From contig CALEDR010000032.1 of assembly GCA_937949545.1 (NCBI GenBank), positions 1-43,302 of the forward strand: DNA of 43,302 nucleotides, read 5' to 3'. Under the pieces are notes generated by a model that was not told the DNA's origin, ran no database searches, and saw nothing but the letters and a program-made list of their open reading frames with translations. Positions 1 through 43,302 of the stretch are shown here, piece after piece; positions within the stretch are counted from its first letter, which is position 1, and each line of letters opens with the position of its first letter. This DNA is from an uncultured Phycisphaerae bacterium (GTDB lineage Bacteria; Planctomycetota; Phycisphaerae; Sedimentisphaerales; Anaerohalosphaeraceae). The position numbers were made by a program, and so were the translations under genes.

Positions 1-1
1 C

Positions 2-1015
2 AAAACAGCCGTCGGATTTACCGTCAGCACGGCCTTTTCGAAAATCATCGATTTGGGCACGGAGTTCGGGGTGAAAGCCGACCCGGACGGGATGGAGGTT
101 CACGTGATGGCCGGCAAGACGATGCTGATTTCGGGCACGGCCAAGACCTCCAAAACTCAGCTGGAAGTGCGGGAGGGGTTTGCCAAGGCCGTCAGTGCCG
201 CCGGTGCCGTGCAGGATATTGCTCTGAAAAAAGAGTCCTTTGTCCGCCGGCTTCAGCCGCAGACGCAGTTTGTCTGGAGGGGACAGAATGTGAATCTGGC
301 GGATATCGTCGGCGGCGGCAACGGCTTCGGAACGGGACGAATTGAAGCGGGTATTGACCCGCTGAACGGCCAGAAAGTAGAAAAAATCACTCCCCGCTAC
401 AGCATCAAAGGAAGCGGGCGGTATGAAGCCGTCCCGTGGAATCCGTTTGTGGACGGAGTCTTTGTACCCGATCCGAGTTCGAAACCGGTAATTATCAGTT
501 CCCGCGGCGATGTCTTTGCGGAATGCCCCGCGACGAACGGAGAGTTCTGGACGGAAATTACCAACGGCGGGCAGTTGTCCGACCCGGTGGAATTGTCCAG
601 TCCGCAGTTTCGGCTGAACGGCCAGGTGTATGGAACGGCGGACAAACCGGCTATTTTTATGCACGCCAATCTGGGGATTACCTTTGACCTGGAAGCCATT
701 CGCCGAACGCTTCCGAATCTGAAAATCAGCCGATTTACAGCCCTGGCGGGCATCAGTGAAAACGGTCCGCGGCGAAGTCCCTACGCGGACTTCTGGGTGC
801 TGGTGGACGGAAAGGTTCGGTTCTTCCGGCGTGGAGCGGACGGGACGGAAGTGTATTCGATTGAGGTGGACTTGAAAGAAAGCGACCGGTTCCTGACGCT
901 GGCTGTCACCGACGGCGGCCGTGAAAAATGCCTCTGGATTGACGGGCAGCCCTATGTGCTGGACGGAGACTGGGGATTGTTTGCGCTGCCGCAGCTGCAT
1001 CTGCGGGCGGAATAA
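2..1015 (+). CDS. FecR-domain protein with C-terminal NPCBM-like domain, 5' partial
   Basis: The reading frame is open from base 2, so the true start lies before the window; the TTG at 53 is only the first start-like codon. The first residues (AFSKIIDLGTEFGVKADPDG) match the core of the FecR fold, which in Planctomycetota occurs in membrane-anchored partners of ECF sigma factors. The middle is low in recognisable motifs. The last ~120 residues (from 'HANLGITFDLEAIRR' through 'FWVLVDGKVRFF' to 'LTLAVTDGG') resemble the NPCBM carbohydrate-binding module, a fusion seen in planctomycete FecR proteins. A sigma-factor gene just upstream would be expected but cannot be seen. The gene ends at TAA, 78 bases before the next start. 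It probably acts in the cell envelope as a sensor or surface protein; the ligand is unknown. Confidence 0.8.
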   Translation, partial: KTAVGFTVSTAFSKIIDLGTEFGVKADPDGMEVHVMAGKTMLISGTAKTSKTQLEVREGFAKAVSAAGAVQDIALKKESFVRRLQPQTQFVWRGQNVNLADIVGGGNGFGTGRIEAGIDPLNGQKVEKITPRYSIKGSGRYEAVPWNPFVDGVFVPDPSSKPVIISSRGDVFAECPATNGEFWTEITNGGQLSDPVELSSPQFRLNGQVYGTADKPAIFMHANLGITFDLEAIRRTLPNLKISRFTALAGISENGPRRSPYADFWVLVDGKVRFFRRGADGTEVYSIEVDLKESDRFLTLAVTDGGREKCLWIDGQPYVLDGDWGLFALPQLHLRAE

Positions 1016-1093
1016 ACCGATGCTCGAAAAGCGTGTGAAGTGTGGAGTGTGTGCCAGAGCGAAACAGAAAGAATTTTTTGGAGGAAAGGACAG

Positions 1094-1924
1094 ATGAAAA
1101 CAACATGGAAACTGGTATTTTGTGCAGTTCTTTTTGCCGCAACGGCCGCTGGTTGGGCGGACGAGCACAACTTCTGGATTCAGGGCAATCAGGGCTCGTG
1201 GAATGATCCGGGCAACTGGTCCAGAGGGGTGGTCCCGGATACGCTTCCGGCCGGCGACAGCGGCGGCAAGTGCGTGGGATTTGCCGGCGGCACATCCGTA
1301 GCCAATGTTGGAGTGGGAGAGCTGGCGGAATTCGGCAGCAGCGCTTTTTGGTCGGACTTCTGGGGCCCGGAATGGGGCGCCACGCTGAACATCAACGGCG
1401 GAACATTTATTCATCGCGGATTTGTGGCGGCCCCGATCGGCGCAGCGGATGCACCGTCCAACATCAATGTCTCCAACAACGGATACTTCGAGGTCGGAGA
1501 ACTGGCCCTGGGCGACAACTGGTGGTTCTGGGATGCGCCTTATGCCAACTTGAATGTGTATGATTCGAGCACAGCCAGAGCTCGCGGCTGGATGTGGCTG
1601 GGCGGACGGGTCAACCTGTATGATAATGCTGTTCTGACTATCGGCGGCCTGGTGAACATGGCGGCTCACGGCAGCCCCTATGCCCGCATCGACATCTGGA
1701 ACAGCGCCATGATGCTCATTCAGGGCTCCGCCTCCGGACGGGACCCCTATCAGGAAGCCCTCGGCTGGATTGCCAACGGTCAATTGGTGGCCTTCGGCGG
1801 TGCCGGGCAGGTTATCGTATCCCAAACCCCCAACGGCGTTCAGATCACCGCAATGATTCCTGAACCGGCGACAATGCTTCTGCTGGGACTGGGCGGGCTG
1901 ACGCTGCTCCGCAAAAGGGGATAA
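1094..1924 (+). CDS. PEP-CTERM secreted protein (module shared with the next gene)
   Basis: 276 residues from ATG 1094, which follows a strong ribosome site (GGAGGAAAGGA). An upstream in-frame GTG at 1040 has no such site and would bury the signal peptide. The N-terminus (MKTTWKLVFCAVLFAATAAG) is a Sec signal. The body is a beta-rich, Gly/Asn-rich repeat-like region with strings such as WGATLNINGGT, LGDNWWF and WLGGRVNLY. The C-terminus has a PEP-CTERM anchor: PEPAT, a hydrophobic Leu/Gly stretch, then RKRG. In known systems this signal directs sorting by exosortase and anchoring at the surface. The whole body is homologous to the N-terminal third of the protein at 2222-4447. Biochemical function unknown; probably a surface or matrix protein. 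Confidence 0.88.
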   Translation: MKTTWKLVFCAVLFAATAAGWADEHNFWIQGNQGSWNDPGNWSRGVVPDTLPAGDSGGKCVGFAGGTSVANVGVGELAEFGSSAFWSDFWGPEWGATLNINGGTFIHRGFVAAPIGAADAPSNINVSNNGYFEVGELALGDNWWFWDAPYANLNVYDSSTARARGWMWLGGRVNLYDNAVLTIGGLVNMAAHGSPYARIDIWNSAMMLIQGSASGRDPYQEALGWIANGQLVAFGGAGQVIVSQTPNGVQITAMIPEPATMLLLGLGGLTLLRKRG

Positions 1925-1940
1925 GGATGATTGAAACCAA

Positions 1941-1980
1941 AGGGTGCCGATGCCTTCAGCCGGCATCGGCCCCTTTTTTC
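1941..1980 (+). terminator. Rho-independent terminator of the PEP-CTERM gene
   Basis: A GC-rich hairpin with arms GGGTGCCGATGCC and GGCATCGGCCCC (one mismatch), separated by a short TTCAG-like loop, is followed by a run of six T. It starts 16 bases after the stop at 1924, in the correct orientation for the + strand gene. Confidence 0.9.
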
Positions 1981-2075
1981 TGGACTCAGGAGGATATCCA
2001 ATAGGGCCGTGAAAGCAGTTTCTGCTTTTCAGGCGGCAGAGCCAATATCATAGAGAGCCAAAAAAGAAAAACTGG

Positions 2076-2095
2076 ATTCCCGCCTGCGCGGGAAT
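2076..2095. repeat. dRS3-like palindrome
   Basis: The 20 bases ATTCCCGCCTGCGCGGGAAT form an inverted repeat with 8-bp arms and a 4-base loop. They fit the published dRS3 pattern of Neisseria (ATTCCC, eight bases, GGGAAT). It lies in the 297-base gap between two secreted-protein genes, without a T-run, so it is not a terminator. It runs directly into the tandem repeat that starts at 2091. Whether other copies exist in this genome cannot be seen here. Confidence 0.7.
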
Positions 2096-2140
2096 GACAC
2101 AAGCTCGCATTGACAGGAATGACACAAGCTCGCATTGACG
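2091..2140. repeat. 25-bp tandem repeat, two copies plus remnant
   Basis: Unit 1 (2091-2115) and unit 2 (2116-2140) differ only in their last base (GGAATGACACAAGCTCGCAT followed by TGACA or TGACG). A third copy begins with GGAATG at 2141 and then degrades. The first unit shares its GGAAT with the right arm of the adjacent palindrome, so the array probably arose by slippage next to that element. With two units and no spacer it is not a CRISPR. The rest of the gap holds only the terminator and the next ribosome site. Confidence 0.85.
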
Positions 2141-2221
2141 GGAATGCGGTATGAAAATTGACGGGAAAAGCAGGATTAAATTTTAAACAGGCATTATGAA
2201 CATTTTTTGGAGGACGCAGTT

Positions 2222-4447
2222 ATGAAAGGCATTTTTTCCTTTTTCCTTCTGTCGGCCGTACTGGTACTGCCGGCGCTGGGAGCGGATACCAACTGGACAG
2301 GCGCGGCCGGCGACGGACTGTGGGTTACACCGGGCAACTGGTCCAACGGGGTACCGCCGTCGAATCCAACGGTAACCGGAAACATCAATATCGGATATAT
2401 CGCCGCCTCGCCGGTGGTTACGATTCGGGCGCAGGACAATATCGTCTGCGGCAGTACTACTGTGCGTCCTACAGACCTGCACGGGCCGAACTGGGGCGCT
2501 ACGCTGAACATTGACGGCGGAACGCTTACCCATCTGGGGTTTGTGATGGCACCGGTGGCGACCACCGAAGCGGCTCGTTCCGTCATCAATATCCGCAACG
2601 GCGGCCGGCTGAGTGTGGTGAATTTGTGTCTGGGCGACAACTGGTGGTTTGTGGCGCCGTATGTGACGATGAATGTGTACGACAACAGCACCGTCACCAT
2701 CAGCGATTATTTGTGGCTGGGCGGGTATTTGAACCTGTACAGTGGGACGGTCGATATTACCAACGGGATGAATATGGCGGCCAATACCGCCTCGTACGGC
2801 GTGACGTGTCTGGATATTTGGGATGGAACACTCATTCTTCGCAATCAGGATCAAAGTGCGAATATCCCGACGTGGATTGCCAACGGATATCTGAAGGCCT
2901 ACGGGACCCAGCCGGGCAGCCGCGGAGGCGGGACAATTGTGGTGGATACCCAAAGTATTCCAGGGGGAATGATTCTGACGGCGATTCCGCCGCTTTGTGC
3001 TCGGGATCCGAATCCGCTGCCGCAAAATGCGGATGGATCTGTTGGAACGCTGATCAATCCGACCCAGACGCAGGTACAGCTGAACTGGAGGGCGGGCATT
3101 GACCCCAACGACGTTTATCCGGTCAATCCGAAGATTCGGGCGCACTATATTTGGGTGGGGGAAAGCGAAACATCCCTCAGTTATGTCGGACAAGTTCCTC
3201 ACACAGACTGGAACAACCCGGACGTTTCCTACACGATTACGCTGGCCGAAGGACGTACCTATTATTGGAGCATCGAAGAAGGCATGGATAACGGCACGGG
3301 GAACCCCTATCCGGCCGGTGATCCGAATAACATCTTGGGGCCAATCTGGTCGTTTACCGCCAAAGGAGCCACACCGCTGATTTTGGTTAACCCTGTCCAT
3401 ACGGTGGCTTCCCCCCATGCGGTTCTTTCCGTAATAGCCAATGATGTCGCTAACACGTTTCAATGGTTTAAGGTTGGCAATCCGGATATTCCGCTGACAG
3501 ACAACGGCGTTTATTCCGGCACGAGCACTAATACGCTGACGATTACGGCTCCGACCGTCGCTCATGAAGGACAGTATTACTGCATCGCCTACAATGGTCT
3601 GACACCGTCGGCTCCTTCTGAGGCGGCCTGGGTGTGGACAAAACGGCTGATGGGACATTGGAAATTTGACGGCAATCTGCTGGATTCGGTCTCGGCCAGT
3701 GTGCCCGGCGCTCCGGCACATCACGGAACGATGGCCGGCGGCGGAACCGGCATTGACACCTACGGAGCGGGCATCAACGGCAATGCCATCGTATTTGCCA
3801 ATACGGCAGACTATGTGGAGATTGAGAATGCGGAATTCTTTACCTTCTATCCGCTGGGCTTTAGCATCAGTTTCTGGTACAAAGAAAACAACGCGGTCGG
3901 GTGGCGGCTTCCGGTTTCCAAACTGGACGCAGGCGTGTCGGGCTGGCTGTTCGGCGTGGACAAGGCCTGGCGCAATCAGGCGGTCTTTTTCTTTGATTCA
4001 AACAACGACCCGGCCTATTGGGCGGACGGCAATCCGAACATTGCTCTGGACGACGGCCAGTGGCATATGATTACGGCTGTTTATGATCCGCAGACGACGT
4101 CGTACACGATTTACACAGACGGGGACAACAATGAGACGATTGTGCTGGATATTTCCGGAGCGCCCCTGGCGTCAGCCCCGTTGTCAATCGGCGGACGCCA
4201 GACGGAATTGTCGATTGACGGGGCTATTGACGACGTGCGGATTTACAGTTATCCTCTGACACCGGTTCAAATCGCTCAGCTGTATGTGGACTTTGAACCG
4301 AGCAAGTTCGTGTGTATGGAAGATGAGGAAGACCCGCTGACGGCGTTTGATTTGAACAGTGATTGCCAGGTGAATTTGGCAGATTTCGCCCTGTTTGCGG
4401 CTCAATGGCTTGAGTGTCAGCGTTATCCGCAATCCGCCTGCGATTGA
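2222..4447 (+). CDS. Large secreted multi-domain protein ending in a dockerin-like module
   Basis: 741 residues from ATG 2222, 8 bases after GGAGG; the in-frame TTG at 2207 overlaps that site and is rejected. Residues 1-22 are a Sec signal peptide. Residues ~23-265 are homologous to the whole neighbouring PEP-CTERM protein (shared WGATLNIDGGT, LGDNWWF, WLGG..NLY). Next comes a fibronectin-III-like stretch (~270-385, with RTYYWSIEE and GPIWSFTA), then an Ig-like domain (~390-475, with HEGQYYCIAYNG), then a LamG/concanavalin-like domain (~480-690, from MGHWKFDGNLLDSV). The end (FDLNSDCQVNLADFALFAAQ followed by WLEC) is a single dockerin-like calcium-binding segment typical of Phycisphaerae, with D-x-N-x-D spacing. 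It probably binds carbohydrate or a partner at the cell surface. No catalytic motif recognised. Confidence 0.87.
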   Translation: MKGIFSFFLLSAVLVLPALGADTNWTGAAGDGLWVTPGNWSNGVPPSNPTVTGNINIGYIAASPVVTIRAQDNIVCGSTTVRPTDLHGPNWGATLNIDGGTLTHLGFVMAPVATTEAARSVINIRNGGRLSVVNLCLGDNWWFVAPYVTMNVYDNSTVTISDYLWLGGYLNLYSGTVDITNGMNMAANTASYGVTCLDIWDGTLILRNQDQSANIPTWIANGYLKAYGTQPGSRGGGTIVVDTQSIPGGMILTAIPPLCARDPNPLPQNADGSVGTLINPTQTQVQLNWRAGIDPNDVYPVNPKIRAHYIWVGESETSLSYVGQVPHTDWNNPDVSYTITLAEGRTYYWSIEEGMDNGTGNPYPAGDPNNILGPIWSFTAKGATPLILVNPVHTVASPHAVLSVIANDVANTFQWFKVGNPDIPLTDNGVYSGTSTNTLTITAPTVAHEGQYYCIAYNGLTPSAPSEAAWVWTKRLMGHWKFDGNLLDSVSASVPGAPAHHGTMAGGGTGIDTYGAGINGNAIVFANTADYVEIENAEFFTFYPLGFSISFWYKENNAVGWRLPVSKLDAGVSGWLFGVDKAWRNQAVFFFDSNNDPAYWADGNPNIALDDGQWHMITAVYDPQTTSYTIYTDGDNNETIVLDISGAPLASAPLSIGGRQTELSIDGAIDDVRIYSYPLTPVQIAQLYVDFEPSKFVCMEDEEDPLTAFDLNSDCQVNLADFALFAAQWLECQRYPQSACD

Positions 4448-4476
4448 TTCAGATTGCAGTGCGGTAAACCCCAACC

Positions 4477-4515
4477 ACACACTCCGGCACTTTAAGGCCG
4501 GAGTGTGTTTTTTTT
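4477..4515 (+). terminator. Rho-independent terminator of the dockerin protein gene
   Basis: Perfect 12-bp stem: ACACACTCCGGC at 4477-4488 pairs with GCCGGAGTGTGT at 4497-4508 across an 8-base loop, followed by eight T. It serves the + strand gene. The opposite strand has no T-run after the stem, so it is not clearly bidirectional although the minus-strand gene ends just 3 bases away. Confidence 0.93.
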
Positions 4516-4517
4516 GT

Positions 4518-5441
4518 TCAGACCGAAACAATCGCCGGCAGGGTTCGAACCGGTGTCTGCCGGACGGCCCGGGCAAAGTCGGCCTCTTCTTCGGGGGATT
4601 CAAAGCCAATGGTCACCGCATCCACACACCCCAGATTGAAAACAAAATCAATGGTTTCTGCACGTTTTTCAGGACTGTTTCGGAAGGCCCCTTCGCCGAT
4701 GAGCTTCATTCCGATGATGCCTTTGCCGTTTTCGTGTGCCTGCCGAAGAACCGGAACCACCACATCCGGTGAGCCGTCCATCTGGACGCCGAATGGATTG
4801 ATGCGGGCGTGAATCGAATCCACCCACGGATGCGAGGCGGCGGCGGATAAGGCCGGAAGCGAATGACAGGAAACACCGTGTGCACGCAGAAGCCCCTTCT
4901 CCTTCAGACGCACCAGCACCTCCATTTCCTTCTCGTACCGCGACGGCCAGTCCGGCTCAACCAAGCAGTGAAGCAGAAGCAAATCGATACAGTCCGTTCG
5001 AAACTCCTGTAAAAATCGATGTACAGTTTGTTCCGTATCCGTCGGCTGTCCTTCCGGAAGTCCTCTGGGCCGAAGCCAGATTTTGGAAACAAGGACATAT
5101 TGTTCCCGCGGAACCCCTTCGAGGGCTGCGGCCAGAAAGGAATGGCTGCCGTACAGGTCGGCGGCATCAAACCAGGAAATCCCGCGGTCCAGACAGGTGC
5201 GGACCAGCTCGGTGAATTTTTCCTGTCCGAGGCGGGTCTGATTGGACATGCGGTTGAACGCCCGCATCCCGGTTCCCAGCCCGACGCGGGACAGCCGGAT
5301 GGGCGTGCGTCCCAGCTGCACCTTCTCATACGGATTCCAGAATGCCGTTGAAGGATTTTTCTCCGTTCTCCGACAGCCGAGCAGAAGACTGCCCAATCCC
5401 CACAAAGTCTGTTTGAGAAATGTACGTCTTGCGATTTTCAT
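4518..5441 (-). CDS. Tat-exported lipoprotein aldo/keto reductase
   Basis: 307 residues. ATG 5441 lies 7 bases after AGGAG; the TTG at 5447 is a weaker choice. The N-terminus has a twin-arginine motif (RRTFLK) and then a lipobox (LLGC, Cys 23), so the protein is probably exported folded and lipid-anchored. The AKR tetrad is complete: Asp92 and Tyr97 (FDAADLYG), Lys120 (VSKIW) and His158 (LLLLH). The family reduces aldehydes or ketones, or oxidises sugars, with NAD(P)H. Export through Tat would let it carry a bound cofactor. It starts only 9 bases after the stop of the GH29-fold gene, so the two are translationally coupled and probably act on the same sugar. Substrate unknown; a sugar dehydrogenase role is a guess from context. 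Confidence 0.87.
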   Translation of the reverse strand: MKIARRTFLKQTLWGLGSLLLGCRRTEKNPSTAFWNPYEKVQLGRTPIRLSRVGLGTGMRAFNRMSNQTRLGQEKFTELVRTCLDRGISWFDAADLYGSHSFLAAALEGVPREQYVLVSKIWLRPRGLPEGQPTDTEQTVHRFLQEFRTDCIDLLLLHCLVEPDWPSRYEKEMEVLVRLKEKGLLRAHGVSCHSLPALSAAASHPWVDSIHARINPFGVQMDGSPDVVVPVLRQAHENGKGIIGMKLIGEGAFRNSPEKRAETIDFVFNLGCVDAVTIGFESPEEEADFARAVRQTPVRTLPAIVSV

Positions 5442-5450
5442 AGACAACTC

Positions 5451-7349
5451 CTATTGCGGTGTCAGACGAATTCGGCCCAGATTCAGCGGACGCCAATTTT
5501 TCAAATCCCCCGCCTGAAGTGTCAGATGACAGACTCCCGCCCGCGGAAAGCGGATTGTACCCGCCTCTGTGAACCGCAGGGTCTCCCAGTCGTCTGTTCG
5601 GGGAAATCCGAAACGGAGTTTTTCCGAGCCGCAGGAGACCATCAGGGAAACCGGACCGATAGCAGCCGAACCCTCCAGGCGGACGGCATAGCGCCCGGGC
5701 TTTCGAACGTGAACAAGCCAGTGGATTTTCTCCTGCGGGTCTTCCCAGATAATCCAGGGCAAACCGCTGTGTTCCCGGCGGTGAAGACGTTCTCCTTCGA
5801 GGAGTGCGGCGGCCGCTTCGAGCACCAGGGCATCGGGACCGTAAAAGGGATCAGCGTGGATATCAAACCCCTCCAATTGAAAAACAAAAACATCTCCGAA
5901 GGGACGCTGCGAAGGGTCGATGTCAGGCATCTCAATCTCCAACCGGCTGTTGCGGTCCACTCGAAACGGCAAGGCATCCGTGAAGCCCAAAAGAGTGACT
6001 TTGGAGCGGGAATCGGAGGCACGCACCTGCAGAGATTGGAGCCGCAAAGGACTTTTCGACCAGCCGAATGTAATGACATAAAACGCTCCATCATCAGCGG
6101 TAAACCGAAGTACAGACGCTCCTTCATCCGAACCAGAAGTCAAGCCGCCTTCCCCATAAAACTCCCAGGGACGGGTTTGGTAAACAGCCCGGCCGTTGAT
6201 TTGGAGCCATTGACCGATTTCGGAAAGAATCTGCCGCTGGTCCAAAGGGATTGTTCCATCAGCACGAGGACTGATGGTCAAAAGCAGAACTCCGTTTTTG
6301 CTGACGACATCAATTAGTTCATAAAGCAGCTCCCGGGCTGATTTCAGCCGCATCGACTCGGTAAAACAGCGGCTGTTTGCGCCGATAGAATCGACAGCCA
6401 GCCAGAGGGAGGGTTGGACTGTCTGAACACGTGACGGTTCCAGAATCGGAACCCACGCGCCTGCGGGAAAATCCTGCGGCATTCCGCTTAAAACAAAAGA
6501 TTTGCCGGATTGCTCCTGCTGACCAGAAAAGAAGGCGGCCAGACGGCGTTTGTAAGCATCCGGAATGCCGTCAAGGCCGGATTCAAAAAGAACCTGGTCC
6601 GGTCGGCAGGTCTGGACAGCCTCCTGGATTTTGACCAGCCAACGTTCAAAACCCGCAACGGGGTCAAGAAACTTTCCATAAAGGTCGGCATATTGAGGGT
6701 CTGCCGTATCCCATCCTTCTTTGACAGGAAAACCATCCTGAAGATTCGAGGCATGATAAAAACTGAGAATAACTTTCAGTCCGCGTTTTTGCAGCGAGGC
6801 GGATAATTCGGCGGCGAGGTTTCGGTGCGGTCCAAATTCCATCGCATTCCAGCGGTTGATTCGGCTGGCCCACATCGAAAACCCGTCGGCATGTTCGGCC
6901 ACCAGACCGCCGAAGCGGGCCCCCGCCGCCGCCATCAGGTCCGCCCATTCTTCAGGACGAAACTGTTCCGCCCTAAAAAGCGGGAAAAAATCCTTATAGC
7001 CGAATACGGATGGGTCACCGTATTTTTCCCGATGATGTCGATAAACCGGATGGTCTTCGACATACATATTTCGAAAATACCATTCATTATCGTAGGCGGG
7101 CACGCTGTAAGGCCCCCAGCAGACAAGAACGCCGAACTTCACTTCCGACAGCCATTGCGGCGGACGGCTTTGAAAAGACTTCCCAATCAGCTCAGAAGAC
7201 GGCCCAAGAGATGATTCCGCTGCGGCCGATACCGATTGAAGACTCCAAAAAAAGAAAAACAGACATATACAAGACCATGCCTGTCCACATATCTCTGTCC
7301 GGTTTGTGCGGCTATTGGTCCCCCTCTGAATCACGGCCGAACAAATCAT
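5451..7349 (-). CDS. GH29-fold (alpha-L-fucosidase-like) protein with altered active site
   Basis: 632 residues. ATG 7349 is preceded by GGGAG about 8 bases away. A hydrophobic segment (~26-42) ending in SAAA is a signal peptide with a long n-region. Residues ~65-390 follow the GH29 barrel: KFGVLVCWGPYSVPA, NEWYFRNMY, EEWADLMAAAGA, EHADGFSMW, CRPDQVLFESG and VSKNGVLLLTISPRADG. Several residues that normally form the fucose pocket are changed: the His of HWGP is Cys77, the second His of HHDGF is Ala154, and the usual nucleophile Asp of the WFDG-type motif is Glu256. A beta-sandwich region (~400-490) and a CBM-like C-terminal domain (~495-630) follow. It is the first gene of a pair with the aldo/keto reductase. 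It could be a glycosidase of different specificity or an inactive sugar-binding relative. Confidence 0.82.
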   Translation of the reverse strand: MICSAVIQRGTNSRTNRTEICGQAWSCICLFFFFWSLQSVSAAAESSLGPSSELIGKSFQSRPPQWLSEVKFGVLVCWGPYSVPAYDNEWYFRNMYVEDHPVYRHHREKYGDPSVFGYKDFFPLFRAEQFRPEEWADLMAAAGARFGGLVAEHADGFSMWASRINRWNAMEFGPHRNLAAELSASLQKRGLKVILSFYHASNLQDGFPVKEGWDTADPQYADLYGKFLDPVAGFERWLVKIQEAVQTCRPDQVLFESGLDGIPDAYKRRLAAFFSGQQEQSGKSFVLSGMPQDFPAGAWVPILEPSRVQTVQPSLWLAVDSIGANSRCFTESMRLKSARELLYELIDVVSKNGVLLLTISPRADGTIPLDQRQILSEIGQWLQINGRAVYQTRPWEFYGEGGLTSGSDEGASVLRFTADDGAFYVITFGWSKSPLRLQSLQVRASDSRSKVTLLGFTDALPFRVDRNSRLEIEMPDIDPSQRPFGDVFVFQLEGFDIHADPFYGPDALVLEAAAALLEGERLHRREHSGLPWIIWEDPQEKIHWLVHVRKPGRYAVRLEGSAAIGPVSLMVSCGSEKLRFGFPRTDDWETLRFTEAGTIRFPRAGVCHLTLQAGDLKNWRPLNLGRIRLTPQ

Positions 7350-7389
7350 CCAGATTCTCCCAAAAGTTGCTTGAAAGGATATCCGATAG

Positions 7390-7416
7390 ATTATAGGGTA
7401 GTGGAGAAGAAAACAA
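7390..7416 (-). promoter_or_regulatory. Possible promoter of the GH29/AKR pair
   Basis: On the minus strand a perfect TATAAT (7395-7390) lies 15 bases after TTGTTT (7416-7411). Transcription would begin near 7383 and give a leader of about 34 bases carrying the GGGAG ribosome site. The -35 and its short spacer are weak, so confidence is modest. Confidence 0.45.
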
Positions 7417-7521
7417 AGGTTTTTTCAAGGAATTCCAATACCGTAAAAAACGCCAAAATAACAATCTGTAGGAACCTCCTGCGGCTCGCGGAGGGTCCGG
7501 CTTTATTCGAAAGGGTCGGGA

Positions 7522-8463
7522 ATGAAGCTTGCCTCCTGTTTTTACAATAACCGCGTTACATGCGGAATTGTAACGCCGGAAGGTTTTCTTGACATTCCAA
7601 CCGCCACTCAGAACGATCCGAAAAACCGCCTTCACAGCATTAAGGAAATCCTGATTAAAGGGGCCTCTGCAATGGAGACGCTCCAGAAGATTTTGGAGCG
7701 GCCGACAGAAAAAATTCCTTATGAGAATCTGATGTGGCTGGCTCCGATTCCAAAGCCCAATAAGATTCTGGCTTTGGCGGGAAACTATCCGCAGCACATT
7801 CAGGAAACGGGCCGATATAAGGATTTGCCGAATCTGACGGGCAGGAAAAGTCCAATCCGGCCGTTTATGATGCCCCCGACGGCGGCCTGCGGACATCAGA
7901 AAACAATTCTGTGGCCCCTGTACAGCAAAGAGGTGGATTATGAGATTGAACTGGCAGTCATTATCGGAAAGACCGCACGTGCCCTCTCACCGGAACGGGC
8001 CCAAAACGTGATTGCCGGCTATACGATTGCCAATGATATTTCGGCCCGCTCGGTGACCTTCGGCCGGCCAAAAGAAACGGGCGGCGAAAAGGATTTCTAT
8101 GAATGGCTGATGGGCAAATGGTCAGACGATTTTTTCCCTCTGGGGCCGTGGATGGTCACAGCCGATGAAATTGCCGACCCGCAGAATCTTTCGATGACGC
8201 TGAAAGTCAACGGTGAAGTGCGTCAGCACGCCTCCACCGCCGAAATGATTTATACGGTTTGCGAAATCGTCTCCTTCCTGAGCTATCTGATGACGCTGGA
8301 GCCTGGGGATGTCATTGCCACCGGCACGCCGCACGGTGTCGGTGCCGCGACCGGGCGCTACCTGCAGCCCGGCGATGTGATGGAATGCACTATCGAAGGC
8401 ATCGGCACCCTGACCAACCGAATGGGCGAAAAGCCCCCGGCGTTTTACACCGGCGTACGATAA
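7522..8463 (+). CDS. Fumarylacetoacetate hydrolase (FAH) family protein
   Basis: 313 residues. FAH-fold enzymes hydrolyse, decarboxylate or hydrate 2-keto acids using a divalent metal. Residues ~1-75 form the small N-terminal domain; the catalytic FAH domain spans ~80-305. The metal ligands are visible: Glu141 and Glu143 in VDYEIELAVIIG, and Asp172 in YTIANDISARS. The C-terminal GDVIATGTPHGVG loop and the LQPGD.ME.TIEGIGTL ending are also typical. The insertion around 98-115 and 180-200 is longer than in the shortest family members. It stands alone on the + strand, divergent from the GH29 gene and convergent with the PQQ gene (10 bases between stops). The substrate cannot be read from sequence; catabolism of a sugar-derived keto acid is plausible in this genome. 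No clear Shine-Dalgarno was seen. Confidence 0.88.
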   Translation: MKLASCFYNNRVTCGIVTPEGFLDIPTATQNDPKNRLHSIKEILIKGASAMETLQKILERPTEKIPYENLMWLAPIPKPNKILALAGNYPQHIQETGRYKDLPNLTGRKSPIRPFMMPPTAACGHQKTILWPLYSKEVDYEIELAVIIGKTARALSPERAQNVIAGYTIANDISARSVTFGRPKETGGEKDFYEWLMGKWSDDFFPLGPWMVTADEIADPQNLSMTLKVNGEVRQHASTAEMIYTVCEIVSFLSYLMTLEPGDVIATGTPHGVGAATGRYLQPGDVMECTIEGIGTLTNRMGEKPPAFYTGVR

Positions 8464-8473
8464 ACTCCTTCTC

Positions 8474-9703
8474 TTATTCCAGTGTCCAGAGAATCAGGTT
8501 TTCCTGGTCTTTGATATAGATGCGGCTGCCTGAAAGAACCGGATGTGCATAGGTCTGCGTCTGGGAAACCTTATAGGATGCTGTCTGTTTGAATTCCTTC
8601 GGATTGGGCTCAAACACAACCAAATCACCTGTCGGCGACAAAAACATCAGAACCGAACCGGCATCGACAATGGCTCCAAAGCCGCCGCGGTCATACTGGG
8701 TCTGGCCGCGCCAGCCGAGCGTGCCGTCTGAGGCATTCAGGCAGAATAAAAAGCCGGTGTCCGTCAGACCGTACAGAAAGCCCTGATGAAGAACAGGGGT
8801 ATTGTATTTGGCGGACACTTCCTTGTTTTCCCAGAGCGAGCGGGCCGAAAAGCCGTCGGCCTGCTTTTCCACTCGGACAGCAAACGTTCCCCGCTGAGCA
8901 CCGGAATAGATGACCGTTTGTCCATCCACAACGGGAGAAACGGAATTGTAAGAGCGTTCCAGCGGCGGAAACGGCAGTTCCCAAAGAAGCTTGCCGTCGC
9001 TTAGGGCCAGCCCGACCAGTTTCTTGTCGGTAAACGCGACCACCTGCCGGCTCCCCTCAACCGTCAATAGAACCGGCGAGGCATAGGCGGGCCCTTCCTG
9101 TGTCCACTGCCAGCGGGGCTGACCGGAATTTACGTCATAGGCGACGACGCCGCCGTTGTCTTCTTTGCCCAGCTGAACAATCGCCATTCCGTCGGCGACC
9201 AAAGGTGAAACAGCCGTGTAAAACCGCACGACGGCTCCGGAATAGGGGTCCGTCCGCCACAGGAGCTTTCCGTCCTCCGCATTCAGACAGGACACCACGC
9301 CGCCTACGCCGAGGGTGACCACTTTGCCCTCTCCGACGGCCGGAGAACTGCGGGGACCGGGAAATCGCCCCGGAGCGCCGGTGACTGCAGCGGCTTCATA
9401 GCGGTTGGACCAGATTTCCTTTCCGGTTTGGGCATCCAGACACAAAATCACTTCTTCCTTGTCCTGCCGGGTAAAGAGATACAGCCGTTCGCCCACGAGG
9501 GCGGGTGTGGCCACTCCCTGCCCAACGGACACAGACCACTGCTGTTTGAGTTCAGACGGCCACTGGGAAGGAGCGGAAAATCCCTGCACCTTTCCGTCAC
9601 GCCCCGGACCTCGCCACTGCGGCCAGTCGGCGGCCGAAACCGCCGATACCAAGACAGATATCAACCCGGCCCAAACAAATAGAAACAAGATATCCTTTCT
9701 CAT
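8474..9703 (-). CDS. Secreted PQQ-like beta-propeller repeat protein
   Basis: 409 residues from ATG 9703, 8 bases after AAGGA; the in-frame ATG at 9712 overlaps that site. A signal peptide (MRKDILFLFVWAGLISVLVS, ending SAVSAA) is followed by DWPQWRGPGRDG, the usual opening of planctomycete PQQ-like proteins. Repeated blades carry 'G.V.aLD..tGk.lW'-type strands, for example LCLDAQTGKEIW, SCLNAEDGKLLW and VAYDVNSGQPRW. This fold is shared by quinoprotein dehydrogenases and the outer-membrane assembly factor BamB. I see no extra domain, so it is more likely a periplasmic scaffold or binding protein than a dehydrogenase. It is the last gene of the long minus-strand run, 52 bases after the ACT gene. 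Confidence 0.87.
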   Translation of the reverse strand: MRKDILFLFVWAGLISVLVSAVSAADWPQWRGPGRDGKVQGFSAPSQWPSELKQQWSVSVGQGVATPALVGERLYLFTRQDKEEVILCLDAQTGKEIWSNRYEAAAVTGAPGRFPGPRSSPAVGEGKVVTLGVGGVVSCLNAEDGKLLWRTDPYSGAVVRFYTAVSPLVADGMAIVQLGKEDNGGVVAYDVNSGQPRWQWTQEGPAYASPVLLTVEGSRQVVAFTDKKLVGLALSDGKLLWELPFPPLERSYNSVSPVVDGQTVIYSGAQRGTFAVRVEKQADGFSARSLWENKEVSAKYNTPVLHQGFLYGLTDTGFLFCLNASDGTLGWRGQTQYDRGGFGAIVDAGSVLMFLSPTGDLVVFEPNPKEFKQTASYKVSQTQTYAHPVLSGSRIYIKDQENLILWTLE

Positions 9704-9755
9704 AAGACCCATCCTTTCGCAACCATTCCTTTTCCAAAAGAGACGAGCGGACCGA

Positions 9756-10211
9756 TTACCGACGGACCGTCAGACTGCGCCGGACAGACTGTTCGGTTTT
9801 CTTCTTTTTCGGCTCCAAATGTCCTTCAAGGACTTTCATCGCTTTGGGGACATCGGCGACCTTGAGGACGCCGGTTGTGCGTCCGCCGCGAGCGCCCGCC
9901 GTGCAGTAGGCGTACGAAATATTGATATGGGCATCGGCCAGCTTGCCCGTTACCGTCGCCAGCGCACCGGCGTGGTTGGGAAGATTCACACAAAGCACCT
10001 CCGTTTCACTGAACTGGAGGTTGAGCCGTTTGAGGACGGCCCGCACTCGGTCGGCACCGTCTCCCACCAGGCGCATCACGCCGTGCTCATACGAATCCGT
10101 CATGGTCAGCGCCACGATGTTGATTTTGGCCTCTGCAATTTCCTTCAAAATCCGGGCCAGCACACCGGGCTTATTGACCATGAAAATCGAAAATTGGGTG
10201 TCCAGATACAC
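9756..10211 (-). CDS. Tandem ACT-domain protein
   Basis: 151 residues starting at GTG 10211, which follows AGGAG by 7 bases; no better start exists. Two ACT domains fill the protein: ~1-65 (QFSIFMVNKPGVLARILKEI) and ~68-135 (EVLCVNLPNHAGALATVTGK). ACT domains bind amino acids or similar small ligands and commonly regulate enzymes. There is no attached catalytic domain, and the tail is basic (EPKKKKTEQSVRR). Stand-alone double-ACT proteins of this kind occur in many anaerobes. It follows the STAS gene by 44 bases on the same strand. Ligand and target are unknown. Confidence 0.85.
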   Translation of the reverse strand: MYLDTQFSIFMVNKPGVLARILKEIAEAKINIVALTMTDSYEHGVMRLVGDGADRVRAVLKRLNLQFSETEVLCVNLPNHAGALATVTGKLADAHINISYAYCTAGARGGRTTGVLKVADVPKAMKVLEGHLEPKKKKTEQSVRRSLTVRR

Positions 10212-10255
10212 GGTCGGCTCCTTTCCTTATTGTTCCCTTTTTGTATGTAAAGACT

Positions 10256-10618
10256 CTACGGATTCTGACGAAACCATTCGAGGGCCTGTGCACAATCGGG
10301 AGAAAACTCAAAAATCCGGTCCAGATGGGTAACCCGGAAGACGCGCATCAGATGCGGCTGAAGACCGCAGATTCGCATTCGCCCGCCGTATTCCCTCAGG
10401 CGCCGCCAGGTATCCACCAGCAGGCCGAGCATCATCGAAGAAAGGAAACGAACCCGGCTCAAATCGATAATCAATCGCTGGGGCCGTCGGGAGGCGACAT
10501 GTTCGCGGAGCATGCTGGCGATCGTCTCCAGTTCCGCCAGACTGACCGACTCCGCATTCAGGGTCGCAATCGCCGCTCCGTCCTGTTCCGTCAGCGTAAG
10601 CCGGTTCAAAACTTCCAT
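10256..10618 (-). CDS. STAS-domain protein (anti-anti-sigma factor type)
   Basis: 120 residues covering one STAS domain. The segment RLIIDLSRVRFLSSMMLGLL matches the conserved helix start where a serine (in FLSS) is phosphorylated by an anti-sigma kinase in SpoIIAA/RsbV-type proteins. In the known switch, the unphosphorylated form binds the kinase and frees a sigma factor; here the partners are not in the window. The length matches the family (~110-120). It lies 51 bases after the ABC ATPase gene and 44 before the ACT gene on the same strand, so it may be co-transcribed, but a functional link to peptide import is not shown. Confidence 0.85.
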   Translation of the reverse strand: MEVLNRLTLTEQDGAAIATLNAESVSLAELETIASMLREHVASRRPQRLIIDLSRVRFLSSMMLGLLVDTWRRLREYGGRMRICGLQPHLMRVFRVTHLDRIFEFSPDCAQALEWFRQNP

Positions 10619-10669
10619 AGGTTTGCTGTTTTCCTTTCCACGCTATTGTATGCGTTTGCGCGGTTTTTG

Positions 10670-11662
10670 TCAATCCGTTACGGAGCCCGCCTTCCAGCAG
10701 GCCGCCCAGTGGTCTTTTCCGTATTCCACCAGGGTTTGCTCCTCCCGAGCACACCGGGCTTCCGCCAACGGACAGCGCGGATGAAACGGACAGCCGGAGG
10801 GAGGATTGGCAGGGCTGGGCACCTCTCCCTTGAGGACAATGCGTTTGCGGGGGCGACCCGGCTCGGGAACAGGAATCGCACTGAGCAGGGCCTGTGTATA
10901 AGGATGAAGGGGCCGTTCAAACAAAGCATCCCGAGGGGCCTGCTCGACAATGCGTCCCAGATACATCACCGCCACCCGGTCGCTGATATGGCGGACCACC
11001 GCCAAATCATGAGCAATAAACAGATACGTCAGCTTCAGCTGCTTCTGCAAATCCATCAGCAGATTGATGATTTGAGACTGGATGGACACATCCAGCGCAC
11101 TGACCGGCTCATCGCAGACCAGAAATTTCGGGCCGAGGGCCAGGGCACGGGCAATCCCGATGCGCTGCCGCTGCCCGCCGGAAAACTCGTGCGGATAGCG
11201 GTCCAGGTAGCGGCGGGATAAACCGACCTGCTCGAGCAGTTCGACAACCCGCTGACGGCGCTGCTGTCCGGAAGCCAGGCCGTGGACCTTCAGCGGCTCT
11301 CCGACAATGGCCTCCACGTTCATCCGCGGATTGAGAGAGCCGTAGGGGTCCTGAAACATAATCTGCATCTGCCGGCGGAGTGGTTTGAGCCGTCCGGCCG
11401 GCATCGACAGCACATCCGTCCCGTCAAAAAAAACCCGCCCCCCGACGGCGGGAATCAGCCGAAGAATCGTCCGCCCTACCGTCGTTTTGCCGCAGCCGCT
11501 TTCCCCGACCAGCCCTAAGGTCTGCCCCGGCTCAATTCGAAAACTGACGCCGTCCACCGCGCGGACAAAACCCACTGTCCGGCCGAACAAGCCGACTCGT
11601 ATCGGAAAATAGGTCTTGAGGTCCTGAACCTCCAGCAGGGGCTTCTTTTCCGCAGACACCAT
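10670..11662 (-). CDS. Oligopeptide ABC importer ATPase (OppF/DppF type)
   Basis: 330 residues from ATG 11662, 8 bases after GGAGG; the in-frame ATG at 11689 lies inside the upstream gene and is rejected. It is the cytoplasmic ATPase of an Opp/Dpp-type importer. Walker A is GESGCGKT (~53-60), the signature is FSGGQRQR and Walker B is [12 protein letters not shown]. The C-terminal oligopeptide/dipeptide extension has the cysteine pattern [14 protein letters not shown]...AC. The ribosome site overlaps the stop of the OppD-type gene and only four bases separate the two genes, so translation is coupled. Together with the neighbouring ATPase it would form the usual heterodimer. The transported substrate (peptide, oligosaccharide or other) cannot be told from the ATPase. 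Confidence 0.93.
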
Positions 11663-11666
11663 CCGT

Positions 11667-12653
11667 TTATCCTCCGTATCCTTCCGCATACCAGCAGGCC
11701 GCCCGGCGGCCCGGCATCACTTCCTTCAGCGGCGGCTCCTGCGTTTGACAGCGTTTGTCCCGACACCCGATGGAACAGCGGGGATGAAATTTGCAGCCGG
11801 AGGGGAAATCCACCGGATTGGGCACTGTTCCGGGGATAACCTCCAGACGCTTTCGCCGCTCATTGAGCCGCGGCAGCGAGCGGAGCAGTCCCCGCGTATA
11901 AGGATGCAGCGGTCGGGCGAACAGCGGCTCAACCGGCGCCGACTCCACAACCCGCGACGCATACATCACCACGACGGAATCGGCATTTTCCGCCACGACC
12001 CCCAAATCATGGGTAATCAGCAGAATGCTCATCTTCTGCTGCTGCCGCAGATGACGGAGCAGGTCGAGAATCTGGGCCTGAATCGTCACATCCAGGGCCG
12101 TCGTGGGCTCATCGGCAATCAGCAGTTTGGGCATGCAGGACAGCGCCATCGCAATCATCACACGCTGCCGCATTCCGCCGCTGAGCTGATGCGGATATTC
12201 ATCAAATCGCTGCTGGGGGTCGGCAATCCCCACTTTGCCCAGCATCTCCACCGCCGCCTGACGGGCCTGACGGGCGGTTTTTTTCTGGTGCAGCCGAATC
12301 GCCTCCACAATCTGGCTGCCGATGGTAAAAACCGGATTCAGACTGGTCATCGGCTCCTGAAAAATCATCGCAATCTCATTGCCGCGGATGCGCCGCATCT
12401 GAGACTCACTCAGGGACAGCAAATCGCGGTCCTCGAGCAGAATGCGTCCGGAAACGATCCGCCCCGGCGGCTGGGGCACCAGCCGCAGAATCGACAGGGC
12501 TGTAACGCTTTTGCCGCAGCCGCTTTCGCCGACCAGAGCAACTGTCTGTCCGCGCGGGATATCGAAACTGACCTCCTGAACAGCCCGGGCCAGGCCCTGC
12601 TCCGTAGAGAAGTGCGTCGAAAGATTCTGAATGGATAAAAGCATATCCGACAT
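11667..12653 (-). CDS. Oligopeptide ABC importer ATPase (OppD/DppD type)
   Basis: 328 residues. Walker A GESGCGKS (42-49), Q-loop in [11 protein letters not shown], signature LSGGMRQR (157-164), Walker B LLIADEPT (177-184) and a switch His in LLITHDLG are all intact, so it should hydrolyse ATP. The C-terminal extension carries the Opp-family cysteines ([11 protein letters not shown]...AACW). The start ATG lies one base after the stop of the permease gene and behind GAGGGTGG. It pairs with the OppF-type protein downstream. Walker B has Ala at the position often occupied by a bulkier residue, which is normal for OppD. Confidence 0.93.
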
Positions 12654-12654
12654 C

Positions 12655-13665
12655 TCAATCCACCCTCAATTTGGGGTCCAGGCAGTCCCGCAGGGCATCA
12701 CCGAACAGATTCAGGGCCAGCGACAGCAGAAAGATGGCAATCGTGGCGGCGGTCATCTCCCACCAGACATCGCGGGCCAGCTCCGCCCGAGCGGCATCAA
12801 TCATCGCTCCCCAGCTGGGTTTGTCGGTCTCACCCAGTCCCAAAAAACTTAAAATCACCTCGGCATGGATGAAATGGACAAACCGCAGCGACAGGTCAAT
12901 GATAATAATGTGAAACACATTCGGCAGGAGATGGGAAAAGATAATGCGGGCATTGGAACAGCCAGTCGCGCGGGCGGCCAGGACATATTCGCTTTCTTTG
13001 CGTTTGATAAACTCGCCGCGGATAAGCCGGCAGATGCCCACCCAGGATGTCAGCCCCATCGCCAGATAGACACTCGTAATGCCCCGCAGTTCCAGTCCGA
13101 AAACGGTTTTATCCCGCAGCACCACAGCAAAGGCCATCAGCAAAAGCAGATAGGGAATTGTACTGAGGGTGGAAATCAGCCAGATAATCAGTTCATCCAG
13201 CCAGCCGCGAAAATAGCCGGCGGCAGCCCCCAGGGGCACGCCGATGGCCAGACTAATCAGCGACGCACAAAGGGCCACTGTAATGGAGGTTTTGGCTCCA
13301 TACAGCGTCCGGCGGAAGGTCGAGCGGCCCATAAAGTCCGTCCCCATCCATTCACGGCGGATTTCCGTTTTGCCGTCCGCCGTCGTCCACTCATACGGAA
13401 CCATCGGCTTCTGATAGGACGGGCCGACAATCTCATTCCAGCGAATAAACGCCGGACTTTCCCACTTGCGGGCCTCCGCAATCCATTCAAAGGCCGCCAG
13501 AGCCAAATAGAAGACAATAATCCAAAAACAGACGACGGCCAGCCGCTGCTTGCGGAGACGGCGAATCCCATCCGCCCACAGAGAGCGGCCCGGCGGGATA
13601 TGCTCCTCGGTCCCCGGCTGAAGGGACGAATTATTCAAGTTTGATTCGCGGGTCAGCCCAGGCAT
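12655..13665 (-). CDS. ABC importer permease (OppC/DppC type)
   Basis: 336 residues. A cytoplasmic N-terminus of about 40 residues is followed by a first membrane helix ([17 protein letters not shown]), a periplasmic loop, and then the binding-protein-dependent transport domain with five helices (for example [20 protein letters not shown]). The EAA loop ([25 protein letters not shown]) contacts the ATPases. The domain motif GTDFMGRS before the permease domain is typical of OppC. The start overlaps the OppB-type gene by 35 bases. No clear Shine-Dalgarno precedes ATG 13665, and a TTG at codon 10 is possible; coupling from the upstream gene probably drives translation. Confidence 0.92.
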
Positions 13666-14569
13666 AGCAGATGTCCGTCAATAAGGTAAACACCACAATC
13701 AGCAGCGAAAAGATAAACGTCATCGCATTGATAATAAAGAAATCACGGGAGGCAATCGCCTCAATCATCAGCGAACCCAAACCTGGGATTCCGAAAAACC
13801 GCTCCAGCAGAAGAGACCCCAAAAACAGATAGGGAATCGAAAGAACCACACTGGTAATAATCGGAATCAGGGCATTCTTGAGGACGTGTTTGAAAAGGAC
13901 CTTGGCGGTGGAAAGGCCCTTGGCGAAGGCCGTCCGGACATAATCGCTTCGCATTTCATCCAGCACAATCGTTCGGTAAAACCGAAGGTTGCCGCCCAGA
14001 CCGGCGGCGATGCCGATCAGCACCGGCAGCGCCAGACTGGTCAGGAGGGACTCTTCCGGCATATACATAATCGGAAACATCCCCAGTTTGTAGGCGAAGA
14101 TGTACTGGCCGTAGATGATAAAACTCAAATACGGGATGCTCATTCCGGCTACGCAAAGCACCACCGCCGCCACATCCAGCCAGCTGCCGCGGACAAACGC
14201 CACCATCAGGGCCAGCGAAATCGACAGAACCAGCGTCCCCAGAAACATCGGAACCGTCAAAGACAGAGACGGCCCGACGCCGCGGAGGATTTTGTCGCTG
14301 ATTTTCTCGCGGTCCAGGGCCCGTCCGAAATTGAACGTCAGGGCCTTGCGGAAATGGTCAATAAACTGACTGTCCAGCGACCAGAAAAGCGGCTTATCGA
14401 AACCGTACTCGTGGCGGATTTCCGCGATGGTTTCCGCGTCTGCATTTTTGCCGGCAATCTGCTGGGAAATATCTCCGCCGACTACGGAAAAGAGGAAAAA
14501 CGTCAGCAGCAGCACGCCGACGACAATTGGAACCGTATAAAGCAGTCTTCGAATAATGTAGACAGTCAT
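13631..14569 (-). CDS. ABC importer permease (OppB/DppB type)
   Basis: 312 residues. Residues 1-30 (MTVYIIRRLLYTVPIVVGVL) are the conserved first helix of OppB-type permeases. A periplasmic segment includes YGFDKPLFWSLDSQFIDHF, followed by five further membrane helices. The EAA loop is SDYVRTAFAKGLSTAKVLFK. Its ATG overlaps the TGA of the upstream solute-binding gene by four bases (ATGA), so the two are translationally coupled. With the OppC-type protein it forms the membrane channel of the importer. Confidence 0.92.
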   Translation of the reverse strand: MTVYIIRRLLYTVPIVVGVLLLTFFLFSVVGGDISQQIAGKNADAETIAEIRHEYGFDKPLFWSLDSQFIDHFRKALTFNFGRALDREKISDKILRGVGPSLSLTVPMFLGTLVLSISLALMVAFVRGSWLDVAAVVLCVAGMSIPYLSFIIYGQYIFAYKLGMFPIMYMPEESLLTSLALPVLIGIAAGLGGNLRFYRTIVLDEMRSDYVRTAFAKGLSTAKVLFKHVLKNALIPIITSVVLSIPYLFLGSLLLERFFGIPGLGSLMIEAIASRDFFIINAMTFIFSLLIVVFTLLTDICYAWADPRIKLE

Positions 14570-16401
14570 TTGGATTTCTTTTTGAGCTCGTTCAGGAGTT
14601 CTTTATAGCGGTTTCGCTTCTCCAGGTCAATCCTTCTGTATTTGGCGGTATTATAGGAAAACTCGTGGGGCTTGGCGTTTTTGTACCACCCGTGGATAAT
14701 CGCAATCGCGACGCGGTGATTCAGAAAGACGGCCGGACAGTCCTCCAGCATAATTCGCTCCATTTGACGGCACAGCCGGGTTCGTTCCGGACCGGGAAAC
14801 ATCGGCTCGGCCTGACGATACAATGCGTCAAACTCCGGATTGGAATAAAAGAAATGGTTGCCGCCGTACCCCCAGTTCCAGGAGCAGAAGCCCATCAGCA
14901 TATCGAGGGAATCCGGAATGCTCGGGCTGGCCCCGCTGAAGAAAATTTGGAGTTTGCCCTTGTTCAGGCCGTCCAGATAGGTCGGCCAGTCCATATAATC
15001 GACGCGAAGCTGCAGGCCGACATCCGCCAGATATTTCTGCAGAAACTGGCCAATCTGACGGTCCAAATTTGATGTGCCCGGAATCGCGATGGTCAGCGGG
15101 GGGATGGACCCGCCGTGAATCCGCTGCGCTTCCTGAAGGAGCGCACGGGCTTCGGCCGGGTCATATTTGGCATAATCCGTGTGGACAATGTTGGGGTCAT
15201 ATTCCTCCAATCCCGGCGGCAGATAGCCGTGGGCGACCTTGTGCACGCCGTTAAAGAACAGGCGAATGGCGGCCTGGCGGTCGACGGCGCGGCTGACGGC
15301 CATTCGAAGGGGCTTGTTGGGGCCGAGCACGGGATCCTGCATATTGAAGCCGATCCAGAAAACCGACGGGTCATCAAAAACAAGCAGGCGAATATCCCGT
15401 TCGGCCATCGCAGGGGTGGCCGTGAGGGTATCCGGATTGACAGCCTGAGCGAAGTTGTCCTTGAAAATCTGCATAATATCCAAATCGCCGCGCAGAAACA
15501 TCAGCCAGGCGGGCTGAAACTCTTCAATAATACGGTACACAATCGCATCCGCAAACGGAAGGGGCTTGCCGGCATCCTCCAGATAGCCGTTCTCCCAATC
15601 GGACGGCTCGCCTTCCGTCGGATAAGTTCCGCCGTGCCAGTTTTCATTCCGAACCAGTTCGATATAAAACCCTCGTTCCCAGACCTTCAGCCGAAACGGA
15701 CCGGTACCGACGGGATGATACATGATGTCTTTGCCGTAATAGTCCACGGCTTCGCGCGGGACCGGGGCCGTGACAGCGGAAGCCAGATACCAAATCAGCT
15801 GAGGCCATGGCTTGGTCAGCTTCAGCCGGAGTGTATAATCATCGAGGGCACGCAGCCCCTCCACCTCCACGCTGTAATCCACATCCGACTCCCGCCGAAA
15901 GCTCTTGGTATATTCGCGAAAGCCATCCAGTCCGACGATGCGTCCGTTCCAGTCGGTCCATCGCTGACTCATATATTTGACGTTGGCGATGCGTTTGAGG
16001 GCAAACACAAAATCCGCCGCCTTCACCTCCCGCCCTTTGCCGTCAGGGAAACAGGGGTCGTCGTGATAGAAAATGCCTTTTCGGATGCGGATGGTATAGG
16101 TCAGATGGTCCTCGCTGATGTCCGGCATATCCTCGGCCAGCAGAGGCACCAGCTCGACCGGACGCTTGAGGTAATGATATTCATAAAGGGATTCGTAAAT
16201 CTGTGAGGCCACTCCGATGGAATAGACATCGGTCAGGTTTCCGCAGTCGAGCGTCTGAATCTTGGAAAACATCGGCACCCGAATCACCATCCGTTCCGAG
16301 GCAGAGGAATCCGACCTTCGGCGGCAGCCGGCAGGCAAACAGGCGGCCAGGACCAGTAAAATCGAGGCGGCCAGACGAACTTGAACGGCTCTTTTTTTCA
16401 T
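14566..16401 (-). CDS. Extracellular solute-binding lipoprotein, family 5 (copy 2)
   Basis: 611 residues. ATG 16401 overlaps the stop of the upstream paralogue (ATGA) and gives a proper lipoprotein signal: MKKRAVQVRLAASILLVLAA followed by lipobox PAGC. The upstream in-frame ATG at 16476 would add 25 residues inside the other gene. The mature protein has the SBP family 5 layout: an early IQTLDCGNLTD strand, 'YTIRIRKGIFYHDDP' near residue ~100, VGTGPF near ~225, and the PDTLDML-like region near the C-terminus (IPDSLDMLMGF). It should capture the substrate outside the membrane for the permeases that follow directly. It is clearly paralogous to copy 1 (shared HYLKRP.ELVP, KGR.V.A.DF..A.KRIA). Confidence 0.93.
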   Translation of the reverse strand: MKKRAVQVRLAASILLVLAACLPAGCRRRSDSSASERMVIRVPMFSKIQTLDCGNLTDVYSIGVASQIYESLYEYHYLKRPVELVPLLAEDMPDISEDHLTYTIRIRKGIFYHDDPCFPDGKGREVKAADFVFALKRIANVKYMSQRWTDWNGRIVGLDGFREYTKSFRRESDVDYSVEVEGLRALDDYTLRLKLTKPWPQLIWYLASAVTAPVPREAVDYYGKDIMYHPVGTGPFRLKVWERGFYIELVRNENWHGGTYPTEGEPSDWENGYLEDAGKPLPFADAIVYRIIEEFQPAWLMFLRGDLDIMQIFKDNFAQAVNPDTLTATPAMAERDIRLLVFDDPSVFWIGFNMQDPVLGPNKPLRMAVSRAVDRQAAIRLFFNGVHKVAHGYLPPGLEEYDPNIVHTDYAKYDPAEARALLQEAQRIHGGSIPPLTIAIPGTSNLDRQIGQFLQKYLADVGLQLRVDYMDWPTYLDGLNKGKLQIFFSGASPSIPDSLDMLMGFCSWNWGYGGNHFFYSNPEFDALYRQAEPMFPGPERTRLCRQMERIMLEDCPAVFLNHRVAIAIIHGWYKNAKPHEFSYNTAKYRRIDLEKRNRYKELLNELKKKSK

Positions 16402-18239
16402 TTGTACTGCTTCCAATAGGTGCGGCGTTTGTCCGCATCGATTCGATAATACTTGGCGAATCCTCCTCCCATACATTCGGCTTTATAGGCGTTCGGCTTG
16501 AAATTTCCGACCCAGTCGTGATAGAGAATATATCCGATGCGGTGATACACAAAGGCCACGGGCATATCTTCAATAACCAGCCGCTCAGCCTGCCGATACA
16601 AGCGGGTCCGCTCCGGCGAAGGCGGCAGAACGCGAATCTGCTCATACAGCCGGTCAAATTCGGGGCTGGAATAGTTGCTGCTGTTGGGCCAGGGAGCATT
16701 CGGACCGTAAAAGACCTGGAGGAAGCTTTCCGTATCAGGATAATCGGCCATCCAGCCGGTCCCGCCGATCAGCTGGAGCTGATTGGTCCGCATCTTCTCC
16801 AAAAATGTCGGCCAGTCGAACACTTCAATCTGGACCTGAAGACCGATTTCCTGAATGTTTCGCTGAAAATACTGGGCAATTTGGCGATACGTGGTATCGG
16901 TGCCGCCGACCGCCAGCCGAAGCCGCGGAATCGGACCGCCGTGGAGCTGCTCGGCCTGACGCAAATAAGCCCGTGCCTTCTCCAAGTCAAAAACAGAACG
17001 GGAAACCTGCACGATGTTGGGGTCATAATCCTCCATCGCCGGCGAAATAAAACCATGGGCGACAATGCCCCGGCCGTTCATCAGCAGCTCAATAAACTTT
17101 TCCCGGTTTATCGCATAATTGATTGCCAGCCGGAGCGGCTTATTTTTTCCCAAAATCGGGTCGCTCATATTAAACGACACATAAAACACATTCGGCTCAA
17201 TAAACGTCTGCAGCCGAATCCCCCTTCGCTTCATATCCTCCGTGAGGGTCTTGCCGAAGGCAACGGCCTGTCCGAAATTGTCCTTTGGGATGGAATTGAT
17301 GTCAATCCGCCCCCGCATAAACATCAGCCAGCGGGGCTGGTCTTCCTCAATAATGCGCCAGATAATCCGGTCAATAAAGGGAACACGCAGACCTGCATCT
17401 GCCAAAAGCCCCTGTTCGACATCCTCAGGCATTCCTTCGGTCGGATAAAAATCGGGTCGGTAAGACGGGTTGCGTACGGCCTCAATATAACTGCCTTTGA
17501 CCCATTTCTTCAGAACAAACGGACCGGTGCCGACAGCGTGGCTGCGAATCTCATCCCCGTAGTACTCCACCGCCTCACGGGCCATCGGCGCCGTCGGCAC
17601 GTGGGCCAGCCAGAAAACCAGCTGCGGCCACGGACGAATCAGTCGGATTCGCAGCAGATGCGGTTCGAGCGCCTCCAGCCCCTCCACCGGCCTGGAATAG
17701 TCCACACGCCCTTTTTCACAAGTCTTGGAATACTCGCGAAATTCATTGAGACCGACAATCCGATCGTCAAAAATCCACCAGTTTTTGCTGGCGGTCTTGG
17801 CATCGGCGATCCGCTTCCAGGCGTAGATAAAATCCTCCGCTGTGACATTCCTTCCTTTGCCGCTTGGAAAGCAGGGAGCATCGTGGAAATAAACATCCGG
17901 ACGAATCCGAATGGTATAAGTGCAGCCGTCTTGGGAAACCTCCGGCATCTGGGCCGCCAGCTGCGGCACCAGCTCGTACGGACGCTTGAGATAATGATAA
18001 TAATACAGCGTTTCAAAAAATTCTCGTGAAACCTCATCGGCAGGCACATCGCCGATTTGGGCCGGGTCGAGGGTTTGAATCTTGGCCCGGGAACGCTGCT
18101 GAAAAAGAATCTCAGAATGAGAAGATGAATCTTTGGTACGGCAGGAAACCGCCAGCAGCCCGAGAAAAAGCATGCCGAACATCCCTCCTCGTTTCCAGCG
18201 AATCGGCTCGTTTGTCGGCTGCGGCTTCAAACGATCCAC
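16398..18239 (-). CDS. Extracellular solute-binding lipoprotein, family 5 (copy 1)
   Basis: 613 residues from GTG 18239, which follows AAAGGAAA by about 7 bases and leaves a positively charged n-region before the hydrophobic core and lipobox (GMLFLGLLAVSC). ATG 18182 (MFGMLFLG) is an alternative, though its GGAGG sits directly against it. The open frame continues to 18374 into the upstream gene and is ignored. Family 5 features: IQTLDPAQIGD at the mature N-terminus, CTYTIRIRPDVYFHDAP, AVGTGPFVLKKW, and DYPDTESFLQVFY near the C-terminus. The length is nearly equal to copy 2, and the two are adjacent with an ATGA overlap. Two receptors for one importer could widen its substrate range. Confidence 0.92.
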   Translation of the reverse strand: MDRLKPQPTNEPIRWKRGGMFGMLFLGLLAVSCRTKDSSSHSEILFQQRSRAKIQTLDPAQIGDVPADEVSREFFETLYYYHYLKRPYELVPQLAAQMPEVSQDGCTYTIRIRPDVYFHDAPCFPSGKGRNVTAEDFIYAWKRIADAKTASKNWWIFDDRIVGLNEFREYSKTCEKGRVDYSRPVEGLEALEPHLLRIRLIRPWPQLVFWLAHVPTAPMAREAVEYYGDEIRSHAVGTGPFVLKKWVKGSYIEAVRNPSYRPDFYPTEGMPEDVEQGLLADAGLRVPFIDRIIWRIIEEDQPRWLMFMRGRIDINSIPKDNFGQAVAFGKTLTEDMKRRGIRLQTFIEPNVFYVSFNMSDPILGKNKPLRLAINYAINREKFIELLMNGRGIVAHGFISPAMEDYDPNIVQVSRSVFDLEKARAYLRQAEQLHGGPIPRLRLAVGGTDTTYRQIAQYFQRNIQEIGLQVQIEVFDWPTFLEKMRTNQLQLIGGTGWMADYPDTESFLQVFYGPNAPWPNSSNYSSPEFDRLYEQIRVLPPSPERTRLYRQAERLVIEDMPVAFVYHRIGYILYHDWVGNFKPNAYKAECMGGGFAKYYRIDADKRRTYWKQYK

Positions 18240-18285
18240 GGTTTGTTTCCTTTGGGGCCCGACGGACAAGGCATTCTGCGACTGA

Positions 18286-19428
18286 CTATCCTGTTGAAAC
18301 AGAAGCCGGCGCCGCAAAGCAGTTCGGCAGGGTCGGAGGAACGGACAAAGACCGACCGTCCGCATCCCGCCCAAAATCGATGCCCAGCCGCGTCGGCAGG
18401 GTTCCTCGACGGCTGACCGTTCCCATCAGCTCCTCATAAACCGGCTGCAATCCGCCGGTCCGCTCAAAAGCCCGGCGAATGCCGGCCGCTGAAATCTCCA
18501 GTTTCGGCAGCAGACGGTCTTCCGTCTCCGCCAGCACCGTAATCAGCTGGGCGCGGGCTTCTTCGGAAAGATTTTTTCCGCCGGCGGCCTCATTCTGGAG
18601 CCACCGCTGCATGACGGCACTGAGCAAAAGAGCAAAACGGCGGCCTGCCGCGCTTTTTTCCTCCGGCAGTCTGGCCGACACATATTTGTCCGTCAGCGCC
18701 GTCAGAATCCGCCCATCCACCCAGGCGTTTTTCTCCCGACACTGGGCATAATCAGCCAGCCGACGAGCTGTCAGCTGCTCGAGCAGCTCCGAGGAACGCC
18801 CGTCCTGCCAGGCCGCCGCAAAACCGGCCGTCATAGCCAAAATCTCCGGCAGCGACTCGTTTTGAATCACGGACTGAAGCGCCCCGAAAATCTTTTGAGC
18901 CGCTTCCGGATTGGCGGTTGTTTCCGAATTGAGCTGTTTGGCGATTTCCAGATCTGTCAGGGATTTGACCGCCCAGTAGCGCACCACAGCATCCTCGTCC
19001 TGCGACCACAAAACCCCAAACTCCGCCAGAAGCAGGCTTCGCAGCTCAGCAACCAGAATAGCCAGATTTCGGCGCACCATTCGCCGACGGGCAGGGTCTT
19101 CGATACGCTCGGGGGCTGTTTGAGCCAGTCCGCTCAGACGCTCCCGCAGAATCGTCAGATAAGCCGTGGCATATAAACTTAAATCCTTCGTGCCCTTCTG
19201 TTCTACCATCTGCCGGCGGGTTTTGGCCATTTCTTCCGATTGTTCCGCCAAGAAAAGCCCATTCAGGGCCGACAAAAGAAACTTGTCGATTTCCGCTTTG
19301 TCCTGCTCGGAAATCTGGGAACCGGACTCCGCCCGAAGTCGAACGGCAGTGATGGCTTCTGTTGGAACGACGGCCTGTGCGAATGAAGCAAATACCCCGG
19401 CGGCCAGAAAGAAAAAGACCCTTTTCAT
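18286..19428 (-). CDS. Secreted helical protein of unknown function
   Basis: 380 residues, not recognised. The signal peptide is MKRVFFFLAAGVFASFAQA. The rest looks all-alpha, rich in Ala, Leu, Glu and Arg. One stretch (QDEDAVVRYWAVKSLTDLEI) resembles a HEAT repeat, so a HEAT-like scaffold is possible. The C-terminal ~60 residues (from RRGTLPTRLGIDFGRD) look less ordered. It is the first gene after a strong predicted promoter and stands 46 bases before the solute-binding genes, so it is likely co-transcribed with the importer. The ribosome site GAAGGTG lies about 9 bases before ATG 19428. A role in the envelope linked to uptake is an inference from position only. Confidence 0.72.
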   Translation of the reverse strand: MKRVFFFLAAGVFASFAQAVVPTEAITAVRLRAESGSQISEQDKAEIDKFLLSALNGLFLAEQSEEMAKTRRQMVEQKGTKDLSLYATAYLTILRERLSGLAQTAPERIEDPARRRMVRRNLAILVAELRSLLLAEFGVLWSQDEDAVVRYWAVKSLTDLEIAKQLNSETTANPEAAQKIFGALQSVIQNESLPEILAMTAGFAAAWQDGRSSELLEQLTARRLADYAQCREKNAWVDGRILTALTDKYVSARLPEEKSAAGRRFALLLSAVMQRWLQNEAAGGKNLSEEARAQLITVLAETEDRLLPKLEISAAGIRRAFERTGGLQPVYEELMGTVSRRGTLPTRLGIDFGRDADGRSLSVPPTLPNCFAAPASVSTG

Positions 19429-19485
19429 CGGCTTGCACCTTCAGAAAACGAATTTAATGTATCCACAATATACGAGAGTACGCAA

Positions 19486-19514
19486 AGAATAGCCCCTCAT
19501 CACCATTCTGTCAA
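19486..19514 (-). promoter_or_regulatory. Sigma70-type promoter of the importer operon
   Basis: On the minus strand TTGACA (19514-19509) and TATTCT (19491-19486) are separated by exactly 17 bases. Transcription would start near 19479, giving a ~50-base leader to ATG 19428. This would drive the unknown secreted protein, the ABC importer genes and perhaps the STAS, ACT and PQQ genes. Confidence 0.7.
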
Positions 19515-19663
19515 GGATTTAAGCGGCCCCAGACTTGCGATTTCCCTGATTTTCCGGTCCCATAATCAAAAGAACCATCAAAGACCGGAAAGGCCCTCAA
19601 ACAAAGGTTCCGTTTGACCGAAAAAGGAAAGTGTCGGAATCATTCCTTTCTGATTGGAAAAAA

Positions 19664-19692
19664 TTGTAAGAGAAACCCAAAAACTATATACT
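19664..19692 (+). promoter_or_regulatory. Sigma70-type promoter of the DUF547 gene
   Basis: TTGTAA (19664-19669), a 17-base spacer and TATACT (19687-19692). The start would be near 19699, with AAGGA six bases before ATG 19722. The 293-base gap between the two divergent genes (19429-19721) holds this promoter and the one on the other strand; nothing else was recognised there. Confidence 0.65.
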
Positions 19693-19721
19693 TCTTATAG
19701 AAAAGTGGAAAAAGGAATCCG

Positions 19722-20705
19722 ATGAAAAGGATATTTATTTGTCTTTTTATGCCTTTTTTGCCTGCCGCCTTGCTGCTGACGCTGGGAGTATCCGCTTTGG
19801 GGCAGGAAAAAAACAGCGAACCAAACTCTGTTTCCAGCCAGACCGAACCCTCTCCTGCTGCTTCTGCGGAGCCGAACAGCCCGGAGTCCAACGGGAATGG
19901 AACAGCCGGTGTTTCGACCATCGTGGATGAACAGTCAGACAGCCGCATTCCGGAATTTTTGGACCTGTGCGACCGCATCTTCTCCGCCTATGTAACGGAA
20001 GACGGGCTGGTCCGGTATGCCGCCCTGCGGAGAAATCGTCTTGAACTGCTTCCGGCCATGCGTCTGCTCAAAGAAATCAACCCGCTGCACCTGATGGCCC
20101 TCAGTCAGGAGGACAAAACAGCTTTCTGGATTAACGTATACAATCTCTGCACCCTGCAGCTGATTATAGACAACTACCCGATTCAGCCGAAATGGTATAT
20201 GATTCGTTATCCCAGCAACAGTATCATGCAAATCTCCAATCCGTGGACAAAGAATTATTTCTGGGTGCAGGGGTTTCAGTACACTCTGGAAGAGATTGAG
20301 CAGGAATTTCTGCTGGCCCGCACCAAAGACCCGCGGATTTGTTTTGTTCTGTCTTATGCCAGTTTGGGCGGAGGGCGTCAGCGCAATGAGGCCTATCGAG
20401 GCAGCAAACTGGACCAGCAACTGGACGACCAGGTACGCAAGTATCTGTTCAGTCAGCAGGGGTATTCTCTGAACCGGGAAGAACAAACCGTCTCGCTGTC
20501 GGTGCTGTTCCAGACCAAGCGAACAGTTTTTTTAGAATCAGAGTACGCCTCAATCCGGCGGTTTCGGGATTATCCGGAGACTCAGCGGGCGTGGCTGAAC
20601 TTTTTAGCGCGTTATCTGAGCGCCGAAGAGATTCAATTTTTTGAAAGCACGCCAGTGACCTTCAAAATGATTAACTACGACTGGCGTCTGGATGAGATTC
20701 TTTAG
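19722..20705 (+). CDS. DUF547 domain secreted protein
   Basis: 327 residues. Residues 1-27 are a signal peptide (MKRIFICLFMPFLPAALLLT, then SALGQ), followed by a Ser/Pro/Glu/Asn-rich linker (~28-70). From ~75 the DUF547 fold is clear: LVRYAALRRNRLELLPAM, DKTAFWINVYNLCTLQLIIDNY, TLEEIEQEFL, DPRICFVLSYASLGGG and LDQQLDDQVRKYL. In most relatives the motif after the arginine is 'CASLGCP'; here both cysteines are missing (YASLGGG). The family is found in many secreted bacterial proteins and resembles a cysteine-protease/transglutaminase-like fold, but its function is not established. Own promoter; no operon partner. The downstream gene is convergent. Confidence 0.85.
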   Translation: MKRIFICLFMPFLPAALLLTLGVSALGQEKNSEPNSVSSQTEPSPAASAEPNSPESNGNGTAGVSTIVDEQSDSRIPEFLDLCDRIFSAYVTEDGLVRYAALRRNRLELLPAMRLLKEINPLHLMALSQEDKTAFWINVYNLCTLQLIIDNYPIQPKWYMIRYPSNSIMQISNPWTKNYFWVQGFQYTLEEIEQEFLLARTKDPRICFVLSYASLGGGRQRNEAYRGSKLDQQLDDQVRKYLFSQQGYSLNREEQTVSLSVLFQTKRTVFLESEYASIRRFRDYPETQRAWLNFLARYLSAEEIQFFESTPVTFKMINYDWRLDEIL

Positions 20706-20751
20706 TCGTTTATGAAAACCGGTGTGAACGCCGGTCAGCCAAGCAGGATTT

Positions 20752-21477
20752 TTACGAATCCGGAAAGATTTCTTGGGCCCGGCAGCGGATGAATCGTTTT
20801 TTCATCCATCGAACGGCCAGCAAATCCGCAAACGCCCGAAAGATTCTGTTCCAGACGCCGTATTTGGCTCGTCCGGCATATCGGGGATGGTGCGAGACAG
20901 GCACCTCGATGACCCGATACCCCTGCATCTTCACCAGCGTAGGCATAAATCGGTGCATCCCCTCAAAAAACGGCAGCCCCTCCAGACAGCATCGTTTGTA
21001 AACCTTCAGCGAACAAGCCGAGTCGTGAATCGTTTCATCCGTCAGCTTATTGCGGACAAAGTTGGCGATTTTTGTGGACACTTTGCGAAGCCAAGGGTCC
21101 TGCCGCTTCTGCCGCCAGCCGCATACGGCATCGGCCTTGTCGAGCAGGGCCATCAGACGGGGGATTTCCGCCGGGTCATTTTGAAGGTCCGCATCCAGCG
21201 TTGCAACAATCCGCCCACGAACCGCCTGAAAACCGGCCCACATCGCTGCGGTCTGTCCGTGCGGACCGTCTAATTTGAGAATACGAAGCCAGGGCGTCGT
21301 CCTCTGTTCGACCTTCAGAATCTCCAGGGTCCGGTCCGTGCTTCCGTCATCCACAACAACCACCTCAAACGAAAGGCCGGTCTTCTCCAAAACCTCGCGA
21401 ATCCGCTTCAGCAGCGGCCCGACCGTTTCCTCTTCATTGCGGGCGGGAATCACCAGCGACAGTTCGACAGGATTCAT
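20752..21477 (-). CDS. Glycosyltransferase family 2 (dolichyl-phosphate mannose synthase-like)
   Basis: 241 residues if translation starts at ATG 21477 (MNPVELSLVIPARNEEETVG), the point where the GT2 domain begins. ATG 21498 and 21510 and TTG 21537 are in frame but have no clear ribosome site. The nucleotide-sugar fold is clear: VVVDDGSTDRT, then the metal-binding DXD as TLDADLQNDP, then DSACSLKVYKR and the GMHRFMPTL segment typical of DPM1/ArnC-like enzymes. No membrane helices follow the catalytic domain, so it probably makes a polyprenyl-phosphate sugar at the cytoplasmic face. It overlaps the end of the ArnT-LAB_N gene by 44 bases, which implies coupling. It would supply the lipid-linked sugar donor that the ArnT-like protein needs. 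Confidence 0.87.
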   Translation of the reverse strand: MNPVELSLVIPARNEEETVGPLLKRIREVLEKTGLSFEVVVVDDGSTDRTLEILKVEQRTTPWLRILKLDGPHGQTAAMWAGFQAVRGRIVATLDADLQNDPAEIPRLMALLDKADAVCGWRQKRQDPWLRKVSTKIANFVRNKLTDETIHDSACSLKVYKRCCLEGLPFFEGMHRFMPTLVKMQGYRVIEVPVSHHPRYAGRAKYGVWNRIFRAFADLLAVRWMKKRFIRCRAQEIFPDS

Positions 21478-23593
21478 GTTGGTTTGACTGTCCGTCATTC
21501 TTTTGGTCATCTGAAACACGTCGTTCTGTGCCCTCAAGCGAAAGATTCGGCTCTGAAGGAACCTCCGCCCACCGTTGCTTGTAAATCAGCCATAAGTTTC
21601 GCAAATAAATAAACACTCCGGCGGATTGGCCGAAAATAAAAACCGGATCCCGGCGATAAATCGAATACACCAGCAGCATCAGACCGCCGGCCAGACTGAA
21701 CCACCAAAACACCACCGGCACGACACTCTGGCCGGCTTTTTCGGATGCAATCCACTGAATGAAAAAACGGAGGAAGAAAAGGGTTTGAGCCGATAGGCCA
21801 AACACAACCCACATCAGTTCCCAGGTCAGCCACGGTGGGAAGACGGCTTCAAAAGACGGGTATTCATACGGAGGGGCCTGCCAATCGCCTGCTTTTAGGA
21901 AAAACAGTCCGGAATAGTTCCCAGCTTCCTCGACAAGAGTTTCCCAATCCTGGTCATCCTCATCGAAGCGGGAAGCATGCAAAGAGGGCCAAAGAATATC
22001 TTTCTTTTTTTCTTGGGGATAGAAAAAAACAATGTGCGGAGCCCACAAACGCGCCTCGGATAGTTTGTCCCCACGAACAATGACAAATCCATCCGGATGT
22101 TTGTGCAGGAAGTCCTGAAGATTCTCTGCACCAAAGACAGAGAGAATCGGACGGCGCAAATGATAGACCAAAGTATCATCCCTTCCTTCAAAATAAATTA
22201 TCGGGCTGTCGCCGATTACCTGGCGAGCCATCTGACAGAAACGAGCTGGTGACAGGCGAACATCTTCTTGGGGGAGCAAAAAACCGAAAAGAATGTATCC
22301 AGCCACCAGAAGGCCGGCCGTCTGCGCAATCAAAAGAGCCTTCACGTTTTTTCGGAAAAGAAATCCCAATGATGCCACTCCACCCGACACTAATCCGGCT
22401 CCGGCCGTGAGCAGCCAAACCGTTCTCTGAAACGGATCAAACACGGCATATCCCGCCACAGCGAGCCCCGCCAGGACGATAATCATTGACTGGAAAACAA
22501 GCAGAATCTGATTGGCACGGTAAGAGGGAGCGTTCTGCTGAATATTCCGGCTGATTTGCTCCCAGGCCGCTGCCGTCAAAATTCCCGTCATCGGCAGCAG
22601 CGGCGCCATATAATCAATCTTCTTTTTTCCTACAAAGGAAAAACAAACCACAGCCGCCATTATAGTGAAGGTCAGCCAAAGTGTTTTTCGCTGCAGAATC
22701 CTGTCCGGACGTACTTCCTTCCACAAAGGCAGGAAAACAGCCGCCGTCGCCGCCACCGACCAGGGAAATGTCGCCAGGGGAAACTGAGTCAGATAAAAAT
22801 AAAACGGACGCCGACTGTTTACGCCGGCTTCTACATTCCGAAGAAGATCCGAAAACCAAACCTGCCGAACCGTCTCCAGGCCGAGACGGTGAATCAGCAA
22901 GAACGGCCAGAGAAGGGAAAGCCCTGCCACAACAAGCAGAGCCCCCAAAAGCCACCCAACCCTCGGGCGTCTGTCCGGAAACAGCCAGAAGGCCCAAACT
23001 GCCATCGGCACCACAAAAAAGAACACGACCGGCCCCTTGGCCAGGGTGCCCAGAGCGGCGGATGCCCCCAGAAGCAGCCATAGCCAATCGCGGCGTTCCG
23101 CTCCCCAAAAAATGGTTGAAACAATCAGCAGCGATAAGGTGACGGTAAAGGTCAGATAAATATCCACTTCCGCACTGCGGGATTCAATCAGATAGCTGAG
23201 CGTCAAGGAAACGAACAGGGCTGTGAGTAAACCGGTACGCCTGTCGAAAAGCTGTGAGGAACAGGCCGCCGCCATCAAAACTCCGGCTAATCCTAACAAT
23301 GCGGAAGGCATTCGAAAAACCTTCTCCTCCATGAAACCGGCCATCGAACGGAACAGCGCCACAGTCCAGTAAGGCAGAGGCGGCTTTTCCAGACGAATCC
23401 GGTCATTAAACATTGGAACAATCCAATCGCCGCTTCGGACCATATTGTCCGCCGTCACCACCACGCGGGCCTCATGAACGCTCTTCAGTTCAGGATACTC
23501 AATCCGAACAAAAAAGAGGCCCCACGCAAGCAGCGTCACCAGAATAAGCCCCAGAACAGAAAAAGAATCAGATTCTCTGGTCATTACGTTCAT
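21434..23593 (-). CDS. ArnT-like glycosyltransferase fused to a LAB_N domain
   Basis: 719 residues. Residues ~1-560 form a GT-C membrane glycosyltransferase of the ArnT/PMT family. The first helix (VLGLILVTLLAWGLFFVRIE) is followed by the catalytic loop RIEYPELKSVHEARVVVTAD and the RLEKPPLPYWTVAL motif, then about ten more helices and a periplasmic domain. Residues ~590-690 are a second domain, LAB_N (lipid-A-disaccharide synthase N-terminal): FFLRFFIQWIASEKAGQSVV, then PVVFWWFSLAGGLMLLVYSI, RRDPVFIFGQ and YLRNLWLI. In other bacteria these occur as separate adjacent genes. ArnT enzymes move a sugar from undecaprenyl phosphate to lipid A or other envelope acceptors. The gene is expressed from a promoter so close to the ATG that the transcript is nearly leaderless; no Shine-Dalgarno is present. 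Confidence 0.88.
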   Translation of the reverse strand: MNVMTRESDSFSVLGLILVTLLAWGLFFVRIEYPELKSVHEARVVVTADNMVRSGDWIVPMFNDRIRLEKPPLPYWTVALFRSMAGFMEEKVFRMPSALLGLAGVLMAAACSSQLFDRRTGLLTALFVSLTLSYLIESRSAEVDIYLTFTVTLSLLIVSTIFWGAERRDWLWLLLGASAALGTLAKGPVVFFFVVPMAVWAFWLFPDRRPRVGWLLGALLVVAGLSLLWPFLLIHRLGLETVRQVWFSDLLRNVEAGVNSRRPFYFYLTQFPLATFPWSVAATAAVFLPLWKEVRPDRILQRKTLWLTFTIMAAVVCFSFVGKKKIDYMAPLLPMTGILTAAAWEQISRNIQQNAPSYRANQILLVFQSMIIVLAGLAVAGYAVFDPFQRTVWLLTAGAGLVSGGVASLGFLFRKNVKALLIAQTAGLLVAGYILFGFLLPQEDVRLSPARFCQMARQVIGDSPIIYFEGRDDTLVYHLRRPILSVFGAENLQDFLHKHPDGFVIVRGDKLSEARLWAPHIVFFYPQEKKKDILWPSLHASRFDEDDQDWETLVEEAGNYSGLFFLKAGDWQAPPYEYPSFEAVFPPWLTWELMWVVFGLSAQTLFFLRFFIQWIASEKAGQSVVPVVFWWFSLAGGLMLLVYSIYRRDPVFIFGQSAGVFIYLRNLWLIYKQRWAEVPSEPNLSLEGTERRVSDDQKNDGQSNQHESCRTVAGDSRPQ

Positions 23594-23602
23594 TGTGATC
23601 AG

Positions 23603-23630
23603 ATTATAAATATTCTCTCCGCTGTGTCCA
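23603..23630 (-). promoter_or_regulatory. Promoter abutting the ArnT-LAB_N start codon
   Basis: Minus strand TGGACA (23630-23625), 16-base spacer, perfect TATAAT (23608-23603). The expected start point (~23596) is about three bases before ATG 23593, and no ribosome site is present, which suggests a leaderless mRNA. Confidence 0.65.
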
Positions 23631-23675
23631 GTTTTTCCTGCAGAGAGAGCTTTTGGACTTCAGAAACTGTGCCGG

Positions 23676-25442
23676 CTAAAACAGGCCCTGAATCTTTCCG
23701 CTCTTGACATTGACATCGATGCGTCGGAAGGCCGGGTCGGAACCGGTTCCGGGCAAAAGTTTGATGTCGCCGGCGATGGGGACAACGTAACCGGCGCCTT
23801 CATAAATCATCACATCTCGGATCGGCAGTTTCCAGCCGCGCGGACGGCCTTTGAGGTCCGGGTCGTGAGACAAACTTAAGTGGGTCTTGACCATGCAGGT
23901 TCCCATCTGCCGTCGGAGAGGGTCAGCATCAATCTTTTTCAGTTTTTGAAGGGCTTTTTCTTCAAAAACCACTCCATCTGCGCCGTAAATCTGCGTTGCA
24001 ATCAGTTCAATTCGTTCCTTATGAGGCATCTCGAGGGGATATAAATAATCAAAATCGCGCTCCTCCTGTGCGGCGGCGGCGACTTTCTCCGCCAGCTCGA
24101 GAGCCCCTTCTCCGCCTCGAAGCCAATGGTCGGAAACAGCCGCTTCGGCCCCGTGGTCTTCGGCAAACCGGCGGACAAAATTCAATTCCGCATCTGTATC
24201 CGTTTTAAAGCGGTTGATGCAGACAATCGGACGGATTCCGGATTTGCGGACGATTTCAATATGAGCAGCCAGATTCTCGCAGCCCTTCTCAAGCAGTTCG
24301 AGGTGCTCTCGGGTATATTCGATACTGAGCGGGGCGCCGGGTTTGACGGCCGGACCGCCGCCGTGCATCTTCAGGGCACGAACCGTCGCCACAATCACCA
24401 CTGCATGGGGCTTCAGACCCGACATCCGGCATTTGAGATTCCAGAATTTTTCGTAGCCGATATCCGTCCCGAAACCGCTCTCGGTGACGACATAATCCGC
24501 CAGCTTACAGGCAACCAGGTCCGCGATAATGCTGCTTTGACCGATGGCGATATTGGCAAAAGGGCCGGCGTGCACCAAAATGGGCTGGCCTTCGATGGTT
24601 TGCAGCAGGTTGGGATTGAGGGCCTCCACCATCCAGGCCGTCATCGCCCCGTCCACCTCTAGGTCAGCGGTTGTGATAGGATTGCCGTCCTTGTCGTAGG
24701 CCATCACGATTTTGCTCATTCGCTGCCGCATATCAGCAAGCCCTTTTGCCACCGCCAGAATAGCCATCACCTCGCTGGAGACGGAGATTTGGAAGCCGGA
24801 TTCCATCTGAACCCCATCCATTTTTCCGCCTTTCCCAATGGTGATGTTCCGCAGGGCCTGCGCACAGAAATCAATCGCCCACTTCCACTGAATATTCTCC
24901 GGGTCAATATTGAGCCGGGGAAGACCGATTTTAGCCAGCCGTTCATCATCATAGTTGCGTTCATGCTGCATCCGGGCCGTCAAAGCAACCATGGCTAAAT
25001 TGTGGGCATTCGTGACACATTCGATATCGCCGGTCAGCCGGAAAGAAAACGGAACCAGCGGAATGCACTGGGAAAGCCCCCCGCCGGCCGCAGTTCCCTT
25101 GATGTTGAAAGTCGGGCCGCCGCTGGGCTGACGAATGGTGCCCACCACACGTTTGCCCAGTTTGCCGAGCCCCTGGACAAGCCCGATGGTTGTCGTAGTC
25201 TTCCCTTCACCCAAGGGGGTGGGGGTAATGGCCGTTACATCGATGTATCGGGCATTCGGGGCAAACCGGAGCCGCTCAAGAATCTTTTTATAGTCCAGTT
25301 TGGCCAGTTTTTCCCCCATCGGAAGCAATTCGCCGTAAGCCAGCCCCAAATCACGGGCCAACTGATAGAGGGGCTTCATATTCTCTTCGGCGGCTTCGGC
25401 TATCTGCCAGTCGGGCATCACTCGCGGGTCCAGCGTACTCAT
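23676..25442 (-). CDS. fhs: Formate-tetrahydrofolate ligase
   Basis: 588 residues from ATG 25442, behind GAGGG. The enzyme joins formate to tetrahydrofolate with ATP to give 10-formyl-THF in the cytoplasm. This feeds purine and formyl-Met synthesis, or the methyl branch of the Wood-Ljungdahl pathway. The ATP P-loop is [12 protein letters not shown] (73-84); the start [14 protein letters not shown] and the [20 protein letters not shown] segment are characteristic. It is about 30 residues longer than the common ~557-residue form, and the region after the glycine-rich loop ([20 protein letters not shown]) differs from the clostridial 'LHFTGD..A..AANNL' pattern, placing it in a divergent long subfamily. 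It is transcribed alone, 82 bases upstream of the ArnT-LAB_N start. No other C1-pathway gene is in the window. Confidence 0.96.
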
Positions 25443-25634
25443 CGTCTTATTCCCTCAAAGTCCGTCTCTTATTTCGGGAGTTTCAGTATATAAAATTATC
25501 GGAGAAAATTCTTTGCTTTTTTCTTGTAAGAAAATATGAATTCTTCAGCATGTGGACACTGTATGTCTGTTTTTGTTTGTATAAGAAATCTCGATATAGA
25601 AAAAAGTTAATATACCGAAAAAGTCTTTTTTTTC

Positions 25635-25663
25635 TTGACAAAGAAGTCGCGTTCCGATAAATT
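25635..25663 (+). promoter_or_regulatory. Promoter of the small PEP-CTERM gene
   Basis: Perfect TTGACA (25635-25640), 17-base spacer and TAAATT (25658-25663). It lies in an AT-rich, T-tract-rich part of the 299-base gap 25443-25741. Transcription from ~25670 would give a leader of about 70 bases. Confidence 0.6.
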
Positions 25664-25680
25664 GGGGGCATCCGGAGGAG

Positions 25681-25698
25681 GCAGATAAGTTTATCTGC
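25681..25698 (+). promoter_or_regulatory. Hairpin in the leader of the small PEP-CTERM gene
   Basis: GCAGATAAGTTTATCTGC is a perfect inverted repeat with 8-bp arms and a 2-base centre. It lies about 10 bases after the predicted transcription start and 43 before the start codon. As DNA it could be an operator; as RNA a 5' stabilising stem. Neither role is shown. Confidence 0.4.
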
Positions 25699-25741
25699 CC
25701 AAATAACGGAAGAGGATTATGGGAATGGACGGGAGGTAAAG

Positions 25742-26206
25742 ATGAAAAAGGCAATTCTTCTTGCGGCACTTCTTGCAATGGCTTCCTTCGCTTCGGCACA
25801 CTTTGAGTTGTTTGAGGAAAATCTCTCATTGGGACAGCAAAAAGATTTAATTCACAATGATGCAGACCCCTGGAAAGGATTGATCACCTTAAACGTAACC
25901 AACACGGGAAGTGACCCGTGGGGTGACTTCCATTTCCAAATCAGCGGAACCGGTGCATTCTTCTCGGAAGAGGGAACAACGACAAACATTCCGGGGGCCA
26001 TCTGGACTGTCACCCCGAACACCGTTGATTTTTACTTCTACAGCAACCCTGTCGGACAGGGACAGAGCGCCAGTTTCACCGTCTATACAAACAACCCTAA
26101 CTGGCTGTCGTTCTTCACATTGTGCGTAACTCCGACCCCAGTTCCGGAACCGGCAACGATTGCTCTGCTGGGGCTGGGCGGGCTGGCTCTGATTCGCAGA
26201 AAATAA
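25742..26206 (+). CDS. Small PEP-CTERM secreted protein
   Basis: 154 residues. The signal peptide is MKKAILLAALLAMASFASA. The ~110-residue body (GLITLNVTNTGSDPWGDFHF ... WTVTPNTVDFYFYSNP) looks like one beta-sandwich domain. The C-terminus is a textbook PEP-CTERM: VPEPATIALLGLGGLALIRR plus K. The ribosome site is GGGAGG, 6 bases before ATG. It stands alone between its own promoter and a strong terminator, which suggests an independently and perhaps highly expressed surface protein. Function unknown. Confidence 0.88.
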   Translation: MKKAILLAALLAMASFASAHFELFEENLSLGQQKDLIHNDADPWKGLITLNVTNTGSDPWGDFHFQISGTGAFFSEEGTTTNIPGAIWTVTPNTVDFYFYSNPVGQGQSASFTVYTNNPNWLSFFTLCVTPTPVPEPATIALLGLGGLALIRRK

Positions 26207-26240
26207 GCCCGTTGTTTTTTTCATCTGACAGTGAGTTTCC

Positions 26241-26275
26241 AAAGGATTCAGAGAATTCTCTGAATCCTTTTTTTA
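26241..26275 (+). terminator. Palindromic Rho-independent terminator
   Basis: A perfect 30-base palindrome (26241-26270, centre GAATTC) that begins AAAGGATTCAGAGA is followed by further T, making a stem with an A-tract before and a T-tract after. It ends the small PEP-CTERM transcript 35 bases after its stop and shields the polyphosphate operon that begins at 26337. Confidence 0.9.
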
Positions 26276-26299
26276 TTGATTTCTAACAATCTGCCTTTC

Positions 26300-26328
26300 T
26301 TGCTCTCCTCCGGTCGATCGGCTACAAT
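26300..26328 (+). promoter_or_regulatory. Promoter of the polyphosphate operon, abutting the first ATG
   Basis: TTGCTC (26300-26305), 17-base spacer, TACAAT (26323-26328). The expected start (~26335) is two bases before ATG 26337 and no ribosome site lies between, so the mRNA is probably leaderless. Confidence 0.55.
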
Positions 26329-26336
26329 AAACCTCG

Positions 26337-27338
26337 ATGGAACAGGGAATCAATCAATCAATATATGAACTGGCTTGGCAGACTCTCCGCCGGTATGCAG
26401 AGGCAATCGGCAAGAATCTGGAAGGTGCCCTGCAGGCGGAGGACATCGAACCGGTCCATCAGGTCCGGGTCGCCTGCCGGCGGCTTCGGACGGCGCTGCG
26501 CCTTTTTGCCGTTTGTCTGAACAAAAAACTCCTCCGCCGATGGCGAAAAGAAAGCAAACGACTCCTGAAAGGGTTTCAAAAGGCACGGGATCTCGATGTG
26601 CAGATTCAGTTTCTGAACGACTTTTTAACCCAAATCCCTTCCTCAAAAAAGGAGGTGCTGCCCGGTCTGAAACGGCTGCTGCTTCGTCTCCGACAGCAGC
26701 GGCATCGCTTTGAAAAAAGGCTCCAGAAAAGTGCGGACCGATTCCGCCGGGAAAATATTTTGTCGGAAATTTTAGCCGAAACGGAACGGCTCAAGCCGAT
26801 GCACGGTCCGGATCCGGCACCCGGACTGCCGTCTGCGGCGGACCTAGCCAAGACCGCTGTGCGAGAAGCGATGGAGCGCACGGCCGCCCTTCTGCCCTGC
26901 CTGCAGGAAAAAGAAAACATCCGGGGACATCACCGGCTGCGGATTGCCGTCAAGCGGCTCCGTTATACCCTCGAGATTCTTCAGCCTGTTTTTGAACAGG
27001 ACGGCGGCCGCTGGATTCAGCCGATCAAGAAAATGCAGGCCATTCTGGGCGATTTAAACGACTGCGCCGTCTGGCTGGAACAAATCGAACAATTTTCGTC
27101 AGACGAAAAAGAACGCACCCAGGAGTACTTCGGACACATCCGTCCTTTCAAACGGCTTGAGCCCGGCATTGATTTCCTCCGCCGAAACCGAAAACAACAA
27201 TGGCAGGTCCTGTACCGGGAGGCCTCCGCCTACTGCCGAAAACTGGAAAAAGACGGATTCTGGGACCGACTGGCGGAAGCCGCCGCTCCTTCGAATGCAA
27301 ATCCTCTCCAGCAAACGTATGGACAGTCCCCGGCTTGA
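26337..27338 (+). CDS. CHAD-domain protein (polyphosphate-binding)
   Basis: 333 residues, all helical and strongly basic. Two CHAD signature helices are visible: EPVHQVRVACRRLRTALRLF (39-58) and HHRLRIAVKRLRYTLEILQP (198-217), the internal repeat that defines the fold. CHAD proteins bind polyphosphate through rows of Lys, Arg and His and localise to polyphosphate granules in bacteria. The genes that follow (HD, Ppx, Ppk) make that role very likely here. Residues ~300-333 form a low-complexity tail that overlaps the next gene. Translation appears to start from a leaderless transcript. There is no fused CYTH domain, so triphosphatase activity is not expected. Confidence 0.92.
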   Translation: MEQGINQSIYELAWQTLRRYAEAIGKNLEGALQAEDIEPVHQVRVACRRLRTALRLFAVCLNKKLLRRWRKESKRLLKGFQKARDLDVQIQFLNDFLTQIPSSKKEVLPGLKRLLLRLRQQRHRFEKRLQKSADRFRRENILSEILAETERLKPMHGPDPAPGLPSAADLAKTAVREAMERTAALLPCLQEKENIRGHHRLRIAVKRLRYTLEILQPVFEQDGGRWIQPIKKMQAILGDLNDCAVWLEQIEQFSSDEKERTQEYFGHIRPFKRLEPGIDFLRRNRKQQWQVLYREASAYCRKLEKDGFWDRLAEAAAPSNANPLQQTYGQSPA

Positions 27339-27918
27339 AATAATTGCACAAGCGGAATCCTTCGCGGACCGCTGCGGCACTGAAAGAGACCACCGTCGGC
27401 AGGTGCATCGGCTTTCTATGAAGCTCTTTGACCTGCTCGCAGAGACGCTGAAACTCAATGAATCGGACCGTTTTGTACTCCAATGTGCGGCAATTCTGCA
27501 CGATATCGGCTGGTGTACAGGAGAACAGGGACATCACAAACAATCGATGAGAATGATTTTGGAAGACACCACCATGCCGCTGACGCCGGCGGAACGCACG
27601 CGGATTGCTCTGACCGCCCGCTACCATCGAAAATCCCTGCCGAAAAACAACCATCCGGTGTACAGCGAACTGAGCCCCGACGAACAGAAACGCATCGCCG
27701 CTCTGGCCGCGCTGCTTCGGATAGCCGACGGTCTGGACAGCAGCCATCAAAGCTGCATCGAAGACGTTCGAGCCCTCTGGGGCAATCATCAGCTCATTCT
27801 CTCCTGCCGAAGCCGTCAGGAGGCCTCCGAGGAAATGCTGGCTGCACAAAAAAAATCCGACCTGCTGGCCCAGATACTGGCTCTGCCGGTTCAGATTGTC
27901 TGTGAAAACTCCCGATGA
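27295..27918 (+). CDS. Stand-alone HD-domain protein related to the C-terminal domain of Ppx
   Basis: 207 residues from ATG 27295; ATG 27319 is an equally possible start, and the long open frame back to 27157 lies inside the CHAD gene. The protein is one HD domain: His in RQVHRLSMKLFDLL, the doublet in AAILHDIGWC, then HHKQSMRMIL, ALTARYHRKSLPK and ALLRIADGLDSS. It aligns along its whole length with the HD domain of the neighbouring Ppx (shared ARYHR..PK, LAALLR.A...D), but keeps the His-Asp doublet where the Ppx copy has His-Glu. It could therefore bind metal and be a phosphohydrolase. It overlaps the CHAD gene by 44 bases and the ppx gene by ATGA, so all three are coupled. The substrate is unknown; a nucleotide or polyphosphate-linked signal is a guess. 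Confidence 0.85.
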   Translation: MQILSSKRMDSPRLEIIAQAESFADRCGTERDHRRQVHRLSMKLFDLLAETLKLNESDRFVLQCAAILHDIGWCTGEQGHHKQSMRMILEDTTMPLTPAERTRIALTARYHRKSLPKNNHPVYSELSPDEQKRIAALAALLRIADGLDSSHQSCIEDVRALWGNHQLILSCRSRQEASEEMLAAQKKSDLLAQILALPVQIVCENSR

Positions 27919-29531
27919 TTTGCATTGACGGCAGCGAAGAAAAGATGGATACTGCCATTCCTATGACCGAACAAGACAGCAAACCGATTTCAGCTCCGGA
28001 TGTATCGATTCTGGCGGGGATCGACATCGGAACAAACTCGATTCGAATGTCTATCGGCCAGGTTTCGGCGGACGGCCGCGTCGAAGTCCTCGAGCGGCTT
28101 CAGCGGGCCGTGAATCTCGGACACGATGCCTTCCGGCACGGCCATCTCGAACGGGACACCATTCGAGCCGCTATCAGCATTCTGCGGGAATTTAAGCGGC
28201 GAATCGATTTTTACGGTGCCCGGCGCATCTGGACCGCCGCTACCAGCGCCCTGCGTGAGGCCCGCAACGCTGATGTCTTTGTGGACCGGGTTCTGTTGAG
28301 CACCGGGCTGGAAGTGGATATTCTGGACCCCACGGAACAGGGACGTCTGACCGTTCTGGCTGTACAGGAAGCCCTCAAAAATGACCTGTCTCTGATGGGA
28401 CAGCAGACCCTGATTACGGAAGTCGGCGGCGGAAGCACCATGCTCACATTCCTCAAAAACGGGCAGATTACCGCCTCTCAGGGGCTGGGACTGGGCTCTA
28501 TACGGCTTCAGGAAATCCTCGAACCGGCCGGCGGCAGCTGGATGCAGACCTCCGAGTTTATCCGCCGGGAAATCGAGTCCATCCTTTCCCCCCTCGAATC
28601 CCTCATGCCGCTCCGGTCCGTCAAGACCTTTCTGGCCCTCGGAGCCGACGCCCGTTTTGCGGCCGACCAAATCGGCACCCCCATGCCCAATCCTTTCTTC
28701 CGGAAAGTGTCTCGTTCCAAATTCAAACGCCTGCTGGAAAAACTGAAGAGTTTTTCGCCTGAACAGCTGGCCCGGCAGTATGACCTGCCCTATACAGAGG
28801 CGGAAACCCTCGTGCCGGCCTTGCTGATTTACCAGGAACTTTTGGAGGCCACATCCGCCAAAGAATGGCTCGTCTCTTCCGTTTCCATGCGGGACGGACT
28901 GCTGATTGAACTGTCCCGACGAAGCAGCGGACGCCAGGAACAGACATTCCGGCAGGAAGCGATCCAGTCCGCCCTTTCCCTGGCGGAAAAATATAAGGTC
29001 AACCTGGACCATGCTCAGCGGACAGCGGCCTGCGCTGTCCGCCTCTTCGACACCCTGAAATCCGAACACGGCCTTACGGACAGACATCGTCTCCTTCTCG
29101 AAATTGCCGCTTTGCTTCACGAAATCGGGATGTTCGTCTCGGCCCGTGCCTATCACAAACATACGCTTTATCTGATTCTCAACTCCGAAATCTTCGGATT
29201 AAGCCGCGAAGAGGTGCAGATTGTCGCCCATACAGCCCGCTATCATCGACGGGGCACCCCCAAACCGACGCATATGGAGTTTATGAATTTGTCCCGGGAA
29301 AACCGCCTGGCCGTCAACAAACTGGCCGCCCTTCTGCGCCTGGCCAAAGCAATGGATATCGAAGATGCTCGGCAGATTGAGCAAATGCGTCTGACCCTGC
29401 AGGAAGACAACCTGACGATTGAGGTTCCCGGCCTTTCTGAACAATCTCTGAAAACCCCCTCCATCGGACTGGGAACCGACTTTTTTGAAGATGTCTATGG
29501 TCTGAAAATTCGCTGGCTCAGCAGTGCATAG
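27915..29531 (+). CDS. ppx: Exopolyphosphatase / pppGpp phosphohydrolase with HD domain
   Basis: 538 residues. Residues ~33-330 are the Ppx/GppA actin-like phosphatase: phosphate loop 1 GIDIGTNSIRMSIG, a TAATSALREARN segment with the catalytic-region Arg and Glu, and loop 2 TEVGGGSTML. Residues ~355-530 are the HD-like domain III, with LLHEIGMF (His-Glu in place of His-Asp, as in E. coli Ppx) and VAHTARYHRRGTPK. It would remove terminal phosphate from polyphosphate and perhaps pppGpp. ATG 27915 overlaps the TGA of the HD gene; ATG 27945 is possible but lacks this coupling. Eight bases separate its stop from ppk. Length fits the two-domain family (~510-540). Confidence 0.93.
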   Translation: MICIDGSEEKMDTAIPMTEQDSKPISAPDVSILAGIDIGTNSIRMSIGQVSADGRVEVLERLQRAVNLGHDAFRHGHLERDTIRAAISILREFKRRIDFYGARRIWTAATSALREARNADVFVDRVLLSTGLEVDILDPTEQGRLTVLAVQEALKNDLSLMGQQTLITEVGGGSTMLTFLKNGQITASQGLGLGSIRLQEILEPAGGSWMQTSEFIRREIESILSPLESLMPLRSVKTFLALGADARFAADQIGTPMPNPFFRKVSRSKFKRLLEKLKSFSPEQLARQYDLPYTEAETLVPALLIYQELLEATSAKEWLVSSVSMRDGLLIELSRRSSGRQEQTFRQEAIQSALSLAEKYKVNLDHAQRTAACAVRLFDTLKSEHGLTDRHRLLLEIAALLHEIGMFVSARAYHKHTLYLILNSEIFGLSREEVQIVAHTARYHRRGTPKPTHMEFMNLSRENRLAVNKLAALLRLAKAMDIEDARQIEQMRLTLQEDNLTIEVPGLSEQSLKTPSIGLGTDFFEDVYGLKIRWLSSA

Positions 29532-29539
29532 GTGCATCC

Positions 29540-31660
29540 ATGGGAAAAAAATCCGAAGAAAAACTCAGCCGCCCGGACTCCTTTCTTAATCGAGAACTCA
29601 GCTGGCTTGAATTCAATCGACGGGTGCTTCAGCAGGCCCAGAATCCCAAGCTGCCTCTGCTGGAGCGTGTCAAATTCCTGGCAATTTTTGCCTCCAATCT
29701 GGACGAATTTTTTATGGTTCGGGTGGCCGGCCTTCGCCAGCAGGCCGCCGCGGACATCCGAAAAAAAGACCCCAGCGGAAGAACCCCCGCCGAACAATTA
29801 GAGGAAATCAGCATCCGCTGTCATCAAATGGTAGCTGAGCACACCCAAACAATGCATCAGGTTTTTGCAGAGCTGCGAGAAAACGGGCTGATTCTCCTGC
29901 GCCGCAAGGAGCTGACTCTCGAACAGAAATCGGCCCTCAAACCCTATTTTGAATCCGAAATCTTTCCCGTATTAACCCCCATCTCTCTGACGGAACTGGA
30001 TCCGCCGCCCCTGCTGAGCGCCCTGCAGATTTTTGTTGCGATTGTCCTCGAACCTCAGGAAAAAGACCAACCGCCGTCCATTCTGGCTGTTCCGGTACCG
30101 GACATCTTCAAGCGTTTTCCGGCCATCTCCTCTCCCGGACCTACCTCGCTGATTCCGCTGGAGGATTTGATTATTGAATTCGCCGGGATGCTGTGCCCGA
30201 ACAGAACGATCCGCTCTGTCGGATGTTTTCGGATTACGCGGGATGCCGATGTGCCGATTCAGACGGACGAAGCCGGCGACCTGCTGGAAACGATGGAAGA
30301 AGCGGTGCGTGAGCGGCTCCGTCGGGCGGCCGTCCGGCTGCAGATTTCCTCCAACCCCGCGCCGGAACTGCTCCGCTGGCTTCAAGAACACCTGGACCTT
30401 CAGCCCGCGGACATCTATGAAACCGATGCCCTGCTGGGCGCCCGCAGTCTGTGGGAAATTGCCGAACGTCCGGGATACGAACGGCTCAAACTCGCAGACT
30501 GGCCGCCCCAGCCGCCGGCCGATTTGCCTGAAGACGAGGATTTGTGGGAAACCATCCGCGATCATGATGTCCTGCTGGTGCATCCGTACGAAAGCTTTGA
30601 CCCTGTAATCCGCCTTCTCAAAGAAGCCGCTGAAGACCCGCAGGTGCTGGCGATCAAACAGACGCTGTACCGAACCAGCGGCGACTCTCCGATTATCCGT
30701 GCCCTCGAGAAAGCCGCCGAAAACGGCAAAGAAGTCACCGTACTCGTGGAGCTCAAGGCAAGGTTTGACGAGCAGCGAAACATTCAATGGGCCCGCCGTC
30801 TGGAAGATGCCGGCTGCATCGTCATTTACGGGGTCATGGGATTGAAAACCCATGCCAAGGCCCTGCTGATTGTGCGCCGGGAGCAGGGCCACATTCAGCG
30901 GTATGTTCATCTGTCAACGGGCAATTACAATGACAAAACCGCCCGGCTTTATTCGGACATCGGCCTAATCAGTGCAGACCCTGACCTGACTCGCGACGCC
31001 GCCTCCTTTTTTAATCTCCTGACGGGTCTGTCCGAATCCGTCGGCTGGTCCAAACTGGTCATCGCCCCCACGGCCATGCGGAAACGGCTCCTCGAACTGA
31101 TTGAGCGGGAGATTCAGCTCTCCACGCCGGACCGCCCGGGGCTGATTATGGCCAAACTCAATGCACTCGAAGACAAACAAATGTGTCAGGCGCTTTATCG
31201 AGCTTCTCAGGCGGGTGTGAAAATCCGCCTGAATATCCGCGGAATCTGCTGTCTTCGGCCCGGCGTAAAAGGGCTGTCCGAAAACATCGAGGTCGTTTCC
31301 ATCGTGGACCGTTTCCTCGAACATGCCCGAATCCTGTACTTTGACAACGGCGGACGTCCGGAGGTTTATCTGGCCAGCGCCGACTGGATGGGCCGAAACC
31401 TGGACAAACGGCTGGAACTGCTGTTCCCGATTACAGCCCCCGGTCCCAAAAAACGGCTCATTCAAATGCTCGAACTGTACTTGGAAGACAACTGTCAATC
31501 CTGGCAGCTTCAGTCCGACGGTTCCTACAAACTCAAAGACCCGAAAGGCAAACTCGTTCGGGCCCAGCAGCTGCTCTACGAACAAGCCGTAGAGGCCGCC
31601 CGGCAAAACCGAAAAACTCAGGGCCGTTTCCGTCCCATCAAACAGGACAAAGAGGCCTAA
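29540..31660 (+). CDS. ppk1: Polyphosphate kinase 1
   Basis: 706 residues, the normal length. It makes polyphosphate reversibly from ATP. N-terminal domain: SFLNRELSWLEFNRRVLQQA and FLAIFASNLDEFFMVRVAGL. Catalytic HKD-like pair: His438 in GVMGLKTHAKALL is the expected phosphorylated residue and His595 in RFLEHARILYF the second, matching E. coli His435 and His592. HLSTGNYNDKTARLYSDIGL (457 onward) is the ATP-site strand. It is the last gene of the CHAD-HD-ppx-ppk operon, so synthesis, degradation and binding of polyphosphate are encoded together. No hairpin terminator was recognised in the 79 bases before the next, convergent gene. Confidence 0.96.
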   Translation: MGKKSEEKLSRPDSFLNRELSWLEFNRRVLQQAQNPKLPLLERVKFLAIFASNLDEFFMVRVAGLRQQAAADIRKKDPSGRTPAEQLEEISIRCHQMVAEHTQTMHQVFAELRENGLILLRRKELTLEQKSALKPYFESEIFPVLTPISLTELDPPPLLSALQIFVAIVLEPQEKDQPPSILAVPVPDIFKRFPAISSPGPTSLIPLEDLIIEFAGMLCPNRTIRSVGCFRITRDADVPIQTDEAGDLLETMEEAVRERLRRAAVRLQISSNPAPELLRWLQEHLDLQPADIYETDALLGARSLWEIAERPGYERLKLADWPPQPPADLPEDEDLWETIRDHDVLLVHPYESFDPVIRLLKEAAEDPQVLAIKQTLYRTSGDSPIIRALEKAAENGKEVTVLVELKARFDEQRNIQWARRLEDAGCIVIYGVMGLKTHAKALLIVRREQGHIQRYVHLSTGNYNDKTARLYSDIGLISADPDLTRDAASFFNLLTGLSESVGWSKLVIAPTAMRKRLLELIEREIQLSTPDRPGLIMAKLNALEDKQMCQALYRASQAGVKIRLNIRGICCLRPGVKGLSENIEVVSIVDRFLEHARILYFDNGGRPEVYLASADWMGRNLDKRLELLFPITAPGPKKRLIQMLELYLEDNCQSWQLQSDGSYKLKDPKGKLVRAQQLLYEQAVEAARQNRKTQGRFRPIKQDKEA

Positions 31661-31739
31661 CCCGGCTCCGCCGTTCCTTCCCGCTCATTTAGCCGTCCGA
31701 GAAGATGCTCTGAGCGCCGAAGTGCCGAACAACCCGAAA

Positions 31740-33035
31740 TCAGGCGTTCGGCTCCGTTCCCGGAATCGGAAAGACATCATCCGCCGGTGCTTTTACCGTG
31801 CCGTTTTCGAAATCCTCCGCCGTCGGGGAAAGAGCCAGATTATACCAGGGGCTCTTGGACTGCGGGTCTGTCAGATCCTGCCAGCGAACCAACTGGCCGG
31901 TATAGGCACTGATTCGGCCCATAATCGCCGTCAGATTCGTTTCCGCCGCCCACTGGGCATCCTGCAGGGGTTTGCCGTCCCGGATGCTCTTGAGCAGCGA
32001 AATATGCTCCTGAACATACGGATTTTCATGCAGCTTCAGGTCCGGCACATCCGGCCGTGCGCCGGAGGAGGGATTGACCGGACCGCTTCCGGCCGTGGTG
32101 CCCTGCGTGCCGGTGAAAAATTCGGCCACCCGATTGTAGCAGCCGTCCACCTGTCGGCACATGCTGTGGATATGAACCCCGCCGCCGTAGTCATAATCAA
32201 CACTGAAGAAATCAAACTGGTTGCCGGTCTTTCGGCGGGCCCGTCCTCCAAAACCGACACACTGGCGAGGAGTCTTGCCGAGGAACCAGTTGGCCACATC
32301 AATATTATGGAAGTGCTGTTCGACAATGTGGTCTCCCGACATTTCGGTAAAGCTGACCCAGTTGCGAACCATATAATCGGCATCGCTTTCGCCGGGAAGC
32401 CGCTTGTTGAACCACAGATGTCCCATGCACCACCACACCTGACCGGACAAAATGGTCCCGATGGCCCCCTGGTCAATCGCATATTTGGTCTGCAGATAAG
32501 ACGCCTGATACCTCCGCTGCGCCCCGACGCACACGGCCAGACCTTTGGAAGCGGCGGTTTTGCCGATTTCCAAAATCTTCCGGGAGCCCGGCGCATCTAC
32601 GGCGACCGGTTTTTCCATAAAGACATGCTTGCCGGCCGCTATCGCCGCTTCAAAATGGCGGGGACGAAAGATCGGCGGTGCAACCAGAAGCACGACATCC
32701 GCCTCTGTGGCCAGAGCCTTCTGATAAGCCAGCGGGCCGTCAAAACACTGTTCCGGCGACACCTTATGCTCCTGCGCGGTCTTTTGCGCACGGTCCTTGA
32801 AAAAGTCCGCCACCGCGGTAATTTCCGCCGTCATTCCGAGGGAAGAAACGGCCTGAAGACAGTCTTTTAAGGCTCCGTTTCCGCGTCCGCCGCAGCCGAT
32901 CAGGGCCAGCCGTATCTTTTCCTGTCCGGCAGCAAACAAAGCGGAGGCCGCCGGCCAGAATGCCGCGGAGGAGGCAACAGCCGATGTTTTCAGAAAATCC
33001 CGACGCGTGAAATTGGATGGGTTTTGCAGATTCAT
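31740..33035 (-). CDS. Tat-exported Gfo/Idh/MocA family oxidoreductase
   Basis: 431 residues from ATG 33035, 8 bases after AGGAG. The N-terminus has a twin-arginine signal (FTRRDFLKTSAVASSAAFWP), so the protein is exported folded with its cofactor. The Rossmann dinucleotide site is IRLALIGCGGRGNGALKD. The family motif HVFMEKPVAVDAPG contains the EKP lysine, and the second domain has GDHIVEQHFHNIDVANWFLG with the usual catalytic-region His. Such enzymes oxidise sugars or glycosides, often at C3, with NAD(P). It is the last of three genes encoding exported proteins, 50 bases after the DUF1080 gene, which is thought to act on the 3-keto products. Substrate unknown. Confidence 0.93.
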   Translation of the reverse strand: MNLQNPSNFTRRDFLKTSAVASSAAFWPAASALFAAGQEKIRLALIGCGGRGNGALKDCLQAVSSLGMTAEITAVADFFKDRAQKTAQEHKVSPEQCFDGPLAYQKALATEADVVLLVAPPIFRPRHFEAAIAAGKHVFMEKPVAVDAPGSRKILEIGKTAASKGLAVCVGAQRRYQASYLQTKYAIDQGAIGTILSGQVWWCMGHLWFNKRLPGESDADYMVRNWVSFTEMSGDHIVEQHFHNIDVANWFLGKTPRQCVGFGGRARRKTGNQFDFFSVDYDYGGGVHIHSMCRQVDGCYNRVAEFFTGTQGTTAGSGPVNPSSGARPDVPDLKLHENPYVQEHISLLKSIRDGKPLQDAQWAAETNLTAIMGRISAYTGQLVRWQDLTDPQSKSPWYNLALSPTAEDFENGTVKAPADDVFPIPGTEPNA

Positions 33036-33085
33036 GAGTCAGCTCCTGTTTCAAAAAGTCTTTTTTCTATCCCTGCTCTCCGCCG

Positions 33086-33727
33086 TTATCGAAGCTTTTC
33101 AAGAACAATATTGCGAAACTCTATGGGGGAGCCTTCGGACTGCAAAGCAATAAAGCCGGACGCCGCGGAAAGGCCTTCGGCCCGATTCTGCCGGATGCCG
33201 TTGACAATCAGTTCGAGGGTGTTGTCCCGACAGATAATTTCATATCGATTCCACTGGGGGGGCTTCTTCTCACTGGACGGCCGGCGCCGCGGCAGGCGCA
33301 GATACCGCGAATCCTCCGGACGAAGAACCTGACCGTCCGCCGTCAGAGACAATTCCTCCCCGATAAGAATCATATCGCCCGCATCCCCGCTTCGCAGCTG
33401 CGCCTCATAACAGGTCGGCCAGATTCGGTCCTCTCCCGAGCCGTGCACAAGAACTCCGCTGTTGGTCGGCTCCTGCGGCCATCGCCATTCGAGGGTCAGT
33501 TTGTAGTGGGAAAACGGACGGGTTGTCCGCAGATAGCCGTGGGGGCGTCCCTCGCAGCGGAGAACACCGTTTCGGATGCTCCAGACCTGCGACACAACCA
33601 CCCCCGGGTCATCTGTATAAAACTTCCAGCCGTCCAGGTTGTAGCCGTTAAACAGCCGGATTCGCTCCGCACACCCGGAGGCCAGCATACTTAGGCACAT
33701 CAAAATAAAAGCCGTTCCAAACCGCAT
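33086..33727 (-). CDS. DUF1080 lipoprotein (3-keto-glycoside hydrolase/lyase-like)
   Basis: 213 residues from ATG 33727, behind GGGAG. Lipoprotein signal MRFGTAFILMCLSMLASGC. The domain is a LamG-like sandwich with DUF1080 hallmarks: RIRLFNGYNLDGWKFYTDD near the start, HYKLTLEWRWPQEPTNSGVL, CYEAQLRSGDAGDMIL, WNRYEIICRDNTLELIVNGI and GFIALQSEGSPIEFRNIVLE at the end. Members have been shown to cleave 3-keto-glycosides. It sits between a TIM-barrel protein gene (17 bases upstream) and a Gfo/Idh oxidoreductase gene, which is the set expected for that route. Length is typical for a single-domain member. Confidence 0.92.
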   Translation of the reverse strand: MRFGTAFILMCLSMLASGCAERIRLFNGYNLDGWKFYTDDPGVVVSQVWSIRNGVLRCEGRPHGYLRTTRPFSHYKLTLEWRWPQEPTNSGVLVHGSGEDRIWPTCYEAQLRSGDAGDMILIGEELSLTADGQVLRPEDSRYLRLPRRRPSSEKKPPQWNRYEIICRDNTLELIVNGIRQNRAEGLSAASGFIALQSEGSPIEFRNIVLEKLR

Positions 33728-33744
33728 CGAAACTCTCCCGGACC

Positions 33745-34659
33745 TTACAGTTCAAATGCATCGCAAATTCGATACGCCTGAATCCGCGCCAGCTCCCCTT
33801 CTTTGCCGGGCTTGCTGGTGCCGTGTTCCATACAAAGCACCCCTTCGTACTTTTTTCGATAGAGGTGTCTGAAAATGTTTTGGTAATTGATTTCACCGGT
33901 GGTCGGCTCCATCCGCCCGGGAACATCGCCGATATGAAAGGCCGCAATCCGGCTGTAGGCCGTGTCGATGTTGTGAATCAGATTGCCTTCCGTAATCTGC
34001 TGATGAAAGAGGTCATTGACAATCATACAGGCGGGGCTGCCGACAGCCTGACAAATCTGAAAAGCCTGAGAGACTTTTGTTAAAAACAGCCCCGGATGAC
34101 TCTTAGGATTCAGCGGCTCAATCACAATCGTGAGGCCTTCCGGCTCACAGACCTCCGCACAATACTTGAGGTTTTCGACGACATTGGCCGTCTGGTAATC
34201 CCACTCCAGACTCTGGTCATACTGGCCGGGAACCACCAGGGCCCATTTGGCGCCGGTGCGTTTGGACGTCTCTACAGCCTGCTTCATTTTGGAAACAAGC
34301 TGATTGCGGACCGAACGGGACGGCATCACAAATGTCCGCTGGCCGAACTGGGCTTCCGCCACAAAAGGCCCGATCATCATCCCGTACTGAGAGGCCGCCT
34401 GCGCAATCTTTTCCTGCAGTTCCGGACTTTTGCCCATCAGCCCGTTGTCAAAAAACGCCCGGAATCCCTGCTCATGCATAAACTTGATCTGGTCAATCGG
34501 GTCCTCGCCGGCGTGATGCCTGAACTGCCCCAGTTCGGGGGCATACCGAAGCTTGAAAGGGCCTGTCGGATTTTCCGAAGGCTGCTCCGCTGCCTTCAGC
34601 GAAGAAGAAAGTGCGGCGGCAGTCAGCAGTGAAGTTCCCAAAAAAGTGCGTCGATTCAT
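33745..34659 (-). CDS. Tat-exported TIM-barrel protein (hydroxypyruvate isomerase-like)
   Basis: 304 residues from ATG 34659, 8 bases after AGGA; the longer frame to 34755 is not needed. The N-terminus MNRRTFLGTSLLTAAALSSS is a Tat signal. The barrel has the AP-endonuclease-2/xylose-isomerase-like metal site in the order expected for hydroxypyruvate isomerases: Glu in TIVIEPLNPK, Asp/His in VNDLFHQQITEGN, His in AAFHIGDVPGRMEPTTGEIN, and Glu in LCMEHG. The VPGR.EP.TGEINY string is nearly the Hyi signature, but export argues against a role on cytoplasmic hydroxypyruvate. As the first gene of the trio with DUF1080 and Gfo/Idh, it more likely isomerises, epimerises or hydrates a keto-sugar intermediate. 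Confidence 0.9.
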   Translation of the reverse strand: MNRRTFLGTSLLTAAALSSSLKAAEQPSENPTGPFKLRYAPELGQFRHHAGEDPIDQIKFMHEQGFRAFFDNGLMGKSPELQEKIAQAASQYGMMIGPFVAEAQFGQRTFVMPSRSVRNQLVSKMKQAVETSKRTGAKWALVVPGQYDQSLEWDYQTANVVENLKYCAEVCEPEGLTIVIEPLNPKSHPGLFLTKVSQAFQICQAVGSPACMIVNDLFHQQITEGNLIHNIDTAYSRIAAFHIGDVPGRMEPTTGEINYQNIFRHLYRKKYEGVLCMEHGTSKPGKEGELARIQAYRICDAFEL

Positions 34660-34826
34660 AAGCGATCCTTTTCCTGAAATTTTTCTCCACCCGATATGAT
34701 TCCCGAAACCGGTCTGTTTTCCTGCGTATTCACCCACTCTGAAATTCGCTTTCAATCCTCGTTCGACTGCGGTTCAGAGGGCTCATCATCCGCCCACTGC
34801 AACGGAGCCGTTTTTTTACATAAAAA

Positions 34827-35357
34827 TCATGACTTTTTACGCGGCGCAGTAACCCACAAAATCAGGACTCCGACGAGAACCATCGGCAGGACCCAGACCG
34901 TAGAGGAGGTCTTTGTGAGCTCCGGCAGCGTAACTTTCCCGTAATTGAAATGCTGTTCCAGAGAGACGACAGCCGTCGGGTAGATCAGAATATAAACCAT
35001 AGCCCCGACAAACATGCCGAGCACTGTAATCAGAGCATCTATCCGTCCGGTCGCCGCACAGGCCAACCCCGTTCCCGGGCAGTAACCGGTTATTCCGAAT
35101 CCCACCCCCAGCAGGGCGCTGCCGATAAACACGGTAAGAATAGCAGCCGGCTTGACATCCGAGTTGGCATGGCCGGTTTTCTGGAGAATCCAGGTTCCAA
35201 GCATGCCGACCAGCACAAAAAGCGCGATCGTCCGAAAGGCATGGAAATCTTTCAGTCGGAGAGTCCCGATGATTTTATCCGGTTCGGCAAGGCCGCCCAG
35301 GTACAGCGCGGCGCCGAACAAAAAACCGATCAGAAGTCCCCATAAAACTGTTGCCAT
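34827..35357 (-). CDS. YeeE/YedE-type sulfur transporter, second half
   Basis: 176 residues from ATG 35357, 8 bases after GGAGG; the longer frame to 35405 overlaps the upstream gene. Four to five membrane helices are visible. The conserved cysteine motif is GITGYCPGTGLACAATGR. This family imports thiosulfate or other small sulfur compounds; in full-length relatives (TsuA type) cysteines in the path bind the substrate. Here each polypeptide is half size, so it probably pairs with the product of the gene just upstream (13-base gap). The last helix ends in APRKKS. The 167 bases between this gene and the next one downstream hold nothing I can name. Confidence 0.88.
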   Translation of the reverse strand: MATVLWGLLIGFLFGAALYLGGLAEPDKIIGTLRLKDFHAFRTIALFVLVGMLGTWILQKTGHANSDVKPAAILTVFIGSALLGVGFGITGYCPGTGLACAATGRIDALITVLGMFVGAMVYILIYPTAVVSLEQHFNYGKVTLPELTKTSSTVWVLPMVLVGVLILWVTAPRKKS

Positions 35358-35370
35358 AATATGTCCTCCC

Positions 35371-35907
35371 TTATTTTTCAAAATCCGGTGTTCTGGGGTA
35401 GACAAGCCAAGCCGTCAGCATTCCGAAACTAAACAGGCCGATCGTCATCGGTACGGCATTCAGAGACAGCTGAGCCCATCCGCTGGCGAAGGCCCCGCTG
35501 GTACAGCCGTGGGCCAGCCGGGCCCCGAGCAGGATGAAAATCCCCCCGATAAATCCGGCGAAGAACCGTCCGAAAACCGAACCGTTTCGATTGGTCCTCC
35601 ACCAGACAGTCGAGGTCTGCAGTTTCCAGCGTTTGACCAGAACAGCGGCCGAAAACGCGCCGAGGACAATCCCCACATCCAGCCAGAAACCATATCCAAT
35701 TTTCCGGTTTTTCTCCTGACTGAGGAGAAGATGATTCTGGGCATATTCGGGTGCTATTTTGTGCATCACAATGCTGTCGAGAATCACAAATTGAGTGGAG
35801 ACTCCCAGCGGGCCTTGTACATAGACAGCCAGGACCTGAATCAGGCCCAGCGTCAGCCCGGCCGCCCACCACGGAAGAGGCGCCTTGCGAACTTTGATTT
35901 CCTCCAT
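35371..35907 (-). CDS. YeeE/YedE-type sulfur transporter, first half
   Basis: 178 residues, with GGGAG before ATG 35907. Helices include PWWAAGLTLGLIQVLAVYVQ, GFWLDVGIVLGAFSAAVLV and FAGFIGGIFILLGARLAHGC. The family motif GARLAHGCTSGAF carries the conserved cysteine, matching the GYCPGTG cysteine of its partner. The segment between helices 1 and 3 (HKIAPEYAQNHLLLSQEKNR) is a loop. A two-gene form of this transporter is common in anaerobes, where it often lies near sulfur-carrier (TusA) or rhodanese genes; none is visible here. Confidence 0.88.
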   Translation of the reverse strand: MEEIKVRKAPLPWWAAGLTLGLIQVLAVYVQGPLGVSTQFVILDSIVMHKIAPEYAQNHLLLSQEKNRKIGYGFWLDVGIVLGAFSAAVLVKRWKLQTSTVWWRTNRNGSVFGRFFAGFIGGIFILLGARLAHGCTSGAFASGWAQLSLNAVPMTIGLFSFGMLTAWLVYPRTPDFEK

Positions 35908-36020
35908 AAAAGACTCCCTTCCTAACAGGGAATTGAAAATGCACCGGTCAATAAGACTCGTTCCTGTGCAGAATTTCTGTTCAAAAGACTCCTCATTCTC
36001 CTGATAAGCTTCTTGTTCTC

Positions 36021-37604
36021 TTATCGAGACCGTTCTGAAAACTTATCGGCATCTTTGAGCAGTTTATACTCCACGCTGTCCACCAGGGCCAGCCAGCTGG
36101 CCTCGATGATATTCTCCGAAACACCCACCGTGCCCCACAGGTCAGTGCGGTCCCGGCTTTCAATCACCACGCGCACTTTGGCCGCGGTGCCCGCTTTGGC
36201 ATTGACCACACGGACCTTGTAATCCACCAGCGACATCTCCCGCAGAGACGGATAAAACCCCTCCAGAGCCTTTCGCAGAGCTGTGTCCAGTGCATTGACC
36301 GGACCGTCTCCCTCCGCCACCACGTGCTCCACTTTCCCGTCCACCCGAAGCTTGACTGTGGCCTCTGTAACCATCGTCCCGTCGGGGTTCCGCTCCACAT
36401 CAATATGATACTTGAGCAGATCAAAATAGGGAACATACTCGCCGAGTGCCTTTTTCACAAGCAAATCAAAACTCGCCTCCGCCGTTTCAAACTGGTAGCC
36501 GGCGTTTTCGAGGTCCTGGACGGCTTTAAGAATTTTGGCCGCCGTCTGTTTGTCGGCGGCAATCTTTTTGCGTTCGAGTTTATCGAGAACATTGGAAGAA
36601 CCGGACAGCTCCGAAATCAGAAACTTGCGCTCGTTGCCCACCAGAGACGGATGGATATGCTCATACGTCTTCTCATTCTTGCGGAGCGCATCGATATGCA
36701 GTCCGCCCTTGTGAGCAAAGGCACTTTCTCCGACATACGGCAGATTGGGAATCGGCGGCAGGTTGGCCACTTCAAAAACAAAGCGAGACAGCTCGGTCAG
36801 TCCTTTGAGCCGATGCGAGCCCACCGTTTCATAGCCCATCTTCAGAGTCAGATTGGGAATAATAGAGCAGAGGTTGGCATTGCCGCTTCGCTCCCCCAGC
36901 CCGTTGACGGTCCCCTGCACCTGGCGTGCCCCCGCCTGAACCGCCGCCAGCGAGTTGGCCACGGCACACTCTGTATCATTGTGTGTATGAATGCCGACGG
37001 TCACTCCGCTGAAGGTCCGACAAACCGCCTGCGTAATCTCAAAAACATCCTTCGGAAGACACCCCCCGTTGGTTTCACAAAGAACCAGCACATCCGCTCC
37101 GGCTTCGGCGACGGCCTGAAGCACTTTCAAGGCGTACTCCGGATTGTTTTTATAGCCGTCAAAAAAATGCTCCGCATCAAAAAAGACCTTGCGGCCCTGC
37201 TTTTTCAGGTAGGCAACGGAATCGGAACAAAGACAAAGATTGTCCTCCAGACTGCAGCGAAGCACTTCCTTAACGTGCAGGTCCCAACTTTTTCCGACAA
37301 TGGTCAGGACCGGAGCCCCGCAGCGCAGAAGAGCCCGCAGACCGGCATCTTCTTCAGATTTCTGACCGGCACGGCGGGTGCTTCCGAAGGCGGCCAGCTG
37401 GGCGTGCTGAAACGGCCGCTCCGCCATCGCGGCAAAAAACTGCTCTTCCTTCGGATTGCTGAGAGGAAAACCTCCTTCGATATAATCGATACCGAATTCA
37501 TCCAGTTTTCGGGCGATGAGGATCTTGTCCTCCAGCGAAAAACTGATGCCCTCGGCCTGCATCCCATCCCGCAGCGTTGTATCGTATATGGCTACTTTTT
37601 CCAT
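36021..37604 (-). CDS. cimA: (R)-citramalate synthase
   Basis: 527 residues from ATG 37604. The frame continues to ATG 37634, but that codon overlaps a predicted -10 box. The enzyme condenses pyruvate with acetyl-CoA to give citramalate, the threonine-independent entry to isoleucine. The HMGL-like TIM barrel (~1-285) starts VAIYDTTLRDGMQAEGISFS and carries the metal ligands in GVTVGIHTHNDTECAVANSL and the GTVNGLGERSGNANL motif. The linker holds KGGLHIDALRKNEKTYEHI, typical of CimA/TIGR00977 rather than LeuA. The C-terminal LeuA-type allosteric domain (~400-515, with EGDGPVNALDTALRKAL) normally senses isoleucine. No other branched-chain gene is adjacent. Confidence 0.93.
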   Translation of the reverse strand: MEKVAIYDTTLRDGMQAEGISFSLEDKILIARKLDEFGIDYIEGGFPLSNPKEEQFFAAMAERPFQHAQLAAFGSTRRAGQKSEEDAGLRALLRCGAPVLTIVGKSWDLHVKEVLRCSLEDNLCLCSDSVAYLKKQGRKVFFDAEHFFDGYKNNPEYALKVLQAVAEAGADVLVLCETNGGCLPKDVFEITQAVCRTFSGVTVGIHTHNDTECAVANSLAAVQAGARQVQGTVNGLGERSGNANLCSIIPNLTLKMGYETVGSHRLKGLTELSRFVFEVANLPPIPNLPYVGESAFAHKGGLHIDALRKNEKTYEHIHPSLVGNERKFLISELSGSSNVLDKLERKKIAADKQTAAKILKAVQDLENAGYQFETAEASFDLLVKKALGEYVPYFDLLKYHIDVERNPDGTMVTEATVKLRVDGKVEHVVAEGDGPVNALDTALRKALEGFYPSLREMSLVDYKVRVVNAKAGTAAKVRVVIESRDRTDLWGTVGVSENIIEASWLALVDSVEYKLLKDADKFSERSR

Positions 37605-37632
37605 AATTTCCGCATCATAAAAAGAAGGGTGC

Positions 37633-37661
37633 ATTGTAGCCTTTCGGCATCCACAAGTAAA
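37633..37661 (-). promoter_or_regulatory. Probable cimA promoter
   Basis: Minus strand TTTACT (37661-37656), 17-base spacer, TACAAT (37638-37633). Transcription would begin near 37626 and leave a ~22-base leader before ATG 37604 with only a weak ribosome site (GCGGAAATT). Confidence 0.5.
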
Positions 37662-37718
37662 GCAGAAAACCTTTGTTTCCCCCGAACTCTTTTACGGAAA
37701 ACTGTCCATCAGAAAGGG

Positions 37719-37934
37719 TCAAGACTTGGCTTTGGCCTTGAACTCTCCGCACCAGTTGCTGTCATAAACCTTCGGCCAGTGAACATCATTCTTATAGCTG
37801 CCCGTAGCCTCCGAACGGGTAACAAAAATCGTCCGATTGGGGGCTGGAGCATACCGTCGGCATTCCCCGGAACCCGGTGCGGTTTGAAGATAATATTCAC
37901 ATTTATCACACGTCTGCTGACGAACTTCCATCAT
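37719..37934 (-). CDS. Small conserved cysteine-rich protein
   Basis: 71 residues, behind AGGAG (6-7 bases before the first of two consecutive ATG codons). Four cysteines are arranged as CDKCEYY...GECRRYAPAP...WPKVYDSNWCGEFK. The C-x2-C pair, a third Cys before Arg-Arg-Tyr-x-Pro and a terminal W-C-G-E-F are a recurring pattern in small uncharacterised bacterial proteins. They suggest a zinc or iron-sulfur site. No signal peptide, so probably cytoplasmic. Monocistronic by position; function not established. Confidence 0.82.
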   Translation of the reverse strand: MMEVRQQTCDKCEYYLQTAPGSGECRRYAPAPNRTIFVTRSEATGSYKNDVHWPKVYDSNWCGEFKAKAKS

Positions 37935-38440
37935 AATCGGCTCCTTTTTTCCAGAATGTCTTCTTTCCTACACGAGCAGAAAGTATTGACAATCCTAAAA
38001 AAGAAAAACTCCAGGGTCAAACCTTTTTTTCTTCCGGGTTTTCTGCCGGAAAACAGCGCCGGCAGAAGAAAAATTTCCTCCGTTATCCTTTTGAAAAATT
38101 CCGGACTGAAACAGACAAGAATTGGCAAACGAGATTTTATGAACATGACATTTTTTCCTTGCGATCCGAAGAGGCACAAGTGTAGGGTGCAAGGCCGCTC
38201 TGAGCGGCCCTGCTCATTTTGAAATTGAAGTACAAAATTCTGCTTTTCTCTTCTGCTGATTTCTTTTTCTGCGTTTGAATAGACCGAATTTCTACTCCAT
38301 CTGCTGATTTTCTTTCACCGTTTGTCTTTGAGTTTCTGCAACAAGTCTCCACGGGCTTTGCGCAGACATCGCTGACAGCGGGCTTTTTATCATATACGAG
38401 TTCACAAAGGCGGAAACGTTATTTGGAGGGTTTTAATCTT
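37935..38440 (+). other. 506-base intergenic region without a recognisable gene
   Basis: The region is AT-rich with many A and T tracts. Short open frames on both strands have no ribosome site or protein-like composition. It contains one compact inverted repeat (38193-38209) and, at its end, the ribosome site GGAGGG (38425-38430) of the PEP-CTERM gene. I found no convincing promoter pair, riboswitch or small-RNA terminator. Confidence 0.5.
38193..38209. repeat. Compact inverted repeat
   Basis: GGCCGCTCTGAGCGGCC: 8-bp arms around one base, so the RNA form would have a 7-bp stem and a 3-base loop. No T-run follows. It is flanked by GTAGGGTGCAA and CTGCTC, and looks like a dispersed REP-type element, but only one copy is present in the window. 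Confidence 0.5.
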
Positions 38441-39208
38441 ATGAAAACAAAAGAAACCGTCATCCTCGGACTGATTGCCGTCCTGATGATTTCTCCGGGC
38501 ATCTTCAGTCAAATCCGGGAGGGAATGTTCCAGGTGAATCTGTACAGCCCGGAGGAAATCTCCTGGGACCGACAGCTCAATTCCGGCTACAACAACACCT
38601 GGTATTTGTACCCGCAGCGGAGTGCTCCTCAACCCCTGCCGTGGTGGAATGAATGGTTCTGGAATGACCCGTATATCCCGGGAGTCAAGCGGGTCCAGGT
38701 ATCGTTCGGCTACAAACTGCTCATTCCGGATTTGCCGGGAGATGTGTTTGTCACCATCAACTGGACAAACGGACTCTGGGTCGGCCAGAATACCCCCTCC
38801 ACCTGGTCCGACCCGCCGGGCTATGACCCGGAAATGTATATCGAGCAGCTCTCTGACCCGCAGTACAATATGAATCTGGATGAGTGGAAATTCCACCTGC
38901 AGCCGGGAACCCCGCCCGGACACTGGGACAGCGGACGGTTTCGGCTGCCGATTGACTACAATCCGGAGCGGGTTTCCATCGATGTGCAAGGATTGGGCAA
39001 TGTGGGCATCTGGAACGGTGTAATTCTCCACGAGTGTATTCCGGAACCATCCACACTGGGTCTTCTGGCTGTGGCAGGAGGGGCAGCGATTCGGTTTAAG
39101 AAGTACGGTTCAGCCCGTTTTGTTTCCAAAAGGCCGGCGGATTTCTCTTTGGAGAAAAACACCGCCGGCCTTTTCTTTTTTCAATCCTTCTTTGCTCTTA
39201 ACGAGTGA
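38441..39208 (+). CDS. PEP-CTERM secreted protein with an abnormal C-terminal extension
   Basis: 255 residues from ATG 38441, 10 bases after GGAGGG; the upstream in-frame ATG at 38423 overlaps that site. Signal peptide: MKTKETVILGLIAVLMISPG plus a few residues. The body (~30-200) has many Trp and Pro residues and no known domain; GYKLLIPDLPGDVFVTINW looks like a beta-sandwich strand pair. The PEP-CTERM signal is present: IPEPSTLGLLAVAGGAAIRF then KK. Normally such proteins stop right after the basic residues. Here the next codon (39104) is TAC and the frame continues for 34 more residues through a terminator hairpin to TGA 39206. Loss of the stop by one base change (TAA or TAG to TAC) would explain this. 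Function unknown. Confidence 0.8.
   Translation: MKTKETVILGLIAVLMISPGIFSQIREGMFQVNLYSPEEISWDRQLNSGYNNTWYLYPQRSAPQPLPWWNEWFWNDPYIPGVKRVQVSFGYKLLIPDLPGDVFVTINWTNGLWVGQNTPSTWSDPPGYDPEMYIEQLSDPQYNMNLDEWKFHLQPGTPPGHWDSGRFRLPIDYNPERVSIDVQGLGNVGIWNGVILHECIPEPSTLGLLAVAGGAAIRFKKYGSARFVSKRPADFSLEKNTAGLFFFQSFFALNE
39128..39182 (+). terminator. Strong terminator lying inside the PEP-CTERM reading frame
   Basis: Thirteen-bp stem AAAAGGCCGGCGG (39128-39140) with CCGCCGGCCTTTT (39162-39174), enclosing an inner stem TTTCTC/GAGAAA (39142-39147 and 39152-39157), followed by a T-rich tract to 39182. The stop codon of the gene comes 24 bases later at 39206. Confidence 0.88.
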
Positions 39209-39219
39209 GCATCTATAAT
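39192..39219 (+). promoter_or_regulatory. Promoter of the purine permease gene
   Basis: TTGCTC (39192-39197), 16-base spacer and perfect TATAAT (39214-39219), overlapping the end of the preceding reading frame. The transcript would start near 39226 and carry AAGGAG before ATG 39251. The -35 hexamer is the same as that of the polyphosphate operon promoter. Confidence 0.6.
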
Positions 39220-39250
39220 ATCCTCCGACATCAATTTAAGGAGACGGTTT

Positions 39251-40567
39251 ATGGGCAGGGAGCTTGTTGCAATCGGAAGATGGAAAAGCCGAATTCGCAC
39301 GGAAATCATCGCCGGACTGACCACCTTTCTCACAATGGCTTACATCATTTTCGTCAACCCGGATATCTTGTCCAAAACCGGAATGGACGCCTCGGCCCTG
39401 ATTCTGGTCACCTGTCTGGTAGCCGGAGTCTGCACAATCGCCACCGGTCTGCTGGCCGATGCCCCGATTGCGATGGCCCCCGGAATGGGCCTGAATGCGT
39501 TTTTTGCCTATACCCTCGTGCTGACAGAACACATTTCCTGGCAGACGGCCCTCGGTGTGGTCTTTCTATCGGGCTTGTTCTTTCTGATCCTGACTCTGGC
39601 CGGACTTCGCCGAAAACTGGCGGAAGCGATTCCGCCGTCCCTGATTGCCGCCATTTCCGTCGGAATTGGGTTGCTTATTACATTCATCGGGCTTCAAAAT
39701 CTGGGACTGATTCGCGCCCATCCGGTCACGCTGGTGACGGCCGCACCGCTTAACAAAACCATCCTGATTGGTCTGGCGGGACTTTTGATGATGCTCTTTC
39801 TGGAAATCCGCCGCATCCCAGGGGTCCTACTGCTCGGGATTGCCTTTTCCACCGCTCTAGCCGCTGTATTTGGAGAAATTTCTCTTCCAAAACAGTTTGT
39901 TTCGGCCGATTTTCAGATTTCTTCAGTCGCTTTTCAGCTGGATATTCCCGGAGCGTTAAAATGGGGGCTTTTTCCGAGCATTTTCACCCTGATGTTTATC
40001 GACATGTTTGACAGCATCGGCACGCTATTAGCCGTCGCGCCTCAAGCAGGTCTGGCCGACGAAAGCGGAAAGATACGAAAACTCGACCGTCTGCTGGCCA
40101 TCGATGCGGCGGCAACGATGTTCGGCGCCCTAATGGGAACTTCTACGACAACCTCCTATATCGAATCCGCTGCCGGAATTGAACAGGGAGGCCGGACAGG
40201 ACTGACGGCCGTCGTAACAGGGCTTTTATTCCTGCTGTCCGCTTTTCTGGCCCCCTTAGCGGCGATTGTCCCCTCCTATGCCACAGCGCCGGCTCTTATT
40301 ATGGTCGGCCTATTTATGATGAAGCGGATAAAAGAAATCGACTTTTCAGACATTGCGCACGGTTTGCCTTCTTTTTTCATTATGGTCCTGATTGCGCTTT
40401 GCTATTCCATCAGCGAAGGGCTGGCCTTCGGCTTTCTCGCGTATACGCTGATTGTCCTGCTGAAAGGAAAAATCAGACAAATCAACCCCACCCTGTGGAT
40501 TATCACGGGGCTTTCTGTTCTGTATTTTGTCTTTAAGGTGCTCCGGGAAGCAGGCATCCGTTTGTAA
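39251..40567 (+). CDS. NCS2-family (AzgA-type) purine permease
   Basis: 438 residues, behind AGGAG. A membrane protein with about 13 helices. AzgA-type signatures are present: RTEIIAGLTTFLTMAYIIFV near the start, APIAMAPGMGLNAFFAYT in helix 3, FIDMFDSIGTLLAVAPQAGL before helix 8, and GALMGTSTTTSYIESAAGIE, the motif that separates this branch from uracil/xanthine permeases. Known relatives import hypoxanthine, guanine or adenine with protons. It has its own promoter, and no purine riboswitch was recognised in the short leader. It is followed 50 bases later by pgsA, which seems to have its own promoter. Confidence 0.93.
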   Translation: MGRELVAIGRWKSRIRTEIIAGLTTFLTMAYIIFVNPDILSKTGMDASALILVTCLVAGVCTIATGLLADAPIAMAPGMGLNAFFAYTLVLTEHISWQTALGVVFLSGLFFLILTLAGLRRKLAEAIPPSLIAAISVGIGLLITFIGLQNLGLIRAHPVTLVTAAPLNKTILIGLAGLLMMLFLEIRRIPGVLLLGIAFSTALAAVFGEISLPKQFVSADFQISSVAFQLDIPGALKWGLFPSIFTLMFIDMFDSIGTLLAVAPQAGLADESGKIRKLDRLLAIDAAATMFGALMGTSTTTSYIESAAGIEQGGRTGLTAVVTGLLFLLSAFLAPLAAIVPSYATAPALIMVGLFMMKRIKEIDFSDIAHGLPSFFIMVLIALCYSISEGLAFGFLAYTLIVLLKGKIRQINPTLWIITGLSVLYFVFKVLREAGIRL

Positions 40568-40575
40568 ACAAAAAT

Positions 40576-40604
40576 TTGCAGTTTGCCGCCGATTTCGTTA
40601 TATT
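40576..40604 (+). promoter_or_regulatory. Promoter close to the pgsA start codon
   Basis: TTGCAG (40576-40581), 17-base spacer, TATATT (40599-40604). The expected start near 40611 leaves about seven bases before ATG 40618 and no ribosome site. Confidence 0.5.
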
Positions 40605-40617
40605 CCCAGCAAGCGAT

Positions 40618-41241
40618 ATGGAACAACAGAGATTGACAGGCATCATTCGGCACCTTCCTAATGCCCTGACGGTGGCGCGTCTGATCATGACGGTGCTCTT
40701 TCTGGGGCTGATTTTGTATGCGCCCCGGACCGGCCATCCCAAACCCGCCGGGATCCTGATGACGGCATTTGCTTTATTTGTCCTGGCCGGAATAACGGAC
40801 ATTGTCGATGGGCCGATTGCCCGCCGATTCAACGTCACCAGCCGATTCGGACGGGTCGTGGACCCGCTGGCCGATAAAGTCCTCGTCTGCGGCTCTTTTG
40901 TGTGTTTTGCCCTCGTCGGACAGCCCCTGCTGGCGAATTTTCATCTCCCCGAATGGCTCGGACACACCATCCGCTGGGGAACCGCCCTGCTGCTTCTGGG
41001 GCGGGAAGTGATTGTCCAGACCCTCCGGCATATCGCGGAATCCAGAGGAGTCCCCTTCGGAGCCGTCGTCTCCGGCAAGATTAAAATGTTCGTTCAATCC
41101 TTCGGAATCGGCACCGTCCTGATTGGATGGGCCTTTGTCTCGCGGACTTGGGGGGACTGGTTTACACTGATTACCTATCTGATTGTGCTGGGGGTTACTT
41201 TGTACTCGGGTTTGGAGGCGCTGCGGAGACCGATTCGCTAA
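40618..41241 (+). CDS. pgsA: CDP-diacylglycerol-glycerol-3-phosphate 3-phosphatidyltransferase
   Basis: 207 residues from ATG 40618; the in-frame TTG at 40576 overlaps the predicted -35. The enzyme makes phosphatidylglycerol phosphate in the inner membrane. The CDP-alcohol phosphotransferase motif is complete: DIVDGPIARRFNVTSRFGRV then VDPLADK, giving D-x2-D-G-x2-A-R-x8-G-x3-D-x3-D. Helices lie at ~15-35, 50-70, 100-125 and 155-190. The start LPNALTVARLIMT is typical of PgsA and its length is close to the family's ~180-200. The 3' end overlaps the convergent MFS gene by 47 bases. Another CDP-alcohol transferase specificity is possible but less likely. Confidence 0.9.
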   Translation: MEQQRLTGIIRHLPNALTVARLIMTVLFLGLILYAPRTGHPKPAGILMTAFALFVLAGITDIVDGPIARRFNVTSRFGRVVDPLADKVLVCGSFVCFALVGQPLLANFHLPEWLGHTIRWGTALLLLGREVIVQTLRHIAESRGVPFGAVVSGKIKMFVQSFGIGTVLIGWAFVSRTWGDWFTLITYLIVLGVTLYSGLEALRRPIR

Positions 41242-42400
41242 GGAGCCGCATCCGCCGAACATAGAGAATCAGCGGCACAGAAAGCAGCTGGGCGGCGGCG
41301 GAAAGAACCGCCGGCCAAATCAAAGAATACGCGTACAAAAATCCTATCAGCGCACTGCCGAGAAACCAGGCCAGACCGAAGCCGGCATTGAAAATCCCAA
41401 AGCCCGTTGCCCGCCGTTCTTTGGGAACCAGTTCGGCCACAGCCGCCCGCAGAATCGATTCGAGGGCCCCCATTCCAATCCCCCACAAGACCATCCCCGC
41501 CAGAAGCCCCCAGCGAGAGGTGAGAAAAACCAGCGGCGCACAGCCGGCCGAAAGGACCGCCGCTCCGGCCAAAACAACCAATCCCTTTTTATCGTACCAT
41601 CGACCCAAAATCAGCGCGGCAACAGCATCGATGCCCATCACAACCGCATACAGAAACGGAATCCACACATCGCCCAGCAAATGCGTCGTCTTGATATGAA
41701 AAGCAATCAGCGGAAAATCAACAAAACCGAAGGCGATACAGGCGGCGGCCGCCAAATACAGCCAGAAGAGGCGATGCAAACCTTCTCTTCCGCCGGAGAC
41801 GCTTTGTGATTCCAGACTCGATGGACGCGGATAGAGAAAACGAGCCAGAATCAGAGCCGCCAGCGCCAGCAGCGCGGGAATGAGCAGAATGGCAAAACCA
41901 AAACGATAACTGCCCTTCCACGCCAACACAGCAGAGACAATCAGAGGTCCGAGGACAGCGCCGATTTGGTCCATGGCCTCGTGAATACCGAAGGCCCAGC
42001 CGCGTCCGACTGAAGCGGCCGCACAGGAAAGCATGGCATCGCGTGCGGGAGTTCGAAGGGCTTTGCCGAACCGTTCCGCCATCAGCAAAACGGCAGCAAC
42101 TTCCCAGCGGCCCGCCAGAGCCAGCGCCGGCACAGCCAGCAGATTGACGGCGTATCCGACAAGGGTCATCAACCAATAGCGTCCGGTGCGGTCGCTGAGA
42201 ATGCCGGAGAGAATGCGCAATCCATATCCGAGCAGTTCGCCCAGGCCGGCCACTCCTCCCACCACCGCCGCCCCGGCCCCCAGAATCGCCAGATACGGCC
42301 CGCTGATGCTCCGAGCGGCTTCATAAGTCATATCCGCCAAAAGAGACACCAGCCCCAGCAGGAGAACAAAATGCATGGCCGATTGCGAGGGGGTCTTCAT
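41195..42400 (-). CDS. MFS transporter
   Basis: 401 residues with 12 predicted helices. The MFS loop 2-3 motif is degenerate but present (GILSDRTGRYWLM). The loop 8-9 counterpart is GRWYDKKGLVVL. The central cytoplasmic loop (~190-215, YPRPSSLESQSVSGGREGL) splits two six-helix halves. RTPARDAMLSCAAASVGRGW in the first half resembles MFS groups annotated as drug or sugar-phosphate exporters, but the substrate cannot be inferred. No ribosome site precedes ATG 42400; it follows the methyltransferase-like gene by 10 bases and may be coupled to it. Its last 47 bases overlap pgsA on the other strand. Confidence 0.88.
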   Translation of the reverse strand: MKTPSQSAMHFVLLLGLVSLLADMTYEAARSISGPYLAILGAGAAVVGGVAGLGELLGYGLRILSGILSDRTGRYWLMTLVGYAVNLLAVPALALAGRWEVAAVLLMAERFGKALRTPARDAMLSCAAASVGRGWAFGIHEAMDQIGAVLGPLIVSAVLAWKGSYRFGFAILLIPALLALAALILARFLYPRPSSLESQSVSGGREGLHRLFWLYLAAAACIAFGFVDFPLIAFHIKTTHLLGDVWIPFLYAVVMGIDAVAALILGRWYDKKGLVVLAGAAVLSAGCAPLVFLTSRWGLLAGMVLWGIGMGALESILRAAVAELVPKERRATGFGIFNAGFGLAWFLGSALIGFLYAYSLIWPAVLSAAAQLLSVPLILYVRRMRLLSESVSAAPPNPSTK

Positions 42401-42410
42401 AGAATTTCAA

Positions 42411-43013
42411 TCAATGAGGAAAATACCACAGAACGGGAAGAATCCCATGATTGTGCAGGAGCTCCAGGAGGTCTTCCACTTCGGGCAATAGGAGAACTCC
42501 CAATGTATCCATAGCAATTCTCCGGATCGCTTTTATATTCACCTCCACAAACTCAGGACTGTGATAAGCAGAAAATCTCGGCCAAAAACGCGGAACCTTT
42601 TTTTGATACTCCAGATACTCCGAGCCGAATTTTTCCTTCAGATGCTTTTCTTCCATCAAGACGGTGATGAAATGAACGGGAATAATAATAGCCGGCACGA
42701 GGAGAAGTACGAGGAGATTTTCAAAACAAAGTCCGATCCCGATCGACAGCAGAAACGTGCCGATATAAAGAGGATTTCGGCAGATGGAATAGGGACCGGC
42801 GGTGATCAGTTTTTGGGTTTTCCGCCCGCCAATATAAAGGGTGCACCAAATCCGAATCGTCAGCCCGCTTAACAAAAACAGATAGCCCAGCAATTCAAGG
42901 GAAAAAGCCAAGTAGGAATTCAATGCCCAGGACGGCCTGACGAACACAACCGCAAACACAATCGGGACAAAGAGCCATTTCAGAAAGTCAATTCTCCGTT
43001 TTCGCAATTCCAT
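42411..43013 (-). CDS. Isoprenylcysteine carboxyl methyltransferase-family membrane protein
   Basis: 200 residues from ATG 43013, 9 bases after GGAG; the upstream ATG at 43055 lies deeper in the previous gene. Four to five membrane helices. The family core is present: LITAGPYSICRNPLYIGTFL, the S-adenosylmethionine-binding segment, and VLMEEKHLKEKFGSEYLEYQ, the conserved E-x2-L...G-x2-Y-x2-Y stretch, followed by VPRFWP. Bacterial members methylate small hydrophobic or phospholipid-like substrates; the target here is unknown. Residues ~150-200 are an extra C-terminal tail beyond the usual end. It overlaps the DUF190 gene by 26 bases. Confidence 0.87.
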   Translation of the reverse strand: MELRKRRIDFLKWLFVPIVFAVVFVRPSWALNSYLAFSLELLGYLFLLSGLTIRIWCTLYIGGRKTQKLITAGPYSICRNPLYIGTFLLSIGIGLCFENLLVLLLVPAIIIPVHFITVLMEEKHLKEKFGSEYLEYQKKVPRFWPRFSAYHSPEFVEVNIKAIRRIAMDTLGVLLLPEVEDLLELLHNHGILPVLWYFPH

Positions 43014-43302
43014 GATTCGGCTCTCCGATGCTTTTTTGATCATATCGATAGGCAAAGACTTTGACGGTCTCCAGAGTGACCAGCCCTTCCTGAATCATTC
43101 GGTCCAGCTCCGGGAGAAACGCCTCAATGCGTTCCGGCTTATCAACAATTTCGATTACAATCGGCAGGTCTTCAGAGAGCCGAAGGATTTTGGCGGTATG
43201 CAGTCGGCTGTGCGCCCCAAAACCCATCAGCCCCCGCAGAACCGTCGCCCCGGCCATCCCCCGCTGTCGGGCCTGCAGTACAATGGCTTCGTAAAGGGGT
43301 TT
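42988..43302 (-). CDS. DUF190 (PII-like) protein, 5' partial
   Basis: The frame is open to the window edge, so the start lies beyond base 43302; 104 residues are visible. The fragment KPLYEAIVLQARQRGMAGAT followed by VLRGLMGFGAHSRLHTAKIL and DLPIVIEIVDKPERIEAFLP matches DUF190, a ferredoxin-like fold related to PII signalling proteins. Family members usually sit beside the fluoride exporter CrcB; such a gene may lie just outside the window. It is followed by the methyltransferase-like gene with a 26-base overlap, so the two are likely co-transcribed. Confidence 0.88.
   Translation of the reverse strand, partial: KPLYEAIVLQARQRGMAGATVLRGLMGFGAHSRLHTAKILRLSEDLPIVIEIVDKPERIEAFLPELDRMIQEGLVTLETVKVFAYRYDQKSIGEPNHGIAKTEN

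Follow-up and report, generated by a model that had tools for sequence, protein, structure and literature searches.

A separate HD gene in a polyphosphate gene run

Bacterial breakdown of polyphosphate (polyP) is generally attributed to Ppx exopolyphosphatases. The locus described here raises the question of what a small, separate HD-domain protein does when its gene lies directly beside that of a Ppx, and where such a protein came from. The stretch of DNA analyzed (the window) comprises 43,302 nucleotides of a contig from an uncultured Phycisphaerae bacterium. It contains four genes in an operon-like order on the plus strand (CHAD, HD, Ppx, and PPK1):

26241..26270, plus strand: terminator-like hairpin ahead of CHAD (pattern scan)
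26337..27338, plus strand: CHAD protein with the polyP-binding domain (PF05235, E 9.1e-46), overlapping the HD gene
27295..27918, plus strand: separate HD-domain protein P0001, 207 aa (open reading frame; AlphaFold model with pLDDT 94.5 and pTM 0.91)
27915..29531, plus strand: Ppx exopolyphosphatase with an altered HD domain (PF02541, E 2.2e-33; PF21447, E 6.4e-30)
29540..31660, plus strand: polyphosphate kinase PPK1 (TIGR03705, 825 bits, cut-off 465.85)

The HD gene overlaps the CHAD gene by 44 bases and the Ppx gene by 4 bases, and a gap of 8 bases separates Ppx from PPK1. An in-frame ATG at 27319 would yield a 199-aa HD protein and shorten the CHAD overlap to 20 bases. Both ATGs (27295 and 27319) are present in the same-genus genome G251. 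We consider 27319 the likely start because the ATG in another same-genus genome, G357, falls near it. The hairpin may mark a boundary of the four-gene run; its signal is weak, since the region holds 12 terminator-like sites against 7.7 (sd 2.6) expected. A protein search of the genome recovered a single HD copy plus the Ppx domain, and the profile search of the genome counts a third match.

P0001 has a complete HD metal site

A sequence-only reading of this DNA had proposed a stand-alone HD gene at 27295-27918 whose product aligns with domain III of the adjacent Ppx, and both points held up. The open reading frame scores above the Pfam cut-offs for Ppx-GppA_III (PF21447, 54.1 bits, cut-off 27.3) and for the HD superfamily (PF01966, 32.6 bits, cut-off 22), with H33, H69-D70, and D145 present. 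PF02541, the N-terminal phosphatase domain of Ppx/GppA, gave no match in P0001 up to E 1. P0001 also matches HD-CE (PF24391, 44.6 bits, cut-off 27, residues 44-148), more weakly than PF21447. Among its relatives, HD-CE scores over the cut-off in L056 (32.6) and L054 (27.5), falls below it in L045 (23.7) and L051 (16.3), and has no match in L050, L059, and L061. BLASTP aligned P0001 with the window Ppx at 33% identity over 123 aa (E 1e-18), and the motifs quoted in the sequence-only reading are all present in the HD/Ppx pairs TARYHRKSLPK/TARYHRRGTPK, LAALLRIADGLD/LAALLRLAKAMD, and LHDIG/LHEIG. R109, R112, and R142 of P0001 are common to most Ppx.

Eight positions of the HD site were scored in P0001 numbering (H33, H69-D70, H80-H81, H111, D145, and D148). 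The codons of the ligands lie as follows:

27391..27393, plus strand: H33, first HD ligand; in 71/71 complete separate HD rows
27499..27504, plus strand: H69-D70, HD doublet; in 71/71 complete rows; H-E in the window Ppx
27532..27537, plus strand: H80-H81 (GHHK); H80 in 71/71 and H81 in 69/71 complete rows; Y at H80 in the window Ppx
27625..27627, plus strand: H111 (ARYHRK); in 71/71 complete rows
27727..27729, plus strand: D145 (ADGLD), last HD ligand; in 71/71 complete rows; K in the window Ppx

Across 72 separate HD rows, the eight positions read HHDHHHDD in 67, with N for H81 in two and V for D148 in two; the remaining row is a fragment. Six core ligands (H33, H69, D70, H80, H111, and D145) are intact in all 71 complete separate HDs. 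The same six are among the 18 invariant columns of an alignment (A3) of P0001 with 31 separate HDs, archaeal proteins included, that share 29-41% identity with P0001. The HD protein of G251 is 86% identical to P0001. This conservation in G251 and A3, together with the BLASTP match, led us to reject chance similarity between P0001 and Ppx.

The window Ppx has the ligand string HHEYHHKD, in which D70 is replaced by E, H80 by Y, and D145 by K. It had been noticed earlier that P0001 keeps the His-Asp doublet that Ppx has changed to His-Glu; this was borne out, and the Ppx also lacks H80 and D145. When P0001 was checked in the alignment for missing ligands, the required ones were all there. P0001 is probably a small metal enzyme with a complete predicted ligand set. 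The suggestion that it is an active metal-dependent phosphohydrolase is plausible because its HD ligands are complete and those of the fused copy have decayed.

The AlphaFold model of P0001, built on the 32-row alignment, predicts an HD fold with confidence. Its top structural matches are the C-terminal halves of Ppx proteins, the best of which is Deinococcus radiodurans Ppx (8jgo, Z 21.5, 1.9 A, 163 residues, 29% identity). P0001 thus resembles domain III(-IV) of Ppx/GppA (PF21447) in fold over nearly its whole length, but it differs in being detached from the catalytic domains and in having a complete HD site where the window Ppx has H-E, Y80, and K145. Lower matches are tRNA-processing proteins (Z 10.9-11.6) and the predicted HD hydrolase 2pq7 (Z 11.3), followed by PDE2A, YpgQ, an HD-GYP domain, and 2ogi (Z 9.1-9.7).

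These last matches would fit a different role for P0001, in which it hydrolyzes a nucleotide signal (a cyclic nucleotide, Ap4A, or an alarmone) and couples that messenger to polyP, so that its gene neighbors reflect regulation and not substrate. Nucleotides are commoner substrates of HD enzymes than polyP is, and the matched proteins include PDE2A (cyclic nucleotide), YpgQ with ADP, HD-GYP, and 2ogi, a putative metal dependent phosphohydrolase. Z scores of 9-10 are a middling similarity, however. The stand-alone HD hydrolases YpgQ, 2ogi, and the HD-GYP protein 4r8z share the HD fold with P0001 at 14-19% identity in structural alignments, and they keep different genomic company. Two motifs of nucleotide-signal hydrolases are also absent from P0001. 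HD-GYP c-di-GMP phosphodiesterases have a GYP motif in the HD domain; the tripeptide is absent from P0001 and HD_5 scores below its cut-off (14.8 bits, cut-off 27.2), so HD-GYP was rejected as a family label. The hydrolase motif of RSH proteins is given as HDxxED in one report (PMC6416229). P0001 reads HDIGWC, and RSH-type alarmone hydrolase was rejected as a family label on that ground. The alarmone substrate raised in the sequence-only reading is weakened, in its RSH form, because HDxxED is absent, and the genomic context points to polyP. A defense role was also rejected, the PADLOC match for P0001 being only to Cas10 (13.1 bits, E 0.008).

Separate HD genes are linked and fused to polyphosphate-binding domains

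We scanned GTDB genomes with ten separate HDs as queries; the matches listed are 80 of 538 confirmed loci. In a profile search of 397 genomes of the window's class, 192 had a match (listed in part), and 94 regions were examined, mostly one per genus. Among the matches listed, separate HDs occur in Planctomycetota, Chloroflexota, Omnitrophota, Synergistota, Armatimonadota, Thermodesulfobacteriota, Myxococcota, Fidelibacterota, Hydrogenedentota, Methanobacteriota (methanogens and relatives, NCBI name), Thermoplasmatota, and Bathyarchaeota. The family is old, widespread, and, as far as the openly licensed literature shows, apparently undescribed.

Neighbors were counted when they were fused to the HD or encoded at most 2.5 kb away on the same strand. 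CHAD accompanies 56 of 71 separate HD genes by this rule, Ppx 40, a YfcE-like metallophosphoesterase (MPE) 39, and PPK1 33; these 71 genes are a set slightly different from the 71 complete rows of the ligand count. For comparison, where a locus has no separate HD, the same rule places CHAD beside 39 of 115 Ppx. The association extends to gene fusions: MPE-HD in L045, L050, L054, L056, L061, and others, CHAD-MPE-HD in L051, L052, L055, L063, and L081, and CHAD-HD in L059. CHAD is described as a specific polyP-binding module (PMC6537752).

Genes resembling nucleotide kinases recur near the separate HD and would also fit a nucleotide-signal hydrolase. A guanylate-kinase-like gene is found in 8 of 64 loci and thymidylate-kinase-like genes in 5 of 64, in a neighbor count that takes in near-repeats. 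Three Anaerolineae loci (L046-L048) have the order PstB-like ATPase, PhoU, thymidylate-kinase-like genes, CHAD, and then HD, and neither PF02541 nor PPK1 has a match in the genomes of L046, L047, and L048. PPK2 adjoins the HD gene in L048, as it does in locus L050 from Chloroflexota. Against a nucleotide signal stands the fusion partner, which is the polyP binder CHAD in five CHAD-MPE-HD loci and one CHAD-HD genome. Taking the motifs and fusions together with the fold matches and kinase-like neighbors, we consider a nucleotide-signal hydrolase unlikely.

Several arrangements were seen in addition. Two thymidylate-kinase-like genes stand in the row of PstB-like ATPase, PhoU, CHAD, and HD at L047:3633-8567 (also L046, L048). 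Eight loci from genomes of the window's taxonomic order (L155-L158, L160-L162, L171) have two separate HDs per cluster; in L155-L158 and L160, the first HD is separated from CHAD by a guanylate-kinase-like gene. A 310-aa separate HD in L037/L248 (4914-5846) sits beside His_Phos_1 (SixA-like) and phosphofructokinase-like genes in a CHAD-Ppx-PPK1 neighborhood. Short Ppx genes without domain III (262-312 aa where closed) directly adjoin a separate HD in nine loci (L062, L068, L069, L070, L074, L080, L087, L096, L105), as if Ppx had been split in two genes; the hosts are Armatimonadota, Myxococcota, Fidelibacterota, and two unplaced genomes.

The separate HD does not group with the Ppx HD beside it

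P0001 had been proposed to derive from the C-terminal domain of Ppx. Homology to domain III stands, but descent from the neighboring Ppx is not supported. In a tree of 225 HD rows, thinned at 88% identity and built with columns D70, H80-H81, D145, and D148 excluded, the window HD sits in a 49-row set that consists exclusively of separate HDs (SH-aLRT 96). The HD of the window Ppx is placed elsewhere, among Ppx of the same class, and the HD phylogeny called for by the sequence-only reading therefore groups P0001 with separate HDs and not with the Ppx beside it. The separate HDs require four label changes on this tree, and their grouping as one clade was not rejected (AU p 0.42, 36 rows).

We also forced the window HD and the window Ppx-HD together. 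This grouping was not rejected in a two-row test (AU p 0.135) and was rejected in a six-row test with both proteins plus two relatives each (AU p 4.5e-08), a form chosen after the two-row result; the constraint-test trees were thinned to lower identity. A recent duplicate of the adjacent Ppx HD was rejected on the six-row test, the two-row test not rejecting it. The trees are unrooted and compatible both with an HD derived from Ppx and with an HD donated to Ppx. P0001 falls in a lineage of separate HDs that spans bacteria and archaea and is homologous to Ppx domain III.

Ppx proteins encoded in the same stretch as a separate HD have altered HD sites

We compared the HD ligands of Ppx proteins that share their stretch with a separate HD and of those that do not. 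Identical HD rows were counted once, Ppx rows with at least three gaps at the eight ligand columns were excluded, and the count omits L001, L002, L004-L007, L019, L024, L034-L037, L042, and L125-L154, which are duplicates, shorter versions, or pieces at a contig end; some counted Ppx rows run to the edge of their stretch. Altered ligands were found in 82 of 170 Ppx rows overall, two of them through alignment gaps. D70 or D145 is replaced in all 32 Ppx that have a separate HD in the same stretch. The site is altered in 50 of the 138 Ppx that do not (32/32 vs 50/138, Fisher p 1.5e-12, the rows being related). Two of these 50 count through alignment gaps alone, and another two (L172 and L241) belong to genomes with a separate HD on another contig (G611 and G525).

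Among the 138 Ppx whose stretch contains no separate HD, 88 keep the core ligands H33, H69, D70, and D145 and 84 keep all eight scored positions, shares that are not a census because the loci were chosen by HD similarity. The proposal that the fused copy is structural therefore fails as a rule. The HD part of Ppx may be catalytic in many bacteria and, if so, this changes how Ppx is read. The C-terminal domain of DrPPX is treated in one report as affecting activity through domain contacts (PMC11234463).

The replacements differ among groups. Ppx of the window's class mostly carry D70E, with D145K in addition in the window's genus and in G142. D145E is found in archaea, Synergistota, Armatimonadota, and a few members of the window's class, and D145N in Omnitrophota. 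A change from D to E or N may still allow metal binding, and an altered site need not be inactive. The altered Ppx partners fall into two main groups plus one Omnitrophota case on the HD tree.

Relatedness among the rows reduces the weight of this pattern. A tree of the Ppx N-domain (thinned at 90%) contains four supported independent pairs; in random pairings, 2.5 agree, none oppose, and 1.5 are equal, for a median sign-test p of 0.25. The converse fails: 50 of the 138 Ppx that lack a separate HD nearby count as altered, and whole-genome searches of nine genomes with an altered Ppx (G679, G680, G681, G683, G684, G685, G688, G694, and G695, Chlorobi among them) turned up no second match at E 1e-8. 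In another nine genomes, a separate HD coexists with a Ppx-type HD encoded elsewhere. Eight of them (G673, G674, G676, G682, G690, G081, G145, and G687) have altered copies exclusively; the copy in G687 is a 207-aa HD piece with no Ppx domain in view. The exception, G677, has a separate HD with one intact and one altered Ppx. Because the independent pairs are few, the converse fails, and G677 departs from it, we treat the altered Ppx HD in the presence of a separate HD as a suggestive pattern.

Two further sets of Ppx were recorded. Ten Chlorobi-type Ppx share the string HHNHHHNE (L071, L073, L082, L090, L098, L101, L104, L112, L120, L122), and whole-genome searches for L071, L073, and L090 found no further HD at E 1e-8. 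CHAD is fused to Ppx, in most cases with the HD site complete, in L039, L067, L086, L103, L116, L188, L191, L199, L202, L203, L218, L219, L230, L231, L239, and L240; the hosts are other genomes of the window's class or Phycisphaerales/Phycisphaeraceae.

Separate HDs occur in genomes without a detected Ppx

We searched 19 genomes with a separate HD for PF02541. Six had a match over the cut-off, two had weak matches only, and 11 had none (E 0.001), an absence that may partly reflect incompleteness (completeness is given for G413 and G363, 93%). A polyP kinase is present in each of these 11: PPK1 in six (G363, G413, G686, G689, G693, G696) and PPK2 in the other five (G669-G672, G692), which are without PPK1. 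In L051, L083, L167, and L187, whose stretches show no Ppx, PPK1 directly adjoins the HD genes.

Within the window's family, 15 genomes were chosen for comparison. PPK1 and CHAD over the cut-off are found together with the HD in four (G000, G251, G357, G142). In the remaining 11, PPK1 and CHAD both fail to reach the cut-off, with one weak CHAD match (G362), and HD-profile matches are weak at best (best E 1.7e-5). In this sample of 15, the HD/CHAD/PPK1 unit is present or absent as a whole. A family genome outside the sample (G650) has HD and CHAD (L169), PPK1, and a weak PF02541 match.

These genomes bear on a further alternative, that P0001 binds polyP or regulates its enzymes without catalysis, acting as a domain III in trans or tethering Ppx and PPK1 to granules around a structural metal. 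Its homology to the C-terminal part of Ppx would fit such a role, as would the nine loci where a short Ppx lacking domain III adjoins a separate HD. A binding protein that serves Ppx is harder to reconcile with the 11 of 19 genomes that have the HD and no PF02541 match, and the window Ppx carries its own domain III. The six ligands are moreover kept in 71/71 separate HDs, yet ligands are lost in 82/170 Ppx rows (two by gaps). We regard a purely binding or regulatory role as improbable.

A proposed role in polyphosphate turnover

We propose that P0001, a homologue of the Ppx C-terminal part, is a metal-dependent HD phosphohydrolase of its own lineage with a role in polyP turnover, and we put the chance that this proposal is right at about even. 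A polyP or short-chain hydrolase is suggested by the complete HD site, by the linkage to CHAD and a second phosphoesterase, and by PPK1 beside the HD where no Ppx was detected. CHAD would hold polyP and deliver the chain or short fragments of it to the metal site of the HD; where an MPE is present, CHAD would feed its site as well. The HD would then hydrolyze phosphoanhydride bonds, either within the chain (endo) or in oligophosphates, short or cyclic, that are poor substrates of Ppx. Where a separate HD has taken over this activity, the HD site inside Ppx could have decayed, leaving a domain for structure or binding. The substrate is the least certain step of this proposal.

Comparison of the sequences gives the polyP role its support: ligand retention in 71/71 separate HDs, linkage or fusion with CHAD and MPE, and a polyP kinase in genomes without a detected Ppx domain. 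The E. coli PPX1 probe for polyP presumably consists of domains III-IV. Use of a polyP-binding domain of this protein as a probe is described in one report (PMC6537752). On the other side, conserved ligands name no substrate, and the nucleotide-kinase-like neighbors would also fit a nucleotide. The eight loci with two separate HDs in one cluster are unexplained by one simple role, PPK1 is missing as well from five of the 11 genomes with no detected Ppx, and many genomes have a Ppx yet no separate HD was found in them. If the proposal is correct, the separate HD family may degrade phosphate stored in the cell. The family is a direct candidate for such a function: it is conserved, keeps its metal site intact, is associated with genes for polyP binding and synthesis, and occurs in genomes without a detected Ppx. 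More tentatively, CHAD-HD and CHAD-MPE-HD could together constitute a new polyphosphate depolymerase class that is widespread among bacteria and methanogenic archaea, replacing Ppx in some genomes and relieving the Ppx HD where the two coexist, with Ppx ancestrally a two-active-site enzyme; we think this broader model possible but somewhat doubtful.

Relation to known polyphosphate systems

We compared the HD cluster with related systems. In MPE copies of the relatives, the motif reads mostly GNYD; the usual metallophosphoesterase motif is GNH(D/E). The MPE part of the fused relative L045 matches the YfcE family (TIGR00040, PF12850; 72 bits, cut-off 56.25), and the window cluster itself has no MPE. 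CHAD and TTM-CHAD (ygiF) systems likewise link or fuse a polyP-binding CHAD to a hydrolase, as one report describes (PMC6537752), but the partner there is a triphosphate tunnel metalloenzyme, whereas here it is an HD, in many cases accompanied by a YfcE-like MPE.

Mhun_2988 of Methanospirillum hungatei, a metallophosphoesterase that contains CHAD, is reported as detected in a proteome (PMC9275234). Many archaea are described as having no characterized polyP enzyme or incomplete pathways (PMC13318637), and uncharacterized pathways are considered possible for Crenarchaeota orders without known polyP enzymes (PMC6864096). We found no description of the separate HD protein or of a CHAD-MPE-HD cluster in the openly licensed PMC literature, and the polyP module that contains this homologue of Ppx domain III is apparently undescribed.

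Flanking genes of the window

Just 5' of the operon, positions 25742-26206 (plus strand) encode a small protein whose start looks like a signal sequence and whose tail, VPEPATIALLGLGGLALIRRK, we take to be of the PEP-CTERM type. Farther upstream, positions 21434-23593 (minus strand) hold a long open reading frame that we take to encode an ArnT-like glycosyltransferase; its extra hydrophobic C-terminal part presumably resembles a lipid-A biosynthesis N-terminal domain.
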